Assembly (NCBI RefSeq): GCF_011065405.1
Contig: NZ_CP047056.1
Span: 1,200,747-1,264,746, forward strand
Direction of reading: 5' to 3'
Length of the DNA stretch: 64,000 bases
Source: Succinivibrio dextrinosolvens
Lineage (GTDB): Bacteria > Pseudomonadota > Gammaproteobacteria > Enterobacterales > Succinivibrionaceae
In this document: one piece after another, positions 1-64,000 of the stretch
Position numbering within the stretch: position 1 is the first letter of the stretch
Layout: the number at the start of each line of letters is the position of its first letter
The notes under the pieces: generated by a model
Seen by the model: only the letters and a program-made list of their open reading frames with translations
Told to the model about the DNA's origin: nothing
The model's database searches: none
Position numbers and translations under genes: made by a program

Positions 1-471
1 TGTCTGCCATCTGAGTTCAAGGTATTCTATGCAGATACAGGACTTCTGATATCGCAGCTTGGAGATGATGTACCTTTGAAAATCCTCTCAGGAGATATCA
101 GCTCTTACAAGGGAGCTATTGCTGAAAACATGGTTGCAGCAGCTTATCACAGTCGCGGCGTCAAGCTGTACTACTATCATGCACCAAGCGGCTCTCCTGA
201 AATTGATTTTCTGACAGAGGACGAAGGTGAGGTGGTGATGATAGAATGCAAGGCATCTAACAACCGAGCCACCGGTATGAAATTTGTCATTGCCAGCTCA
301 AAAAAATATGGAAAACACAAGGCAGTAAAGTATTCTGATACGAACGTTGGAGAAGGAGATGGTTTTGTAACACTGCCTCTGTATGCAGCAGGCTTTGCAA
401 AACACAGGCAGCACAGTCAGTATGTAAAAATGGTCAATCTTTCAGAGATGAAGGTTCCTGAAGGTGAGTAG
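1..471 (+). CDS. C-terminal part of a DUF4143-type AAA ATPase (5' end outside window)
   Basis: The frame is open from base 1, so the gene enters from the left; the visible 156 codons are the C-terminal part only. The segment begins with FKVFYADTGLL, the conserved start of the DUF4143 domain. It continues with GAIAENMVAAAY and then an endonuclease-like fold with EIDFL and MIECKAS, i.e. the D...ExK pattern of PD-(D/E)XK proteins. Family members pair an N-terminal AAA ATPase with this domain and are common, often in many copies, in anaerobic gut bacteria; their role is not settled. It converges on the minus-strand gene that ends 20 bases further on. Family assignment is good; function is unknown. 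Confidence 0.8.
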   Translation, partial: CLPSEFKVFYADTGLLISQLGDDVPLKILSGDISSYKGAIAENMVAAAYHSRGVKLYYYHAPSGSPEIDFLTEDEGEVVMIECKASNNRATGMKFVIASSKKYGKHKAVKYSDTNVGEGDGFVTLPLYAAGFAKHRQHSQYVKMVNLSEMKVPEGE

Positions 472-490
472 AAAACAGTCGCCTAATCTT

Positions 491-1060
491 CTACTCAAAT
501 TCAAAGAGAACCGGTACATCGTTCATCTGGCATGGAATATACTCTATCCTCCGGTTTTTCTTATCAGAGCTGTCCACAATTCGGCTTAGATGATTAGACT
601 GAAACACCTCAAAATAATCTCCTTCAAAATGAGGATAGCATTTGCCGCCATGCTGATAGTTGACTCTGATAACTACCGCACAGTTTCCTGCATAGGTAAT
701 GCTACGGTTATAATCTGAATATCGCCCGTTCTCGTTATTGTCGATAGGTACTCCTCCAAGTTCGTTCTTTGAAAAACAGCCCCAGAGAACAGCAGGATAC
801 CTTGTCAGAACCGAGGTTTTTACAATCTTTCCCTGACCTTTTAAGGAATCAGTTTTAAGACGGCAGACAGAGTAGTTGTCATTTCCCTCAAAAACGGTTT
901 TTTCAAAATCAGAGGCCCTGCAGGTAAGAACGGTGCCTTTGATGAAGGGAACTCCTGCGACATCGTTGAAGTCCTGAGATGCGGCATATAAAGGCATCAC
1001 AGCTGCTACCGCAAATACTGAGACAGCACCTAGAAGCCTAAGTTTTTTTGAACTGCTCAT
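491..1060 (-). CDS. Exported protein of unknown function (189 aa)
   Basis: I do not recognise a family. The N-terminus is a clear Sec signal peptide: SSSKK, then a hydrophobic stretch, with likely cleavage after MPLYA around residue 26. The mature part has six cysteines (TCRA, SVCR, WGCF, GNCA, GKCY, PCQM), which would suit disulfides in the periplasm or outside. A GGAG ribosome-binding site sits 7 bases before the ATG. It is the last gene of a minus-strand run of exported proteins that includes a C11 peptidase; 22 bases separate it from the preceding gene, so co-transcription is likely. Confidence 0.7.
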   Translation of the reverse strand: MSSSKKLRLLGAVSVFAVAAVMPLYAASQDFNDVAGVPFIKGTVLTCRASDFEKTVFEGNDNYSVCRLKTDSLKGQGKIVKTSVLTRYPAVLWGCFSKNELGGVPIDNNENGRYSDYNRSITYAGNCAVVIRVNYQHGGKCYPHFEGDYFEVFQSNHLSRIVDSSDKKNRRIEYIPCQMNDVPVLFEFE

Positions 1061-1082
1061 ATGAGACTCCAGAGTTTAGTTA

Positions 1083-1475
1083 TCACCATATTCCAAAGAT
1101 CCTGTTGCCGCCGCGATATTCGGCACACCAGTTCTCTCTTGAATACACACAGATTGAATCAATATAGGAGTAGTATTCCTTAAGAGCCTTCTGCATTTTT
1201 GGATCTTTAAGTTTTTTCTCGTGAAATTCCCTGTAGAGATCCCCCGGATCAAACTGACAGTTATGCTCCACAAGATCGGTTGTCGCCATGATCATAGCAA
1301 CTCTTGCTTCCTCATGGGTTATCCCCATACGCTTTGAAAATTCCTCCACCGCATTCCACTCCTTAACCGTAGGCTCGACACTGTCACGGGGAAAGTCTGA
1401 AGCATAAGAGACCATGCATAAAAGCAGAGCACACAGAAGAGATAATGCATTGTAAAGCAGACAGGAAAATCTCAT
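1083..1475 (-). CDS. Small exported protein of unknown function (130 aa)
   Basis: An unrecognised protein with an N-terminal hydrophobic signal (ALSLLCALLLCMVSYA) and likely cleavage before SDFPRD. The mature chain is about 105 residues, charged and probably helical, with three cysteines near HNCQF, DSICVY and NWCAEY. AAGGAG lies just upstream of the ATG, supporting this start. It is 12 bases downstream of the next upstream gene of the exported-protein run. An overlapping reading frame at 1076-1273 lacks these features and is a shadow. Confidence 0.65.
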   Translation of the reverse strand: MRFSCLLYNALSLLCALLLCMVSYASDFPRDSVEPTVKEWNAVEEFSKRMGITHEEARVAMIMATTDLVEHNCQFDPGDLYREFHEKKLKDPKMQKALKEYYSYIDSICVYSRENWCAEYRGGNRIFGIW

Positions 1476-1487
1476 AGTTTCTCCTTT

Positions 1488-2111
1488 TTAATGCTTATCC
1501 TCGGCAAGACGTCTGAAGAGATTAACTCCAAAGTCCTGAAAACGTCTGTCTGATGATTTCATGGCCTGATCCATTTTAAAATCACCACCATAGAAATTTC
1601 CATCCACAAAGACATGAGTCTGACCTCGAATGGAGTGCTTTACTCCGTCCCTGTACATGAATACCTTGAGTTCATCAGGACTTACATCTCCATGACAGCC
1701 TTTGTAATAGGAGATCCAGACTTCCTTTCTGCCATCTCCGTCAAGATCGGTAACCATCGGACTGTCCTTTGAGAACTCCAGTCTTGCAGAGGTTTCACAG
1801 TCATGAACAAAATCATAGAGCTTCCACTTTAAAACCGGAGGCACCTTGCTATTCTCGCCGAAGTCATAGACATGAATTTCATTGTTCATGCAGATATTCT
1901 CGGGATACTGAGGATCGGGAGTGGATTTGAAATAGCCTGATTCGGTCTGCATGACCACATGATTTTCACCGTTACTGCTGTAGGTAACCTTGTTCAGAAA
2001 ATTTCCCTGAGCTTCCTTATAGCCCTGCAGAGGATGGTCGTCTATATAGGCGTTTGCAGTACAGATTGCAGTCAGAAAAGTACAGAGTATAAGGGATAGT
2101 CCTTTAGTCAT
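1488..2111 (-). CDS. Exported protein with an FG-GAP/EF-hand-like DLDGDGRKEV motif (207 aa)
   Basis: The N-terminus is a signal peptide (SLILCTFLTAICTANA) cleaved before YIDDHP. In the mature protein VTDLDGDGRKEVWISY (about residues 118-133) is the calcium-binding DxDGDG signature typical of FG-GAP/VCBS-type beta-propeller blades and of M949_RS01915-like surface proteins. Only one copy is present, so this is not a full propeller. The surrounding strands (KWKLYDF, ELKVFMYRDG) fit a beta-rich extracellular fold. It belongs to the minus-strand exported run. The upstream gap has two AGAGCGCT boxes and may carry its own promoter. Function unknown. Confidence 0.6.
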   Translation of the reverse strand: MTKGLSLILCTFLTAICTANAYIDDHPLQGYKEAQGNFLNKVTYSSNGENHVVMQTESGYFKSTPDPQYPENICMNNEIHVYDFGENSKVPPVLKWKLYDFVHDCETSARLEFSKDSPMVTDLDGDGRKEVWISYYKGCHGDVSPDELKVFMYRDGVKHSIRGQTHVFVDGNFYGGDFKMDQAMKSSDRRFQDFGVNLFRRLAEDKH

Positions 2112-2185
2112 GTGAAGCCCCCAGAAAAAGCCGTTACAAATCAGAGTAGAGCGCTTTGTACCTGAAAAACAGATGAAAAACAGAA

Positions 2186-2199
2186 AAAGAGCGCTCTTT
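2186..2199. repeat. Perfect 14-bp palindrome upstream of the FG-GAP-like gene
   Basis: AAAGAGCGCTCTTT reads the same on both strands; a related AGAGCGCTTT lies at 2148-2157. Both fall in the 105-base gap in front of the exported gene that starts at 2111. This would suit a dimeric repressor or activator site, but no regulator is identified and chance is possible. Confidence 0.3.
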
Positions 2200-2216
2200 G
2201 AAGTCAGAAGCTACGG

Positions 2217-3128
2217 TCAGTTGCTTTTTACAAAATTCATCTGCCCGCCATTCTGGAACTGAATCGACATATTGTTCCCCTGCACATAAACCCTGTTGGT
2301 ACCTGAAGCACCGGCAGACTGTCCTGAGGTGATCTGGAAATTGAAATTGCCTGAGGACTGATCATAACGGTACATCCCGGTCTCAATCTGCTGACCGTTT
2401 ACAATGCAGACATACTGACCATTGTTGAAGACAAAGGCAAACTCTCCCTGAGGAGTCTGACAGCTCCATTTTCCGTTGAGAATATCGCCTGATGGCATTG
2501 ACTGAGGGAAATTATTTCCCTGAGAACCTCCCCAGTTTCCAGTATTGGCTGAAGATCCTCCGTTATTACCGCCCCAGGTACCGTTCTTTGGAGCTCCGCC
2601 GGAATTATCTGAACCACCCCAGCCACCGCTGCTCTGTCCCTGAGTTCCTCCACCCCAGCCGCCGTTATTCTGGCTCTGGTAATCGCCCCTGGTCTGACCA
2701 TCCTGATAAATGCGTGTACCGTTATCTGACTGAGGGATCTGAGGATTTGATCCTGCCTGCTGGCGGTTCAGAGTGATACTGTTGTCTAAAACCAGCACAT
2801 CGCCATTCAGATTCATGTTGTAGCTTAAGCTTTTACCATTCTGAAAGCGCATCACCAGCTGATTGCCGTTAACGGTGAAGTTGCCGTAGATCTGCTGACC
2901 ATTTAAGGCCATCCCCACCATGTTGTTCATAAAGATCAGAAGCATGGAGTCTTTACCGTTGGTACCGAACCAGGATCCCTGAAGATTCTGTTCAATACCT
3001 ACGGTCTTTACCTGAACACTGCTGCCTGATGGGTAATACACTGCATCAGAAGCATAGTTTTGTGCATAAACAGATCCTGACAAAGATACGGCTATGGACA
3101 GACAAACGGCGATAAATGATTTTTTCAT
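2217..3128 (-). CDS. Exported two-module beta-rich protein with Gly/Trp/Asn-rich linker (303 aa)
   Basis: The start is taken at the ATG of MKKSFIAV. A GTG 12 bases upstream also opens the frame, but GTGAGG there is the ribosome-binding site. A signal peptide ends at SVYA. Two similar beta-rich modules follow, one beginning LQGSWFG and one LNGKWSC. Each has F-N-N-x-x-G/Q-x-x-x-x-x-NGQQI-type strands. They are joined by about 75 residues of low-complexity linker with repeated GGWGG and GNWGG. The modules resemble small lipocalin-like sensor or binding domains. The C11 peptidase 22 bases upstream carries related L-x-G-x-W/Y modules at its C-terminus, so the two proteins may act together outside the cytoplasm. 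No enzyme motif is visible. Confidence 0.65.
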   Translation of the reverse strand: MKKSFIAVCLSIAVSLSGSVYAQNYASDAVYYPSGSSVQVKTVGIEQNLQGSWFGTNGKDSMLLIFMNNMVGMALNGQQIYGNFTVNGNQLVMRFQNGKSLSYNMNLNGDVLVLDNSITLNRQQAGSNPQIPQSDNGTRIYQDGQTRGDYQSQNNGGWGGGTQGQSSGGWGGSDNSGGAPKNGTWGGNNGGSSANTGNWGGSQGNNFPQSMPSGDILNGKWSCQTPQGEFAFVFNNGQYVCIVNGQQIETGMYRYDQSSGNFNFQITSGQSAGASGTNRVYVQGNNMSIQFQNGGQMNFVKSN

Positions 3129-3149
3129 ATCAAACCTCACATTGGTGAT

Positions 3150-6100
3150 TTAAATTTTCTTGAAACTTATAGGCGGCATATTGTCAAAGAACAGAGTCAA
3201 ATATCCGTTCTGGAATCTAAATCCGACCTTCTGACGCTCCCCGTTAGGGAATACTGCCCAAAAATCACTGTCTTTGACAGTAAAGACAAATCTGATATTG
3301 CCCTGCCCCTTGGTCTGCATATAGGCAGAATAGCGATTATCCGACTGCAGTCGCTGTATAGTTAAAAACGCATTTCCTGTATCAGCACCGCTCATGTATC
3401 TGCCCTCAAGAGAAGTCGGATCAAAGGAAGGCTTTACGACATTATTGTCCGAGGGAACTATGTTCTCTACAGGCTTATCCCCCTTAGGAACGGTACCCTG
3501 AGGGTTGATGTTTTCTGTAACCTGCACAGCCTCTTTTCTTGTAAGAGTTGAGACATGTCCATCTCGTGAAATCAGAGTCAGATGTGCATTGTTCCTGTCA
3601 ATATAGTAGCAGTACTCCTCAAAAGGCATGTTCCTGGTCTTAAGAAGATTGTTAACACGGGTAAAAGCGCCTTTTGCCTTTAGTTTCTCCTTAATACGGT
3701 ACTGCTCAACCTCACTGCCTTTGAACTTCCAGATCTCAGTAGGCGATACCCAGGTACCGTCAAGACTCTTCGACTCAAAAGTCTCAATAGGCAGCAGAAG
3801 CGATCTGGTCCCATCCCCCATACCGATAAAATACCACTGACGGGAAGGTCCCTGCCCCTCCATAAAACAGTAGTAGCTCTGCAGAGTCGGTCCGAGCATC
3901 GGAACCGTACTGTTAGAGTGTGGGAGATGCAGCATCAGCTGCGGAGTTCCCACCACAATGAAATTAAACCTGCCATGTCCTAATTCCTCACCGCCTGAAT
4001 CATGCATCAGCCAGACAGGACTGTTGTTCTTGTCAAAGCCTAGTGAGAGGATTCTGAAATTAGGCAGAAGCACAGAGCCGCTGCCTGACATTGCATACTG
4101 GAAAAGAGCATAGCGGCCGTATAGGTTGACAAGACCGTTTTTTACGGTGTTATCAATAAGACTGTCCTGATAAGTGTCACGTTGGATCCGCACCGCCTTT
4201 GAAACTGCAATCGCTTTTTTCCCGCCTACAGTCTGGGCAAAAATAATATGATTAAGCTCGGCATTGTTATCCACAAGGGCTAAGGAGAGCACCAGATAGG
4301 AGCCGACCTGGAATGGGGCTCCGAATTCGTTGAAAATATTGCCTTTTTTGTCGATGTAGCTTAAAGAAGGTCTTAGAATACCGTTCGGCTTTAGATTTAT
4401 GGCGGTACCCGAAAGGCCGCCTCCGGCCTGATTGATGACTTCGGCACCGCACATCAGTCTGGTTCTGTTGTTGAATTTGAGCTTTATAAAAAGCTCCTGA
4501 GAACCAGCATCAGGATCGATGTATTTAGCATAGCCTATGGAGACATTGTCATTAAAGGCATCAGAGGTAGCGGTATTCTGAATGGAAATATCAGCTGTAG
4601 TGATACCGTTGGTGATTACATACTTCTGTGCCGTTATCTCTCTCATCAGATGGGTTGTGCCGTTCTCATAATGAGGAGTAGATTTCTGAAGATAGCCTGC
4701 ACTGGCGTTATCAGTTCTGCGGGAGGTATCTCTTACGAGCTGGGTAAAATGAATTCTGCTGCCGTTTGGAGTTTTCTCAAGCTGATAAAGATGAGTCCAG
4801 AGAATATCCTCACCGGTTACATCAAAACGGATGACGCTGCGGTCAAAAGGCTTGATGGTGGTCACAGGCTTAAGATTAAAGTCCATAGGTGATCTGCCGT
4901 CACGCCCTTCCTTTAAAGTTACAGTGCCAACCTCAACATGATCAATTCTAGGAGACTTACCACCTCGGGTTTCCTGAGCGCGGTAGATGCTGTCCAGAAA
5001 ATCTCCGAAGCCTGAACGCTTTGCAAACTCCGTGGAGAGATACCTTGTATCCAGAAACTCTCTTCGCATTGGAAGATAGATGCTTATCCCCCCAAGCTCC
5101 TTTGCATTCTCGGTACTTTCAGATGAGATAATAAGTGATGAGAGAGCTTCTCTTACATTTTGAAGATACTCCGTCTTAATGCTAGGAATATTTCTTTCAA
5201 GAGAGTTCAGAAAATCAATCAGGGAGAGCGACCAATAGGCTGGCTTTCCATAGAGAACATCGGTTTCAACACTGTTTACATGGGTCGTAAAACCAAGAAT
5301 TCTGGTAAGAGCAGAGTACTCCTTTGGAATAATCCCCTTAAGATAGGAGGATAGCTTATTAAGGGAGTCTGTAACTGCCTGAGTCTTTTTGAGATCATAG
5401 GCACTGTAGGCACACTCAAGCAGATGATGCTTTTCAAGATAATCCTTTGAGGATAAGACAATCTTTTTAACAAGATCAGCTGTCGGTATATCCTTTGTAA
5501 ACAGAGGTAGAATGTCGGTAAAACTGATACCAACCGCAGGCATCACAGGAGGAGAGGCAAAGGCATAATCAGCATAGGGAGCAAGCACATCAAGAACATC
5601 TATCTGTCCCATGAGGCACATTTCAAAGATAATGGCATCAAAGCGCTTTTTAGGAAGCAGCTTTGCTGCGGAATTCAAAGCTCCGGCAAATTCATAAACC
5701 GTCATGTCGCCTCGGCCTCTGACACCTTTTCCGCCGTCATTGTCCATGATCATGGATTTCCAGCCACCGCCGTGATTCCATGGAATAAAGGCATACCTCT
5801 GCGCTGGATATCTTTTAACGCACTCATTTACGAAATGGACGATATTCGCAGGGTCGCTCATATCAAGCTCACCGAGATTTAAAATCATCTCAGACTCAAA
5901 GCTCGCCGGCAGTCTTACCGCTCCTGTAATAAGTTTTGTATAGTCTACTCTCTCCTTTGCCTTTTTTACCTGATAGAGCTTTGTTCCGGTATCATCACCA
6001 TACAAAGATGAATAGCCACGGGCTCTGTCCATAAGCACAATCACGTTCACGTCCTCGTGAATGCCCTGCTCCATCTCTAAAAAATCGTATAGGGCCATCT

Positions 6101-6260
6101 CCTCAAGATCATTGTCGGCACACAAGTAAACCATCACGGTCCAGGCCTTATCAGATCCAGTGTTTTCTGCTGCATAAGCACAGGAAAGAAGAGCTGAAGA
6201 AGAAAAGAACAGCATAAGAGAAGTCAGAAGAACATAAAGTCCGTACAAAAAAGCTTTCAT
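3150..6260 (-). CDS. Secreted C11 (clostripain-family) cysteine peptidase, very long form
   Basis: The catalytic region begins AWTVMVYLCADNDLE and contains the C11 dyad: His in WNHGGGW (about residue 163) and Cys in FEMCLMG (about residue 215). The family cleaves after basic residues. I start at the ATG of MKAFLYGLY because it gives a signal peptide (LLTSLMLFFSSSALLSCAYA); the frame is open upstream to a TTG at 6347 with no good ribosome-binding site. Of about 1036 residues only the first 450 are peptidase. The rest is beta-rich and ends in two L-x-G-x-W/Y modules (LDGTW and LEGRY) like those in the next gene. The protein is much longer than clostripain. Neighbours are all exported; it may process them or host/dietary protein. 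Confidence 0.85.
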   Translation of the reverse strand: MKAFLYGLYVLLTSLMLFFSSSALLSCAYAAENTGSDKAWTVMVYLCADNDLEEMALYDFLEMEQGIHEDVNVIVLMDRARGYSSLYGDDTGTKLYQVKKAKERVDYTKLITGAVRLPASFESEMILNLGELDMSDPANIVHFVNECVKRYPAQRYAFIPWNHGGGWKSMIMDNDGGKGVRGRGDMTVYEFAGALNSAAKLLPKKRFDAIIFEMCLMGQIDVLDVLAPYADYAFASPPVMPAVGISFTDILPLFTKDIPTADLVKKIVLSSKDYLEKHHLLECAYSAYDLKKTQAVTDSLNKLSSYLKGIIPKEYSALTRILGFTTHVNSVETDVLYGKPAYWSLSLIDFLNSLERNIPSIKTEYLQNVREALSSLIISSESTENAKELGGISIYLPMRREFLDTRYLSTEFAKRSGFGDFLDSIYRAQETRGGKSPRIDHVEVGTVTLKEGRDGRSPMDFNLKPVTTIKPFDRSVIRFDVTGEDILWTHLYQLEKTPNGSRIHFTQLVRDTSRRTDNASAGYLQKSTPHYENGTTHLMREITAQKYVITNGITTADISIQNTATSDAFNDNVSIGYAKYIDPDAGSQELFIKLKFNNRTRLMCGAEVINQAGGGLSGTAINLKPNGILRPSLSYIDKKGNIFNEFGAPFQVGSYLVLSLALVDNNAELNHIIFAQTVGGKKAIAVSKAVRIQRDTYQDSLIDNTVKNGLVNLYGRYALFQYAMSGSGSVLLPNFRILSLGFDKNNSPVWLMHDSGGEELGHGRFNFIVVGTPQLMLHLPHSNSTVPMLGPTLQSYYCFMEGQGPSRQWYFIGMGDGTRSLLLPIETFESKSLDGTWVSPTEIWKFKGSEVEQYRIKEKLKAKGAFTRVNNLLKTRNMPFEEYCYYIDRNNAHLTLISRDGHVSTLTRKEAVQVTENINPQGTVPKGDKPVENIVPSDNNVVKPSFDPTSLEGRYMSGADTGNAFLTIQRLQSDNRYSAYMQTKGQGNIRFVFTVKDSDFWAVFPNGERQKVGFRFQNGYLTLFFDNMPPISFKKI

Positions 6261-6421
6261 GCACTCTGCCACACTTTTGAGCAGATGCAGGCTGTTAAGC
6301 AGACACCGGATGGTTGGAAAACGCAGAATGTTCACATTCATAGGCAAACCGACAGTTAAGACTGAAGCACAGAAAAGAGCAGAGCTTTCAGAGTCAAAAA
6401 CTGAAATCCTGCCTTTAGGGA

Positions 6422-7648
6422 CTATCGAGGATAATCCCTTGCCTCATTAGGTTTTAGCTTTGTGTATGAGTCAGGAACAGATCTTCCCTCAGTCACGATA
6501 TGGTATTTGTTATCCTGATCGCGGTAAACATCATATCCGGTGGAGACCTTGAAATGATTACCCTCATGATCGGTGTAATCGTTTCGCTCATAAATGGTGT
6601 CACTCATAGCCTCGGTCATCTGAGACTGATCAGCGGTTCTCTGCTCCTCTGTAGCCTCCCTTAGAGCCTGCTGGGCACTTTGGGCGTCAAACTGACGCAT
6701 ACCATCAATTGTTCCCTGCATTACAGCAACCGCCATTCTCTGTCCGTAGTAGTCCACCAGATATCCCCACTCAGGCAGATATCGTGAATTGTTTACAACT
6801 GTCTTAAAAATATCGTAGTTGGCATTGAAGGCTTCAACTGAAGGTGCGTAATAGGAGATGAGCTCTCCCTTCCAGAGGGTATTATGATTGACCATTGGAG
6901 GAAGATGTCTAGTCACCTGACGACCTTGAAGAGTTGCGGTATAGCCTAAAGTTGCGGCAATATGCTCTGAATAGCGGCGGGCTCCGTTCTTTAGGGTAAC
7001 CAGAAGCTGCAACGCATCAATATTGGCATAGGTAGCACTTACTTTGCCGCTTACAAAAGTTCCTCTTGAGGCTGCCACCTGCATATTCACAGTCTGCTGC
7101 ACGGAAGAGGTTATCCCCGGGATCATCATCTTCTTAAAGCCGGAGTCTTCCTTTGTCATATTGACATTCATGGTCTGTACAATACTCATGCCCCAGGAAG
7201 GTATGATGGTCTTTATATAGTCCTTTGATGAAAGATATGGATGATTAAAGATTCGCTTTGGAAAATTGCAGCCGACATTATTGACCGCCATAGGAGCTTT
7301 CTGCTGTCGGGTTATAACAGTTGTACTCCAAGCGTAGGCTTCAGGAGTTGTAAAAATAATTTCAGTATTACCATCGGGACTGATAAGACTTACGATACCA
7401 AAGGCAATTGAGGCAGATGAGCAGCGCTGCCAGTCGGAGGTTACATTGACTCTCCAGCCCTCTGGAAGAAAAACCTTCATGATTGGGACATTGATATAAG
7501 GATCAATAACTGTCCTGTAGGAAAAGGAAGTGTTAATTGCAGCAGAAGCTGTCAGGGAATAACCTAAAACTCCAGATAAAACCGCAGTTTTGATAATTCC
7601 TGTCACGGATTTAAAACCAAAGACTTTGCGCACAGTGCCTTCTGTCAT
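6422..7648 (-). CDS. Exported protein of unknown function (408 aa), first gene of the C11 cluster
   Basis: A ribosome-binding site GAAGGTGAG lies 4 bases before the ATG. A long n-region and hydrophobic segment (TAVLSGVLGYSLTASA) form a signal peptide cut before AINTSF around residue 37. The mature chain starts with strand-rich sequence (INVPIMKVFLPEGW) of the type seen in periplasmic beta-sandwich proteins. It continues with a long middle region and ends in a charged segment with YERNDYTDHEGNHF, which resembles the C-terminus of proteins that read out a DHEG/YDVYRD beta-hairpin. I recognise no catalytic motif. It is the promoter-proximal gene of the run that leads into the C11 peptidase. Confidence 0.65.
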   Translation of the reverse strand: MTEGTVRKVFGFKSVTGIIKTAVLSGVLGYSLTASAAINTSFSYRTVIDPYINVPIMKVFLPEGWRVNVTSDWQRCSSASIAFGIVSLISPDGNTEIIFTTPEAYAWSTTVITRQQKAPMAVNNVGCNFPKRIFNHPYLSSKDYIKTIIPSWGMSIVQTMNVNMTKEDSGFKKMMIPGITSSVQQTVNMQVAASRGTFVSGKVSATYANIDALQLLVTLKNGARRYSEHIAATLGYTATLQGRQVTRHLPPMVNHNTLWKGELISYYAPSVEAFNANYDIFKTVVNNSRYLPEWGYLVDYYGQRMAVAVMQGTIDGMRQFDAQSAQQALREATEEQRTADQSQMTEAMSDTIYERNDYTDHEGNHFKVSTGYDVYRDQDNKYHIVTEGRSVPDSYTKLKPNEARDYPR

Positions 7649-8102
7649 ATCTCACCTTCAGCATATAAAAGAACGTTCAAATTTAATTATAGGTTTAGAT
7701 ACAGCTGATAATCACAAAGACGGGAGGCATAATACAGTTTTGAGAGGTGGCACGCTATTTTATCCTTCGCAAGTAAAAATAATTTGCTTTTTGAAAAGCC
7801 GTTATCTAGAGGATGGGGGCATAGGATAAATTTTAAAATTAATTGAAAGTTCAGGAAGAAAGAGATAGATACGGTTTTAACCATCTGATATCAACGCAAA
7901 AAAAATGCGACCACCGATACTTTTTTTTTAAAAAAATCACGAATTATGTGATCAGATATCCTCTGCTAAGTGTAACTATATGTATTTTATGTTATACAAG
8001 AATATACAGTTGCAGTTTAAAACTATAGCTGTAATAGCTTGATAATTAACGTTTTAATTAGATATAGCGTATAAATATATTTAAAACTAAGGAGTGTTAT
8101 AA
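7649..8102. other. AT-rich divergent intergenic region
   Basis: No convincing gene. On the minus strand TATAAT (7686-7691) with a weak TGATTA 17 bases upstream could drive the exported-protein run. On the plus strand TATAAA near 8071 could serve kbp. The middle holds homopolymer A/T runs and no RNA-gene signature I can recognise. Confidence 0.4.
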
Positions 8103-8552
8103 ATGAGTTTCTTCTCTTTTATTAAGGATGTTGGTGAAAAAATCCTGGGTCTAGCTACTGCAACAGAGATCAATGCAGCAGATCTTAAAAAAGACCTAGA
8201 TGCATTAGGGCTGGATACTAAGGATTTAACAGTTGAGCTTGACGGCGACAATGTTGTTTTAAAGGGCACCGCCAAAGATCAGGAAACGCTTGAGAAAGCT
8301 GTTCTTGAAGTGGGCAACAAAATGGGTATTGCCGGAGTTAAGACTGATGGAGTTAAGGTTGCCTCTGCAGGAGAGGAATCCAAGTTCTACGAAGTAAAGA
8401 AAGGCGATACCCTATGGAAGATTGCTGAGGAGTGCTATGGTAAAGGCAAAGGTGCACAATACAATATAATCTTCGAGGCAAATACTCCAATGTTAAAACA
8501 TCCTGACAAGATCTATCCTGGCCAGAAGCTGAGAATTCCTCCATTAAAGTAA
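8103..8552 (+). CDS. kbp: Kbp/YgaU-like BON-LysM protein (potassium-binding)
   Basis: At 149 residues it has the same length as E. coli Kbp (YgaU) and the same order. A short amphipathic N-terminus (FFSFIKDVGEKILG) comes first. A BON domain follows (about 25-88, LTVELDGDNVVLKGTAKDQE), and then a LysM domain (about 97-147, FYEVKKGDTLWKIAEECYG ... NPGQ-like YPGQKLRIPP). E. coli Kbp is a cytoplasmic potassium-binding protein that supports growth in high potassium. There is no signal peptide here either. AAGGAG precedes the ATG by 8 bases. It is monocistronic, flanked by an AT-rich leader and a hairpin. Confidence 0.9.
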   Translation: MSFFSFIKDVGEKILGLATATEINAADLKKDLDALGLDTKDLTVELDGDNVVLKGTAKDQETLEKAVLEVGNKMGIAGVKTDGVKVASAGEESKFYEVKKGDTLWKIAEECYGKGKGAQYNIIFEANTPMLKHPDKIYPGQKLRIPPLK

Positions 8553-8562
8553 TTTCTTCCAA

Positions 8563-8582
8563 GGTCCAGCTGGAGCTGGACC
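8563..8582 (+). terminator. Perfect inverted repeat after kbp
   Basis: GGTCCAGCT-GG-AGCTGGACC starts 10 bases after the kbp stop. There is no U-tract after it, so it is either a processing/stabilising hairpin or a weak terminator. Confidence 0.45.
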
Positions 8583-8859
8583 ATACAGTATCAGCATGTA
8601 CGTGCCATAACTGAAATTTATTAGAGAATTCTTTCTACGTAACAGCTTCAATATTTTCTTACAATTTCCTATATTCTTGAGTTACCACACAACTTTACAA
8701 AAACATATTATTACGTTCTAACAAATACTCATATGTCACACAAAATCTAATAGAAAAAACTACAATTTATAATAAATCGTTACAGAAAACTACTAAAAAA
8801 AGCGTTTATAAACAATATATTAAAATCAACACTAAAAACTAAAGTGATGAGGCTTTATT
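8583..8859 (+). other. AT-rich intergenic region before the Sel1 gene
   Basis: No gene seen. TATAAT at 8768-8773 is a possible -10 element for the following gene, without a good -35. The rest is low-complexity A/T. Confidence 0.35.
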
Positions 8860-9765
8860 GTGAAAAGTAATTCTCTAAAATATCTGCTTGCTATTCTCTT
8901 AGGCTGCTGTTCTTCATTTTCAGTCTGTGCTGATGAGGAGACTGACAGATGGACAAAACTATGCGTAAACGGAGATATTTCCTATTGCAATCTTGTAGGA
9001 AGAAAATACGTGGCCATTGGAGATTACAAGAAGGCTATGTCTGTATACAAAGCATCCTGTGAACATAACAGTGGTGAAGGCTGTTCCTGGTTAGGCAATT
9101 TTTATATAAATGGCCAGGGCATTAGAAAAAGTTTACGTAAAGCCAACGAACTCTATATCAAATCCTGCGATCTCCAGTACGGAGAAGGCTGTCTCCACCT
9201 CGCACAGCTATACGAGGAAAGTTTTGAATTCGAACAGTTCCGCGACAAAGCTCCAGAATTCTACTCAAAAGGATGTAGCTACGGAAATGCTGAATCCTGC
9301 ATGAATCTGGGTGCTCTATATTCAGAGGGAAAATCAGTTGATATCGACCTCAAAAGAGCTGTCAAATATTTTGACATGGCCTGTGGTAACAAGAACGGTT
9401 TAGGATGTTTTAGTGCCGGTGAACTGCATTCACAGGATTACGACGAACTAAAGCACGACTACGAAAAAGCACTGGATTCCTATCAGAAGGCCTGTGAACT
9501 TGCTGTGGCACCAGGATGTACCGCTTTAGGACTCATGTATGAGGAAGGCAAAGGAGATGATGCTGATAACGAACTTGCAGCCTCATATTACAAGATAGCC
9601 TGTAACCTCAAGGATGCTGAAGGCTGTCTTTACATCGCATATGCAACAGAAAAAGGTGAGGGAGTAAAAAAAGACCCTGTATTGGCTCAGGAGTATTATA
9701 AAAAAGCCTGTAACCTCGGACAGATAAGCGCCTGTTCGAACAGTACAACAGTCGCCAACAAATAA
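8860..9765 (+). CDS. Exported Cys-rich Sel1-repeat (HcpA-like) protein
   Basis: It starts with GTG after a GATGAGG ribosome-binding site. The N-terminus is a signal sequence (LLAILLGCCSSFSVCA). The mature part is a chain of about seven Sel1-like helical repeats of 36-40 residues. Nearly every repeat carries a pair of cysteines spaced as in Helicobacter Hcp proteins (KASCEHNSGEGCSWLG, KSCDLQYGEGCLHLA, KACELAVAPGCTALG, KIACNLKDAEGCLYIA). In that family each pair closes a disulfide in a periplasmic or secreted solenoid that binds protein or peptidoglycan partners. A Cys in LLGC could make it a lipoprotein, but the lipobox is poor. It is monocistronic and ends at a strong terminator. Confidence 0.85.
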   Translation: MKSNSLKYLLAILLGCCSSFSVCADEETDRWTKLCVNGDISYCNLVGRKYVAIGDYKKAMSVYKASCEHNSGEGCSWLGNFYINGQGIRKSLRKANELYIKSCDLQYGEGCLHLAQLYEESFEFEQFRDKAPEFYSKGCSYGNAESCMNLGALYSEGKSVDIDLKRAVKYFDMACGNKNGLGCFSAGELHSQDYDELKHDYEKALDSYQKACELAVAPGCTALGLMYEEGKGDDADNELAASYYKIACNLKDAEGCLYIAYATEKGEGVKKDPVLAQEYYKKACNLGQISACSNSTTVANK

Positions 9766-9772
9766 AACAGAA

Positions 9773-9805
9773 GCGCTCTGATTATCCAAATCAGTGCGTT
9801 TTTTT
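9773..9805 (+). terminator. Rho-independent terminator after the Sel1 gene
   Basis: CGCTCTGATT and AATCAGTGCG form a stem with one mismatch, followed by seven T. It lies 8 bases after the stop codon. Confidence 0.8.
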
Positions 9806-11447
<1,642 letters not shown>

Positions 11448-11474
11448 TAAAAAGTTTAACTCTTAAATATATGA

Positions 11475-11499
11475 GGCTGACAGTAATGTCGGCCTTTTT
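11475..11499 (+). terminator. Rho-independent terminator after gdhA
   Basis: GGCTGACA-GTAA-TGTCGGCC (one G-U pair) followed by five T. Confidence 0.85.
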
Positions 11500-11843
11500 A
11501 TTTGGCTCTTATATCCATTTTTAACATTCTTAATCTATTCCTAATTGTTATCTCATCTTGTAGATTCTTTTTTTATTGTTTATCAACATGCAATACAAAT
11601 AAACAGACTGTTTGCCAGCGCTTTTGAATCAGAAATAATAGCAATTCGTAATTCTCTTATTTTTCTTCAAGATATATAAAGATATATATTATGTGCTACA
11701 CCTCTTTTTTTTAAATTTTACTTGCTAGTACAAAGAGTTAAGTATCACGAAATTTGACAGTGATCGATTTTACTTTTTTAAAATAATATAAAATCAGATA
11801 TAGACGCTATAAAAGAAACAGCCTTAGTGCTTTTGGAGGGAAT
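11500..11843 (+). promoter_or_regulatory. AT-rich region with likely promoter for the SDR gene
   Basis: TTGACA at 11754-11759 is a consensus -35. TTTAAA or TAAAAT lies 17 to 19 bases downstream (11777-11784). This is about 60 bases before the SDR start. No gene or other structure is seen in the remainder. Confidence 0.5.
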
Positions 11844-12590
11844 ATGATTTTATCAGGCAAATGTGCAATTGTGACCGGCGCAAGCCGACCAATCGGTAAA
11901 GCAATTGCAAAGAAATTCGTAGAAGAAGGCGCTATTGTATATTTGATATCAAGAGATGCAGATAGAATCGCCCTAATTGCTCAGGAACTTGATCCTAATG
12001 ATGAAGGCAAAGCCATTGCAATGCCTTGTGATATTACATCTAAAACCTCAATTGAAGAGGTGTTCGAACATATTGCAGCAGCTGATCTGGTAGTTGATAT
12101 TCTGGTGAATGCAACCGATCTTGCAATCGAAAAGCCATTAGAGCAGCTTGAACTTGAAGACTGGACCAGGAACATTAAAACCAATCTTACAGGAGCATTC
12201 CTACTGTCACAGAAATGCTTTGCAGGTATGAAGGAAGCAGGTGCAGGAAAGATCATCAACGTTGCCTCCTTAATCTCCGACAATGTAAAACCAGGTATAG
12301 CCGCCTATGTTGCAGCAAAGGGTGGTCTTGTAATGCTAAGCAGAAGTATTGCTGCTGAATGGGGTAAGTACAACATTCAGGCAAACACTATTGTTAATGC
12401 TGATATCGATCTTCCTATGTCAAAGGAAAAGGCAATGGATACCGATCCTATGAAGCTCGCAGATAAGTCTTCTCTTGCTGAGGACATTGCAGACGTTGCC
12501 CTATTCCTGGCATCAGATAAAGCTAATGATATTACAGGTAAGGAGATCCCTGTAGATGAAGGATTTCTAACTTCTCTTATTAAAGAATAG
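11844..12590 (+). CDS. SDR-family oxidoreductase (FabG/IdnO/KduD-like)
   Basis: A 248-residue classical short-chain dehydrogenase. The Rossmann motif is TGASRPIG (about residues 11-18), and the catalytic Ser142, Tyr155 and Lys159 are in place (NVAS ... YVAAK). The usual NNAG is replaced by VNATD, and the C-terminal GKEIPVDEGFL is the normal family ending. EWGKYNIQANTI resembles gluconate 5-dehydrogenase and 2-deoxygluconate dehydrogenases more than FabG, but the substrate cannot be set from sequence alone. GGAGGG lies 5 bases before the ATG. Monocistronic with a terminator; no sugar-acid genes lie nearby to support the function. Confidence 0.85.
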   Translation: MILSGKCAIVTGASRPIGKAIAKKFVEEGAIVYLISRDADRIALIAQELDPNDEGKAIAMPCDITSKTSIEEVFEHIAAADLVVDILVNATDLAIEKPLEQLELEDWTRNIKTNLTGAFLLSQKCFAGMKEAGAGKIINVASLISDNVKPGIAAYVAAKGGLVMLSRSIAAEWGKYNIQANTIVNADIDLPMSKEKAMDTDPMKLADKSSLAEDIADVALFLASDKANDITGKEIPVDEGFLTSLIKE

Positions 12591-12614
12591 TTACCAATAA
12601 CTTATTGAAGATTC

Positions 12615-12645
12615 GCCTCAGACAAAACAGTCTGGGGCTTTTTTT
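12615..12645 (+). terminator. Rho-independent terminator after the SDR gene
   Basis: GCCTCAGAC-AAAACA-GTCTGGGGC (one wobble pair) followed by seven T. Confidence 0.85.
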
Positions 12646-13046
12646 ATGAAAGCACCGAAAGACTTAAATCTACACGAGACAATAAGAATATTACCTCAGA
12701 TGAGAGGCTTTTAAATCCCAATAAACTCAATTAGTTAGCAATTATCAAAAAAATGCGCAATTTGGAATTTAAGAGCACAACAATAACTCCAAATTTCGAG
12801 TTACAGTGGAAATCAATATTAGGCTTAATATAATCTTTTTGTAAACTCCACAAAATCTTAGATGGATTTTGTAACCTATCCGGAATTAACTAAAAAGAAG
12901 CATTAAAACTTAATAACAAGCCACAAGGGATATATTCAAAACAGCTATGCTCTATTACCAAATAGTATAAAATATCTCGAGTACGCTTTCATGAGCTGTT
13001 GTGAACGCATTTGCGATCATGATATTTTTTTGAAAAAGTATGCTGC
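12646..13046. other. Intergenic region without a recognised gene
   Basis: This is the space between convergent genes. AATTTGGA and TCCAAATT flank a 20-base spacer around 12762-12800; a short stretch near 13003-13030 could form part of a weak terminator for either strand. Nothing else stands out. Confidence 0.35.
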
Positions 13047-14870
13047 TTAGATACTGGCTTTTGCAAGATTTCCAAGTGATTGAATATAGCAGTCCTTTCC
13101 TCCAAAACCGATACCGATGGCATATACATTTTTATATTTTTCAGCAAGATATGGTTCTGCATATCTTTTCTCTAAAATCTGCTTTGCTGCATCTGCTGCA
13201 CTCTGGATACGCTCAAGACGTTCATTCTTCCCTTTTTTGAATTCAATAACAGCTACTGTATCTGTTGCATCATTTTTTAAGACAATATCAGGGAAACCGT
13301 CTCCGCTTTCAATTTCCTCATGAAATGATATTCCTTTCGCTGCACTGGCTATACCCAGAACGCCAACCATAAATCCGTGGTAGTAGAGCTCATCACCACT
13401 GTTTCTGATACTTAAGAACTCTTTTAGCATGGTGCTGATTAAAGCCTGAGCTTCTTCAGTCTTATTCTCCATGAGTAAATCCACCAGACTTAGAGTCTGA
13501 TTAAACCAGTGATGATTATTCTTAGTGTAGAAGTTTTCAAACTTACTCTTAAAACAGAGGGCTACCTCATTATTGGGAATTCTGATTTTTACCTTGTCAC
13601 AAGAGTATGTCTCTTCAGCATAAGTTGCATATCCTGTATGCAGCATTAAGGTCATAAAGATATCAAAATCCATGTTATTGTTGATATCAGGATATGTGGT
13701 AAATTCCTTTAATGAAATCTCAATGATATTTCTGTCTGCGAACTGCTGTAATCTGTCAACATTACCTGAATCATGAGCATCAATACTGTTCTTTGCAAAC
13801 ATGGAAACAATGTCATTACCACTGGTGTTCACCCAGAACTGCTGTGGAGCATAGATATCTTTCTGAGTTGCAGCATAGCAGTAGCTGATTAAGCTCCATG
13901 GACAAAAGATGTGTTTATCTCCGAATCTGTAGCCGTCATACCATTCCTTAACTTCACTTTCCTTATCAGAAAGTCCACAGTCAGACAAAAGCTTTCTTGT
14001 CTCTTCTTCTGTGAATCCAAAGAATCCTGTATATGGCTCATCATTCATACCAAAGCTTGTAAAGTTATTGGCATCGGTAAACACACTCTGATGGGCTATA
14101 CGCAGACAGCCTGAGACGATTCCTTTGTAAAGCCATGGATCTGGATTTTGCTTGAAGGTGGTCACGCTTATTTTTCTGATGATTTCAAGTAAATCATCAT
14201 AGTAAGGCTCTTTTGCAATTACAGCCTTCTGTAGAGGAACGTCATATTCATCAATTATGACAAGGATCTTTCTTCCATATTCTCTGTATATCATTTCAGC
14301 TAAGGTAGCAAGGAATGAACCACATATTACAATTGCTTCATTCAAATTATCAGGATCTGAAAGTTTGTTGTATTTGTTGGTACAGAAAGAATATATCTCG
14401 TTGAACTGTTTAATTCTCTCTTCTGACTGCTTAACACTTTCTCGAAGAAACAAGAAACGCTCGTAGAGTTCTGCTATTATTCCTAATAAGCCTGATACAG
14501 CAGATTGAAAGGTATTTCCTTCAACTCCTCTAAAAGAGATACTGATAACAGGGAATTCTCCCATAATCTTTTCTCGGAATTCTTTGTAGTCATCTCCTGC
14601 AACAGCAAGATTACGTCCGTTATCTACAAAGAGTTTCTGCTGATAGGATTTATCCCCAGGATTCTGATAGTTAAGCTCACAGAATGCCTTAATCATATTC
14701 ATGTTAAGTGTTTTACCGAATCTGCGGGGACGGATAAAGAGTGAATTCTTTATAGCATCAGTAATAAGAAGCTCTTTCAAATAAGCTGTTTTATCAACGT
14801 AGTAACCACCTCCGTTGATAATTTCAGCAAAATCCTCACCACCGGTATATAGTAAAACATCTTTATTCAT
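13047..14870 (-). CDS. DUF1703-type AAA-ATPase/PD-(D/E)XK nuclease-like protein
   Basis: The 607-residue chain opens with DFAEIINGGGYYVDKTAYLKEL, the standard N-terminus of the AAA-ATPase-like/DUF1703 family. A P-loop variant RPRRFGKTLNM (about 48-58) and a Walker B VIIDEYD follow. The C-terminus has FPDIVLKN and VAVIEFKKGK, a PD-(D/E)XK nuclease-like core. These proteins expand to many copies in Bacteroidetes, Fibrobacter and Succinivibrionaceae genomes; their role is unproven. GAGGCGACT precedes the ATG. It stands alone, and the flanking AT-rich gaps suggest an independently mobile or duplicated gene. Confidence 0.85.
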   Translation of the reverse strand: MNKDVLLYTGGEDFAEIINGGGYYVDKTAYLKELLITDAIKNSLFIRPRRFGKTLNMNMIKAFCELNYQNPGDKSYQQKLFVDNGRNLAVAGDDYKEFREKIMGEFPVISISFRGVEGNTFQSAVSGLLGIIAELYERFLFLRESVKQSEERIKQFNEIYSFCTNKYNKLSDPDNLNEAIVICGSFLATLAEMIYREYGRKILVIIDEYDVPLQKAVIAKEPYYDDLLEIIRKISVTTFKQNPDPWLYKGIVSGCLRIAHQSVFTDANNFTSFGMNDEPYTGFFGFTEEETRKLLSDCGLSDKESEVKEWYDGYRFGDKHIFCPWSLISYCYAATQKDIYAPQQFWVNTSGNDIVSMFAKNSIDAHDSGNVDRLQQFADRNIIEISLKEFTTYPDINNNMDFDIFMTLMLHTGYATYAEETYSCDKVKIRIPNNEVALCFKSKFENFYTKNNHHWFNQTLSLVDLLMENKTEEAQALISTMLKEFLSIRNSGDELYYHGFMVGVLGIASAAKGISFHEEIESGDGFPDIVLKNDATDTVAVIEFKKGKNERLERIQSAADAAKQILEKRYAEPYLAEKYKNVYAIGIGFGGKDCYIQSLGNLAKASI

Positions 14871-15010
14871 AGTCGCCTCTTTGTGTTTCTATTAAATTTT
14901 AACACAGGTTCATCTCTATAAAAGAAAGACATAGCTAAACTTACAACGAAGTTTAAAGTGGTGAATTATTTGAAAAACACAGGTTTCAACGAATTATTCA
15001 GATGTAGCGT

Positions 15011-15742
15011 CTAAATTTTAATTCTCTTAAATATACATTCAGGGATCATCTTCACGAATCCCATGATGAAGTACCAGATCAGAGGAGTATAGACAACAGT
15101 ATGACGCTTCTGCATTGAAGCAAAGATCTGCATGCCGACATAGTCAGGAGATGCAGTAATCAGCTTAGGCTTTTTTCTGTGGGCATTAAGCTTGGTCTCA
15201 ACCAGTCCGCATTTAATATCCAGTACATTCACTCCATGAGGATATAACATTGCTCTAAGACCAGAAAGATATGTACTTACAGCCGCTTTTGCACTGCAGT
15301 ATACGTAATTAGAATAATATCCCCTGTCACCGGCTACAGAGCTTATCACCACGATATGACCATCACCTTTAGCCTTATATTTATCTGTCACTGAGGCCAG
15401 AAGTGCAGCAACTGCAGTGTAGTTTACGTTAATAATCTCCAGCTGATTTTTAAGCTCATACTGACAGACCTTAACATCCCCCAAAGTACCAGCGGCTATA
15501 AACAGTACATCAGGAATTTCCCTGTCATCAAAGAAGGTTGATACTTTTTCAAGATCGGTTAAATCAAGAACAGCTCCATTGATGATACGACCTGTTTCCT
15601 TATAGAAATTTGAGCAGGTGTTGCTAAGAGTTTCTTCATTTCTGCACGTAATAGTTATGCTGTAGTCCTTAAGGGCTGCCATCTTAATGAAAGAGTGAGC
15701 AATTTCGGAACTGCCACCGATTACCAATAGAGATTTAGACAC
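15011..15742 (-). CDS. SDR-family oxidoreductase, last gene of the nadK-recN-dapB run
   Basis: A 243-residue protein. I use the GTG start preceded by AAGGA; the frame opens 17 codons earlier but that part is hydrophobic read-through. The nucleotide-binding motif is a variant, VIGGSSEIAHS. The catalytic residues are present: Ser in VISSVAG (about 135), Tyr and Lys in YVYCSAK (about 148 and 152). The C-terminus has a hydrophobic segment (LIWYFIMGFVKMIPE) that could anchor to the membrane. The pattern resembles SDRs of cell-envelope sugar metabolism such as DprE2-like epimerase partners. It lies 80 bases downstream of dapB in the same direction. Substrate unknown. Confidence 0.75.
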   Translation of the reverse strand: MSKSLLVIGGSSEIAHSFIKMAALKDYSITITCRNEETLSNTCSNFYKETGRIINGAVLDLTDLEKVSTFFDDREIPDVLFIAAGTLGDVKVCQYELKNQLEIINVNYTAVAALLASVTDKYKAKGDGHIVVISSVAGDRGYYSNYVYCSAKAAVSTYLSGLRAMLYPHGVNVLDIKCGLVETKLNAHRKKPKLITASPDYVGMQIFASMQKRHTVVYTPLIWYFIMGFVKMIPECIFKRIKI

Positions 15743-15821
15743 TGAAGAAATCCTTAATAACAGAAAAAAGAAAGTGGCATGAAAAAGCTCCACTTAAAAA
15801 TGGAGCTTTGAAATTTGATTA

Positions 15822-16598
15822 TTAGTTCTTATCCAGACCTAAAACTTCGTTCATGCAGTACAGACCAGGCTTTTTACCACTTAGCCATAAAGCAGCACGA
15901 AGAGCACCGCGAGCAAAGGTCTGTCTTGAGGTAGCAACATGACCTAATTCAACGCGCTCACCTTCTGAACAGAACATAGCGGTATGCTCACCGACAATGT
16001 CACCACCACGGATTGAAGAGAAACCGATTGAACCATAGATACGCTCACCAGTAATACCATCACGACCAGAAACCATCACATCTTTCAGGTTTACATTTCG
16101 TCCCGCAGCTGCAGCCTCACCAATAGCAAGAGCAGTACCTGATGGAGCATCAACCTTATAACGGTGGTGAGCCTCAACAATTTCGATATCGGCATCAGCC
16201 ATAACCGCAGCTGTCTTCTGTACCAGATTTAACAGAATATTCACACCTACTGAGAAGTTTGCAGACATAACAATAGGTATTACCTTTGAGTAATCCTTAA
16301 TCTTGTCACGCTGGTCATAATCAAAACCAGTAGTACCAAGTACCACAGCACAGTTGTGTTCTTTAGCGTAGGCTAAAACAGACATTGAACACTCTGGTCT
16401 TGAGAAATCAATAATCAGATCAGGAACTACAGTCAGCTCATTTACCTTTGGCACAACTTCAACATTGCAGCCGTTTGGAAGAGAATCTCTGTTCTTATCG
16501 ATACCGCATACTACTTTGGCATCAGCTAAACCACGACAGCATTCCCATAAAGCGTGGCCCATACGTCCGCCCAGACCAACAATACAAATTTTTAGCAT
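15822..16598 (-). CDS. dapB: 4-hydroxy-tetrahydrodipicolinate reductase
   Basis: DapB makes tetrahydrodipicolinate on the lysine/diaminopimelate pathway, so it supplies peptidoglycan and lysine. The N-terminal Rossmann motif is GLGGRMG; VLGTTGF and MSANFSVGVN follow. The family signature EAHHRYKVDAPSGTA carries the catalytic His144-His145 and Lys148. At 258 residues it is slightly shorter than the E. coli enzyme (273). GGAG lies 8 bases before the ATG. It is packed directly against the GNAT gene (2 bases) in a run with recN and nadK, so expression probably depends on the nadK promoter. Confidence 0.97.
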   Translation of the reverse strand: MLKICIVGLGGRMGHALWECCRGLADAKVVCGIDKNRDSLPNGCNVEVVPKVNELTVVPDLIIDFSRPECSMSVLAYAKEHNCAVVLGTTGFDYDQRDKIKDYSKVIPIVMSANFSVGVNILLNLVQKTAAVMADADIEIVEAHHRYKVDAPSGTALAIGEAAAAGRNVNLKDVMVSGRDGITGERIYGSIGFSSIRGGDIVGEHTAMFCSEGERVELGHVATSRQTFARGALRAALWLSGKKPGLYCMNEVLGLDKN

Positions 16599-16600
16599 GC

Positions 16601-17089
16601 TTATAGCTCCTTTACCATTTTTATCAGGTGGTCATTTACATAGCCGACTCTCTTCAAGCCGAGATTCTCGTAAAAAACAAGTCCACCTTTGTTTTGAGTT
16701 TCAACATCCACTTCTATACTTTTTCCGCCCTTAAGTATAACCATCTGTTCAGCTATTCTCATAAGGTTTGAGCCTATACCCAGTCTCATATATGCAGGAT
16801 CAATATAAAGTGCGAGTACCTGTCCTAATTTTATTTCGTTAACGAAAGTTAAAAAACCATAGAGCCTGTTTGCACCACAAACTAGCAGAGTTTTATAGTT
16901 ATCACCACTCAAACGTTCTTCCCAGAATTTGGTAAATTCAGCTTCAGAAATAGTAATCGGCTCGGCTCTATTCTCATAAAGAGCTGATTCTAGCTCCAAC
17001 CTGACAATAGTTCTGGCATCCTTAATCTCTGCCCAGCGTATGGTTACATTTTCTTTATTCTTTAAGGTAAGAGTGGTTTTCTCTGACAT
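16601..17089 (-). CDS. GNAT-family N-acetyltransferase
   Basis: A 162-residue protein with the GNAT core. A strand and acetyl-CoA loop appear as VLALYIDPAYMRLGIGSNLM, where RLGIGS is the R/Q-x-x-G-x-G/A pyrophosphate motif (about residues 98-103). The closing segment YENLGLKRVGYVNDHLIKM is typical of small-molecule or protein N-terminal acetylases. The acceptor cannot be inferred. It starts 1 base after the recN stop and ends 2 bases before dapB, so it is translated within the same message. Confidence 0.85.
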   Translation of the reverse strand: MSEKTTLTLKNKENVTIRWAEIKDARTIVRLELESALYENRAEPITISEAEFTKFWEERLSGDNYKTLLVCGANRLYGFLTFVNEIKLGQVLALYIDPAYMRLGIGSNLMRIAEQMVILKGGKSIEVDVETQNKGGLVFYENLGLKRVGYVNDHLIKMVKEL

Positions 17090-17090
17090 A

Positions 17091-18761
17091 TTAGTTACCG
17101 CTCTGTTTCAATAACGCCAGGGCTGACTGACGGGTAGCTTCTGTAACAACATTACCCCCCATCATTCTTGAGATTTCCTCAATACGACCATCAGTATCAA
17201 GCTTACATACCTTGGAAATGACATTGGCATCCTCCTGCACCTTGTTGACTACAAACTGCTGATTTGCACTTGCAGCCACCTGAGGAAGATGTGTAACAGT
17301 TATAACCTGGACACTCTGTCCAAGCTGTCGCAGAAGAGAACCTACGCTCGAGGCTGTGCGACCGGAAATACCGGTATCCACCTCGTCAAATATAAGTGTA
17401 GGAGTAGAGTTTGCAGAAGAGGTTAAAACCTCAATCGCCAGAGCCAGACGGGAGAGCTCACCACCTGATGCTACTGCACCAAGCTCCTTTGGAGTCTCCC
17501 CCAAGTTTGCAGAAAACAGGAATTCTACATCATCTCTGCCGCCTGCTCTTGGACGACAGTCTTCATCGCGAACAACATTCACAATGAAAACACCATCCTT
17601 CATGGCTAAATCTTTTATCTTTGAGGAAACCTCTTTTGACATTCTCTGAGCAGCAGCCAGTCTTAATTCAGAGAGCTCACGGCATTTTTCCTCATAGTCA
17701 TCTCTGAGTTTTTTTACATTTCCGGTAAGTTCCGCAATCTGCTCTTTTAAGGAAAGAAAATGCTCAAGATCTTTTTCAAGGCGATCCTTTACTTTGTACA
17801 GCTCCTTAGGCTGGACATCAAAACGCCTTGCAAACTCATGACATTTGGAGAGTTTCTCGGAAAGCTCCTCAACCAGTTCAGGATTAGCCTTTAAAGTAAG
17901 ATCATTTAAGGCATCTCTTGCCAGATCAAGATGTTCTGCTGCCTTTGAGAGATCGTCAATTATAGGTTCGATACTGTCTTTTGCATAGACGCTGACACGG
18001 CTCAAATCAGAGATACGGGCAGAAATAATATCAATAATGTTATGCTCTTCGTTTTCCAGTACACCAAGTGCCAGTGATACAGCATCCTGAGCCTGGGACT
18101 GATGTTGCAGTGAATCGTAATCCTGACTTATCTGCTCATAGTCACCCTCTTTTAAATCCAGCTTGTTTAGCGCATCAAGTTCGTATTTAAGATTCTTGTA
18201 GTTTGCAGCTCCATGCTGCTGCTCATCGGCCAGATCCTGCAGTTTTCTGCGGCTGACGTTATAAGAGTTAAAAGCCTCATCAACAGACTTAACCTTTGCT
18301 GTTAACGAACCAAATTCATCCACAAGCTTCAGCTGATTACTCTTATCGATAAGTTTTATACTTGCATGCTGACCATGAATGGCCACAAGCATTGCTCCAA
18401 TTTCCTTAAGCCAGGCTAGAGTACATGGAGTATCGTTGATATAGGCTTTGGATTTTCCATCTGATCCGATTACTCGGCGAAGCATCAGAGAACTGTCTTC
18501 AGATGTGAGCTCATGCTCCTTTAAAAATTTCTTTGCCGGTTCATTTCTATCTATGGAAAAAACCGCATTAAGTTCTGCCTTCTGAGCACCTGTTCTTACC
18601 ATATTGGCATCAGCTCTTGCTCCCAGCAGAAGAGATAGAGCGTCCACAGTCAGAGATTTACCGGCACCAGTTTCACCTGTAATACAGGTCATGCCAGAGT
18701 TGAAATCCAGAGTATTTTTTGCGCTTAAAGCAAAATCTTTAACTATTAGCTGTTCTAGCAT
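17091..18761 (-). CDS. recN: DNA repair protein RecN
   Basis: An SMC-like ATPase that acts in recombinational repair of double-strand breaks. The 556-residue length is canonical (E. coli 553). Walker A GETGAGKS is at about 29-36. A long central coiled coil rich in Glu/Lys/Leu follows. The ABC signature is VASGGELSRLALAI, and Walker B is TLIFDEVDTGISG near the C-terminus. In E. coli recN is strongly SOS-induced from its own LexA promoter. Here only 13 bases separate it from nadK, and I see no CTG-N10-CAG box, so it may be expressed from the nadK promoter. Confidence 0.97.
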   Translation of the reverse strand: MLEQLIVKDFALSAKNTLDFNSGMTCITGETGAGKSLTVDALSLLLGARADANMVRTGAQKAELNAVFSIDRNEPAKKFLKEHELTSEDSSLMLRRVIGSDGKSKAYINDTPCTLAWLKEIGAMLVAIHGQHASIKLIDKSNQLKLVDEFGSLTAKVKSVDEAFNSYNVSRRKLQDLADEQQHGAANYKNLKYELDALNKLDLKEGDYEQISQDYDSLQHQSQAQDAVSLALGVLENEEHNIIDIISARISDLSRVSVYAKDSIEPIIDDLSKAAEHLDLARDALNDLTLKANPELVEELSEKLSKCHEFARRFDVQPKELYKVKDRLEKDLEHFLSLKEQIAELTGNVKKLRDDYEEKCRELSELRLAAAQRMSKEVSSKIKDLAMKDGVFIVNVVRDEDCRPRAGGRDDVEFLFSANLGETPKELGAVASGGELSRLALAIEVLTSSANSTPTLIFDEVDTGISGRTASSVGSLLRQLGQSVQVITVTHLPQVAASANQQFVVNKVQEDANVISKVCKLDTDGRIEEISRMMGGNVVTEATRQSALALLKQSGN

Positions 18762-18774
18762 AAAAAAAATCCAG

Positions 18775-19692
18775 TTATACCAGGCTCTTGCCCCATCCCA
18801 GTTTCTTTCTTAAAAGGCTGTAGTAATCATAGCCGTGAGGGTGCATAAGAGTCAGAGGGATCTGATGCTGACGGATTGTTACTGTACACTTGGTATCAGC
18901 TCTCATGGTAACCTGACCGTCGCAGTTGATTGCAATAAGTTCAGGAAGATCATCTGGACATTCAAATTCAATTTTGATCTCGCTTTTACCAGGAATAATG
19001 ATTGGAGAGCAGTTTAGAGAATGAGGGAACATTGGAACCAGTGACAGCAGATCAAGATGAGGCTCTATAATGGAACCACCGGCAGAAAGAGAATAAGCGG
19101 TTGAACCAGTTGGAGTATTGATAATAATACCATCCCCTCTAATGGTGTACATGTATTTATCACCAATGGAAACCTTTAAAACCATCATGTGGGCAATAGT
19201 ACCAGAGTGAATTACAGTCTCATTGGTTGCAAGAGAATGACCAACCATCTCCCCAACGCCATCCTCGGAGTGGCGAGAGACGATAACATCAATCATGGTT
19301 CTCTCTTCAAGAGTATATTCACCATTTACAATCTTCTTGATGTTTTCGTCAAGGTTAGATGGACTAACATCTGTAAGTAACCCCAAATGCCCTCTGTTTA
19401 CCCCCAAAACAGGAACTTTCAGATCAACAAGAGTTCTGGCAACACCTAATACCGAGCCATCACCACCGACAACAATAATCAAATCAACATCACGCATGTC
19501 TCGTCTTGAAATGCATTCAAGATCAGGAAGATTAAAACCAACCTGAGTATTGGCATCAATATAGACTTTTACACCATATGAGGAGAACTTCTGTGCGATT
19601 TCCTTAATCGCAGAAGATAGAGGTCTTTTGTATACCTTTGAGATAATTACAACTGATTTGATTTTCTTTTGCTGTACGTTTTCGGTTGCCAC
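18775..19692 (-). CDS. nadK: NAD kinase
   Basis: It phosphorylates NAD to NADP, the only known de novo NADP source. The GGDGS motif is at residues 76-80, preceded by VDLIIVV; NxGxLGFLT appears as VNRGHLGLLTD, and TPTGSTAYSLSAGG is the second conserved NAD-site loop. Length 305 is close to E. coli (292). The start codon is GTG, with AGGAG 7 bases upstream. It heads the nadK-recN-GNAT-dapB-SDR run, an order shared in its first two genes with E. coli. Confidence 0.97.
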   Translation of the reverse strand: MATENVQQKKIKSVVIISKVYKRPLSSAIKEIAQKFSSYGVKVYIDANTQVGFNLPDLECISRRDMRDVDLIIVVGGDGSVLGVARTLVDLKVPVLGVNRGHLGLLTDVSPSNLDENIKKIVNGEYTLEERTMIDVIVSRHSEDGVGEMVGHSLATNETVIHSGTIAHMMVLKVSIGDKYMYTIRGDGIIINTPTGSTAYSLSAGGSIIEPHLDLLSLVPMFPHSLNCSPIIIPGKSEIKIEFECPDDLPELIAINCDGQVTMRADTKCTVTIRQHQIPLTLMHPHGYDYYSLLRKKLGWGKSLV

Positions 19693-19718
19693 GTAAAGAC
19701 TCCTGCGTTTTTATTTAT

Positions 19719-19747
19719 ATTTTACCTTGCAGGTGTCCATTTTTCAA
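19719..19747 (-). promoter_or_regulatory. Sigma-70 promoter for the nadK-recN run
   Basis: On the minus strand TTGAAA (19742-19747) and TAAAAT (19719-19724) are 17 bases apart, 27 bases before the nadK start. No LexA box overlaps it. Confidence 0.6.
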
Positions 19748-19799
19748 AAAGACAGACCACATTTTGAAGCATTTTTTCAAAACAGTAAAAAAACATTCA

Positions 19800-20588
19800 C
19801 TATTGTGGAACAGATTCATATTCAAAGACGTAATCTCTAAATGAAATCTGAGAATTTTTACTGTTATATTCATTGATCTGAGAATTGATGAGATTAATCT
19901 GATTAGTGAATTCAGTATGAATATATTCTAAAACTGCAGAAATCAGATTATAGGCCTGAATACCGTTTGACTTGGTCTTTTTTACAGAACAGTACAGGTC
20001 GTTGAGCTCAACACAAACTGAATACCAGCTTAAATTATCAGGCAGAGCATCTGTATAGTTGTCATTGATGAATCTGACAACCTTTCTAAACTCTGGAACC
20101 TCATCCTGATGAGAGAGATAGTATTTCAGCATCATTGATCCAATGCTGATTACATCATAAAAATCCCCTTGACGCCCACACAGAGAAAAGAAATATTTGC
20201 AGGCAAGAACTGCAGAAAAGAACTCAACGGCAGGAGATTCTGTCCAGTCAGCAACACTAGGCTGATTATAGCGGCAGACAACTAGATTTTTCAGCGAATC
20301 AATATTTCCGAGTCCTTTTTCAAAACACTTGATTACAGCCAGAGTTTTTGCAGCTTCATCCATACCGAACTTGGCAGTTTCTCTAAGATTAAGAATAGCT
20401 TCATCAATCATGACTTCATTTAAGCATCCGCTAGCATGAATAATGAATAAATCATACTGGGCACTTTTGTAGTCAGGATTCTTAGGTCCAACCTTCATCA
20501 GCATTGCTTTAGCTCTCTTGTACTGAGCTGCTCTCATTAAGAGTTCTCCCCTCTCCAGAGCTGACATTGATAAAGCCTTCTTTTCCAT
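19800..20588 (-). CDS. TPR-like helical protein of unknown function
   Basis: I choose the ATG of MEKKALSM because GTGAGGTGT immediately before it is a good ribosome-binding site; an ATG four codons upstream has none. The 262-residue chain is helical. Its N-terminal half has TPR/Sel1-like pairs (LLMRAAQYKRAKAMLMKVG, YDLFIIHASG, AILNLRETAKFGMDEAAKTL). The C-terminal half has no recognised domain. There is no signal peptide, so it is probably cytoplasmic. It stands alone behind a long AT-rich leader. Possibly lineage-specific. Confidence 0.65.
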   Translation of the reverse strand: MEKKALSMSALERGELLMRAAQYKRAKAMLMKVGPKNPDYKSAQYDLFIIHASGCLNEVMIDEAILNLRETAKFGMDEAAKTLAVIKCFEKGLGNIDSLKNLVVCRYNQPSVADWTESPAVEFFSAVLACKYFFSLCGRQGDFYDVISIGSMMLKYYLSHQDEVPEFRKVVRFINDNYTDALPDNLSWYSVCVELNDLYCSVKKTKSNGIQAYNLISAVLEYIHTEFTNQINLINSQINEYNSKNSQISFRDYVFEYESVPQ

Positions 20589-21020
20589 ACACCTCACCAT
20601 GAAAATATCTTTTCCGGTTACTTTACAGAGTGTATTAAAAGTTTAGGTGGTCAATTTAATTTCAACCTTGAAATGTGTACAGATTTTGGCTTTTATCCGG
20701 CAAAATTACAAAAGAATTGATCACTATCACCCAAAATCTTTTAAAAGGTAAAAAAAATGAAAATAAATAAAAATAAAACAGGAAAGAATCGCATTTAAAT
20801 GCGATTTTCTTCGCATTAGAAAGTAAAAATACTTATGTATCAGACCATTATTAATCTGGTCATTATTTACTCTTTTCCAATCTCAGAACTAATTTAAACT
20901 GATTATGTGATTAAAAGAACATATCATAAATTCAGAGGTGGCAGATTGGCTAAAAATAGCCTTTTAAAAGAAGGTAAATCCAGAACAAAAAACCATACCG
21001 CATTAAGACGGAATTGAAAA
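20589..21020 (-). promoter_or_regulatory. Long leader/intergenic region with alternative hairpins
   Basis: No gene is recognised here. AATCGCATTTAAATGCGATT (20787-20806) is a perfect palindrome. A further TCGCATT at 20811-20817 could pair with the same central bases, so two hairpins are mutually exclusive. GACCA/TGGTC and GGCT/AGCC mini-hairpins lie further upstream on the minus strand. It could be a structured leader of the TPR-like gene or a small RNA; chance is also possible. Confidence 0.3.
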
Positions 21021-21055
21021 AAAATCCCAAGAGAATTTACTTCTATTGGGATTTT
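21021..21055 (-). terminator. Rho-independent terminator of the rimP-nusA-infB-rbfA operon
   Basis: AAAATCCCAA and TTGGGATTTT are perfect 10-base arms, with an inner AGAA/TTCT pairing. On the minus strand eight T follow. It lies 43 bases after the rbfA stop, so truB/rpsO are not co-transcribed as they are in E. coli. Confidence 0.85.
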
Positions 21056-21097
21056 GCGCATTCAGAAATTAAAATGCTTTTATATTTGATTGTAATC

Positions 21098-21460
21098 CTA
21101 CTCTTTATGCAGACCTTTTCTAATCAGAGCATCAATTTTCATTGATTCAGTGACCAGAGAGTCATATCTCAAATCAAGCTGAGGCATATATCTTAGATTC
21201 AATCTTGCTGCAAGCTGTGAGCGAAGGAATCCCTTGGCACTCTTAAGACCAGTCATTGCAGACTTGATTTCTTCCTCATCATCAGTGAGGAAAGAAATAT
21301 ATACACGAGCATTTCTAAGATCCGGTGAAACATCCACCTCTGTAATAGTGGCATTCTTCACACGCGGATCTTTGAGTTCATTCTGCAGTACATCTGCTAA
21401 CTCGCGTCTTACTGCAGCAGCAACTCTTTCATTTCTTCCGTAACTTTTCTTTGCTGGCAT
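21098..21460 (-). CDS. rbfA: 30S ribosome-binding factor A
   Basis: A small KH-like assembly factor that binds 16S rRNA helix 1 during late 30S maturation. The 120-residue chain opens RNERVAAAVRRELADVLQNELKDPRV, the family signature, then VDVSPDLRNARVYISFL and LRYMPQLDLRYDSL. It is the last gene of the rimP-nusA-infB-rbfA operon, 8 bases after infB, and precedes a strong terminator. Confidence 0.96.
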   Translation of the reverse strand: MPAKKSYGRNERVAAAVRRELADVLQNELKDPRVKNATITEVDVSPDLRNARVYISFLTDDEEEIKSAMTGLKSAKGFLRSQLAARLNLRYMPQLDLRYDSLVTESMKIDALIRKGLHKE

Positions 21461-21468
21461 ATTATCCT

Positions 21469-24042
21469 TTAATCAAGGGTACGTGCAACTTCAACCTTCT
21501 CGAATACCTCGATACGATCGCCTACACGAACATCCTGATAGTTCTTAACACAGATACCGCACTCGGTGTTCTGCTTAACCTCTGATACGTCATCCTTAAA
21601 GCGACGTAATGAGTCAAGCTCACCTTCGAAGATAACAGTATTATCACGTAATACGCGGATTGGAGCTGAACGCTTAACAATACCTTCAACAACCATACAT
21701 CCTGCAATTGCACCGTACTTAGGATGACGGAAGACATCACGAACTTCTGCGTAACCGATAAAGTTCTCACGAACTTCTTTCTTAAGCAGACCAGACATTG
21801 CCTTCTTAACATCATCAATCAAGTCGTAAATAACACTGTAGTAATGTAAATCAACAGATTCAGTATCAATTACCTGTCTTGCAGGACCGTCGGCACGAAC
21901 ATTGAAACCGATGATAACTGCACTATCTGCAGCTGCAAGAGTTGCATCGTTAGCGGTAATACCACCAACACCTGAACCGATAATCTTAACCTGAACTTCT
22001 TCATTGCCAAGTTTAAGCAGAGCATCAGAAATAGCTTCTACAGAACCCTGAGTATCAGCTTTCAGAACAACCTTAAGCTCTGATGCATTGCTCTCCTTGA
22101 ACATAGAGGCAAGCTGTGCACTCTTCTGCTTAGCAATCTTAAGCTCACGGAACTTACCCTGACGGAACAGAGCAACTTCACGAGCCTTCTTTTCGTCAGA
22201 AACAGCGGTTACCTCATCACCAGCTGAAGGAACTCCGGACAGACCGAAGACCTCAACAGGAATTGAAGGACCAGCCTCAGTCAGCTCCTGTCCCTTTTCA
22301 TTACGCATTGCACGTACTCTACCGTACTGAAGACCACACAGGATGGTATCACCCTTGTGCAGAGTACCAGAACGAACCAGAACTGTGGCAACAGGACCAC
22401 GCCCCTTATCCAGACGAGACTCAATGGTAACACCTTCAGCCATACCGTCATGAACAGCCTTAAGCTCTAAAACTTCAGCCTGAAGGGTAATAGCCTCTAA
22501 CAGCTCATCCACACCCATACCAGTCTTTGCGGATACTTCTACGAACTGGGTTTCACCACCCATAGACTCTGGGATAACTGAATGCTGCATCAGCTCATTG
22601 ATAACACGCTGAGGATCTGCACCTGGCTTATCCATCTTGTTGATAGCAACAATCATAGGCACCTTAGCGGCCTGAGCGTGCTGGATAGCTTCAAGAGTCT
22701 GAGGCATTACACCATCATCTGCAGCAACAACCAGAACCACAATATCGGTACACTGAGCACCACGGGCACGCATTGCGGTAAATGCAGCGTGACCTGGGGT
22801 ATCAAGGAAGGTAATACCGTTGTTTCTGGTTTCAACATGATAAGCACCGATACGCTGGGTAATACCGCCGGCCTCACCTACTGCAACCTTAGACTTACGA
22901 ATGTAGTCAAGCAATGAGGTCTTACCGTGATCAACGTGACCCATAATGGTTACAACAGGAGCTCTCATGGTAGCCTCAGAAATAGAACCGCCTCTCTCTC
23001 TTAGGAGCTGCTCTTCAATCTCATTCTCCTTACGAAGAATTACCTTATGGCCCATTTCTTCAGCAACAACCTGAGCGGTTGACTGGTCTAAAACCTGGTT
23101 GATGGTTACCATTTCGCCCAACTTCATCAGGCACTTGATAACTTCTGTAGCCTTAACTGCCATCTTTGCAGCCAAATCTGCAACAGTGATGGTCTCGCCG
23201 ATTTCAACATCTCTTGAAACAGGTGCTGCAGGACGGTTAAAGCCGTGCTGCTGCTGGTTAAGCTTTGCAGCGCCCTTAACGCTCTTAGCAGCCTTACCGC
23301 CTTTCTGTCTGCGGTTATTCTGCTGTTCAGCTTCTTCAAATCGTTTATTGCTTCCGCGTCTGTCAGTACCGCTTCTGTCTCTGTGACGGCCACGGTTCTC
23401 AGCTTCACGTTCCTGTCTTGCCTCAGCCTCACGTACATACTGTGAAGTTAATGAATCATCATCGTCATCATCACTTGCACGTGCTGCTTCCTCTGCAGCC
23501 CAGCGAGCTTCATTTTCTTCAGCAAGCTTGCGAGCCTGTTCAGCCAGACGCTTAGCCTCTTCTTCAGACTTACGCTTCTGCTGCTCTTCCTGAGCCTTAC
23601 GTAGCTCAGCAGTAGCCTTATCCTCTTCCTTCTCTTTGTGAGGAACAGGAGCTGACTTAGGTTTAACAGCAGCTTTAGGAGCTACCTTAATCTCAGTCTT
23701 TGGAGTAGCTTTTACTTCAGTCTTTTCTGCTGCAGCCTTGTCAGCAGCAGCCTTTTCTGCTGCAGCCTTGTCAGCAGCAGCCTTGTCAGCAGCAGCCTTT
23801 TCAGCGGCCTCTTTAGCCTTACGCTCCTGCTCTTCTTTTGCAGCTTTCTCTTCGGCAGCTTTCTTTTCTAAAGCCTCAGCCTCTAGCTGAGCCTTTCTTG
23901 CCTTAGGATCAACAATAATCTTTTTCTTTCTTACTTCGACCTGAACTTTCTTAGTTCCCTGCATAGCAGCATTGGAACTAGAAGACTTCTTTAAAGACAT
24001 GCGTTTTGGTGCTGCGCCTGTCTGTTCTTTTTCTTCACTCAT
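21469..24042 (-). CDS. infB: Translation initiation factor IF-2
   Basis: The GTPase that places fMet-tRNA on the 30S P site and promotes subunit joining. At 857 residues it is the long gammaproteobacterial form. The first 270 residues are low-complexity, Lys/Glu/Ala-rich and helical, including [11 protein letters not shown] repeats encoded by a 30-bp tandem DNA repeat. The G domain has GHVDHGKT (about 365-372), DTPGHAAF and NKMDKP. Domains II, III ([10 protein letters not shown]) and the C-terminal fMet-tRNA-binding domain ([22 protein letters not shown]) follow. It lies 20 bases after nusA. Confidence 0.98.
23722..23811 (-). repeat. infB: 30-bp tandem repeat inside infB
   Basis: Two exact adjacent copies of a 30-base unit (23722-23751 and 23752-23781) and a third degenerate copy encode repeated [10 protein letters not shown] blocks in the IF-2 N-terminal linker. 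Copy number is likely to vary between strains. Confidence 0.85.
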
Positions 24043-24062
24043 CTAAAGCCTTCCCTTAAATC

Positions 24063-25550
24063 TTATTTTGCTGAATCTTTGAACCAGAACTCATTTCTAG
24101 CTGCCATAATAATCTCGCCAGCTTTCTTCTCGTCCAGTCCTTCTATGTCAGTTAAATCGTCTGTAGCCTGTTCAGCTAGATCCTCACCGGTCTTGATACC
24201 GTGAGCTACCAGCTTACCGGCAAGCTCCTCATCAATTCCTTCTAGAGCAGACAACTGCTTGATGCCTTCGGCATTTTCAGCATTCTCTTTTGATTCCAAA
24301 GCTTCTCTTGCAACATTCTGTAACTCTGAAGCTGTTTCCTCGTCCATTCCATCAATCTCAAGAAGTTCTGATGGATCAACATAGGCAACTTCTTCCAGGT
24401 TTGTGAAGCCTGCGTCTGCAAGAGCTCTTGCAAACTCGTCATCAACATTCAGAGTCTCGGTGAAGTTCTTTACAATCTTGCCGACTTCTTCCTGAAGATT
24501 TGACTCAAGCTCGTTCTCGGTCATAACCTTTAAATCCCAGCCTAGAAGCTGAGAAGCCAATCTTACATTCTGACCATTTCTACCGATTGCCAGAGCCAGA
24601 TTCTGCTCTTCAACAGCAATACAGATACTGTGGTCTTCCTCGTTGATGATGATTCTTGAAACCTCAGCTGGCTCCATGGTATTGGTTACATACTGTGCCA
24701 GATTCTCATCATATAAAACAACATCAATCTTTTCGCCAGAAAGCTCGTTTGATACAGCGGTAACACGAGCACCTCTCATGCCGATACATGCGCCTCTTGG
24801 ATCAATACGCTTATCCTTTGAGCGAACAGAAATCTTTGCACGAGAACCAGGATCACGGGCAACGCCCATAATCTCAATTACATCCTCACCAATCTCAGGA
24901 ACTTCAATTCTGAACAGTTCCTTTAAGAACTCAGGAGAGGTTCTTGAACAGATAATCTGTGGACCGCGATTAGCCTCTGACTTGATTTCCTGAAGAAGGA
25001 CCTTTACACGGTCTCCTCTACCATATGTCTCATGAGGAATAATCTGATCTCTTCTCAAAACAGCTTCAGCATTGTTGCCAAGATCCAGAACCATGATGTC
25101 ATGAGTCTGTTTCTTAACAGTTGCGTTAACAATCTTGCCAACTCTTTCTCTCTGCTCAGCAACAACCTGCTCTCTTTCAGCATCTTTAACTTTCTGAGAT
25201 AGAACCTGCTTTGCAGTCTGGATAGTAATACGGTCAAAAGCAACAGACTCAATCTGCTCCTCAACAATGTCACCTGCCTTGATACCAGGATGATCAATGG
25301 CAGCAGCCTGAAGAGAAATTTCCTGAGCAGGCTTCTCTAGAGGACCGTCGGTATCAACTACAACCCATCTGCGGAAGGTATCATAAGAACCTTCTTTTCT
25401 ATCAATAGAAACTCTAACCAGAATTTCCACCTGATACTTTTTCTTTGTTGCAGTAGCTAAAGCAATCTCTAAAGCTTCAAAGATTTTATCTCTTGGAATA
25501 GCGCGTTCATTTGACAGCGCCTCTGCAATGGCAATAATCTCTTTACCCAT
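24063..25550 (-). CDS. nusA: Transcription termination/antitermination factor NusA
   Basis: It binds RNA polymerase and nascent RNA, modulating pausing, intrinsic termination and antitermination. The N-terminal RNAP-binding domain is followed by S1 (about 135-200, VNATVKKQTHDIMVLDLGNNAEAVL) and two KH domains (RGARVTAVSNELSGEKIDV; LAIGRNGQNVRLASQLLGWDL). Two acidic C-terminal helix-hairpin repeats follow (LEEVAYVDPSELLEIDGMDEETA; ALEGIDEELAGKLVAHGI), as in E. coli, where they bind the alpha subunit and lambda N. The 495-residue length matches. NusA autoregulates this operon in E. coli; the leader here has a terminator that could serve that. Confidence 0.98.
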   Translation of the reverse strand: MGKEIIAIAEALSNERAIPRDKIFEALEIALATATKKKYQVEILVRVSIDRKEGSYDTFRRWVVVDTDGPLEKPAQEISLQAAAIDHPGIKAGDIVEEQIESVAFDRITIQTAKQVLSQKVKDAEREQVVAEQRERVGKIVNATVKKQTHDIMVLDLGNNAEAVLRRDQIIPHETYGRGDRVKVLLQEIKSEANRGPQIICSRTSPEFLKELFRIEVPEIGEDVIEIMGVARDPGSRAKISVRSKDKRIDPRGACIGMRGARVTAVSNELSGEKIDVVLYDENLAQYVTNTMEPAEVSRIIINEEDHSICIAVEEQNLALAIGRNGQNVRLASQLLGWDLKVMTENELESNLQEEVGKIVKNFTETLNVDDEFARALADAGFTNLEEVAYVDPSELLEIDGMDEETASELQNVAREALESKENAENAEGIKQLSALEGIDEELAGKLVAHGIKTGEDLAEQATDDLTDIEGLDEKKAGEIIMAARNEFWFKDSAK

Positions 25551-25568
25551 TTTCTATCTAAGACCTCG

Positions 25569-26069
25569 TTATGATGCGCTTCTAGGAGCTTTCTTGTTGT
25601 TCTGTGGGAATTCAGGAACGACTCTGGCTGTAGAGATATTTGAGAATGCAACCTCAATCTCGCCTGAAACCTTATCGTTAATCTTGAGCATGCCATCATC
25701 TGAAACATTCTCTAAGATGCCCTGAAGTTTATGTCTACCTTGAGTTGGCATACGTAGCTCGGCTTTAACTGTCTTTCCAACATATGCCCTGGTTTGTTCA
25801 AGTGTGAACAGGATTCTGTCAAGACCAGGTGAAGAAACTTCAAGTGTATACTTAGGTGCAATCAAATCTGCAGCATCTAAGGCTGGAGATAAAACATCCA
25901 TGATTTCTCCACACTTATCTGCGCTTACACCTTCTTCTGAATCAATGAACACCTGTAAAACCGCATGATCGTTTCCGCCTCGGTATCTGATTCCCCAGAC
26001 TTTAACATCCATGGATTCAACCAGTGGTGTTACAAGTTCAGTAACTTTTTCTTCAATGGTTCCTGCCAT
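25569..26069 (-). CDS. rimP: Ribosome maturation factor RimP
   Basis: An early 30S assembly factor acting on the S12 region. The 166-residue chain has the expected LVTPLVESMDVKVWGIRY start, VSADKCGEIMDVLSPALDAAD and LEVSSPGLDRILFTLEQ. A small SH3-like C-terminal domain ends in a short basic tail. GAGG lies 6 bases before the ATG. It is the first gene of the operon, only 20 bases after an intrinsic terminator in the leader, so its expression needs read-through. Confidence 0.96.
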   Translation of the reverse strand: MAGTIEEKVTELVTPLVESMDVKVWGIRYRGGNDHAVLQVFIDSEEGVSADKCGEIMDVLSPALDAADLIAPKYTLEVSSPGLDRILFTLEQTRAYVGKTVKAELRMPTQGRHKLQGILENVSDDGMLKINDKVSGEIEVAFSNISTARVVPEFPQNNKKAPRSAS

Positions 26070-26089
26070 TAGTACCTCTTAAATTCCAT

Positions 26090-26119
26090 AAAAAAAGGAC
26101 CGCTATCTAGGGTCCCTTT
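26090..26119 (-). terminator. Intrinsic terminator inside the rimP-nusA leader (possible attenuator)
   Basis: On the minus strand AAAGGGACC and GGTCCTTTT pair over nine bases, followed by seven T. It sits between the promoter at 26218-26246 and rimP. It could also end transcripts from the upstream TerC-like gene. Confidence 0.75.
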
Positions 26120-26142
26120 CTTTTGAGTTCCTCTATATCAAA

Positions 26143-26209
26143 TATATACCCTAAGGTATATATAGGTTCAAGCTCACACTTGAACAGACTTGAAACTGTA
26201 AATTTCAAG
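26143..26209 (-). promoter_or_regulatory. Three consecutive inverted repeats in the rimP operon leader
   Basis: In plus-strand order: TATATACC/GGTATATA (26143-26162), GTTCAAG/CTTGAAC (26166-26185) and CTTGAAA/TTTCAAG (26189-26209). All lie just downstream of the promoter and upstream of the leader terminator. Because CTTGAA and TTCAAG recur, arms of neighbouring hairpins can swap partners. Confidence 0.6.
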
Positions 26210-26217
26210 CACGTATA

Positions 26218-26246
26218 TTTATAGCAGAACAATGTAAAAAAATCAA
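26218..26246 (-). promoter_or_regulatory. Sigma-70 promoter of rimP-nusA-infB-rbfA
   Basis: TTGATT and TATAAA on the minus strand, spaced 17 bases. It begins 8 bases after the stop of the TerC-like gene, so the predicted transcript has a leader of roughly 140 bases. Confidence 0.65.
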
Positions 26247-26253
26247 GTTTTAA

Positions 26254-27900
26254 TCATTCTTGAGTTTTAATTTCAGTTTCCTCTGTCTCACCTTCTTTTG
26301 GCTTGTTGCGGGTAAGTTTTAACACATTGATACTAGTTAGGTCTGCACTTGAAACCTCAATAGTCCATCCATCAACCTCAAGTTTTTCTCCCTGCTTAGG
26401 AACTCTCTGGAAGCGATCAAGAACATACCCTGCAATTGTCTGATAATGCTCATTGGCACTAATGGCAAGTCCGGTTTCTCTTTCAAGGTCAGATAAAATA
26501 GTATCACCATCAACTCGATAGGCACTTTCTGACTCATCATAAGGAAGAATTTCAGGAGTCTCAGTTCTGCTTGGCATTTCACCGGTAATCTCCTCAAGAA
26601 TATCCTGTAGAGTAACCACACCTTCAAAGACACCAAATTCATCAAAAACAAAACCGAAATACTTCTTGTTTTTCTTAAACTGTTCTAATGCCTTGAGAAT
26701 ACTGATTGTTTCTGGCAGATGAATAGGCTGAACAACCTGTCGCTCAATATCTCCAACAGCGGTGTTTCCCTGCAGCATCTGCCCTAAAAGATTGGCTCTG
26801 ACGATAAAGCCTAAAGGCTGATCTTTAAAGCCATTCTTATAGGCAATAAGGCGACTGCGAGTACACTGCATTGCTTTTTTTATGACCGAGGTGGTAGATC
26901 CGTCAATCTTAATCATCTGCAGATCAGGTCTTGCTGTCATAACAGCCTTCACCGGTAGAGTTGATAGCTGAAGCACTCTGGAAACCATCTCCTGTTCCTG
27001 AGAGTTGAATATATCTTCCTCTGGAGCAGAAATAATCGCATCCTTTAGGGTTGGCATATCATCAGGACGGGACCCTAACAGTCTTAACACTATTGTTGCT
27101 GCTGTCTGTCTTGCTGTATTGTTCTTTTTAAGCTGTAGCAGATTCTTTCTTGAGATCTGATTGAATGATTCAATAAGAATGGAAAAGCCCATCGCTGAGT
27201 ACAGATAGCCTTTGCTTACATAGATATGGAAAGCTTCAAGAATAAGACTGAAGGCAATCAGTAACAGAAAGCCTAAACACAGAATAACCAACGTAGGATG
27301 CTTGGTTACAAACTCGGAAATTGCACCAGAAGCCCAGATTAAAAGAACTGAAGCAATGGTTACCGAAATAATCATTATATAGCCATGATTAGTCATACCG
27401 ATAGCTGTAACAATAGCATCAGCAGAAAACAGCACATCCAGAATAATAATCTGGGATACCACCACTGCAAAGGACTGAACCACGGCCTTGTTTACTGTCA
27501 TTGCCTCTTCAACATCCGTTGCTTCAAGTTTACCGTGCAACTCCTGTGTAGCCTTGTAAATAAGAAATAGTCCACCGGCGAGCATCATAAGATCACGGCT
27601 TGTACACTCAAAATCATAGATGGTGAATAAAGGTTTTGATATGGCAACAATATATGCCGCCGACAGCATAAGAATAATTCTTATAACAAGGGCTCCGCCT
27701 AGACCAAGATATCTTGCCTGCTTAGCCTGTTTGGCAGGAAGTTTTGCAGACAGAACTGCAATAAACAGCAGATTATCAATACCCAGAACAGTCTGAATTA
27801 CTGTCAGAGTCAGAAGACCAACCCAGGCGGTAGGATCTAAAAGCCAAGCTATATCGAATTGTAAGGTAGGTCCTGCTATAGAACTTGCTAGCTCCTCCAT
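26254..27900 (-). CDS. TerC-family membrane protein with CBS and CorC/HlyC domains (YoaE/YegH-like)
   Basis: The 548-residue protein has an N-terminal TerC-type membrane domain of about seven segments (residues 15-235). It includes the signature VLGIDNLLFIAVLSAKLP and, later, ILDVLFSADAIVTAIGMT with the paired acidic residues. A CBS pair (about 310-430, VMTARPDL, GVVTLQDILEEITGE) and a CorC_HlyC transporter-associated domain at the C-terminus follow. This order matches E. coli YoaE/YegH (518-527 aa). TerC proteins are linked to metal, especially manganese, export to exported enzymes, but the substrate of this subgroup is not established. Acidic tail EEETEIKTQE. Confidence 0.9.
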   Translation of the reverse strand: MEELASSIAGPTLQFDIAWLLDPTAWVGLLTLTVIQTVLGIDNLLFIAVLSAKLPAKQAKQARYLGLGGALVIRIILMLSAAYIVAISKPLFTIYDFECTSRDLMMLAGGLFLIYKATQELHGKLEATDVEEAMTVNKAVVQSFAVVVSQIIILDVLFSADAIVTAIGMTNHGYIMIISVTIASVLLIWASGAISEFVTKHPTLVILCLGFLLLIAFSLILEAFHIYVSKGYLYSAMGFSILIESFNQISRKNLLQLKKNNTARQTAATIVLRLLGSRPDDMPTLKDAIISAPEEDIFNSQEQEMVSRVLQLSTLPVKAVMTARPDLQMIKIDGSTTSVIKKAMQCTRSRLIAYKNGFKDQPLGFIVRANLLGQMLQGNTAVGDIERQVVQPIHLPETISILKALEQFKKNKKYFGFVFDEFGVFEGVVTLQDILEEITGEMPSRTETPEILPYDESESAYRVDGDTILSDLERETGLAISANEHYQTIAGYVLDRFQRVPKQGEKLEVDGWTIEVSSADLTSINVLKLTRNKPKEGETEETEIKTQE

Positions 27901-28078
27901 ACTACAGGACTCCTTTACCTGAAAGAATTAAAACAAAAAATAATCTTGAATTATTAAAACAGGTCGGGTCAGGGTTCATTTTAAGTAAAATATCACTCCT
28001 AAAAAATGGCTCTCACTTTAGATTTTAGAAAAAAATTAAAAGCAGAGCCGTACATTAATCATACATTCGTAAAGCAGA

Positions 28079-29272
28079 TTATTTTTTTCTGCCAAAACTA
28101 CTCTTTACAGTTCCTCTGCTCTTTACTGCAGAGAACTTGCTAATTTTCCTTCCAGAACTGTTCTGTTCATCGCGACGAGCAGAGTAGCTAGAACGGGAAA
28201 TAATCTTTGATTCATGGCTGCTTCTGCTTTCACCAGAGGAAAATGACTTTCTGCCTTTATCTGCTGAAGTTTTTCCATATGGACTCTTCACGCTCTTTGA
28301 ATAAGGTCTGCTGTTATCAGAGGCCTTCTTTGAATATGGAGTCTTGCGGCTTTCAGCGTTCTTCTCATATTTTCTAGGGGATGACTTCTGTTCAGAGACT
28401 CTTCCCGTTCTTGGTGTCGCTGTTCTTGGCTTTCTGCCATCTGAAGACTTGGCTGAACCTGAAGAGGCAGCTTTCTTACCCTTGTTTGACTGAGCTACAT
28501 TAAGATCCATTGAAGGAGCTAATTCCTCAATAGGCTCAAGATGAACAGTCTTTCTTAACTTGTTAATTTCAGATAAGGTCAGTTCTCTGAACTGTCCTGT
28601 CTTGATATTAGGATCAAGGCTTACACCTGCATATTTGATTCTGATTAGGCGGCTAACCTTAAGACCAACAGCTTCCCATAAACGTCTAACCTCACGCTTA
28701 CGACCTTCCTTTAGAGTAACATGATACCAGGAATTACGGCCTTCACCCCCCTGATACATGATCTTGCTGAATCTTGCGACACCATCTTCTAAGGTAACCC
28801 CCTGAAGAAGATCAGATATCTGTTTTTCCGAGACTTCACCGTAAATACGAGCTGCATATACACGCTCCACCTCATACTTAGGATGCATAAGGGCATTTGC
28901 AAGTTCACCGTCGGTGGTAAACAGCAGAAGTCCGGAAGTATTGATATCCAGACGTCCGATATAAATCCATCTTCCCGATGGAGGCTGAGGTATATGGTCA
29001 AATACGGTAGGTCTATTTTCAGGATCAGATAATGTTGTCAGCTCACCTTCTGGTTTGTGATACATTAGCACACGGCATTCAACCTTATTTGATGAAGGTG
29101 ACAGTACAACCTTATTATCGATTTTTACTGTAATTTCGTTAGCTTCAAAACGATCACCGATTGAGGCAATCTTACCATCAACGGAAACACGGCCCTCATC
29201 AATCATCTGTTCTAGGGCTCTACGTGAAGCGATTCCAGCACGGGATAATATTTTCTGTAACTTCTCAGTCAT
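28079..29272 (-). CDS. rluB: 23S rRNA pseudouridine synthase RluB, with a long basic tail
   Basis: An N-terminal S4 domain (residues 1-60, QKILSRAGIASRRALEQMI) precedes the RsuA/RluB catalytic domain with GRLDINTSGLLLFT, where Asp109 is the nucleophile. EGRKREVRRLWEAVGLKVSRLIR is the typical C-terminal core. In E. coli RluB modifies U2605. The core ends near 250; the remaining 140 residues are Ser/Lys/Arg-rich low complexity (RKPRTATPRTGRV, SSPRKYEK, RSSYSARRDEQ). E. coli RluB also has a basic tail, but a shorter one. It starts divergently from zapA. Confidence 0.92.
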   Translation of the reverse strand: MTEKLQKILSRAGIASRRALEQMIDEGRVSVDGKIASIGDRFEANEITVKIDNKVVLSPSSNKVECRVLMYHKPEGELTTLSDPENRPTVFDHIPQPPSGRWIYIGRLDINTSGLLLFTTDGELANALMHPKYEVERVYAARIYGEVSEKQISDLLQGVTLEDGVARFSKIMYQGGEGRNSWYHVTLKEGRKREVRRLWEAVGLKVSRLIRIKYAGVSLDPNIKTGQFRELTLSEINKLRKTVHLEPIEELAPSMDLNVAQSNKGKKAASSGSAKSSDGRKPRTATPRTGRVSEQKSSPRKYEKNAESRKTPYSKKASDNSRPYSKSVKSPYGKTSADKGRKSFSSGESRSSHESKIISRSSYSARRDEQNSSGRKISKFSAVKSRGTVKSSFGRKK

Positions 29273-29398
29273 ATAACTCTCAAGCCATATAAATGGCGAT
29301 AAATAAAATTTACGTAAAGGCGTATTTTAACATTTTGAGAGAGATTCTATCGAAATAAAAAAAAAATTAATCTAAAATTACTCAAAAAAGGAGATGTG

Positions 29399-29716
29399 AT
29401 GCCAGATAACGATAAAGACAATTGTGTCTCATGTTCCATTCTTGGTGAGAATTTTAATCTACGCTGCTCACCTGATAAAAAGCCTATTCTTGAAGCATCG
29501 GTAAAAAATCTTCAAAATAAAATTTCTAAAATGCTTAGAGATAATCCTGGTATTTCCCCTTTTCAGGCAGCAATTCTTACAGCTCTTGATTCCGAAAGCA
29601 ATCTTTTGGAATTCTTAGAGTCTGACACTCCTTTTATAAATCAGGCCACCAGAAAAATATTAAAAATGAAAGCAGAATTAAAGAAGACTGAAAATGGCAG
29701 AATACAGAGGAAATAA
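29399..29716 (+). CDS. zapA: Cell division protein ZapA
   Basis: A small FtsZ-ring stabiliser. The 105-residue chain has the N-terminal beta-strand motif CSILGENFNLRC, then KKPILEASVKNLQNKI and a coiled-coil C-terminus, as in ZapA. AAGGAG precedes the ATG by 5 bases; a GTG one codon earlier is a less likely start. It overlaps fau by 23 bases. In E. coli the 6S RNA gene ssrS lies between the two; here there is no room for it. Confidence 0.85.
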   Translation: MPDNDKDNCVSCSILGENFNLRCSPDKKPILEASVKNLQNKISKMLRDNPGISPFQAAILTALDSESNLLEFLESDTPFINQATRKILKMKAELKKTENGRIQRK

Positions 29717-30299
29717 AGAATTCAGAAAAAAAATCCGTCAGGATATTCTTAAGCAGAGACGAGTTATTCCTGTTGAAGATTCATTTCAGGCGGGACTCAA
29801 TATCGTGAAAGTTCTTAGAGGACATGAGTTCTTCAGCAGCAAAAAGATTGTTGCCTCTTATATCAGCACTGGAGGAGAGATCTCTACCGCCCCACTGAAT
29901 GACTATCTTCTAGACGCTCATGATCTGATCCTTCCATACATCAATATCAATGTAAAAGGCAGTATGGATTTTTATTCCTTTAAAAAGGGAGATCCTCTAA
30001 TAGAGAATAGATTTCATATTCTCGAACCAGAAAATAAACAGGAAAATCTTATCCGACCAGATTTAATTGATGCAATCGTTGTACCGCTTGTCGCCTTTGA
30101 TAAAAGAGGAAACAGAATGGGAATGGGTGGAGGCTTTTACGACAGAATGCTGAAAAAAGTATCAGCCGAGTGTCTTTTAATTGGTGTCGCCTATGACTTT
30201 CAGCTTATAGAAAATGTTCCAACAGAAAGCTGGGATATGCCTTTAGATGAAGTAATAACACCTACCACTCACTTTGTATTCAACAAAAAGTGGCCATAA
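29694..30299 (+). CDS. fau: 5-formyltetrahydrofolate cyclo-ligase
   Basis: It converts 5-formyl-THF to 5,10-methenyl-THF using ATP, salvaging inhibitory folinic acid. The 201-residue protein (E. coli YgfA/Fau 182) has the N-terminal basic motif KKIRQDILKQRR, VVPLVAFDKRGNRMGMGGGFYDR (residues 129-151) containing the phosphate-binding loop, and the closing DMPLDEVITP. It overlaps the end of zapA and is followed by a bidirectional terminator. Retention of this folate-salvage enzyme is notable given the degenerate FolP in the window. Confidence 0.93.
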   Translation: MAEYRGNKEFRKKIRQDILKQRRVIPVEDSFQAGLNIVKVLRGHEFFSSKKIVASYISTGGEISTAPLNDYLLDAHDLILPYININVKGSMDFYSFKKGDPLIENRFHILEPENKQENLIRPDLIDAIVVPLVAFDKRGNRMGMGGGFYDRMLKKVSAECLLIGVAYDFQLIENVPTESWDMPLDEVITPTTHFVFNKKWP

Positions 30300-30322
30300 A
30301 AAATGGCCCGAAGGCCATTTTC
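30298..30322. terminator. Bidirectional terminator between fau and secG
   Basis: AAAATGGCC-CGAA-GGCCATTTT has T-runs on both strands. On the minus strand the loop is a stable CTTCGG tetraloop, suiting termination of secG; on the plus strand it ends fau. Confidence 0.85.
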
Positions 30323-30344
30323 TAAAATCAAATCAGATTTAATA

Positions 30345-30752
30345 TTATTTCTTATCTGAAACTACAGGCGCATCTGTCTTAGATGCATTGTCCTCGGTCT
30401 TAACTGCAGGTGCATCAGTCTCAACAACAGGAGCGTCGGTAGTAACAGCAGGAGCTGACTCAACAACTTCAGCTGCAGGAGCCTCTCCGATGTTTGAGAA
30501 GTTTGAAGTCTCTTCATGCTGAGCCTTCTGTAAATATCCTAAAGCTAAGCAAACACCAAAGAACAGAAAAATTAAAAACCAGGTAGAACGGGTTAGGAAG
30601 TTACCTGAACCAACAGATCCGAAAACTGTATTTGAAGCACCAGCACCAAAAGAAGCACCCATTCCAGCGCCCTTACCCTGCTGAACTAAAATCAATGAAA
30701 TCATCGCAATTGCGATTAAAAGTAGTAAAACGATTAAAACTTGATACAACAT
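30345..30752 (-). CDS. secG: SecG, preprotein translocase subunit, with long acidic tail
   Basis: A small membrane subunit that aids SecYEG translocation. Two transmembrane segments (about 3-21, LIVLLLLIAIAMISLILV; 52-71, TWFLIFLFFGVCLALGYL) flank the conserved cytoplasmic QQGKGAGMGASFGAGASNTVFG loop. The core is E. coli-like up to residue 80. The remaining 55 residues are an Ala/Val/Asp/Glu repeat (APVVETDAPAV), so the protein is longer than E. coli SecG (110 aa). It lies downstream of glmM as in E. coli, with its own promoter in the gap. Confidence 0.93.
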   Translation of the reverse strand: MLYQVLIVLLLLIAIAMISLILVQQGKGAGMGASFGAGASNTVFGSVGSGNFLTRSTWFLIFLFFGVCLALGYLQKAQHEETSNFSNIGEAPAAEVVESAPAVTTDAPVVETDAPAVKTEDNASKTDAPVVSDKK

Positions 30753-30793
30753 AATAATAACGCACCCTATTTTGCGTACATTTAGACTGCAAA

Positions 30794-30822
30794 ATGATAC
30801 AAGTTTATTAAAACAAATTCAA
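30794..30822 (-). promoter_or_regulatory. Sigma-70 promoter for secG
   Basis: TTGAAT and TATCAT on the minus strand are 17 bases apart, located between the glmM stop and the secG start. Confidence 0.5.
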
Positions 30823-30828
30823 GAACTT

Positions 30829-32172
30829 TTAATTGTCAGACTGACGAATGATTACATCGGCAATTCTCTGGGCCTTTGATCGAACATCATCTCGGTCCTC
30901 ACCTTCAACCATCACTCTAACCAAAGGTTCTGTTCCTGATTTTCTCAGAAGAACTCGACCGGTTGAACCTAATTCCTGTTCAACAGCCTTAACTTCCTTC
31001 ATAACCAATTCATCTGAGGTTACATCAATTCCTGCGGTCAGACGAACATTGATCAGCTCCTGAGGGAACATTACAAGGCCTTCTGATAGCTCCTCAATAT
31101 CTTTCTGAGCATACATACATGCCTTTAAGACCTGAAGAGCGGATACGATACCGTCACCGGTGGTTGCGTGATGAAGCGAAATGATATGACCGCTGTTTTC
31201 TCCGCCAAGATTCCACTTTCTCTCCAAAAGCTGTTCCATCACATAACGGTCTCCAACCTTTGCTCTGCAGAACTCTATATTCTCGCGCTTTAGGGCTAGC
31301 TCAAGACCAAGATTAGTCATCAGAGTACCAACAACACCACCATTCAGACGATTTCTCTTCTGAGTATCCTTGGCAATGATATAAAGCAGATTGTCACCGT
31401 CACGAAGCACACCGTGTTTATCACACATCAGAACACGGTCACCGTCACCATCAAATGCAATTCCGAGGTCTGCCTTGGTTGCTAAAACCTTGGCAACAAG
31501 AGCCTGAGGATGTGTTGAACCAACATCATCATTAATATTGATTCCGTTAGGAGCATCTCCGATAGTAATCACCTCTGCGCCTAATTCTCTGAATACAGAA
31601 GGAGCAATGTGATAGGTTGCTCCGTTAGCACAGTCTAGAACTATCTTTAACCCTTCAAGGCTGAACTGACTTGCGAAGGTTGACTTGCAGTACTCAATAT
31701 AACGGCCCTGTGCATCTTCCTGTCGATAGGCACGACCAAAATCTGAAGCTGCAGCAAGCTCTATTGAATCCTGATCAAGATACTTTTCAATCTCAAGCTC
31801 AATTTCATCTGGAAGCTTGGTACCCTGACCTGAGAAGAATTTAATACCGTTATCAAAATAAGGATTATGGGAAGCACTGATTACTACACCAAGATCAGCT
31901 CTGAAAGCTCTGGTCAGATGAGCTACAGCAGGAGTTGGCATAGGGCCTAACATAACTGGGGACATACCACCGGCTGAAAAACCAGACTCCAAAGCCGCCT
32001 CCAGCATATATCCAGAAAGACGTGTATCTTTACCGATAATAACCTTTCCGCCTTTCTTTTTTCCTAATACTTTACCAGCAGCAAGACCTAATTTAACAGC
32101 AAAATCAGGGGTAATAGGAAACTGACCCACACGACCTCTAACGCCGTCAGTTCCAAAATATTTTCTTTTCAT
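30829..32172 (-). CDS. glmM: Phosphoglucosamine mutase
   Basis: It interconverts glucosamine-6-phosphate and glucosamine-1-phosphate for UDP-GlcNAc, hence peptidoglycan and LPS. The 447-residue chain starts [13 protein letters not shown]. The phosphoserine loop is [14 protein letters not shown], with catalytic Ser101. The metal-binding loop is FDGDGDRV, and the C-terminal phosphate-binding motif [12 protein letters not shown] is present. It is coupled 2 bases after folP, as in E. coli ftsH-folP-glmM-secG. Confidence 0.98.
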
Positions 32173-32174
32173 TT

Positions 32175-33056
32175 TTAATTTTCTCTTTTAGTAATGTGAT
32201 TATTTTTACCTAAACCACGAATTGCGTCTCTGAGAGTTCTCAATCTTCTGACAATTGACTTAGATAATCGATATGGCTTGGTTTTTGCTGACATAACCTG
32301 CCAGAAACCAATAGCAATTGCAATTTCACTTACATCAGTAGTTCTTATAATCTGCACAGCCTTGTCTGAAGCACAGAAAACCGCTGCAGTAAGAGAAAGA
32401 GTTCGATTCTCCTTTAACAGAACATCTTCTAGAGGAAGCTGACGAGGAATGCCCACACAGATTGGCAGAGCAAAACTTCTGAAAGATTCGAGTCTTCCAA
32501 TAAGTCTTAGCTTTGAATTAACCGAAGCATTGATAATAGAAGGATCTATAACAATTCTTTTTCTGGCAATACCTGAATTTAACAGTGAATCAATCTTTGA
32601 ATAGAAGAACTCAGATATCAGAGATACCACATCTGTATCATCATCTACTCTTTCAGAAGGTTCACAGTGAATGCACACAACAGCCTCAGACTCCTTGAAG
32701 GCCTTGATCGCCTCTTCAGAATCAAGTCCGCTTGAAGTAATAATCATAGAAACACCAAGCTTAATGGCGTTGATGATCACACTTGGATTGTCAGAGTTTA
32801 CGGCAATTGGAACAGACAGTTCCTTGATTAAAGCCTCAACAACACAGCAGACTCTAGACTCATCTACATCATCAAGGTTGAAATCGGTTTTCTTTGTTCC
32901 AACCTCTAAAAGCTCGGCACCGGACCTAACAAAGGAATGAGCAAGTTCAACAATTTCTTCTATTGATCTGGAGTCCTCCGGATATAGAACAATTGTACCC
33001 ATTACCTTGGTAAAACTAAGGTCTAAGCTCTTATTCTGCGGTAGTTTAAGTTTCAT
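32175..33056 (-). CDS. folP: FolP-like protein (dihydropteroate synthase fold) with degenerate active site
   Basis: Position between ftsH and glmM, length (293 aa vs 282) and overall pattern identify it as FolP. Nearly all dihydropteroate synthase signatures are altered, however. NVTPDSFSDGG is replaced by [19 protein letters not shown] by [14 protein letters not shown] by AVNS, INDVSG by ITSSG, MHMQG by IHCEPS, LDPGFGF by IDPSIIN, GxSRK by GIPRQ, and RVHD by RTTD. The frame is open with a normal ribosome-binding site (AAGGAA), so it is not a simple pseudogene. Either it no longer makes dihydropteroate or it has changed substrate. Domain identity is strong; activity is doubtful. Confidence 0.8.
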
Positions 33057-33189
33057 GCAATTCCTTATGTGGTTTTGTCAAAAAAGAATCATTATCTTAG
33101 ACAAACACCGCAATACATATTTAAAGGTATTACGGTGAGATTTAACAGATTAATACAATCTATACAGTCTAAGTTTAGATTCTAATTAT

Positions 33190-35181
33190 TTACTTATCTT
33201 CTTTTTCTGATGAATCCTGTGACTTATCCTCAGAATCAGTTGTTACATCGTCGTTCTCTAAAGTTTTCTGAGCATTCTCAGAGGAATTATCGTTTTCAGA
33301 TGTTTTATCCTCTGACTTATTATCATTATCATCAGAGCCTGCTGATGACTTGTCATCATGTTTTGCAGGAGCTCGTACTTCACGACGGTTCATCAGATCA
33401 TCAATCTGGTCTGCATCGATAGTTTCATATTTTAAAAGAGCATCTTTCATGTTCTCTAAAATATCCTTGTTTGCCTCTAACAGCTCAAATGCCTTCTGAT
33501 AGCAGCTATTGATAATCTCAGTTACTTCCTCATCAATTATTGCTGCAGTCTTATCTGACATCGCTACCATTGAAGATGAAGAACCGCCCAGATAAGCAGA
33601 ACCTTCGTTATCCTTTTCATACTGCATAGGGGCAAGTTTCTTTGAGAAGCCCCAGCGAGTAACCATGTTTCGTGCAATCATAGTTGCTCTTTCGATGTCA
33701 TTTGATGCACCGGTGGTAACCGCATCAGCACCAAACATCATCTCCTCTGCAATTCTGCCTGCAAACAGAGTTGAAATGTTTGAAAGAAGACCGCGTCTGC
33801 TCTGCGAAACCCTATCCTGCTCTGGAAGATACATTGTTACACCTAAAGCTCTTCCTCTAGGAATAATAGACACCTTGTAAACAGGATCGTGCTCAGGCAC
33901 CAGTTTGCCTACTATGGCATGTCCTGCCTCATGGTATGCAGTATTGATCTTTTCATGCTCATTCATAGCCATTGAACGACGCTCTGCGCCCATCAGCAGC
34001 TTATCCTTAGCCTCTTCAAATTCCTGCATTGAAACAACACGCTTATTGTGACGGGCTGCGCCTAAAGCTGCCTCATTAACCAGGTTTGCAAGTTCAGCAC
34101 CAGAGAATCCAGGAGTACCACGAGCGATAGTTGCTGTATCAACATCCTTTGCCAGAGGAACCTTCTTAACATGGACATTCAGGATCTGCTCACGGCCTCT
34201 TACATCTGGAAGACCAACAACCACCTGACGGTCAAAACGGCCTGGTCTTAATAAAGCAGGATCAAGAACATCAGGACGGTTAGTTGCTGCAATGATAATC
34301 ACTGCCTCGAATCCTTCAAAACCATCCATTTCAACCAGCAGCTGATTCAGCGTCTGTTCACGTTCATCGTGACCACCGCCCATGCCTACACCACGCTTTC
34401 TTCCTACAGCATCAATTTCGTCGATGAAGATAATGCAAGGTGCATTTTTCTTAGCCTGAGCAAACATATCTCTAACACGTGAAGCACCAACACCCACGAA
34501 CATCTCAACGAAGTCGGAACCGGAGATTGAGAAAAATGGAACCTTGGCCTCACCTGCAATTGCTCTTGCCAAAAGAGTCTTACCTGTTCCAGGAGGACCT
34601 ACCATCAGGACACCGCGAGGGATTCTACCGCCAAGCTTTGAGTATTTTGTAGGATCCTTTAAGAAATCAACAAGCTCAACCACATCTTCCTTTGCCTCAT
34701 CACAGCCGGCAACATCTGAGAAAGTGGTCTTAATCTGATTTTCAGAAAGAAGCTTAGCCTTTGACTTACCGAATGACAGAGGATTGCCCTTTGATCCGCC
34801 CTGCATCTGTCTCATAAAGAAAATCCAGACAGCAATCAGCAGAATCATTGGGAACCAGCTTATAAAGATGGCAAACAATGTACTCTGCTCTTCTGGCTTG
34901 GTACCAGAGGTACGGACATTGTGGCTTAAAAGGGTATCAATAATGGCAGGATCTGAAATTGGCATTACAGTTACAAACTTCTGACCGTTTGTCTTAATAC
35001 CGTTGATTACCTTGCCATCAAAGGTTGCCTGAGCAATTTGATCGGACTGCACCTCTCTTACGAAGGTAGTGTAATCCTGTAACTGGCCTGAGTTGTCTGG
35101 GGTGCTGAAAGACTCAAACAGAGTCATCAGAATCACAGCAATCACCAACCACAATATAAGATTTTTTGTCATATATCTCAC
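33190..35181 (-). CDS. ftsH: ATP-dependent zinc metalloprotease FtsH
   Basis: A membrane AAA+ protease that degrades short-lived regulators and unassembled membrane proteins. Two N-terminal transmembrane segments (residues 5-22 and about 105-122) flank a periplasmic domain. GPPGTGKT is the Walker [12 protein letters not shown] the Walker B, and the second region of homology [21 protein letters not shown] carries the arginine fingers. HEAGHA (about 415) binds zinc. The 663-residue length exceeds E. coli because the last 55 residues form a Ser/Asp/Glu/Asn-rich acidic tail. It is directly coupled to rlmE. Confidence 0.98.
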
Positions 35182-35874
35182 TTACTCCAAATCTTCTTCA
35201 GGAAGATCTTCAATGTTCTCTTCACCAGGAGCCACTCCGTTCAGAGGATGACCTTTAAACCCGGTTGCAACCATATATACCTCGCGAGAACGGTCTCTTG
35301 AAGCATCAGGCTTTCTAACTTTTACAGTTGTAAAATCGTTGTGCAGTTCCTTTAAATATTCCTGAGAACCTACTCCCTGGAATACCTTCACCACAAAAGT
35401 GCCGCCTATTTTCAGCACACGTCTTGCCATATCCAAAGCAAGCTCCGACAGATACATTGCACGAGGCTGATCAATTCCCACGGTACCAGACATATTTGGA
35501 GCCATATCTGACAGAACAACATCAGCACCGACACCGATCATGGAATACAGAGTCTTGAAGACCTCCTCATCACGGAAATCACCCTGCAGGAATTGAACAT
35601 TACGGATAGGACGGATAGGAAGAATATCCATAGCGATAACTCTTCCATTTTCACCAATACACTTGACTGCATATTCTGACCAACCGCCAGGTGCTGCGCC
35701 TAAATCAACAACAATATTTCCCTGACGAATCAGTCGATCTTTTTTCTGCAGTTCTTCTAATTTGAATGATGCTCTTGAGCGAAGACCAAGCTTATGAGCC
35801 TGTTTTACATATGGATCTGAAAAGTGCTCATGTAACCACCTAGATTGACTGGCAGTACGTTTTTTTGCTGGCAT
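35182..35874 (-). CDS. rlmE: 23S rRNA 2'-O-ribose U2552 methyltransferase
   Basis: RlmE (FtsJ) methylates U2552 in the A-loop of 50S precursors. The 230-residue chain has the basic start, [16 protein letters not shown], and the SAM motif [16 protein letters not shown]. The K-D-K-E catalytic tetrad lies in [18 protein letters not shown] and SREVYMVA. It is adjacent to ftsH without spacing, as in E. coli, and heads the operon rlmE-ftsH-folP-glmM. A short acidic C-terminal extension ([13 protein letters not shown]) is present. Confidence 0.97.
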
Positions 35875-35925
35875 TAAATTTAGGATCCTTGATTATATTA
35901 ATTTAATTGTTTATATCTTTTGAAT

Positions 35926-35955
35926 ATTATACAATCTGTACAGCTTTATAATCAA
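35926..35955 (-). promoter_or_regulatory. Sigma-70 promoter of rlmE-ftsH-folP-glmM
   Basis: TTGATT (35950-35955) and a perfect TATAAT (35926-35931), spacer 18 bases, about 50 bases before rlmE. I found no sigma-32 element here, although ftsH is heat-induced in E. coli. Confidence 0.65.
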
Positions 35956-36024
35956 TAAAAAGCCAAGAATCGACTGTAGAGGTAAAAATATATTACAGTT
36001 TAGTAAAATTATCTCGATAATTGT

Positions 36025-36098
36025 TCTCAGTGAAAACTGAGATCCTACAAACAATAGGTTTACTCCAGAGTTTTCATTTTAGGTGGTCTGAAAACTCT
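36025..36098 (+). promoter_or_regulatory. Two hairpins in the yhbY upstream region
   Basis: TCTCAGT-GAAA-ACTGAGA (36025-36042) is followed by AGAGTTTTCA/TGAAAACTCT (36067-36098), whose 12-base loop displays AGGTGG. Both lie within 135 bases of the yhbY start. Whether they are in the transcript is not known. Confidence 0.4.
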
Positions 36099-36159
36099 TT
36101 ACGAATGCTGTTGAATACAATCCAGCAGTACATTTTGCAGATTTTTATAGAGGATTAAG

Positions 36160-36450
36160 ATGTCACTAAATTCACATCAGCGCCAGTTCTTAAAGGCTCA
36201 GGCTCACCAGTTAAAGCCAGTTGTTATGTTAGGTAACGACGGTCTTTCAGAGAATGTTCTAAAAGAGATCGACTCAAGCATTGAGCATCATGAGCTTATC
36301 AAAGTAAAGTTAAATGCAGGGGAAGGCCGTAAAGAACAGGCTGAAACCGCAGCTAAGACTGTAAATGCAGAGCTTGTAAGCCTGGTTGGCAGAATTGCTG
36401 TTCTTTTCCGCCAGAGAAAGGATGACAGCAGATTCATTCTTCCTCGCTAA
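36160..36450 (+). CDS. yhbY: CRM-domain ribosome assembly RNA-binding protein YhbY
   Basis: A single CRM domain of 96 residues: LNSHQRQFLKAQAHQLKPVVMLGNDGLSENVLKEID, the GxxG-type RNA-binding loop, then HELIKVKLNAG and LVGRIAVLFRQRKD. E. coli YhbY associates with pre-50S subunits. AGAGG lies 7 bases upstream of the ATG. It is placed between greA and rlmE as in E. coli, but here each has its own orientation and terminator. Confidence 0.95.
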   Translation: MSLNSHQRQFLKAQAHQLKPVVMLGNDGLSENVLKEIDSSIEHHELIKVKLNAGEGRKEQAETAAKTVNAELVSLVGRIAVLFRQRKDDSRFILPR

Positions 36451-36465
36451 CAGTAAGTTACTCTC

Positions 36466-36494
36466 AAAAAAAAGGATCCTGAGGATCCTTTTTT
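36466..36494. terminator. Bidirectional terminator between yhbY and greA
   Basis: AAAAAAGGATCC-TGA-GGATCCTTTTTT: perfect arms, with T-runs on both strands. Confidence 0.9.
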
Positions 36495-36516
36495 ATTGGT
36501 TAAATCTAATGGTCTC

Positions 36517-37005
36517 TTAGATATATTCAACCTTAACAACTTCGTAGCAGATGGTTCCTTTAGGAATCTTAATCTCAATTTCATCCTCTTCCTGCTTGCC
36601 AAGTAAGCCCTTTGCAATAGGGGTCTTGTAAGAAATAAGATTTGAGTTAATGTCTGCCTCGTCCTCACCTACGATCTTGTAAGTGATTTCCTTATCTGTA
36701 TCCACGTCAACAAGAGTTACAGTTGAACCGAAAATAACCTTCAGCTTGCCGCCAGTAGGATTCTTAAGCTTGGTAACGTCAATAACATTGGCAGATGCAA
36801 TCTTACCTTCAATATCCTTGATTCTTGCCTCACACATGCCCTGTTCTTCCTTAGCAGCATCGTACTCGGCGTTCTCACTTAAATCACCATGGCTTCTAGC
36901 CTCAGCAATAGCTGCAACAATACGTGGACGCTCAACAGTCTTCAAACGAACCAACTCTTGTCTTAAAAGCTCTTCACCGCGTGGAGTCATTGGAGTCTGA
37001 TCCAT
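36517..37005 (-). CDS. greA: Transcription elongation factor GreA
   Basis: It stimulates cleavage of backtracked RNA in RNA polymerase. The ATG of [10 protein letters not shown] is used; GAGG is 8 bases upstream, and a TTG two codons earlier is too close to it. The 162-residue chain has the N-terminal coiled coil ([43 protein letters not shown]) with the acidic tip Asp/Glu pair in [10 protein letters not shown]. The FKBP-like C-terminal domain ([21 protein letters not shown]) follows. Monocistronic. Confidence 0.97.
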
Positions 37006-37011
37006 ATGCAA

Positions 37012-37361
37012 ATCCTCTATATAAAATTAAAGCATGTAACTAAGGCAAACGATCAAATCCTTGTATCAGAGAATATGTAAGTCTGAAACTATGCTCTTTA
37101 GTAAAAAGCTTAAAGTTAAAGCCTGTCTGAGCGAACGTTTACCTGTTTTTTAACAGTTATTAACAACGGTTTTATATTTAATACCGACGTTTTTTTGTTT
37201 TCGATCCCCTTAAATAACAAGGGTATCGACATAGAATTCAGGGTAAAAAAAACAACGCCTAATTTTCAAATTAGGCGCCATTCTGTACGTAAAAATATAC
37301 ACTTTTGTGGACTTTCAATCAACAGTGATTTAAGTCTGCTTTGACAAAAATCACCATTCTT
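37012..37361 (-). other. greA upstream region and dnaJ downstream region
   Basis: It holds the dnaJ terminator at 37244-37277. An imperfect hairpin CGATCCCCTT/AAGGGTATCG lies around 37202-37228. The AT-rich sequence down to 37012 must contain the greA promoter; I could not pick a convincing -35/-10 pair. Confidence 0.4.
37244..37277 (-). terminator. Rho-independent terminator after dnaJ
   Basis: CGCCTAATTT and AAATTAGGCG pair over 10 bases; on the minus strand TTGTTTTTTTT follows. It ends the grpE-dnaK-dnaJ unit. Confidence 0.85.
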
Positions 37362-38591
37362 TTAGCTTGAAAGATCATCAAAGAACTTCTTTACGCCTTT
37401 TATGAAGCCTTCCGATTTTGGTTTGTGCCTCGCTGCGCTTTCAGATCTTTTCTTTGCACTCTTTTCATCTTTAGATGACTTGTCATCCTTGCTGTCCTTT
37501 GAATCCCTATCTTCACCATTTAGAGAAGCTTCAAATTCTTTAAGCAGCTCTTTCTGATGAGCGGTCAGATTAATAGGAGTTTCAACTACAATCTTGCAGT
37601 ACAGATTACCCTTGAAAGATGAGTTGTAGGACTTAACACCCTTACCTGGAATTCTCATCATAATTCCAGTCTGAGTCTCAGGTCTGATACTGATATTAAC
37701 AGCACCTTCAAGTGTAGGAACCTCAACCTTTCCACCAAGAGCAGCTGTAGTAAAGCTGATTGGAACCTCACAGTACAGATCGTTGCCATCACGGGTAAAG
37801 ATTTCATGATCCTTAACCTCGATAACAACATACAAATCACCTGCAGGGGCACCATTCAGACCGGCCTCACCTTCGCCGGTAAGACGAATACGGTCACCGG
37901 TATCAACACCTGCAGCAATATCCACTTCAAGAGTCTTAGACTTTAATACACGTCCTGTGCCAGAACATGACTTACAGCCATCTGTAATAACATATCCAGA
38001 ACCATTACAGTGAGGACAGGTCTGAGAAACCTGCATGAAGCCCTGACGCATGAAGATCTGGCCCTGACCATGACAGTGAGGACAGGTCTCTTTCTTACCG
38101 TTCTTACCTAAGCCTGAGCCTCCACAGGTATCACACTTAACATAGGTTTTAACGTTAAGCTTCTTCTTGCAGCCTTTAACAGCCTCTTCAAGAGTAATAG
38201 TGATTCTTGCACGAAGATCCCTTCCGCGGATTTCACGTGGACCTGAAGAACGGGAGCCAAAACCACCTCTTCCAGCACCGAAAATATCACCAAAGATATC
38301 ACCGAACATGTCAGAAAAGTCAGCACCGCCTGCTCCGAATGGATTACCGCCACCGGCCTGAGAGCCGTCTGCACCAGCAAAACCATACTGATCATAAGCA
38401 GCACGCTTCTGAGGATCTGAAAGAACCTGGTAAGCTTCGTTAATTTCACGGAACTTCTCACCAGCATCAGGATCCTTGTTTCTATCAGGGTGATACTTAA
38501 TAGCTAAACGCTTAAAGGCACGTTTGATAGCAGCATCATCAGCGCCTTTTTCTACACCTAGCACTTCATAGTAATCACGTTTGGAAGCCAT
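37362..38591 (-). CDS. dnaJ: Chaperone DnaJ (Hsp40), with a charged tail insertion
   Basis: It delivers substrates to DnaK and stimulates its ATPase. The J domain has HPD at residues 34-36. A Gly/Phe-rich region with [20 protein letters not shown] follows, then four zinc motifs ([32 protein letters not shown]) and the substrate-binding domain. The 409-residue length exceeds E. coli (376), because a Lys/Ser/Asp-rich segment ([19 protein letters not shown]) precedes the final [15 protein letters not shown]. It follows dnaK by 71 bases without a terminator. Confidence 0.98.
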
Positions 38592-38662
38592 ATCATCCTC
38601 TTAAATTGACAAAAAGGCAGATGATAAAATCACCCACCTTTTTAGGAAAAACTAAGTACTAA

Positions 38663-40582
38663 TTACTTGTTGTCGTCTTTTACTTCTTCAAATTCAGCAT
38701 CAACGACATCGTCTTCCTTATTAGCACCGCTTGACTGCTGTGAAGACTGCTGTGTCTGCTGCTGAGCCTGTGCCTGACCAGCCTGCATTAGAACTGCAGC
38801 AGCCTCTAGCACTGCCTTCTCAGCCTGCTCAATCTTCTCCTTGTCATCACCGCGAGATGCCATCTCAAGATCACCTAAAGCCTTGTTGATCTTTGTCTTA
38901 TCAGCATCTGATACCTTATCACCTAAATCAGACATCTGTTTCTTGATCTGGTGAGCAGTTGAATCAGCACGGTTACGTGCAGCAGCAAGTTCCTCGAACT
39001 TCTTATCTTCAGCAGAATGCTCTTCAGCCTCACGAACCATACGTTTGATATCCTCATCAGACAGACCTGAAGATGACTTAATGGTAATCTTCTGCTCTTT
39101 ACCGGTCTTCTTATCCTTAGCTGATACGTGGATTAAACCGTCAGCATCGATATCGAAGGTAACTTCAATCTGTGCCATTCCACGTGGCTGAGGCTCAATG
39201 CCTTCAAGGTTGAACTGACCAAGTGACTTGTTGTCAGCAGCTCTCTTTCTCTCACCCTGTAGAACGTGAATGGTTACTGCAGGCTGATTATCTTCAGCAG
39301 TTGAGAATACCTGTGACTTCTTAGTAGGAATAGTTGTGTTCTTCTCAATCAGAGTAGTCATAACACCGCCAAGAGTCTCAATACCTAATGATAGAGGTGT
39401 TACGTCTAACAGAAGAACGTCTTTCTTATCACCAGTCAGAACGCCACCCTGAATAGCTGCACCGATAGCAACTGCCTCATCTGGATTAACATCCTTACGA
39501 GGATCCTTTCCGAAGAAATCAGCAACAAGCTTCTGAACCATAGGCATACGTGACTGACCGCCAACAAGGATAACGTCGTTAACCTCTGAAGGTGACAGAC
39601 CAGCGTCTGACAGAGCAGTCTTAACTGGGTCTAAGGTTTTGTTTACTAAATCTTCTACTAATGACTCAAGCTTTGAACGTGTAATCTTGATGTTCATGTG
39701 CTTAGGGCCAGTTGCATCAGCAGTAATGTATGGTAGGTTTACATCGGTCTGCTGTGATGATGAAAGCTCAATCTTAGCCTTTTCTGCTGCTTCCTTTAAA
39801 CGCTGTAAAGCTAATGGATCAGCACGTAAATCAACTCCCTGCTCAGCCTTGAACTCATCAATCAGGTAATCAACGATGCGGTTATCGAAATCCTCACCAC
39901 CTAAGTGAGTATCACCGTTGGTTGCTAATACTTCGAAAGTCTTCTCACCGTCTAACTCATCAATATCAATAATTGAAATATCGAATGTACCACCACCTAA
40001 GTCGTAAACAGCAATCTTCTGCTCGCCCTTAGCTTTATCCTCACCGTAAGCAATAGCTGCAGCAGTAGGCTCGTTGATAATACGCTTAACATTTAAACCA
40101 GCAATACGGCCGGCATCCTTGGTTGCCTGACGCTGAGAATCATTGAAGTATGCAGGACAGGTAATAACTGCTTCAGTAACTTCTTCACCAAGAATATCCT
40201 CTGCAGTCTTCTTCATTTTCTTTAAAACTTCAGCTGAAATCTGAGGAGGAGCCAACTTCTTGTCATCAACCTCTACCCAGGCATCACCGTTATCAGCCTT
40301 GGTGATCTTGAAAGGCATGATACCAACATCACGCTGAACCTCGGCATCGTCATAACGACGACCGATTAAACGCTTGATAGCAAATAATGTGTTCTTTGGA
40401 TTGGTTACAGCCTGACGCTTTGCTGCATCACCAACAATAATCTCTCCATCTTTAGCATAAGCTACGATTGATGGAGTTGTACGACGACCTTCTGAATTCT
40501 CTAATACTCTAACCTTGTCACCATCTAACACAGCAACGCATGAGTTAGTAGTACCTAAGTCAATACCAATAATTTTACCCAT
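38663..40582 (-). CDS. dnaK: Chaperone DnaK (Hsp70)
   Basis: An ATP-dependent chaperone and regulator of sigma-32. The 639-residue chain has [14 protein letters not shown] at the start, [35 protein letters not shown] and [13 protein letters not shown] in the nucleotide-binding domain. The linker [19 protein letters not shown] and substrate domain follow, then the C-terminal helical lid with a Gln-rich stretch ([19 protein letters not shown]) before the final EEVKDDNK. Order grpE-dnaK-dnaJ on one strand. Strong codon bias fits high expression. Confidence 0.99.
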
Positions 40583-40674
40583 TTTGGATTTCCTCTATTT
40601 CAAAATCTTTGTGTCACTAATTGACGTTTATCTATCTGTATTACTAAATGGAGTCTAATATTTTATTTTCAAGA

Positions 40675-41382
40675 CTATGCTTCAATATTTATTGTATTTT
40701 TTTCATCCCCGGCAGGAGCCTCCTGAGGAGCGCCTCTGGATACAATAACCATTGCAGGTCTTACAACTCTTCCATTCAGTGTGTAACCTTTCTGCATAAC
40801 AGACATTACCTTGTTAGCTTCTACCTCGTTTGAAGGAGCCATTGAAATTGCCTGATGAAGATTTGGATCAAAAGGCTGATTTAATGGATCTACAGCGGTA
40901 ACACCAAACTTTGAAAGCTCCTTTAATAAAAGAGTAACTGTGTTCTGTACACCTTCAATAGTAGGCTTAACAGCTTCATTGTTCGGATCAGTATGCTGCA
41001 GTGCTAACTCCAGTGAATCTACAACAGGAATCAGAGCTTTTAGAAGCTTCTCATTACCGAATTTTCTTTCGCGCTCAACATCGGCTTCGATACGTTTTTT
41101 CTGATTTTCGGTTTCGGCAACAGCACGAACCAAACGGTCAATCTCTTCCTTGTGCTTAGTTTCCAAAGCAGAAATCTGTAATTTTAACTGCTCATTCTCA
41201 GCAAGAATTTCTTTAACATCAAAGGTTGAGCCCTGATTTTCCTCAGATGCATTTTCTGCCTCTGGTTCAACATCATTCTGAGCCTCAACATTTTCTGTTT
41301 CAATTTCTTCAATATTCTGAGAATCATCAAGATTCTGAGCCTTCTCAAAAGCCTGTTTCATCTGAGTTTCTTCAGTCTGCAT
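40675..41382 (-). CDS. grpE: Nucleotide exchange factor GrpE
   Basis: It releases ADP from DnaK. The 235-residue chain starts with an acidic Glu/Asn/Gln-rich segment (about 1-50) and a long coiled coil (ENEQLKLQISALETKHKEEIDRLVRAVAETENQKKR). The beta domain has NQPFDPNLHQAISMAPS and the strand VMQKGYTLNGRVVRPAMVIVS, the family signature. It is longer than E. coli GrpE (197) because of the N-terminal extension. It is the first gene behind a sigma-32 promoter. Confidence 0.97.
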   Translation of the reverse strand: MQTEETQMKQAFEKAQNLDDSQNIEEIETENVEAQNDVEPEAENASEENQGSTFDVKEILAENEQLKLQISALETKHKEEIDRLVRAVAETENQKKRIEADVERERKFGNEKLLKALIPVVDSLELALQHTDPNNEAVKPTIEGVQNTVTLLLKELSKFGVTAVDPLNQPFDPNLHQAISMAPSNEVEANKVMSVMQKGYTLNGRVVRPAMVIVSRGAPQEAPAGDEKNTINIEA

Positions 41383-41423
41383 TTTTTTCTCTTAAAATTG
41401 TTGTTAATTTAACGATACAACTA

Positions 41424-41452
41424 AGATGGGGATCGACTTTTTTGATTTCAAG
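41424..41452 (-). promoter_or_regulatory. Sigma-32 heat-shock promoter of grpE-dnaK-dnaJ
   Basis: On the minus strand CTTGAAA (41446-41452) and CCCCATCT (41424-41431) are 14 bases apart, essentially the E. coli sigma-32 consensus CTTGAAA-N11-16-CCCCATNT. The predicted start point leaves a leader of about 35 bases before grpE. Confidence 0.9.
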
Positions 41453-41544
41453 AGCAATATCTAAAAAAAATAAAAAATAAATAAAAATAAAATCAGATAC
41501 ATACTCTTTTTTGCTACAATTTCTTTTAAAAAAAGGATTTTTTT

Positions 41545-41937
41545 ATGAAGTTAAATAAATTTTTATGCATGGCTGCAATCTGTGCCTGTGTACCTTTTGT
41601 ATCTTCATGTGCATATAGAGCAGATCTTAATCAGGGTAACTATGTTGATCAGGATCTTGTTAATAACCTTTCATATGGAATGTCATCAGAACAGGTAAGA
41701 TATGTTCTAGGAGCTCCTATGCTGGTTGATCCTTTTGATAAATCACGCTGGTACTACACAGCCTTCAAACGTGAGGGCTGGAGCGATCCTGAAATCAAGA
41801 ACCTGGTTTTACTCTTCCAGAACAACACTCTTGTGGACATGTCAGGAGACTTCAAGCGTCCTTCCGGCTTTGAAGCCGGCTCGCAGACTCTTCCTGCTAA
41901 CAGCCAGGTTGATAATTTCGAGCTACCACAGGAATAG
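41545..41937 (+). CDS. bamE: Outer membrane assembly lipoprotein BamE
   Basis: An accessory subunit of the BAM complex that inserts outer-membrane barrels. A lipoprotein signal ends in FVSSC (Cys22). Then YRADLNQGNYVDQDLVNNLSYGMSSEQVRYVLGAPMLVDPFDKSRWYY closely follows E. coli BamE (RPDINQGNYL ... GTPLMSDPFG). The 130-residue length is normal. Divergent from grpE across a short AT-rich gap. It is followed after 5 bases by another lipoprotein gene. Confidence 0.95.
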   Translation: MKLNKFLCMAAICACVPFVSSCAYRADLNQGNYVDQDLVNNLSYGMSSEQVRYVLGAPMLVDPFDKSRWYYTAFKREGWSDPEIKNLVLLFQNNTLVDMSGDFKRPSGFEAGSQTLPANSQVDNFELPQE

Positions 41938-41942
41938 AACCT

Positions 41943-42629
41943 GTGAAAAAGTCATTCCTGCTTTTGTCTATGGTATTTTCTGTTGTCCTCAATGGCTGTG
42001 CCTTAGAGGATGAAACAGCAGAAAAGATTGTGGTGCCAGTTGAAGAAAAGCAGGAATATTCTTCAAAAGCAGAAGAAACCTTCACCGAATACGCAAAAAA
42101 ATGTACAACCGGAGATATGAGTGCAGCCCCAAAAGTTGTACATATGTACGTATCCTCTCTTCAGACAGATGATTTTGACAAAAATACAGCCCTGCCAGAG
42201 CTTGAAGATTCATCAGTTCTCGAATACGAGGTCAAGCCTTATGAATATCAGAAGGTTAATACCAACCTTATATATGAAATGTGTATTCAGAAGGCTGTTA
42301 GCGAAGGACATCAGGAATATCTCAATTACTTTGTTTCAAGAGGAACGGTATCTGCAAAAATCGCCCGTCAGTTCTATTCTGAAGATCTTATAAATGATGG
42401 TGCGTACTGGTCTCGCAGAGTAACTAATCTTCTGGGCCTAAAAACAGGTTATTACATCATGGGCAGACTATTCTGCAACAATGAAAAAACCTTCGCAATC
42501 GGCGCAGATCTGCTCAAAGAGTCAGCAAAACTTGGAGATGAGAACGCCAAGCAGTATCTTTTTGACATTGCGTTTAACAACAATGTGTTTGAGAAACTCT
42601 CAAAAAACAAAGATTCTCTCAAAGACTAG
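41943..42629 (+). CDS. Putative lipoprotein with C-terminal Sel1-like segment
   Basis: GTG start. The lipobox VLNGC gives Cys19. The 228-residue chain is not recognised as a whole; the last 60 residues (GADLLKESAKLGDENAKQYLFDIA) resemble one Sel1/TPR-like unit. Its stop-to-start gap with bamE is 5 bases, so the two are translated from one message. That suggests, but does not prove, an envelope role connected to BamE. Three cysteines (KKCTT, EMCIQ, LFCNN) are retained in the mature part. Confidence 0.65.
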   Translation: MKKSFLLLSMVFSVVLNGCALEDETAEKIVVPVEEKQEYSSKAEETFTEYAKKCTTGDMSAAPKVVHMYVSSLQTDDFDKNTALPELEDSSVLEYEVKPYEYQKVNTNLIYEMCIQKAVSEGHQEYLNYFVSRGTVSAKIARQFYSEDLINDGAYWSRRVTNLLGLKTGYYIMGRLFCNNEKTFAIGADLLKESAKLGDENAKQYLFDIAFNNNVFEKLSKNKDSLKD

Positions 42630-42816
42630 AAACTTAATTTTGGATTGATTCAACAGATAGTAGTTTTTTGTCTGATTTCTTTGACTTTTTTGTCTTTCAT
42701 CAAAAAAACAGATATAAGATGTTAAGACTTTCCGAAATTGTCACACAACAAATTCACAAACCTGCACTCCACTAACTATACTTGTCTATTAGGTGATATG
42801 AAAATAAGAGGCGGAC

Positions 42817-44880
42817 ATGATAGATAAATTTGTTCCAAAGGAACTATCCTGGCTTTCATTTAACGGAAGAGTTCTACAGGAGGCAGCAGATCCTTCTGTT
42901 CCATTAATCGAAAGAGTCAGATTTTTAGGTATTTATTCAAGTAACCTTGACGAATTCTTCAAAGTGCGAGTAGCTGAACTTAAAAGACAGGTAATCATCA
43001 ATAATGCACAGGGAGAAAACGAGGCTGCTGTAAACCTTCTGCGTCAGGTTCAGAATGAAGCAAACAAATACCAGAGAACTCTTAACAGCATCTACTCAGA
43101 TTTGCTTGAGGAACTCTCCAAGCATAATATTCTGATGAGAGATCAGGATTCTATTACCCAGGACCAGAAAGACTGGGTATCCTCCTATTTCAAGCATCAT
43201 GTTTTAAAACATATCAATCCTGTAATCATTGATGCGGAAACCGATCTGGTATCGTTCTTAAAGGATGAGTTTACCTATCTTTTGGTAAAGCTTTCAAACA
43301 GTACCAGTGAATATCATGCCCTAATTGAAATTCCAACAGACAAGATTCCTCGTTTTATCCGTATGCCATCTGAAGATAACAGCGTTGTCTTCATGTTCCT
43401 CGATGACGTCATCCGTGTAGGCATGGAGATGATCTTCCGCGGTCTTTACGAATACGACAATATTGAAGCCTATTCGATTAAAATGAACCGTGATGCTGAA
43501 TACGATCTCTTGGGTAATATCGATCGCTCGGTTTTAGAGAACATGTCAGAGGCACTTAAACAGAGACTTAACGCAATGCCGGTTCGTTTTTCATATGATG
43601 CCGCTATGCCAGAGGATATGGTCAGATTCATGGCAGGCGAGCTTAAGATGTCTGCCATTGACTCCATGATGCCTGGCAACCGCTACCACAACTTCAAGGA
43701 TTTCCTATCCTTCCCAAGCATTGGTAGCGATGACATGGAAAACCCAAGCCTCAGTGAGGTCAAGTCAATTCAGTTTGAGACCGCAATTACTCCATTTGAG
43801 GCCATAGCTAAAAAGGATGTACTACTTTACTATCCATACTATTCATTTGACTATTTCACAGAGTTTCTGCGTTACGCCTCTTATGATCCAAAGGTAAGCT
43901 CCATTAAGATCAACATCTATCGAGTAGCCAGCAACAGCCGTGTTATCAACTCGCTTATGCATGCTGCCAACAACGGAAAATCGGTTACCGTAGTGGTTGA
44001 ACTTAAGGCAAGATTCGATGAGGCAAACAATGTTAAATGGGCATCCTTCCTGACACAGGCTGGTGTTAAGGTCCTGTTCGGACTGCCAACCCTCAAGATC
44101 CATTCAAAGCTGTGTCTCGTTACCAGACATGAAGGGGATAAGATCATCCACTATGCACATATCGGTACCGGTAACTTCAACGAAAAGACAGCAAAAATCT
44201 ATACCGACTTTGCACTGTTCACTGCAAACGAGAAGGTAACTTCCGAAGTAAACGATGTATTCAGATTTATTGAATACCCATACACTCGACCAGTATTCAA
44301 CAACCTTCTGGTTTCACCTCTGAATGCTCGTGAAAAAATCACGTCCATGATTGACCGAGAGATCAAGTTTGCAAAAGAAGGAAAAAAGGCCGCCATCAAC
44401 TTTAAAGTCAATGCCCTTGTAGATATTGACCTGATTGAAAAGCTTTACGAGGCAAGTCAGGCCGGAGTTAAAATCAGAGGTATCGTCAGAGGCATGTGCT
44501 CAATAAAGGCAGGAGTTCCAGGACTGTCAGAAAACATCTATATCACTTCGATTGTCGATCGCTTCCTTGAGCACCCTCGCGTCATGCTGTTTAATAACGG
44601 AGGAAATGAGGAGCTTTATATCAGTTCCGCAGACTGGATGAGACGAAATCTTGATCTGAGAATAGAAGTTGGAACAAAAATTCTCGATCCGGATCTAAAG
44701 GAGAGGATCAAAGCTATTTTGATACTGCAGCAGAAGGATAATCGAAAAGCCAGAATTGTTGATGCAGATCAGGTTAACAACTACGTTCAGGCTGGTCCGA
44801 ACGAAAAACAGATCCGCTCGCAGATAGAAATACATGATTATCTGGTCAGAGTGGAAAACGAAATGGCCATAGATATTTAA
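42817..44880 (+). CDS. ppk1: Polyphosphate kinase 1
   Basis: It makes inorganic polyphosphate from ATP. The 687-residue protein starts FVPKELSWLSFNGRVLQEAAD and YSSNLDEFFKVRV. The phospholipase-D-like catalytic halves carry the autophosphorylated His in LKIHSKLCLV (about 429), YAHIGTGNFNEKTAKIYTDFAL, and the second His in DRFLEHPRV (about 586). All are conserved with E. coli Ppk (688 aa). The ribosome-binding site is AGAGGCGG. No ppx follows; the transcript ends at a strong terminator, unlike the E. coli ppk-ppx operon. Confidence 0.98.
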   Translation: MIDKFVPKELSWLSFNGRVLQEAADPSVPLIERVRFLGIYSSNLDEFFKVRVAELKRQVIINNAQGENEAAVNLLRQVQNEANKYQRTLNSIYSDLLEELSKHNILMRDQDSITQDQKDWVSSYFKHHVLKHINPVIIDAETDLVSFLKDEFTYLLVKLSNSTSEYHALIEIPTDKIPRFIRMPSEDNSVVFMFLDDVIRVGMEMIFRGLYEYDNIEAYSIKMNRDAEYDLLGNIDRSVLENMSEALKQRLNAMPVRFSYDAAMPEDMVRFMAGELKMSAIDSMMPGNRYHNFKDFLSFPSIGSDDMENPSLSEVKSIQFETAITPFEAIAKKDVLLYYPYYSFDYFTEFLRYASYDPKVSSIKINIYRVASNSRVINSLMHAANNGKSVTVVVELKARFDEANNVKWASFLTQAGVKVLFGLPTLKIHSKLCLVTRHEGDKIIHYAHIGTGNFNEKTAKIYTDFALFTANEKVTSEVNDVFRFIEYPYTRPVFNNLLVSPLNAREKITSMIDREIKFAKEGKKAAINFKVNALVDIDLIEKLYEASQAGVKIRGIVRGMCSIKAGVPGLSENIYITSIVDRFLEHPRVMLFNNGGNEELYISSADWMRRNLDLRIEVGTKILDPDLKERIKAILILQQKDNRKARIVDADQVNNYVQAGPNEKQIRSQIEIHDYLVRVENEMAIDI

Positions 44881-44884
44881 AGAG

Positions 44885-44910
44885 AATGCGCGTTTTAAAC
44901 GCGCATTTTT
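44885..44910 (+). terminator. Rho-independent terminator after ppk1
   Basis: AATGCGCGTTT and AAACGCGCATT form a perfect stem with T5 after it, 5 bases after the stop. Confidence 0.9.
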
Positions 44911-44987
44911 GTGTTCGTGGTATTATATACAGTACTACTACGCATGTGGTACCCCTATACATTAAAAAACAAAACAATATTTAAAGA

Positions 44988-46679
44988 ATGTCACAGGCAC
45001 TTGATTTTACAATGGACTTTATCTTAAATAACCCGATAATCTTCGTGGCTATCATTGGTCTACTCTTGATTACATCAATTTACTTTTATCTCCGAAACTC
45101 CGATCTTAGCAAAAAGGCAACTGAGCTTGATAAGACCAATCAGGAACTGAACAAAGCAGTTATGGATCTTAACAACGGCCTAAATCAGAAAAATTCAGAG
45201 TTCGATAATCTCAAACTCAGAAGTGAGGAGAGTGATAGGAACTTTGTTAATCTTAATCTCCAGTATCAGAAGTGTCTGTCCGATAACAGCGCATTAAGTT
45301 CACAGATGTCACTTGGCGCCGAGAAAATAAGACTTTTAGAAAAGAATGTTGCCGATCTCCAGAATAACATCAGAAACCTAGAGGATCAGAATAAAGATCT
45401 CTCAACACAGAATGAAACTCTGATCAGAAACTACCAGGAAATCTCCGATAAGATCACAGCAACACTTGAAGAAAAGCTAGAACTCAACACACAAAAGGAA
45501 GAGCTCATAACAAAAAACAAGGTTCTTGAAGCCAAGATTGATTCAGACAGGCTTCTCTATCAGAAGATTGAGGAAACCTATAACCTCTCAAAGCAGAAGT
45601 TAGAAGAACAGCTAACCGCTCTCTCCGAAAAATTCGTAAAGAATGGAACAGAAGATCTGAGCAGGCACTCTCAGTCTAATCTTGAGAACATTGTAAAGCC
45701 ATTAAGAGAAGAGCTTGATAAATTCAAGCAGATGGTCAACGATAATCATGCCCAGCAGGAAAAAAGAGTTGGCGCTTTTGAAAATGAACTTAAGAATCTG
45801 CAGGAATCCTCTTTGACTTTGTCAAATCAGGCACAGGAACTGACTAATGCACTGCGCTCTGGCGTAAAGACTCAAGGTATCTGGGGAGAACTTCAACTTG
45901 AAAGGGTTTTGGAAAGCTCTGGACTTGAAAAAGGCAGAGATTACGAACGAGAAGTGGCTGTAAAACCAGACAGCAATGACATAAATCATACTGGTCGTCC
46001 TGATGCGGTAGTTTATCTGCCAGATAATCACTGTATAGTAATTGATGCAAAATGTTCTCTTACAGCCTATACAAATTTCATCAATGCACAGGACAAAGCT
46101 GAAAAGGATAATCACCTCAAAGCACATATTGCCTCAGTTAGAAAACATGTTAATGAACTTAAGGCTAAAAGATACTGTGATGATTACAGGAAGACCTTAA
46201 ACTGCCCTTCTTTTGTCTTTATGTTTATACCTTTGGATGGAGCTCTTTACGATGCACTAAAGACAGATTCAGGACTGTACAATGAAGCAGCCAGAAACAG
46301 AATCTATCTGGTGTCTCCCTCATCACTGCTACCTGCCCTACGTGTAGTATCCAATCTGTGGATGATGTCTGAACAGACAGAGAATATCGGAGAACTTATC
46401 CGAACAGCTCAGGATATCTGGAAAAAGTTCTCTACCATTGAGGAGAAAATGGCTACAGTCCTAAGCAATTCTGATAAACAGCAGAAGAGCCTTCTTGAAC
46501 TGCAGAATCTTCTGTATGCCGGCAGAGGAAATCTGAAGAACAAACTTGCAAACTTTAATACAGCAGGCTCTCACTATGTAAAGTTACAGGATAGTAATGT
46601 ACTGACCATAGAGGGAAATACCATGGAAATGATTCCAAATGAGACAGGAGACAGTCTGGCAGTAAACGATAAAGATTAA
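44988..46679 (+). CDS. rmuC: DNA recombination protein RmuC
   Basis: RmuC limits inversion at short inverted repeats; it is a nuclease-like membrane-anchored protein. One N-terminal transmembrane helix (about 16-34, PIIFVAIIGLLLITSIYFYL) is followed by about 230 residues of coiled coil rich in Asn/Lys/Glu/Leu. The RmuC domain has VKTQGIWGELQLERVLESSGL and TGRPDAVVYLPDNHCIVIDAKCSL, a PD-(D/E)XK-like core, then the RIYLVSPSSLLPALRVV segment. The 563-residue length is slightly above E. coli (475). Monocistronic. Confidence 0.94.
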   Translation: MSQALDFTMDFILNNPIIFVAIIGLLLITSIYFYLRNSDLSKKATELDKTNQELNKAVMDLNNGLNQKNSEFDNLKLRSEESDRNFVNLNLQYQKCLSDNSALSSQMSLGAEKIRLLEKNVADLQNNIRNLEDQNKDLSTQNETLIRNYQEISDKITATLEEKLELNTQKEELITKNKVLEAKIDSDRLLYQKIEETYNLSKQKLEEQLTALSEKFVKNGTEDLSRHSQSNLENIVKPLREELDKFKQMVNDNHAQQEKRVGAFENELKNLQESSLTLSNQAQELTNALRSGVKTQGIWGELQLERVLESSGLEKGRDYEREVAVKPDSNDINHTGRPDAVVYLPDNHCIVIDAKCSLTAYTNFINAQDKAEKDNHLKAHIASVRKHVNELKAKRYCDDYRKTLNCPSFVFMFIPLDGALYDALKTDSGLYNEAARNRIYLVSPSSLLPALRVVSNLWMMSEQTENIGELIRTAQDIWKKFSTIEEKMATVLSNSDKQQKSLLELQNLLYAGRGNLKNKLANFNTAGSHYVKLQDSNVLTIEGNTMEMIPNETGDSLAVNDKD

Positions 46680-46706
46680 CCGGAAGAAGAAAAAGAATGT
46701 TTTTCT

Positions 46707-46737
46707 AAGAGAGGAATTAAGTCCTCTCTTTTGTTTT
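46707..46737. terminator. Terminator after rmuC (also suits ilvH on the other strand)
   Basis: AAGAGAGGA-ATTAAG-TCCTCTCTT with TTGTTTT after it on the plus strand. It lies between convergent genes. Confidence 0.8.
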
Positions 46738-46756
46738 AATTATGCAGAAAAAAGCT

Positions 46757-47260
46757 CTAAGGCTTCATGAAATGATTACCCTTGGCAATTCCAACTACAC
46801 CAGATCTTACAACCTCCAGCACCTCAGCAAGCTTACCTACGGTGGTGATAAAGTTGTCGATATCAGATGAGTTTCCGACAAACTCTAAGGTAAAGATTTC
46901 CGCATTAACATCAATAATCTTTGAATTGAAAATATCAGCTAGTCCTTTGACCTCATCACGAGCATTCTTGTTAGGAGTATTAACCTTTACCAGCACCATC
47001 TCTCGCTCAATTCCGCCTTCAGCCTCTTCTAATAAAGCAGAAACACGGTATACACAGACTAGCTTATGCAACTGTTTGGTAATCTGTTCGGCCTCCCACT
47101 TATCTCCTGTAGTCAGGATAGAACAGCGAGATAAGGTTGAATCATCAGTGGGAGCTACAGTCAGACTGTCGATGTTGTATCCTCGCTGAGAGAATAAACC
47201 TACAACACGAGATAAGGCACCAGCTTCGTTTTCCAGCAAGATTGATATAACGTGTCTCAT
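46757..47260 (-). CDS. ilvH: Acetolactate synthase small (regulatory) subunit, copy 2
   Basis: It binds valine and activates or inhibits the catalytic subunit. The N-terminal ACT domain is HVISILLENEAGALSRVVGLFSQRGYNIDSLTV, with the Asn/Gly effector-loop pattern intact. The C-terminal domain VKVNTPNKNARDEVKGLADIF makes it IlvH-length (167 aa) rather than the short IlvN. It abuts its large subunit with no gap. Compared with the copy at 50165 it ends in GIAKGNHFMKP and differs throughout the second half, so this is an old duplication. Confidence 0.95.
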   Translation of the reverse strand: MRHVISILLENEAGALSRVVGLFSQRGYNIDSLTVAPTDDSTLSRCSILTTGDKWEAEQITKQLHKLVCVYRVSALLEEAEGGIEREMVLVKVNTPNKNARDEVKGLADIFNSKIIDVNAEIFTLEFVGNSSDIDNFITTVGKLAEVLEVVRSGVVGIAKGNHFMKP

Positions 47261-48979
47261 TTATTTCTCCTCCTCATTCAACATCATGTCTATCATTGAA
47301 CCGTTTGCTCTCAGCCATGGCATAACCTTAGTGTTGGTATCGGTAATGATATCAACCAGTATAAATTCATCTTTTGCTAGGAGCACATCTCTGATAGTTG
47401 ACTCAAGCTTGTCATTATCAGTAATTCTGATGCCCTTAAAACCATATGCCTCAACCAGTTTGACAAAATCAGGATTACCATCAAGATTGGTAGCACTGTA
47501 TCGCTCTTTATAGAACACAGTCTGGAACTGACGAACCATACCTAAAACAGAGTTATCCAGGATAAAGACCTTAATAGGAAGCTGGTACTTTCTGCAGACA
47601 GCAAGCTCCTGCATATTCATCTGGAATGATCCGTCCCCAGTGATACAGAATACATTGGCATCTGGAAGAGCAAACTTAGCACCAATAGCAGCAGGAAGAC
47701 CTACGCCCATTGTTCCTAAACCACCAGAGGTTATGAAATGTCTTGGAGTTTCAAAATCAAAGTACTGAGCAGAGAACATCTGATGCTGACCGACATCGGT
47801 GGTTATCACCGGATTCAGTTTAAGCTCGTTGGAAATTCTGTTGATAGTTTCGATAACTTCCTGAGGTCGAATCATGCCATCTTTTCTTGAATACTTAAGG
47901 CAATCTTTCTTCTTGAACTCATCAATCTGTTTCCACCATAAGGATAGATCATTAGGTTCTTTCTGCCCCTGATCATCTAGTTCCTTGTCAATCTGAGTAA
48001 GAACAGTTTTAGCATCCCCCACAATAGGAATATTGGCACTGACGGTCTTTGAGATTGAAGCTGGATCAACATCAATATGAATCACTGTTGCATTAGGACA
48101 GTATTTTGCGACCATATTAGTTGCTCTATCAGCAAATCTGGTTCCGACAGCAAAAATCAGGTCGGAGTTGTGCATGGTTTCATTGGCTTCATAAAGACCA
48201 TGCATACCTATCATTCCAAGATACTGTCGGTCAGTTGTTGGATAAGAGGATATTCCCATCAGAGTTGAAACTACAGGGAAGTTCAGGCGTCTTGCAAGCT
48301 TTCTAGCAATCTCTGAGGCATCTCCCTGAACTACACCGCCTCCTAAAAGCATAACCGGCTGTTTAGCCTTTGTAAGCTGAGCTGCAGCTCTTTTTACCTG
48401 TCCCCTATGACCAAACACGGTTGGATTGTAGGAACGGATTGATATATCAGAATTCTTTTCATAGTCAAACAGATAGCTGCGATTCTGACAGTTCTTTGGA
48501 ATATCTACAACCACAGGTCCTTTTCTGCCGGTTGAAGCAATATAGAATGCCTTGCGGATATTCTTGGCAATATCCTCAGGTTTCTTGCATAGGAAGCTGT
48601 ATTTGACAACAGGACGGGTCACCCCCATGGTATCAACTTCCTGGAAGGCATCCGTACCTATCAGATCAGTACTTACCTGGCCTGTTATCAGTACCAGAGG
48701 AATTGAATCTCCATATGCAGTTGCAAGGGCTGTAACTGTATTTGTTGCGCCTGGACCTGATGTTACCAGAGCAACACCGACCTTTCCGGTACAACGGGCA
48801 AAACCATCCGCCATATGAACAGCGCCCTGTTCGTGACGGGCTAAAACATGAGCAATCTTTGAGTCGAACAGCTCATCATAAATATCTGTAACGGCTGCAC
48901 CAGGGTATCCGAAAATACGATCAACACCGAGATCTTCCAATACTCTTACAACCTGCTTTGCGCCATTTAATTTTTCCAT
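47261..48979 (-). CDS. ilvI: Acetolactate synthase large (catalytic) subunit, copy 2
   Basis: A thiamine-diphosphate enzyme that condenses two pyruvates, or pyruvate and 2-oxobutyrate, for valine/leucine and isoleucine. The 572-residue chain has the catalytic Glu in LARHEQGAVHMADG. SGPGATNTVTALATA, the FAD region and ITTDVGQHQM follow. The ThDP/Mg motif is GDGSFQMNMQEL ... LDN. FAD-type AHAS features rather than catabolic AlsS favour an anabolic role. No ilv leader peptide is visible in the 54-base gap upstream. Confidence 0.96.
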   Translation of the reverse strand: MEKLNGAKQVVRVLEDLGVDRIFGYPGAAVTDIYDELFDSKIAHVLARHEQGAVHMADGFARCTGKVGVALVTSGPGATNTVTALATAYGDSIPLVLITGQVSTDLIGTDAFQEVDTMGVTRPVVKYSFLCKKPEDIAKNIRKAFYIASTGRKGPVVVDIPKNCQNRSYLFDYEKNSDISIRSYNPTVFGHRGQVKRAAAQLTKAKQPVMLLGGGVVQGDASEIARKLARRLNFPVVSTLMGISSYPTTDRQYLGMIGMHGLYEANETMHNSDLIFAVGTRFADRATNMVAKYCPNATVIHIDVDPASISKTVSANIPIVGDAKTVLTQIDKELDDQGQKEPNDLSLWWKQIDEFKKKDCLKYSRKDGMIRPQEVIETINRISNELKLNPVITTDVGQHQMFSAQYFDFETPRHFITSGGLGTMGVGLPAAIGAKFALPDANVFCITGDGSFQMNMQELAVCRKYQLPIKVFILDNSVLGMVRQFQTVFYKERYSATNLDGNPDFVKLVEAYGFKGIRITDNDKLESTIRDVLLAKDEFILVDIITDTNTKVMPWLRANGSMIDMMLNEEEK

Positions 48980-49033
48980 AGTCTGTTTCTATTTATCTAA
49001 TTTAAAAAAAATTTTTATTTTAAAATCTGTATG

Positions 49034-50065
49034 TTAAATCTTCGGCACCACATTGCATACATCATCACGGGTGGATATAAAAGGAGTAATCATCACCAGA
49101 CGTTCCTTAAAGAGTTCAAGCAACTCTAGCGCTGAATGAGATTTTCTGAAATTAAGCTCCATTGGTCTTAAAGGCAGAAGCTCTAAGAATGAAAGCTCTG
49201 CACCGTCAAGCTCCATTATCTGCTGAGACTTATCGTAATCACCTAGACCAATCAGCATTGCTCCGTTAAAGGCCGTTCTTGAACTAAAGCCGGTATCTTT
49301 CTCAAGATAATAGCCAAACCCAATGTTCTCCTTTGTAGAAATCAGATGCTTTATAACCTCAATCATCATGAATACTTCAAAATTGTTTTTAGACTCAGGA
49401 TTGAATTTGTAATCATTTGGCAAAGCAAAACATACCTCTACACATTCGTCTTTAGAGCCGTCTCTGCCTTTCATTACTTTTCCTGACAGTCCTACGCTAA
49501 CCAATAGATTGTAATCATGTTTTTCAGTAGGAGGAATTCTGTATATTTCAACATTGTCAAAAGAGCATAAATGCTGGTATTCACCAAAATTCTGCTGTAT
49601 ATGCTCCAGGATCTGCTTTCTGTTCGTGTCACTCTGACCTTTGAAGGCTGCAAGCTCAATCATGGAGTTTACATTTGCAAGCATGGTGGTTATCTGTTCA
49701 AAAAGCTTACCATCACTTACTGAGGCAAAACGAAGCGCTCTTTCAAATCTGATTTTACTGTCCTCAATAAGTCCCCGTTTAAACAGGATATAACCTCTGT
49801 AGAACTGATGCTTGGCATTATCCTTTCCCTCAAGAGAGAATCGGTCTAAAAGCAGATTAGCCTTCTCGAATAATGAGTAAGGATCGGAGGTTTTGTTAGC
49901 AGCGTTGATATAGGCTCTAACAAGCTCATTACACAAGTCAAAATCCAGATCGGAATTTTCAAGCAGATTTATTACCTTGAAAAGCTCCTGATTCTGATAC
50001 AGAGATTCAATCTTACCTAGCAGATCTTTTTTGTATTCAATAAAATCTTTTTTATCCATAACCAT
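49034..50065 (-). CDS. TPR protein with C-terminal Suppressor-of-fused (SUFU)-like domain
   Basis: A 343-residue cytoplasmic protein. The N-terminal 150 residues are TPR-like helices (LFEKANLLLDRFSLEGKDNAKHQFYRGYILFKRGLIEDSKIRFERAL). The C-terminal 190 residues look like a bacterial SUFU domain: VEIYRIPPTEKHDYNLLVSVGLSGKVM, CVEVCFALPNDYKFNP, ELLPLRPMEL. Bacterial SUFU proteins are often immunity or binding modules in polymorphic toxin and stress loci. It sits between two acetolactate synthase gene pairs with a terminator upstream, so it may be an insertion. ATG at 50065 or 50059; no strong ribosome-binding site distinguishes them. Confidence 0.7.
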   Translation of the reverse strand: MVMDKKDFIEYKKDLLGKIESLYQNQELFKVINLLENSDLDFDLCNELVRAYINAANKTSDPYSLFEKANLLLDRFSLEGKDNAKHQFYRGYILFKRGLIEDSKIRFERALRFASVSDGKLFEQITTMLANVNSMIELAAFKGQSDTNRKQILEHIQQNFGEYQHLCSFDNVEIYRIPPTEKHDYNLLVSVGLSGKVMKGRDGSKDECVEVCFALPNDYKFNPESKNNFEVFMMIEVIKHLISTKENIGFGYYLEKDTGFSSRTAFNGAMLIGLGDYDKSQQIMELDGAELSFLELLPLRPMELNFRKSHSALELLELFKERLVMITPFISTRDDVCNVVPKI

Positions 50066-50119
50066 TCTTACGTTTGTGAACTGAACTCCGTTTTTTATTT
50101 CAGCTCCACACCTATAAAT

Positions 50120-50145
50120 AAGCCTCGATTTATATCGAGGCTTTT
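50120..50145 (-). terminator. Hairpin terminator after ilvH copy 1
   Basis: AAGCCTCGAT and ATCGAGGCTT with a 4-base loop; the minus-strand U-tract is weak (TTATTTATA), the plus-strand tract is TTTTC. It separates the first ilv pair from the SUFU gene. Confidence 0.65.
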
Positions 50146-50164
50146 CTGTAAATTCAGCTGTTTT

Positions 50165-50668
50165 CTATGAATGCAGTGAATGTTCGCCTCTAAATATTCC
50201 ACACACTCCAGAACGTACAGTTTCGACGACTTCTGCCTGTTCTGAGACGGCCTTGAGGAATCTATCGACCTCAAAGGAGGTATCCACATACTGGAGAATA
50301 TAGAGCTCAGGTGTGATATCTACAATCTGTGCTTTAAAAATATCACATAGTGTCTTGATTTCTTCTCTTAAAGTGTGGCCTACAGCCTGAACTTTAACAA
50401 AAAGGATCTCTCTTTCAACAATATCTACAGAGTTATCCTGCTGGCTTGATACCTTAATGACATTAACCAGCTTATGCAACTGTTTGGTAATACGTTCTAC
50501 GATTGAACCGTCACCTTCTGTAAGAATTGTGATTCTGGATAAAGTTTTATCCTCGGTTGGAGCTGCAGTAATGTTCTCAATGTTATAGCCTCTCTGAGAA
50601 AATAAACCAACAACTCTTGAAAGTGCTCCAACTTCGTTTTCAAGCAAAATAGAAATGATCTGACGCAT
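50165..50668 (-). CDS. ilvH: Acetolactate synthase small (regulatory) subunit, copy 1
   Basis: The ACT domain is QIISILLENEVGALSRVVGLFSQRGYNIENITA, followed by LSRITILTEGDGSIVERITKQLHKLVNVIKV. The C-terminal half VKAVGHTLREEIKTLCDIFKAQIVDITPELYILQYV completes a 167-residue IlvH-type protein. The valine-site Asn and Gly in the first loop are kept. It lies 2 bases after its large subunit and is followed by a hairpin, so this pair ends the ydiJ-ICMT-ilvI-ilvH transcript. Confidence 0.95.
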   Translation of the reverse strand: MRQIISILLENEVGALSRVVGLFSQRGYNIENITAAPTEDKTLSRITILTEGDGSIVERITKQLHKLVNVIKVSSQQDNSVDIVEREILFVKVQAVGHTLREEIKTLCDIFKAQIVDITPELYILQYVDTSFEVDRFLKAVSEQAEVVETVRSGVCGIFRGEHSLHS

Positions 50669-50670
50669 GA

Positions 50671-52383
50671 CTATTCCTCACCTAAGAACATATCTGACAT
50701 ACTTCCGCCCATCTGCTGCATTGGAAGCACCTTGGCATCAGTATCACATGCAATATCAACAATAACCAGTTTGTCCTTCATTGACAGAGCCTTTTCCACC
50801 GCAGCGTCAAGCTCCTTAGGATCAGTTACTCGGATACCTTCATGACCATATGCCTTTGCAAGAGCCACAAAGTCAGGATTTGAATTAAGGTTGGTAGAGC
50901 TGATATGTCCTCTGTAGAACATCTTCTGCCACTGACGAACCATACCTAATGTATGATTATCAAAGATGAAAATCTTAATTGGAATATTAAACTCCAGACA
51001 GGTTGAAAGCTCCTGAACATTCATCTGGAACGAACCATCACCAGTGAAAAGACAAACCTCCTTGTCAGGACAGCCGATCTTAGCGCCGACAGCAGCAGGG
51101 AATCCATAGCCCATGGTGCCCAAACCGCCAGAGGTTAAAAGATGACGAGGTTCATCAAACTTATAGTAGAGGGCTGCAAACATCTGATGCTGACCAACAT
51201 CGGTTGCAATAATTGCCTCACCGTGAGTTGCCTTGTAAACAGACTCTACAATCTGCTGAGGCTGAATAATCTTGCCGTCAGAAGCGTAGTCAAGACACTT
51301 GTTCTCTCTCCACTTGCCAATCTGAGTCCACCACTGTTTCATTGCAGATGCATTTTCTACAAGCTTGAACTCATCAAAGACATCAATGAACTGCCCTAAT
51401 ACAGTCTTGGCATCTCCCACGATTGGAATATCTGCTACAACAGTTTTTGAAATTGATGCAGGATCAATATCAATATGAATAATCTTTGCGGCAGGACAGA
51501 ACTTGGATAGGTTGTTGGTTACACGATCATCAAAGCGGCAACCGACTGCAAAAACAAGATCTGCCTTGTCCATTGCATTGTTGGCCTCAAATGTACCGTG
51601 CATACCAAGCATACCCAGGAACTGCTTATCAGAGCTTGGATAAACGCCAAGTCCCATCAGAGTAGAGGTTACTGGCAGATTGAATCTATGAGCTATGGTA
51701 CGGACTTCTTCCTTCGCTCCTGACAGCTGAGCTCCGCCACCGATTAGAAGAACAGGATGGCTTGCCTCGGCAAGAAGTTTGGCAGCTCTCTTAACCTGTC
51801 CCTTATGTCCCTGTTTGGTTGGATTGTATGAACGCATCTTTACAGGAGACTTCATTTCAGGATATTCAAATTTTACTGAAGGACGGACACAGTCCTTTGG
51901 AATATCAACAACAACAGGCCCTGGTCTTCCCGATGAGGCAAGATAAAAAGCCTGTCTGATGTACTTAGGAATATCAAGAGCACACTGACACAGGTATGAA
52001 TGCTTTACAATTGGTCTGGTGATACCAACTGTATCAACTTCCTGAAAGGCATCTGAGCCGATAAGAGGAGAAATAACCTGACCGGTAATCACAACCATAG
52101 GAATAGAATCCATGTATGCAGTTGCAATAGAGGTTACAGTATTGGTTGCCCCCGGACCAGAGGTGACAAGACATACGCCCACCTTACCTGTAGCTCTGGC
52201 ATAGCCGTCTGCTGCATGAGCAACACCCTGTTCGTGTCGCCCAAGTACATGCTTAATCTTCTTTGACTCTAGAAGGGCATCATAAATATCTAAAACAGCA
52301 CCGCCAGGATAACCGAATAGGTTATCTACACCTAAATCCTCAAGAGTGCGCACTAACATCTGTGCGCCTGACATCATGGTCAT
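50671..52383 (-). CDS. ilvI: Acetolactate synthase large (catalytic) subunit, copy 1
   Basis: The start is the ATG of MTMMSGAQML, 6 bases after AAGGAG; a TTG one codon earlier is too close to it. The 570-residue chain has catalytic Glu in LGRHEQGVAHAADG, then SGPGATNTVTSIATA, IATDVGQHQMFAALYY and GDGSFQMNVQELSTCLEFN ... FDN. It is clearly related to copy 2 but diverged along its length, indicating an ancient duplication or separate acquisition rather than a recent repeat. It is likely co-transcribed with ydiJ and the ICMT-like gene. Confidence 0.96.
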   Translation of the reverse strand: MTMMSGAQMLVRTLEDLGVDNLFGYPGGAVLDIYDALLESKKIKHVLGRHEQGVAHAADGYARATGKVGVCLVTSGPGATNTVTSIATAYMDSIPMVVITGQVISPLIGSDAFQEVDTVGITRPIVKHSYLCQCALDIPKYIRQAFYLASSGRPGPVVVDIPKDCVRPSVKFEYPEMKSPVKMRSYNPTKQGHKGQVKRAAKLLAEASHPVLLIGGGAQLSGAKEEVRTIAHRFNLPVTSTLMGLGVYPSSDKQFLGMLGMHGTFEANNAMDKADLVFAVGCRFDDRVTNNLSKFCPAAKIIHIDIDPASISKTVVADIPIVGDAKTVLGQFIDVFDEFKLVENASAMKQWWTQIGKWRENKCLDYASDGKIIQPQQIVESVYKATHGEAIIATDVGQHQMFAALYYKFDEPRHLLTSGGLGTMGYGFPAAVGAKIGCPDKEVCLFTGDGSFQMNVQELSTCLEFNIPIKIFIFDNHTLGMVRQWQKMFYRGHISSTNLNSNPDFVALAKAYGHEGIRVTDPKELDAAVEKALSMKDKLVIVDIACDTDAKVLPMQQMGGSMSDMFLGEE

Positions 52384-52404
52384 CAAAATCTCCTTCTTAT
52401 TGTG

Positions 52405-52911
52405 TTAGCCTTTTTTAGGTTTAGGCCAAAACCTTTGTGGTACATCCTGAATCCATTTCTCGTAGTCTTCAGGAAAATCTCTTTTTAATCTTGGTTCATC
52501 AAGAAAAACTGCAAAGCAATATGCAAACAGCAAAAAGCCAAAAGGTACGACCAGTGAAAGCAGAGAGTTAACAGCACAGCACAATCCAAGATAAAACAGA
52601 AAAGCTCCCATATGCATTGGGTTTCTGCACATTGAATATGGACCTGTTGTTACTAATTTTATAGTTTCTTTTGAAAGTTTTATAGGGCCGACAACAACTG
52701 CACCACCATGGCCCTTTTCAATCAGTTCCTTATTAGACCAGATTATGAACAAAAGTCCAACCGCCGAGCTTACAGAGCCGAAAATCACAGCTACCTTGCC
52801 CTCAGGCATAAAGGTATAAGAGCTTATGGACGCCATGTAAAAGATAATAGCAGGAATAGCAATAAAAAAAATTGAACCTCCGAAGAGATATGCAAAAATG
52901 TTTCTAGCCAT
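52405..52911 (-). CDS. Isoprenylcysteine carboxylmethyltransferase-family membrane protein
   Basis: A 168-residue integral membrane protein with four to five transmembrane segments. The catalytic SAM-binding signature is LVTTGPYSMCRNPMHMGAFL and, nearer the end, DEPRLKRDFPEDYEKWIQDVPRFWP, as in the ICMT/PEMT superfamily. Bacterial members act on unknown lipids or small molecules. It overlaps the ydiJ-type gene by 8 bases and precedes ilvI by 21, so it is in the middle of that operon. Confidence 0.85.
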   Translation of the reverse strand: MARNIFAYLFGGSIFFIAIPAIIFYMASISSYTFMPEGKVAVIFGSVSSAVGLLFIIWSNKELIEKGHGGAVVVGPIKLSKETIKLVTTGPYSMCRNPMHMGAFLFYLGLCCAVNSLLSLVVPFGFLLFAYCFAVFLDEPRLKRDFPEDYEKWIQDVPQRFWPKPKKG

Positions 52912-55900
52912 TCAATGCCTTCTTAAGCAGTTCATCAACAACAAACAGAGGATGTATTGCTTTCTTGCCTTCCATTCTCTGAACCTGAGAACGACAGCTG
53001 AAACCAGTAATCAGACAGTGATTAAAATCTCTCTTGGAAATTTCTGGTTTCCAGTTTTTTTCATATACAGCATAAGTCTGTTTCTGATTAGCGGCCATAT
53101 GTCCAAACAAACCGGCCATACCGCAGCATGCCACATTAACTGGGATCAGATTCAGCCCAAATGTTGAAAGTATGGTCTGCCATAAAACCGGGGATTGAGT
53201 AATCAGGGCACGCTCAGTACAGTGGGTAAACAGATAGTACATTTCCTTGAACTCATCGGATCTTGAAACAGATAACACCTTATCTTTAATCTTTTCAAAA
53301 TGCGCAGAGAATGATGATGTTTCCATCTGTTCAGAAAGCCACTCTTCAGGAAGCTTAACAATAAAGGATCCACGGGCATCATCCAGGATCTGAGTATACT
53401 CATCTCGATAACAGATGGTTAAGGCTGGATCATAACCAACAAGATCGATACCGGCCTTTGCCAGCATCTCAAGACGGGCAGCCTGTTTTGCCGCGTAATG
53501 CATAAAGCCTCGACGGTCACCTCTTATAACCAGAATCTTACCATTAACATATGGCTTCAAAAATGCGACCTTGTAACCAAGATTACGCATAACTCTTGCC
53601 ATTGAGAGCAGACCATCGCACTCATAGCATACAGTAAAAGGATCAGTTACTATCAGCACTTCATGTCCAGATACCAGAGCCTGTTTTGAAGACAGAACCT
53701 CAAAGCCATCTTTTGCACATAGTGATCTGAACGTATTTCTGCTGAATAAAGGCAGATCAACCATTCCAAAGACTTTCTTTATGGCAAACTTCATCAGAGA
53801 ATTGGATAAAAGTGCATTGGATATCTTCGGGAATCTTGACATTATTGGCAGAGTAAGCTCTGATTTTAAGATCAGGATATCCATCAATGGACGCAGGTAA
53901 CGGCCGTAGTACAGAGACAGGAACCTTGAATTCAGATCAGCGGCATTTACATGAGCGGGACAGATACTCTTGCATGACTTGCATGACAGACAAGTCTTAA
54001 TCTTATCCAGGTATTCTGTAGAATAGTCACTATGCTTTGTGGTCAGAGTATTAAAACATCTTCTCACAAAGTTTACTGGAGAAGGTGTTGAGGCAAGCAG
54101 TGACAGCTCTTCTGCAGCAATGTTATGACCTCTGTCATTGAGCAGCCTTAACCATTCCCTCATCAGCTCGCTGTAGCCCTTTGGAGAACGGATGTGATCC
54201 TTGGTGTAACGATAACTTGGACACATAAGCGCACTGGTCTGATAGCTAAAGCACTGTCCGTTTCCGTTACAGCTTAAAGCTCCTTTAAAGGAATTTCTGA
54301 TGGTAACAGGGATGGTTCTGTCTAAATCTCCTCTCATCTGACCGGAGATAGATACAATCTGATCCTTTTCATTTCCAAAAGGAACGCAGATCTTTCCTGG
54401 ATTGAAGATATTGTTCCTATCAAATGCCGCCTTGATTTTTCTAGCTACAGGATATAAATCCTTAAAGAAAACCTCACCGTAGCAGGAACGATAGCCTCTT
54501 CCATGCTCGCCCCACATCTGACCCTGATATTTATTAACAAGCTCAACTACCTTGTCAGAGATGGTTACCAGTTTCTTTCTGTCAGCGTCTGTGGTCAGGT
54601 CAAGAGCAGGTCTAACATGCATCAGACCGGTGTCCACATGACCGAACATACCATAAGTAACTTTCAGTGAGTCTAAAAGAGCTCTGAACTCCAGAACATA
54701 ATCTGCAAGATTTCTTGGGGGAACAACAGTGTCCTCAGTAAAGGCAACCAGTTTTTTATTACCGGAAGCAGCTCCTAAAAGACCAACTGCTTTCTTTCTC
54801 ATGCCGTAGATTGCGGAAATAGCTTCAGGTGTGACAGCAAGCTGTGCCCCAAGAATTCCGTTTTCAGTTGTTTTAGCTTTTTCTGTTACATTAGAGAAGA
54901 TATCCACAAGCTTCTTGTGTTCAGAATCCTTGTCGTAGCCATTGAATTCAACAATGTTGATTCCCTTGATTGTATGACCTTTAACTTCTTCGATATAATC
55001 CTTTACAGAATCCCAGACGGTGTCTTTTTTTGCCAGAGAAAGAACTCTGGAATCAACAGTTTCAACAGAGAACACGCCAGAGTCAATAAGTTCAACAGCA
55101 TGTCTTAATGCACTGTCGAAATTCTCATACTTGACCACCATCAGCTCTCTGAAATCAGGAATCTTGGTCAGATCAAGAGTTGCCCCACATATGACTGCAA
55201 GAGTACCTTCGGCTCCACAGATAAGTCTAGCCAGATTTAAGGTATCCGTTTTAGGATCATAGGAATGATCCAAATCATAGCCTGTCATAAAGCGGTTCAG
55301 CTTAGGAAAAAGCTTTTCTACCTGCTTGCGGTTATCCTTTAAAAGAGCATAACATTCACGATAAATATCGCCTTCAAGGCCATCCTTTTCCAGACACTCT
55401 TTTAACTTATCTCCGCTTACCGGACCGAATGTTGTTAAGGTTCCGTCCGCAAGAACAACAGTAACGTCTTTGATATGAGAGGATGTTCTTCCGTATTTTA
55501 GAGACCCCTGACCTGCTGCATCATTTGAAATCATACCTCCCACACAGGCTCGATTCGAAGTGGATAGTTCAGGAGAGAAAAAAAGTCCATGAGGTTTAAG
55601 GTAATCATTTAACTCATCTTTGATTACACCAGCCTGTACATGAACAGATCTGTTCTGATCATCCAGATCTGATATCTCTTTCATGTAGCGGGAACAGTCA
55701 ATGGTAATACCGTCATTCAGGGATTGGCCGTTAGTACCGGTGCCACCGCCTCTTGGAGTAATTACCAATTTTTCGTATAAAGGCTCGGCTCTTAGTTTTA
55801 AAGCAGTAACAATATCCTGATTATCCTTAGGGAAGATCACGCCCTGAGGCATTCTCTGATACACAGAGTTATCTGTTGACACAAGCAGTCTTGCAGAATG

Positions 55901-56002
55901 AGAATACTCAATATCTCCTTTAAAACCTTTTGACTTTAAAACATCAAAATACTTCTTATATAGATGATCAACGGAAGGTAGATTTGATATTTTTGGGATC
56001 AT
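52904..56002 (-). CDS. ydiJ: FAD/Fe-S D-2-hydroxyglutarate dehydrogenase (YdiJ-type)
   Basis: The 1032-residue fusion begins MIPKISNLPSVDHLYKKYFDVLKSKGFKGD, like E. coli YdiJ (1018 aa). An FAD_binding_4 domain (about 45-270; GGGTGTNGQSLNDGITIDCS) and FAD-oxidase C domain with HVDTGLMHVRPALDL follow. A 4Fe-4S motif (CLSCKSCKSICPAHVN, about 675-690) and a CCG-type cysteine region (CYECDGLL, CCGMAGLFGH) end it. Family members oxidise D-2-hydroxyglutarate, a by-product of SerA and other dehydrogenases, feeding electrons to quinone. It begins the run that ends in acetolactate synthase; the link is unexplained. Confidence 0.92.
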   Translation of the reverse strand: MIPKISNLPSVDHLYKKYFDVLKSKGFKGDIEYSHSARLLVSTDNSVYQRMPQGVIFPKDNQDIVTALKLRAEPLYEKLVITPRGGGTGTNGQSLNDGITIDCSRYMKEISDLDDQNRSVHVQAGVIKDELNDYLKPHGLFFSPELSTSNRACVGGMISNDAAGQGSLKYGRTSSHIKDVTVVLADGTLTTFGPVSGDKLKECLEKDGLEGDIYRECYALLKDNRKQVEKLFPKLNRFMTGYDLDHSYDPKTDTLNLARLICGAEGTLAVICGATLDLTKIPDFRELMVVKYENFDSALRHAVELIDSGVFSVETVDSRVLSLAKKDTVWDSVKDYIEEVKGHTIKGINIVEFNGYDKDSEHKKLVDIFSNVTEKAKTTENGILGAQLAVTPEAISAIYGMRKKAVGLLGAASGNKKLVAFTEDTVVPPRNLADYVLEFRALLDSLKVTYGMFGHVDTGLMHVRPALDLTTDADRKKLVTISDKVVELVNKYQGQMWGEHGRGYRSCYGEVFFKDLYPVARKIKAAFDRNNIFNPGKICVPFGNEKDQIVSISGQMRGDLDRTIPVTIRNSFKGALSCNGNGQCFSYQTSALMCPSYRYTKDHIRSPKGYSELMREWLRLLNDRGHNIAAEELSLLASTPSPVNFVRRCFNTLTTKHSDYSTEYLDKIKTCLSCKSCKSICPAHVNAADLNSRFLSLYYGRYLRPLMDILILKSELTLPIMSRFPKISNALLSNSLMKFAIKKVFGMVDLPLFSRNTFRSLCAKDGFEVLSSKQALVSGHEVLIVTDPFTVCYECDGLLSMARVMRNLGYKVAFLKPYVNGKILVIRGDRRGFMHYAAKQAARLEMLAKAGIDLVGYDPALTICYRDEYTQILDDARGSFIVKLPEEWLSEQMETSSFSAHFEKIKDKVLSVSRSDEFKEMYYLFTHCTERALITQSPVLWQTILSTFGLNLIPVNVACCGMAGLFGHMAANQKQTYAVYEKNWKPEISKRDFNHCLITGFSCRSQVQRMEGKKAIHPLFVVDELLKKALNG

Positions 56003-56131
56003 TGACTAAACAAGCCTCATGTATTCTATTTTTTTGAGTAATAAGTAGAATAATGCGACAAGTAGTAATTATTTGCAATGACTTATGCAGAACTACCCAA
56101 AATTGTGAGAAAGTTAGGAAAAATGAAGCGA

Positions 56132-56208
56132 TGGTAGCTATGACGGGAATCGAACCTGTGACCTCAGCATTATGAGTGCCGCGCTCTAACCAACTGAGCT
56201 ACATAGCC
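56132..56208 (-). tRNA. tRNA-Met (CAT), elongator, copy 1
   Basis: 77 nt with encoded CCA. Anticodon CAT in the loop CTCATAA; GCTCAGTTGGTTAGAGC D arm and GGTTCGATTCC T loop are normal. It closely matches E. coli metT/metU. The T stem has one A-C mismatch (ACAGG/CCCGT) that the other copy lacks. Confidence 0.97.
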
Positions 56209-56214
56209 ACTGAA

Positions 56215-56290
56215 TGGCTGGGGTACTAGGATTCGAACCTAGGTAATGGCGGAATCAGAATCCGCTGCCGTACCACTTGGCGATACCCCA
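56215..56290 (-). tRNA. tRNA-Gln (CTG), copy 1
   Basis: 76 nt with CCA. Anticodon CTG in GCGGATTCTGATTCCGC; the acceptor stem TGGGGTA/TACCCCA matches E. coli glnV/glnX. Confidence 0.96.
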
Positions 56291-56325
56291 ACAGAGACAA
56301 GAAATAAGACACCCTTTAAGGTGAA

Positions 56326-56402
56326 TGGTAGCTATGACTGGAATCGAACCAGTGACCTCAGCATTATGAGTGCCGCGCTCTAACCAACTGAGCTACATAG
56401 CC
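56326..56402 (-). tRNA. tRNA-Met (CAT), elongator, copy 2
   Basis: Same as copy 1 except in the T arm, where ACTGG/CCAGT pairs perfectly. Confidence 0.97.
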
Positions 56403-56408
56403 ATTGAG

Positions 56409-56484
56409 TGGCTGGGGTACTAGGATTCGAACCTAGGTAATGGCGGAATCAGAATCCGCTGCCGTACCACTTGGCGATACCCCA
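56409..56484 (-). tRNA. tRNA-Gln (CTG), copy 2
   Basis: Same sequence as copy 1 as far as I can compare by eye; 6 bases separate it from the Met gene, as in copy 1. Confidence 0.96.
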
Positions 56485-56508
56485 ACAGTGTGCTGAACAA
56501 CCCCATTA

Positions 56509-56584
56509 TGGCAGGGGTACCTGGACTCGAACCAGGGAAATGGCGGGATCAAAACCCGCTGCCTTACCACTTGGCTATACCCCT
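56509..56584 (-). tRNA. tRNA-Gln (TTG)
   Basis: 76 nt with CCA. Anticodon TTG in GCGGGTTTTGATCCCGC; acceptor AGGGGTA/TACCCCT. It is the first gene of the tRNA transcript, about 40 bases after the promoter. Confidence 0.96.
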
Positions 56585-56622
56585 ATCAAGTACAAAGGTG
56601 CTTTTGTTCGACAACGTGCATT

Positions 56623-56650
56623 ATTATATGAAAATAAAACTGCTTGTCAA
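56623..56650 (-). promoter_or_regulatory. Consensus sigma-70 promoter of the tRNA operon
   Basis: TTGACA (56645-56650) and TATAAT (56623-56628) on the minus strand, both perfect, with a 16-base spacer. Confidence 0.85.
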
Positions 56651-56826
56651 CAAAATAAAAAAAATAAATTTACGTCACAAAATTTATTTAGAACAGAAAG
56701 TACCGATAATGATGATTTATATCAGCTTATCTCTAGTTTAGTATTTTTTTGTCAATTATAAAATTTTTTGAAGCAGGAATAGTCTGTTTAATATCCAACG
56801 CATTCTCAGAAATTTGGTCAAATACA
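56651..56826 (-). other. Spacer between the tRNA promoter and the tnpB element
   Basis: AT-rich flank with no gene. The bases just beyond the 56827-56842 hairpin would be the external 'guide' of the TnpB RNA, if that hairpin marks the element's right end. Confidence 0.35.
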
Positions 56827-56956
56827 CTCGGATAAATCCGAGGGCTTGCTAGTCAGCATAATATAGGTACAAGCGATACCAATTGGTAATCTCCCTACAC
56901 TGCCAGCATCATCGGACAATTGACAATGCCCGCTTTGAAAAAGAGTTTACTCTTAA
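56827..56956 (-). ncRNA. Candidate omega-RNA scaffold / right end of the IS200/IS605-type element
   Basis: Immediately after the tnpB stop, on the minus strand, come AAGAGT-AA-ACTCTT, ACCAATTGGT and, at the distal end, CTCGGAT-TT-ATCCGAG. TnpB guide RNAs are made from the 3' end of tnpB and the right end of the element and finish in such a hairpin. The exact end is not determined; this is inferred from position and structure. Confidence 0.45.
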
Positions 56957-58222
56957 TCAGTTATTATCCTTTTTGTATCTAGGATTCTTTTCTCCTGACA
57001 GCCATCTCTTTCCAAGATTCTGAATATTCATGGCTCCAACTCTGTCATCATTGGATTTATAGCCGCATGGGCAGCTATACAGATGTCTGTTATGATCTCT
57101 GCTCTGTTTGTGGATCCTTCCACATACGGGACATCTCTGAGATGTGTATTTTGCACTTACCCTAAGTACTTCAGAGCCCGTCTCTTGAGCTTTGTATTTT
57201 AGAAACTGCTCCAGCTGGTAGAAGCTCCAGCTTCTTAGGTCATATCTCTGAGAAAATCTCTTGACCTGCGCCAATTCTCTATATAGTTTTGCTGTTCTTG
57301 AAAGATTGCGCTCATCAAAACTTACACCGGTTAAATCCTCAAGAACAAAGAGTGTATCTTTGCCATACTTCCTCACGAGTGTCTTTGATATCTGATGGTT
57401 TACATCTGACATCCAGCGGTTTTCTCGTCCGGATATAGCTTTTAGTCTTCGTCTTGCTGATTTTGTTCCTTTAGCCTGAAGCTGTCGTCTCAGCTCAAGG
57501 AATTTGTTTCGCTTTGTTGCAATCTTCTTTCCGCTTATAAATTCGGTCTTTCCTTCTTCATCATAGCTTACAGACAGAAAGCGTAAGCCTCTGTCTATTC
57601 CCACTATATGTTTTACATTCTCTTTTTTGAAATCTTCTTTTTCTCTGGTTACAGGAATATGCAGGTACCATAGGCCGTTAAGTTCCACAAGCTTCGCTGT
57701 TCCAAATCTCCAGCTGCCATCAAAATATTCTTTGAAATGTTCTCTCTCATAAGTACATTTGATCCTTTCACCAAGGGTATTGATTGATAACAGACTTCCA
57801 TTTTCAACAAAACTGTAATCTCTGTTGCGAACCAAATCTGTCTGTGGTCTGCTGAAATACACCGGCTTAAAAAGCCATTCCAGTGTCTTTGGTATGCTCT
57901 GCCATTCGCCTTTCTCGTCTTTATAGCGGTATGGATGCTCTAAAAGCTGTTCTTTTACAGTATTATATCTTGCAATAACTGTTTTGATGGATGACTGTGC
58001 AAGCTGAGATTTAAGTCTAAACTTTCCTCTTATATTCCTGTACAGTACTTTATTGAGACTGAAGAAGTTCAAGTCAAAGGAATGGGTAAAAACGTATTCT
58101 GAAATAAAATTACATGCCTGTCGATACTGCTCCGTCATCTGACGTAACAGTGTTTCCTGTTCTGAAGGTACATTAATTCTTATTTTTAATGTTTTTGTAA
58201 ATATCAAAACAGTTTTCTCCAA
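56957..58222 (-). CDS. tnpB: TnpB, RNA-guided nuclease of a solitary IS1341/IS605-type element
   Basis: The 421-residue chain has the full RuvC set: Asp210 in VGIDRGLRFL, Glu295 in LFVLEDLTGVS and Asp393 in NDDRVGAMNI. A zinc finger lies between them (CPVCGRI at 364-367 and CPCGY at 384-386). The N-terminal helix-turn-helix/WED part is complete. TnpB proteins are RNA-guided DNA nucleases and ancestors of Cas12. No tnpA transposase gene is nearby, so the element could move only with TnpA in trans. It is intact, suggesting recent arrival or selection. Confidence 0.93.
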   Translation of the reverse strand: MEKTVLIFTKTLKIRINVPSEQETLLRQMTEQYRQACNFISEYVFTHSFDLNFFSLNKVLYRNIRGKFRLKSQLAQSSIKTVIARYNTVKEQLLEHPYRYKDEKGEWQSIPKTLEWLFKPVYFSRPQTDLVRNRDYSFVENGSLLSINTLGERIKCTYEREHFKEYFDGSWRFGTAKLVELNGLWYLHIPVTREKEDFKKENVKHIVGIDRGLRFLSVSYDEEGKTEFISGKKIATKRNKFLELRRQLQAKGTKSARRRLKAISGRENRWMSDVNHQISKTLVRKYGKDTLFVLEDLTGVSFDERNLSRTAKLYRELAQVKRFSQRYDLRSWSFYQLEQFLKYKAQETGSEVLRVSAKYTSQRCPVCGRIHKQSRDHNRHLYSCPCGYKSNDDRVGAMNIQNLGKRWLSGEKNPRYKKDNN

Positions 58223-58288
58223 GCCATATAATCCCTATATTCTAACAGTTATTGTAAAGAAATTCTTTAAGATATATAGCCTGAGTTG

Positions 58289-58340
58289 GCAGAGCTCCGC
58301 CTCAGACTTAAGTCTGAGGTTTCCGCTCTGCTATTTTTTT
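58289..58340 (+). repeat. Nested palindrome with T-run upstream of tnpB (element left end or terminator)
   Basis: CCTCAGACTTAAGTCTGAGG (58300-58319) is a perfect 20-base palindrome enclosed by GCAGAGC (58289-58295) and GCTCTGC (58325-58331). TATTTTTTT follows on the plus strand. No plus-strand gene lies upstream to terminate. It may be the left end of the tnpB element or the right end of a deleted sister copy. Confidence 0.6.
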
Positions 58341-58423
58341 GATGAATTTGTTTTAATCACCAAAGAATTTGTGGCAAACTCATCTAAAATATTTTCTTAC
58401 AACATAACGAATTATTAGGAGCA

Positions 58424-58443
58424 GAAAGTCCTCTGGGACTTTC
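58424..58443 (+). promoter_or_regulatory. Hairpin between Shine-Dalgarno and start of the HAD gene
   Basis: GAAAGTCC-TCTG-GGACTTTC directly follows AGGAG (58417-58421) and ends 12 bases before the ATG. Folding would bring AGGAG within about 13 bases of the ATG; unfolded it is too far. Confidence 0.45.
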
Positions 58444-58454
58444 ATTTGGAAACA

Positions 58455-59309
58455 ATGAATAAAGAAAACGTCCTTGCTATCTGTTATGACTTTGACAGAA
58501 CCCTTACCCCATTTGAAATGCAGGCACAGGGATATATACAGCAGTTAAACGAAAATGTGGATGAGTTCTGGGATTTATCAACAAAACTTGCAATAAAAAA
58601 CCAGATGGATCCTAACCTTTCATATATGTATCTGATGCTCAACGGAGCAAAAGGCAAATTTCAGGTAAAAAGAGAGAAACTCATTGAGTTCGGTTCTAAG
58701 GTAAAACTCTATAAGGGTGTTGCAGACTGGTTTTCAAGAATCAATCAGTACGGCAAGAAAAAAGATGTTAAGGTTGAGCACTATATTATTTCCTCGGGTC
58801 TTAAAGAAATGATAGAAGGCACAAAGATTGCTGACGAATTCAGAATGATCTATGCAAATTCATTTTTATACGATCACAACGGTGCTGCTGTATGGCCTGC
58901 ACAAAACATCAATTTCACCAACAAAACCCAGTTTCTTTTCAGAATTTCCAAGGGTACACTTGATGTAAACGACAATGATGTTAACCGCTATTATGAACCA
59001 GAGAATATCAGAGTTCCTTTTAGTAATATAGTCTACATCGGAGACAGTCAGACAGATATTCCTTGTATGAAACTGGTTAACTCTTTGGGAGGACACTCCA
59101 TTGGAGTATATGATCCAGTCAATAACAACAAGGCAAGAGTGCATGAACTTATCAAGGACAAGCGCATCAAACACTTTGCTAAAGCTGACTACTCAAAGGG
59201 TAGCAAACTTGATGAACTGATGCACAATATAATTGATTTAACATCCGCATCCTACAAACTCAACCGTGACTACTGGGAGAATTTGGATGAGGCAGAGAAT
59301 CTTGCTTAA
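58455..59309 (+). CDS. HAD-superfamily phosphatase (phosphoserine phosphatase-like)
   Basis: Motif I is YDFDRTLT (Asp12, Asp14), motif II IISSG (Ser about 113), and the acidic motif IV is VYIGDSQTDIPCMK. The 284-residue chain has an alpha-helical cap of about 80 residues between I and II (VDEFWDLSTKLAIKNQMDPNLSYMYLMLNGAKG). Such HAD proteins occur widely in anaerobes as predicted small-molecule phosphatases; the substrate is unknown. The start could also be TTG at 58446. Its upstream hairpin may control translation. Confidence 0.82.
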   Translation: MNKENVLAICYDFDRTLTPFEMQAQGYIQQLNENVDEFWDLSTKLAIKNQMDPNLSYMYLMLNGAKGKFQVKREKLIEFGSKVKLYKGVADWFSRINQYGKKKDVKVEHYIISSGLKEMIEGTKIADEFRMIYANSFLYDHNGAAVWPAQNINFTNKTQFLFRISKGTLDVNDNDVNRYYEPENIRVPFSNIVYIGDSQTDIPCMKLVNSLGGHSIGVYDPVNNNKARVHELIKDKRIKHFAKADYSKGSKLDELMHNIIDLTSASYKLNRDYWENLDEAENLA

Positions 59310-59421
59310 TTTTCTTATATTCTTGCACAATTCTGCAATTGTACATTTGTAAATTCGCAAACAAAAGTAGTTATTACGACAAAATACAAATATAATTTAT
59401 TTATAAAACAATATATTACAC

Positions 59422-59468
59422 AAAAGGTTGATGTGTTTACGAATTTTTTTAACACGGATCAACTTTTT
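59422..59468 (+). terminator. Hairpin terminator after the HAD gene
   Basis: GGTTGAT-x-GTGTT pairs with AACAC-xx-ATCAAC across a 13-base loop, followed by CTTTTTGC. It lies 110 bases after the stop codon. Confidence 0.6.
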
Positions 59469-59524
59469 GCTTAATTTTTACAAATATAATTAAACCTGTA
59501 GCCGCTGATAAAAAAAAATTAACT

Positions 59525-59687
59525 CTAAGTATTATCTAAGTTAAAGTATCTAAAATACAAAATAGGAAAGCGGAAGAGACAAAATGATTTCAGACTTTCA
59601 AAGTTTTAAATGATTTTGTTTTTTAACAAAAAAGAATCACATACCTCATCGCCTAGGTCCACACCTTTTGACCTAGGCATTTTTTTA
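59525..59687 (+). ncRNA. Putative small RNA unit 1 (sibling of unit 2)
   Basis: The unit has the upstream direct repeat CTAAGT-N5-CTAAGT (59525-59541, 11-base period) and TCACATACCT (59637-59646). It ends in an intrinsic terminator GCCTAGGTC/GACCTAGGC with seven T (59651-59687). A 9-codon reading frame (59584-59613, ATG preceded by GGAAGAG) lies inside. Start point not known. Paralogy with unit 2 argues it is functional; no annotated sRNA family is recognised. Confidence 0.5.
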
Positions 59688-59723
59688 TTCAAAATCTCGA
59701 AATTATCCTGTAAATTCAGCAGA

Positions 59724-59925
59724 CTAAGTGTCATCTAAGAATTCAACTGTAACATATATCCTGCGTAGACGATATTAGACTTGAAATTTAAGACTAATGA
59801 TCCAGCAATTTATTGGAAGATTTTCCGAACTCATCGATTAAGTAACACTTGATGTTTTATTAACGTTTCAATTTTTTCACATACCTAAATCGCCTCTGAC
59901 AGTTTTTGTCAGAGGTATTTTTTTT
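59724..59925 (+). ncRNA. Putative small RNA unit 2 (sibling of unit 1)
   Basis: It repeats the order of unit 1: CTAAGT-N5-CTAAGA (59724-59740), a GATGTTTTATTAAC block like GATTTTGTTTTTTAAC in unit 1, TCACATACCT (59877-59886) and ATCGCCT. A terminator CCTCTGACA/TGTCAGAGG with a T8 run (59893-59925) ends it. A 14-codon frame (59797-59841) begins Met-Ile like that of unit 1. The middle is not conserved. The following gene has its own promoter. Confidence 0.5.
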
Positions 59926-60051
59926 GTTTTTTCTATATAAAAAAATTACCTAAAATATTCTCGATAATTATTTTTAATAATTTTGATATTCATCACAAAA
60001 TAATGTAGTATTAATCAACCTTAAAACACGAAATAAAAGCACTTTTTCTGT

Positions 60052-60057
60052 TATAAT
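60052..60057 (+). promoter_or_regulatory. Extended -10 promoter of the antitoxin-Fic operon
   Basis: TGTTATAAT provides TGn-TATAAT 30 bases before the antitoxin start; no good -35 is present, as expected for an extended -10 type. Confidence 0.55.
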
Positions 60058-60086
60058 TAAGAAGGTGTGATTACTACGGAGAGCGT

Positions 60087-60245
60087 ATGTTGCTAGATGA
60101 AGTAAAAGCTACTTTAGCAATGGAAAATTTATATCTGACAGAAGAGCAGGAAAAGCTACTGCAAAGCTATGCTGACGGAGAAATTTCTTTTAAAGAATTT
60201 CAGGAACAGATATCAAAATTAACCGAAGATAGCAAGGTAGCCTGA
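60087..60245 (+). CDS. VbhA-like antitoxin of a Fic toxin
   Basis: A 52-residue protein starting at ATG behind ACGGAGAG. It has TLAMEN near the N-terminus, the [S/T]xxxE[G/N] motif by which class I Fic antitoxins (VbhA) insert a glutamate into the Fic ATP site. LTEEQEKLLQSYADGEISFKEFQEQI is the rest of the VbhA-like helical fold. The stop is 3 bases before the fic TTG start, so expression is coupled with the antitoxin first. Confidence 0.85.
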   Translation: MLLDEVKATLAMENLYLTEEQEKLLQSYADGEISFKEFQEQISKLTEDSKVA

Positions 60246-60248
60246 ATC

Positions 60249-60845
60249 TTGGAAGCCACGACTTTCGATAAAGTCTATTGCTATCCAGGTACTGAAGTTT
60301 TAATAAATAACTTCAATGAGCATGATCCTAGGGTACTTTCTCAGTACGAGAGACTGTACACTGGAGCAAGGATTATCGATCTACTCAAAAAGCCTATTCA
60401 GGGCAAATTTGATCTACCCCACTTAAAGGCAATCCATAAGTATATCTTCCAGGATATTTATCCCTGGGCAGGAGAACTGCGCCAGGTTAATATATCCAAG
60501 GAAATTCTTTTCTGTGATGCTCAGTTTATCGAGAAAACAATTAACAAGGTCTTTGATGAACTTGCACAGGAGAATTTTCTCAGAGACTGTAGCGAAAAGA
60601 AAATCGCAGAAAAAGCAGCTTATTATCTAGGAGAGATTAACGCTGTACATCCATTCAGAGAAGGAAACGGAAGAGCTCAGAGAGAGTTTATCCGTGAGCT
60701 TCTGATTCCTCTAGGATTTAAGGTTGATTATTCTCTATGTGATCCTAAAATGATGCTCTATGCATCCATTAATGCATTTGCCGGTGATTATGAACTGATG
60801 ACCGAGCTTTTTGACAAGTGCATTATTGCAAAACCACAAAATTAA
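60249..60845 (+). CDS. Fic-domain AMP-transferase toxin
   Basis: The 198-residue Fic protein uses TTG 3 bases after the antitoxin stop; an AAGG lies 11 bases upstream. The Fic motif is HPFREGNGR (residues 134-142), fully canonical for AMPylation: His acts as base and Glu/Asn/Arg hold ATP. The flap KEILFCDAQFIE and YPWAGELRQVNI match VbhT-type Fic. The protein contains no other domain, so it would be a standalone toxin that modifies an intracellular target such as a topoisomerase (known for VbhT-like FicT), inhibited by the upstream antitoxin. Confidence 0.88.
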   Translation: MEATTFDKVYCYPGTEVLINNFNEHDPRVLSQYERLYTGARIIDLLKKPIQGKFDLPHLKAIHKYIFQDIYPWAGELRQVNISKEILFCDAQFIEKTINKVFDELAQENFLRDCSEKKIAEKAAYYLGEINAVHPFREGNGRAQREFIRELLIPLGFKVDYSLCDPKMMLYASINAFAGDYELMTELFDKCIIAKPQN

Positions 60846-60866
60846 TATAAAAAAAACTTACTAATC

Positions 60867-62231
60867 ATGACTACAATTCAAACCACCCTATCTGCACCAA
60901 AACTTCAATTAGGCTCCTTCTATGTACATGTCTGGGGATGTCAGATGAATGTATATGATGGAGGAAGAATCAGAGATTTAATGACAGCCGCTGGCTTTGC
61001 AGAGTCATCAGCTCCAAGAGGAGCAAATATAATCATTCTGGTTACCTGTGCTGTAAGAGCCAAGGCAGAGGACAAAGTTTTCAATCAGATCGCCTCTTGG
61101 AGACATACTGGTGAAATCAACGATGACACAATTATTGCACTTGGAGGCTGTGTAGGAGCTGAGCTTGCTGAGAAAATTCTTGACCTCGATAAAAGCATCA
61201 ATATTATTTTCGGACCAAGAACAATACACAGACTGCCTAAAATGGTAGGAGAGTTTATTGCCTCAGGTAAGCCTGTAGTTGATGTTACAGCTGATGCTAT
61301 TGATAAGTTTGATTATCTGCCGGAAGCAGGAGCGGTAGGTCCTTCTGCCTTTGTTACCATTATGGAAGGCTGCTCTAACAAGTGCACCTACTGTATTGTT
61401 CCTTATACACGCGGTGAAGAGCAGTCAAGACCGGTTCAGGACATCATTGATGAATGTATAGGACATATCGCCAACGGAGTTAAGGAAATTCATCTCCTAG
61501 GTCAGAATGTAAACTCTTATCATGGATTAAATCCTGACGGTTCAGACTGTAAATTCTCTTCCCTGCTTTATGAAATTGCAGCAATTTCAGGAGTTGAGAG
61601 AATCAGATTCACCACCTCAAATCCTATGGATTTTACAGATGACATTATAGAGGCAATTAAAGATCTGCCTGTAATCTCGGATGGGATTCACGTTCCAATT
61701 CAGGCGGGTTCAAACCGAATTCTTGAGGCAATGCACAGAAGATATACTGCAGAGGAATATGTTGAGCTGATTAAGAAGATTAGAGCGGCTCGCCCTACAG
61801 TTCATATCTCATCAGATTTCATTGTCGGATTCCCTGGTGAAACCGATGAAGACTTTAATGAAACCATGAAGATTGTCAATGAGGTCAAATTCGATCAAAG
61901 CTTCTCTTTTGTATATTCAATAAGACCAGGAACACCTGCAGCAGAACTTGAAGATCCTATTTCAAAAGAAACAAAGATGCAGAGACTTTATGTTCTGCAG
62001 AAACGACTTGAGGAGCTGGCATCAGAATATACCGAGGCTTTTATCGGCACCACTCAGAGATGTCTTGTGGAAGGAACATCCAGAAAGGACGAGAATGAGC
62101 TCAAGAGCAGAGCCTCATCAGGAAGAATTGTTGTGTTCAAGGGGCCTTTATCTCTTGTAGGACAGATGGTTGATGTAAAGATCACTTCTGTAGCCGCCCA
62201 CACACTTAAAGGTGAGCTTGTTAATCAGTAA
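60867..62231 (+). CDS. miaB: tRNA-2-methylthio-N6-dimethylallyladenosine synthase
   Basis: A radical-SAM enzyme adding the methylthio group to i6A37 of tRNAs reading UNN codons. The N-terminal cluster Cys are C25, C61 and C95 (GCQMN, TCAVR, GGCVG). The radical-SAM triad C169-x3-C173-x2-C176 lies in EGCSNKCTYC. TRAM domain at the end. FGPRTIHRLPKM identifies MiaB rather than RimO. 454 residues. It starts the miaB-ybeZ-ybeY-corC operon as in E. coli. It is 21 bases after fic. Confidence 0.97.
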   Translation: MTTIQTTLSAPKLQLGSFYVHVWGCQMNVYDGGRIRDLMTAAGFAESSAPRGANIIILVTCAVRAKAEDKVFNQIASWRHTGEINDDTIIALGGCVGAELAEKILDLDKSINIIFGPRTIHRLPKMVGEFIASGKPVVDVTADAIDKFDYLPEAGAVGPSAFVTIMEGCSNKCTYCIVPYTRGEEQSRPVQDIIDECIGHIANGVKEIHLLGQNVNSYHGLNPDGSDCKFSSLLYEIAAISGVERIRFTTSNPMDFTDDIIEAIKDLPVISDGIHVPIQAGSNRILEAMHRRYTAEEYVELIKKIRAARPTVHISSDFIVGFPGETDEDFNETMKIVNEVKFDQSFSFVYSIRPGTPAAELEDPISKETKMQRLYVLQKRLEELASEYTEAFIGTTQRCLVEGTSRKDENELKSRASSGRIVVFKGPLSLVGQMVDVKITSVAAHTLKGELVNQ

Positions 62232-62237
62232 GGCAAT

Positions 62238-63356
62238 ATGATGAATACAATTACACAAGATTTTGTTTTAGATCCAGATGACAAAGATAGAATTGCCTAC
62301 CTTGTAGGTCCTGAAGACGAAAATTTAAAGCAGATTGAAAAAAGACTAGGCGTAAAAATTAGTTATTCCGGAGCTCATTTTCATCTGGAAGGCAAAGCCG
62401 GCCACGTAAAAAAAGTCTATAAGCTGATAAAGTCTCTGTATGTTGATACTACACCAATAAAGGGAGCAAAGAAACCATCTGAGGTTACTCCTGACATGGT
62501 ACACCTTGCCATAACTGAGACCACCGCGCTAGAACAGGACAATACGGATTATTCAGGAGAAAAAGCCCCGGGATCAATTGATTCTCTTTATGCCAAGGCT
62601 AATAACTTCAAAACCAAACGCGGCTTTATAAAGGCAAGAACCTCAAATCAGTCAGACTATATCAACAAGATTGTCTCTCATGATGTAAGCTTTGGTATCG
62701 GACCTGCTGGAACCGGTAAGACATTCCTTGCGGTTGCTGCAGCTGTAGATGCCCTGGAGAGAAATGAAATCAGACGTATTATTCTGACTAGACCTGCAGT
62801 TGAAGCTGGAGAAAAACTTGGCTTCCTTCCAGGAGATCTCTCACAGAAGGTTGATCCTTACCTAAGGCCACTATACGACGCCCTGTTTGAAATGCTCGGC
62901 TTTGAGAAGGTAGAAAAACTCATCGAAAAACAGATTATAGAGATTGCTCCTCTAGCTTATATGAGAGGAAGAACTCTGAACGATTCCTTTATTATTCTCG
63001 ACGAAGCGCAGAATACTACTGTTGAACAGATGAAAATGTTTCTAACTCGTATCGGTTTCAACTCCCATGCTGTAATTACCGGAGATCCTAGCCAGATTGA
63101 TCTGCCAAGAAACGTAAGATCAGGTTTAAAGCATGCGATGGAGGTTCTAAAGTCAGTTGAGGAAATCGGCTTTACCTTCTTTGAATCTTCCGATGTTGTA
63201 AGACATCCTGTTGTAGCTGCCATTGTTAATGCCTACGATGAGTACGAAAAGACTCACGAAAAGGATAATCAGCATTATTACGGAAGAAATAATAAAAACG
63301 ATTCCTCCTCCACTGAAAATTCTGAAAAAGAGGTGTCTAATGCAAGTAATAATTGA
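62238..63356 (+). CDS. ybeZ: PhoH-family ATPase YbeZ
   Basis: A P-loop ATPase partnered with the YbeY RNase in rRNA and RNA quality control. The N-terminal 110 residues are a KH-like region. Walker A is GPAGTGKT (about 155-162), followed by LTRPAVEAGEKLGFLPGDLSQK and the Walker B SFIILDEAQNTT. TRIGFNSHAVITGDPSQIDLPR is family-specific. 372 residues, with a short Asn/Ser-rich C-terminal tail. Start at 62238 behind AAGG. The stop overlaps the ybeY start by 17 bases. Confidence 0.96.
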   Translation: MMNTITQDFVLDPDDKDRIAYLVGPEDENLKQIEKRLGVKISYSGAHFHLEGKAGHVKKVYKLIKSLYVDTTPIKGAKKPSEVTPDMVHLAITETTALEQDNTDYSGEKAPGSIDSLYAKANNFKTKRGFIKARTSNQSDYINKIVSHDVSFGIGPAGTGKTFLAVAAAVDALERNEIRRIILTRPAVEAGEKLGFLPGDLSQKVDPYLRPLYDALFEMLGFEKVEKLIEKQIIEIAPLAYMRGRTLNDSFIILDEAQNTTVEQMKMFLTRIGFNSHAVITGDPSQIDLPRNVRSGLKHAMEVLKSVEEIGFTFFESSDVVRHPVVAAIVNAYDEYEKTHEKDNQHYYGRNNKNDSSSTENSEKEVSNASNN

Positions 63357-63816
63357 TCTGCAGATTGCAACAGACGAAGCTCTTGAAAGCTACCCATCAC
63401 TAGAACTAATGACAAAATGGGCAACTGTTGCACTCAAGACAGGCGGCAGAAACAAGGATAGCGAAATCACCATCCGTATGGTGAATTCAGAGGAGATCCA
63501 TCAGCTGAACTCTACATACAGACATGTAGACAGACCAACCAACATTCTGTCTTTCCCTTTTGAACTGCCAGAGGGGGTTGAAGATCTGCCTTTATTAGGA
63601 GATCTTGTTGTCTGCAAGGAAGTTTTAGAAAGAGAGTGCAAAGAGCAGAACAAGACTCTTGAGGAGCATTTTGCCCACCTGATCGTACATGGATGTCTGC
63701 ATCTTATCGGATACGATCATATTGAAGAAGAAGACGCCAAGGAAATGGAGCCTCTAGAAATTAAGGCCATGGAAGAACTTGGCTATGATAATCCTTACAA
63801 GGATGATGAATACTAA
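63340..63816 (+). CDS. ybeY: Endoribonuclease YbeY
   Basis: A zinc-dependent single-strand RNase for 16S 3'-end maturation and 70S quality control. I start at the ATG of MQVIIDLQIA, preceded by AGAGGTG; upstream codons in the same frame belong to the ybeZ overlap. The 158-residue chain has RHVDRPTNILSFPFE, LLGDLVVCKEV and the metal site HLIVHGCLHLIGYDH with His117, His121 and His127. All are canonical. Confidence 0.97.
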   Translation: MQVIIDLQIATDEALESYPSLELMTKWATVALKTGGRNKDSEITIRMVNSEEIHQLNSTYRHVDRPTNILSFPFELPEGVEDLPLLGDLVVCKEVLERECKEQNKTLEEHFAHLIVHGCLHLIGYDHIEEEDAKEMEPLEIKAMEELGYDNPYKDDEY

Positions 63817-63858
63817 AGAAGGACAAACAGAGAAGCAATCAAGAATTTGGAAAAAATT

Positions 63859-64000
63859 ATGACAGATAATCACGACGAGGAACACAGTTCCTTTTTATCA
63901 AAGATTTTTTCAAAAAAAACTGAACCTACCAGTCAGGACGAATTAGAACAGGTTATTCGCGAAGCAACTGAAAATGAAGTTATCGACGAAGATACTGAGG
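63859..64000 (+). CDS. corC: CorC/YbeX, N-terminus (3' end outside window)
   Basis: The first 47 codons are visible. The sequence SFLSKIFSKKTEPTSQDELEQVIREATENEVIDEDTE matches the N-terminus of E. coli YbeX/CorC, which ends the miaB-ybeZ-ybeY-ybeX operon there. CorC carries CBS domains and a transporter-associated domain and is linked to cobalt/magnesium efflux and ribosome assembly. The ribosome-binding site is weak (TTGGAAAA). Confidence 0.85.
   Translation, partial: MTDNHDEEHSSFLSKIFSKKTEPTSQDELEQVIREATENEVIDEDTE

Follow-up and report, generated by a model that had tools for sequence, protein, structure and literature searches.

Predicted tandem sibling small RNAs of Succinivibrio with a common seed, a putative PmrA/QseB-like regulator and a candidate target at a ribosome-binding site

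A locus of the rumen bacterium Succinivibrio dextrinosolvens, located within the 64,000-nucleotide stretch of DNA that was analysed (the window), is best explained as a tandem pair of base-pairing sRNAs that share a seed and a regulator and act on the mRNA of a gene for a 91-aa protein; for this explanation as a whole we estimate a probability of about three in four. In the mechanism that we infer, the two units would be tandem sibling genes for trans-acting, probably Hfq-dependent sRNAs. A PmrA/QseB-like response regulator would bind a CTAAGT-N5-CTAAG box that stands in for the -35 element, and transcription would start from a TANNNT hexamer 10 nt 3' of the box. Each RNA would stop at its own intrinsic terminator and present the unpaired seed UCACAUACCU just 5' of it. 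The seed would pair with ribosome-binding sites, the best target found being the 91-aa gene, whose promoter carries a Fur-box-like element; here, the target sequence CGAUGAGGUAUGUGAU just before the AUG would form 16 nt of pairing with sRNA 1 and 10 nt with sRNA 2. Whenever the regulator, probably of an envelope or metal type, is active, translation of the 91-aa gene would then be blocked. What sequence and comparison show directly is the make-up of the units, their conservation, the regulator box within its promoter motif, and the complementarity to the target.

Each unit contains the CTAAGT-N5-CTAAG box, a TANNNT hexamer exactly 10 nt on, the block CACATACCT, and a hairpin with a T-run, all on the plus strand. 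In unit 1, the box CTAAGTATTATCTAAG has an 11-bp period (59525–59540) and is followed after 10 nt by the -10 hexamer TAAAAT (59551–59556); three of the four close relatives have TAGAAT here. The predicted sRNA 1 of about 125 nt (59563–59687, the 5' end placed from the -10 hexamer) carries the seed AUCACAUACCUCAUCG at 59636–59651, with CACATACCT at 59638–59646, and ends in a terminator (59651–59686) in which 59651–59659 pairs with 59670–59678 ahead of a T-run at 59680–59686. Unit 2 begins with the box CTAAGTGTCATCTAAG (59724–59739), and its -10 hexamer TAACAT (59750–59755), again at box plus 10 nt, is replaced by TATCAT or TATTAT in two relatives. Its predicted product, sRNA 2, would measure about 164 nt (59762–59925, with a predicted 5' end) and includes a highly conserved core (59798–59866; 66 of 69 columns invariant in five genomes), the seed UCACAUACCUAAAU (59877–59890, with CACATACCT at 59878–59886), and a terminator (59892–59925) formed by 59892–59900 with 59908–59916 and a T-run at 59918–59925.

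A check of the sequence placed the boxes, the block and the terminators where a preliminary description of this DNA had located them, and counting from the box end reproduced its box-to-block spacing of 97 nt in unit 1 and 138 nt in unit 2 (113 and 154 nt from the box start). The GAT(K)TT...TTAAC block listed there is present in both units; its TTAAC part in unit 1 did not hold throughout, as it reads TTAGC in two of five genomes. CTAAG-N6-CTAAG occurs on either strand of the 64-kb window at just two sites, which are the two boxes, and CACATACCT has just two copies there, at 59638 and 59878. Across the whole source genome, a single contig of 3,468,545 bases, the pattern TCACATACCT-gap-TCGCCT matches these two sites only, against zero matches in the reversed control. 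By sequence, both are intergenic units with their own promoter and intrinsic terminator, as expected of Hfq-dependent sRNAs. Elsewhere in the window lie a cluster of five tRNA genes (56135–56584, minus strand; Rfam RF00005) and a 421-aa frame (56957–58222, minus strand) that resembles a TnpB/OrfB-type transposase by eye; another locus, L025, encodes a stretch very similar to this protein.

A BLAST search of 40 genomes, the source included, recovered the whole locus, with 83 to 98% identity, in four of the other 39. These close relatives (G003, G004, G010 and G011) carry both units with the box, -10 hexamer, block and terminators conserved. Over the five loci, 13 of 16 columns are invariant in each box and 15 of 15 in the seed and linker of unit 1, while the spacer between the units is poorly kept (9 of 36). 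Beyond the five close genomes, the 441-nt query gave mostly short AT-rich matches that we took for chance, and the best non-Succinivibrio match (L008) overlaps a coding frame.

Homologous units, with the seed block and terminators retained in relatives, were found in 11 of the 19 Succinivibrio genomes. We tabulated 16 such units from these 11 genomes, with predicted RNAs of 71 to 168 nt. All 16 show the box, followed at 10 nt by TANNNT, and CACATACCT immediately 5' of the hairpin, although the table demanded CACATACC plus a loosened box and TANNNT and so cannot itself prove their invariance. The units of G002, G009 and G015 came through the box/promoter pattern alone; those of G001, G005 and G013, whose boxes deviate from CTAAGT-N5-CTAAG, were found around the Fic gene using ACATACC as the search term. 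Alignments covered 14 of the 16 units, the two units of G011 being excluded as near-identical to those of the source genome (G000). The block CACATACCT is identical in all 14, which is partly a matter of how the units were found, and outside it the RNA body gave no confident alignment across the 14 units. In one alignment (A7), G005 lies one column out of register, as judged by reading. In G015, a second exact box lies 5' of the seed-bearing unit (L116, 699–990), before a stretch that lacks CACATACCT and is perhaps a diverged or decayed sibling.

The relation between the two units was also recovered by a covariance model (R1) built from nine units with no unit 2 in training. This model recovers unit 2 in all five pair-carrying genomes, at E values from 1e-8 to 5e-7. 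Over 56 genomes of the family, each of the 11 carriers matches at E 2.7e-9 or better, and the best value in the 37 genomes of other genera is E 0.0046. Twelve matches with E from 0.0025 to 0.05 were excluded from the homologs; seven of these loci showed no convincing unit by motif inspection, and two (G003:C138 and G010:C88) correspond to the 91-aa target site read on its complementary strand. A simpler pattern of seed plus T-run, run across the genome collection, returned seven records, four of which are the close relatives. The matches outside Succinivibrio (L104, L105 and L107) were taken for chance, with no box within 150 nt 5' and, by eye, no clear terminator hairpin.

The terminators provided a test of pairing that involved 12 hairpins (11 distinct), 500 shuffles and five measures. 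Overall, 96.9% of the cells are paired, and both sides have changed in six of the nine pairs. None of the 500 shuffles reached as high on four of the five measures, and slid versions fell far below; the value of the remaining measure, further pair types, was reached by 53 of the 500. These compensatory changes bear out the earlier remark that the stems differ yet keep pairing. Together with the occurrence in 11 of 19 genomes and the identical seed of the 14 aligned units, they support the earlier proposal that the two units encode regulatory RNAs sharing a seed.

Translation of the units was considered as well, given that each holds a short frame starting Met-Ile (9 and 14 codons) and that the preliminary description had allowed for dual-function RNAs. 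Both frames are open in the window, and frame 2 is open in all five close genomes. Within this comparison, however, a deletion shifts frame 1 in two of the five and both substitutions in frame 2 alter the amino acid, so no conserved translated short frame emerges; moreover, the RNA of G005 is predicted at only 71 nt. Dual-function RNAs, or short mRNAs, are for these reasons very improbable, and the suggestion of dual function is unsupported.

Downstream in the window (60087–60845), a 52-aa frame with no Pfam match lies immediately 5' of a Fic-domain gene; the two may form an antitoxin/toxin-like pair, and 18 of the 19 genus genomes have the Fic gene. A unit lies upstream of this operon in 10 of the 11 carriers, which could indicate that the units serve the operon as leaders or attenuators. 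We give this idea hardly any credence, as the unit of G009 is about 9 kb from the Fic gene, about 700 nt separate the end of the G001 unit from the 52-aa gene, and in the genomes where this region was read a TATAAT stands just 5' of that gene. Across divergent units, moreover, the conserved element is the block before the terminator, and no alternative hairpin was noticed by eye.

The box alone says little, since it is rarer in the source genome than in the reversed control (10 sites versus 14). Adding the extra T and the -10 hexamer at fixed distance left seven exact sites in the source genome, and this full promoter pattern has 57 matches in 16 of the 19 genus genomes against zero in the reversed control. 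Allowing up to two mismatches in the source genome abolished the signal (41 matches versus 65 in the control). Two of the seven exact sites belong to the sRNAs and five precede other genes: a macA-like/macB-like pair (macB by eye), two small His-rich secreted-looking proteins (the second judged by eye), a ZapG-like gene with a DegQ-like protease gene behind it, and a BOF protein. Sites with one mismatch precede lpxC and another BOF-like protein, which scores 24.4 bits against a cut-off of 25.8. In the loci of relatives that were read, the zapG-degQ-like, BOF-like, macA-like and His-rich genes recur behind the pattern, as judged by eye.

A profile search disclosed one OmpR-family DNA-binding domain (PF00486) in the source genome, which seems few for a gammaproteobacterial genome of 3.47 Mb. 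The gene (L064, 5771–6448, minus strand) is followed downstream by a kinase gene and parE, and a degenerate box, CTAAATTTATCCTAAG, starts 61 nt before its own start codon. The profile ranking places PmrA first, then RppA and QseB, all under their cut-offs: the PmrA equivalog NF007928, best of 97 families, scores 225.4 bits (cut-off 330) and the QseB equivalog NF007663 191.3 bits (cut-off 345). The kinase is closest to QseC, also with a score under the cut-off, and the best solved relatives of the regulator are BasR (PmrA). Orthologs occur in 18 of the 19 genomes. Boxes with at most 2 of 14 mismatches lie 42 to 69 nt 5' of the start codon in 10 of these 18, and a limit of three mismatches is satisfied upstream of 12; among 2000 random AT-rich 200-nt stretches, 7 and 54 pass the respective limits.

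Despite these matches, the RNAs could be real and driven by another activator, with the PmrA/QseB-like protein not binding the box. The box is poor or absent (at least four mismatches) before the ortholog in 6 of 18 genomes, including the sRNA carriers G002 and G013 (in G013 the contig covers only about 120 nt upstream), and eight genus genomes encode at least one further OmpR-family regulator. Against this stands the single OmpR-family protein returned by the search of the source genome, and the geometry of the box: direct repeats with an 11-bp period, set 10 nt away from the -10 hexamer, are characteristic of OmpR/PhoB-type regulators, as in the Pho box. Unit 1 can be read as TCTAAG-N5-TCTAAG, two head-to-tail six-base half-sites five bases apart, which is the layout of a PmrA-type site. 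A BOF gene lies behind the box, and YgiW is a BOF-family protein. In Salmonella, the QseB ortholog PreA activates ygiW plus its own operon (PMC2653508, in excerpt). The box also resembles the PmrA box of Klebsiella pneumoniae, since that of pbgP, TCTTAATATTATCCTAAGC, has the half-sites CTTAAT and CCTAAG with five bases between them (PMC3973317, in excerpt) and unit 1 reads TCTAAGTATTATCTAAGTT, a likeness judged by eye. Another activator is accordingly improbable in our estimation. The promoter motif, which spans the genus and has no match in the control, and the plausible OmpR-family regulator are in line with the common regulator postulated in the preliminary description.

Activation by the PmrA/QseB-like protein would place the sRNAs in a setting with known parallels. 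The regulons of PmrA and QseB (PreA, FirR) likewise feature an 11-bp direct-repeat box, autoregulation and a BOF/YgiW-type gene, and they differ in that the Succinivibrio regulator scores under the NCBIfam cut-offs for both proteins. An excerpt on Haemophilus influenzae (PMC12737762) describes control of ygiW-qseBC by QseBC/FirRS, for which ferrous iron, zinc and cold are signals. No sRNA under PmrA or QseB is named in the titles and abstract beginnings of the literature consulted; GlmY is placed there under QseF, a different regulator.

For targets, we scanned six genomes for AGGTATGT with an ATG no more than 8 nt behind it. The scan as such is not enriched (86 matches versus 81 in the control). 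Among its matches, AGGTATGTGATATG recurs in the source genome, G004, G010 and G003, and it is the ribosome-binding site of the 91-aa gene, which sits between M23 peptidase-like and ABC transporter-like genes in the source genome and G010. The initial BLAST had already given antisense matches to this site, 20 to 21 nt at 95%, in G004, G010 and G003. In all four genomes with the gene, CGATGAGGTATGTGAT is an exact 16-nt complement of the sRNA 1 seed, while the flanks have diverged. With the window's own sRNA sequences, the predicted duplex of sRNA 1 and target reaches -26.8 to -27.2 kcal/mol, equalled by 0 of 1000 shuffles in each of the four genomes. The values for sRNA 2 are -16.4 to -17.5 kcal/mol, with 2 to 20 of 1000 shuffles as good, so that sRNA 2 is predicted to pair with the target less convincingly than sRNA 1. 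This target site agrees with the earlier proposal of pairing between CACAUACCU and ribosome-binding sites that contain AGGU. In the predicted structure, the seed is unpaired with a probability of 0.93–0.94; complementarity of a conserved, unpaired seed to a target mRNA is a further trait expected of Hfq-dependent sRNAs, and Hfq itself is encoded in G010, the relative with both sRNAs in which it was searched.

Of the 86 places, 17 were fetched and examined: four are the 91-aa gene, one (L264) precedes a 347-aa frame, seven lie inside coding frames (atpE-like three times, four others) and five have no frame of at least 60 aa at the site. The L264 site (minus strand, G000:C1:3122827-3122838) holds AGGTATGTGAT, an 11-nt complement of the sRNA 1 seed, and is situated before the 347-aa frame, 5' of its apparent own ribosome-binding site; the same DNA is found in the near-identical G011. 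This frame is a possible second target.

The 91-aa gene matched no Pfam or NCBIfam family and was found in 4 of the 19 genomes, with a fifth, weak match in G008 (E 0.006) that has an internal stop; in G011, both sRNAs are present and the target gene was not found. By eye, TAATGAGAATTAATATTATT upstream of the gene resembles the Fur box consensus; two of the four genomes carry a single changed base in it. The Fur-box-like element TAATGAGAATTA(A/G)TATTATT stands shortly 3' of a TATAAT (L248), with small changes across the four genomes. This element suggests an iron link for the 91-aa target.

Given its distribution, the 91-aa gene cannot account for conservation of the seed in the other carriers (G015, G002, G001, G013, G009 and G005), where the gene was not found. 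It could therefore be incidental, with the sRNAs and regulator as described and the true targets among other mRNAs, for example those with GAGGUAU at the ribosome-binding site. In the source genome, 8-nt complements, TGAGGTAT, precede lpxC and an MFS-like gene, but such 8-nt sites also resemble ordinary Shine-Dalgarno sequences. A perfect 16-nt complement over the ribosome-binding site of four orthologs with diverged flanks is unlikely to arise by chance, and although an incidental 91-aa gene deserves to be taken seriously, we think it unlikely.

The seed is carried by other RNAs too: CACATACCT followed by a T-run was found in 12 of the 19 genomes, with zero control matches. The 3' UTR of an aminotransferase gene has CACATACCTCGTTC before its terminator, kept in five genomes while the preceding UTR diverges (L275, G000:C1:2045165-2045217, minus strand; also L273, L274, L276 and L277), and is a possible 3'-derived sRNA with the same seed. 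A short unit in G004, G010 and G011 (L270, L271 and L272) consists of TATAAT, CAATTATCACACATACCT and the terminator hairpin GGATCTCC, with no regulator box seen within 130 nt 5' of the seed. A further short unit, located downstream of an HU gene in G004 and G011 (L152, about 1480–1570; L153, minus strand), has TTGATA...TATAAT and carries CACATACC(T/A)CATC plus a hairpin; the G011 version has CACATACCA, with one seed base changed, and the G004 version, like sRNA 1, is complementary to the 91-aa target over the 16 nt. In the aminotransferase 3' UTR and the TATAAT short unit, the seed is kept within surroundings that have diverged over much of their length; in the HU-side unit a longer upstream stretch including the promoter is kept as well. 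Terminators between hflC and purA in G010 and G003 were set aside, as CACATACCT lies partly within the stem and could hardly serve as a free seed. Some single matches of CACATACCT plus T-run are inside coding frames and look like chance.

Five seed-bearing RNA types are found in G004 and G011, with fewer in G010, G003 and the source genome, which has only the aminotransferase 3' UTR among the three additional RNAs. We tentatively propose, with slightly more doubt than confidence, that one seed, CACAUACC(U), on five RNAs with different inputs forms a shared-seed network in the S. dextrinosolvens group. Its members would be the two regulator-driven siblings, the HU-side RNA with its sigma-70-like promoter, the TATAAT short RNA and the aminotransferase 3' UTR. 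Through these, an envelope/metal two-component signal and other signals may act on a common set of mRNAs, among them that of a gene probably controlled by Fur.

Comparison with known systems revealed close parallels in organization. OmrA/OmrB of Escherichia coli are also tandem sibling sRNAs under an OmpR-family response regulator, with the seed at the 5' end; by contrast, the Succinivibrio units have their seed on the 3' side before the terminator and a putative regulator that is PmrA/QseB-like. LhrC is a multi-copy sRNA with one seed, and Qrr, LhrC and other multi-copy sRNAs likewise present several RNAs with one seed, as do the five RNA types of G004; Qrr and LhrC differ from the Succinivibrio RNAs in sequence, promoters and hosts. 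In an excerpt of PMC4211561, the targets of OmrA/OmrB include iron-uptake genes and Qrr is a sibling set of four to five copies. Neither sRNA matched an Rfam family at gathering score, in agreement with the family having been called unknown. The OmrA-B model gave no gathering match and was not among the 15 matches up to E 10, Spot 42 (RF00021) scored 22.7 and 18.1 bits against a gathering score of 80, and Qrr (RF00378) scored 14.4 bits against 50. The Succinivibrio pair would work like OmrA/OmrB and, by the tests made, is not a member of that family; we regard it as a new sRNA family of a familiar type.

This sRNA family is apparently previously undescribed, and among titles and the beginnings of abstracts no small-RNA study of Succinivibrio was seen. 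An excerpt of PMC7507024 mentions seven ncRNAs and Rfam-based ncRNA prediction, and links the Succinivibrionaceae to milk yield and lower methane emission. If the proposal is true, the genus-wide box would define the first predicted regulon of this PmrA/QseB-like regulator, comprising a periplasmic protease, efflux, BOF-like and His-rich proteins. The sRNA family would put base-pairing regulation under the same regulator with an exact target site named, and because both the regulator and the site are named, the whole circuit would be testable at once.
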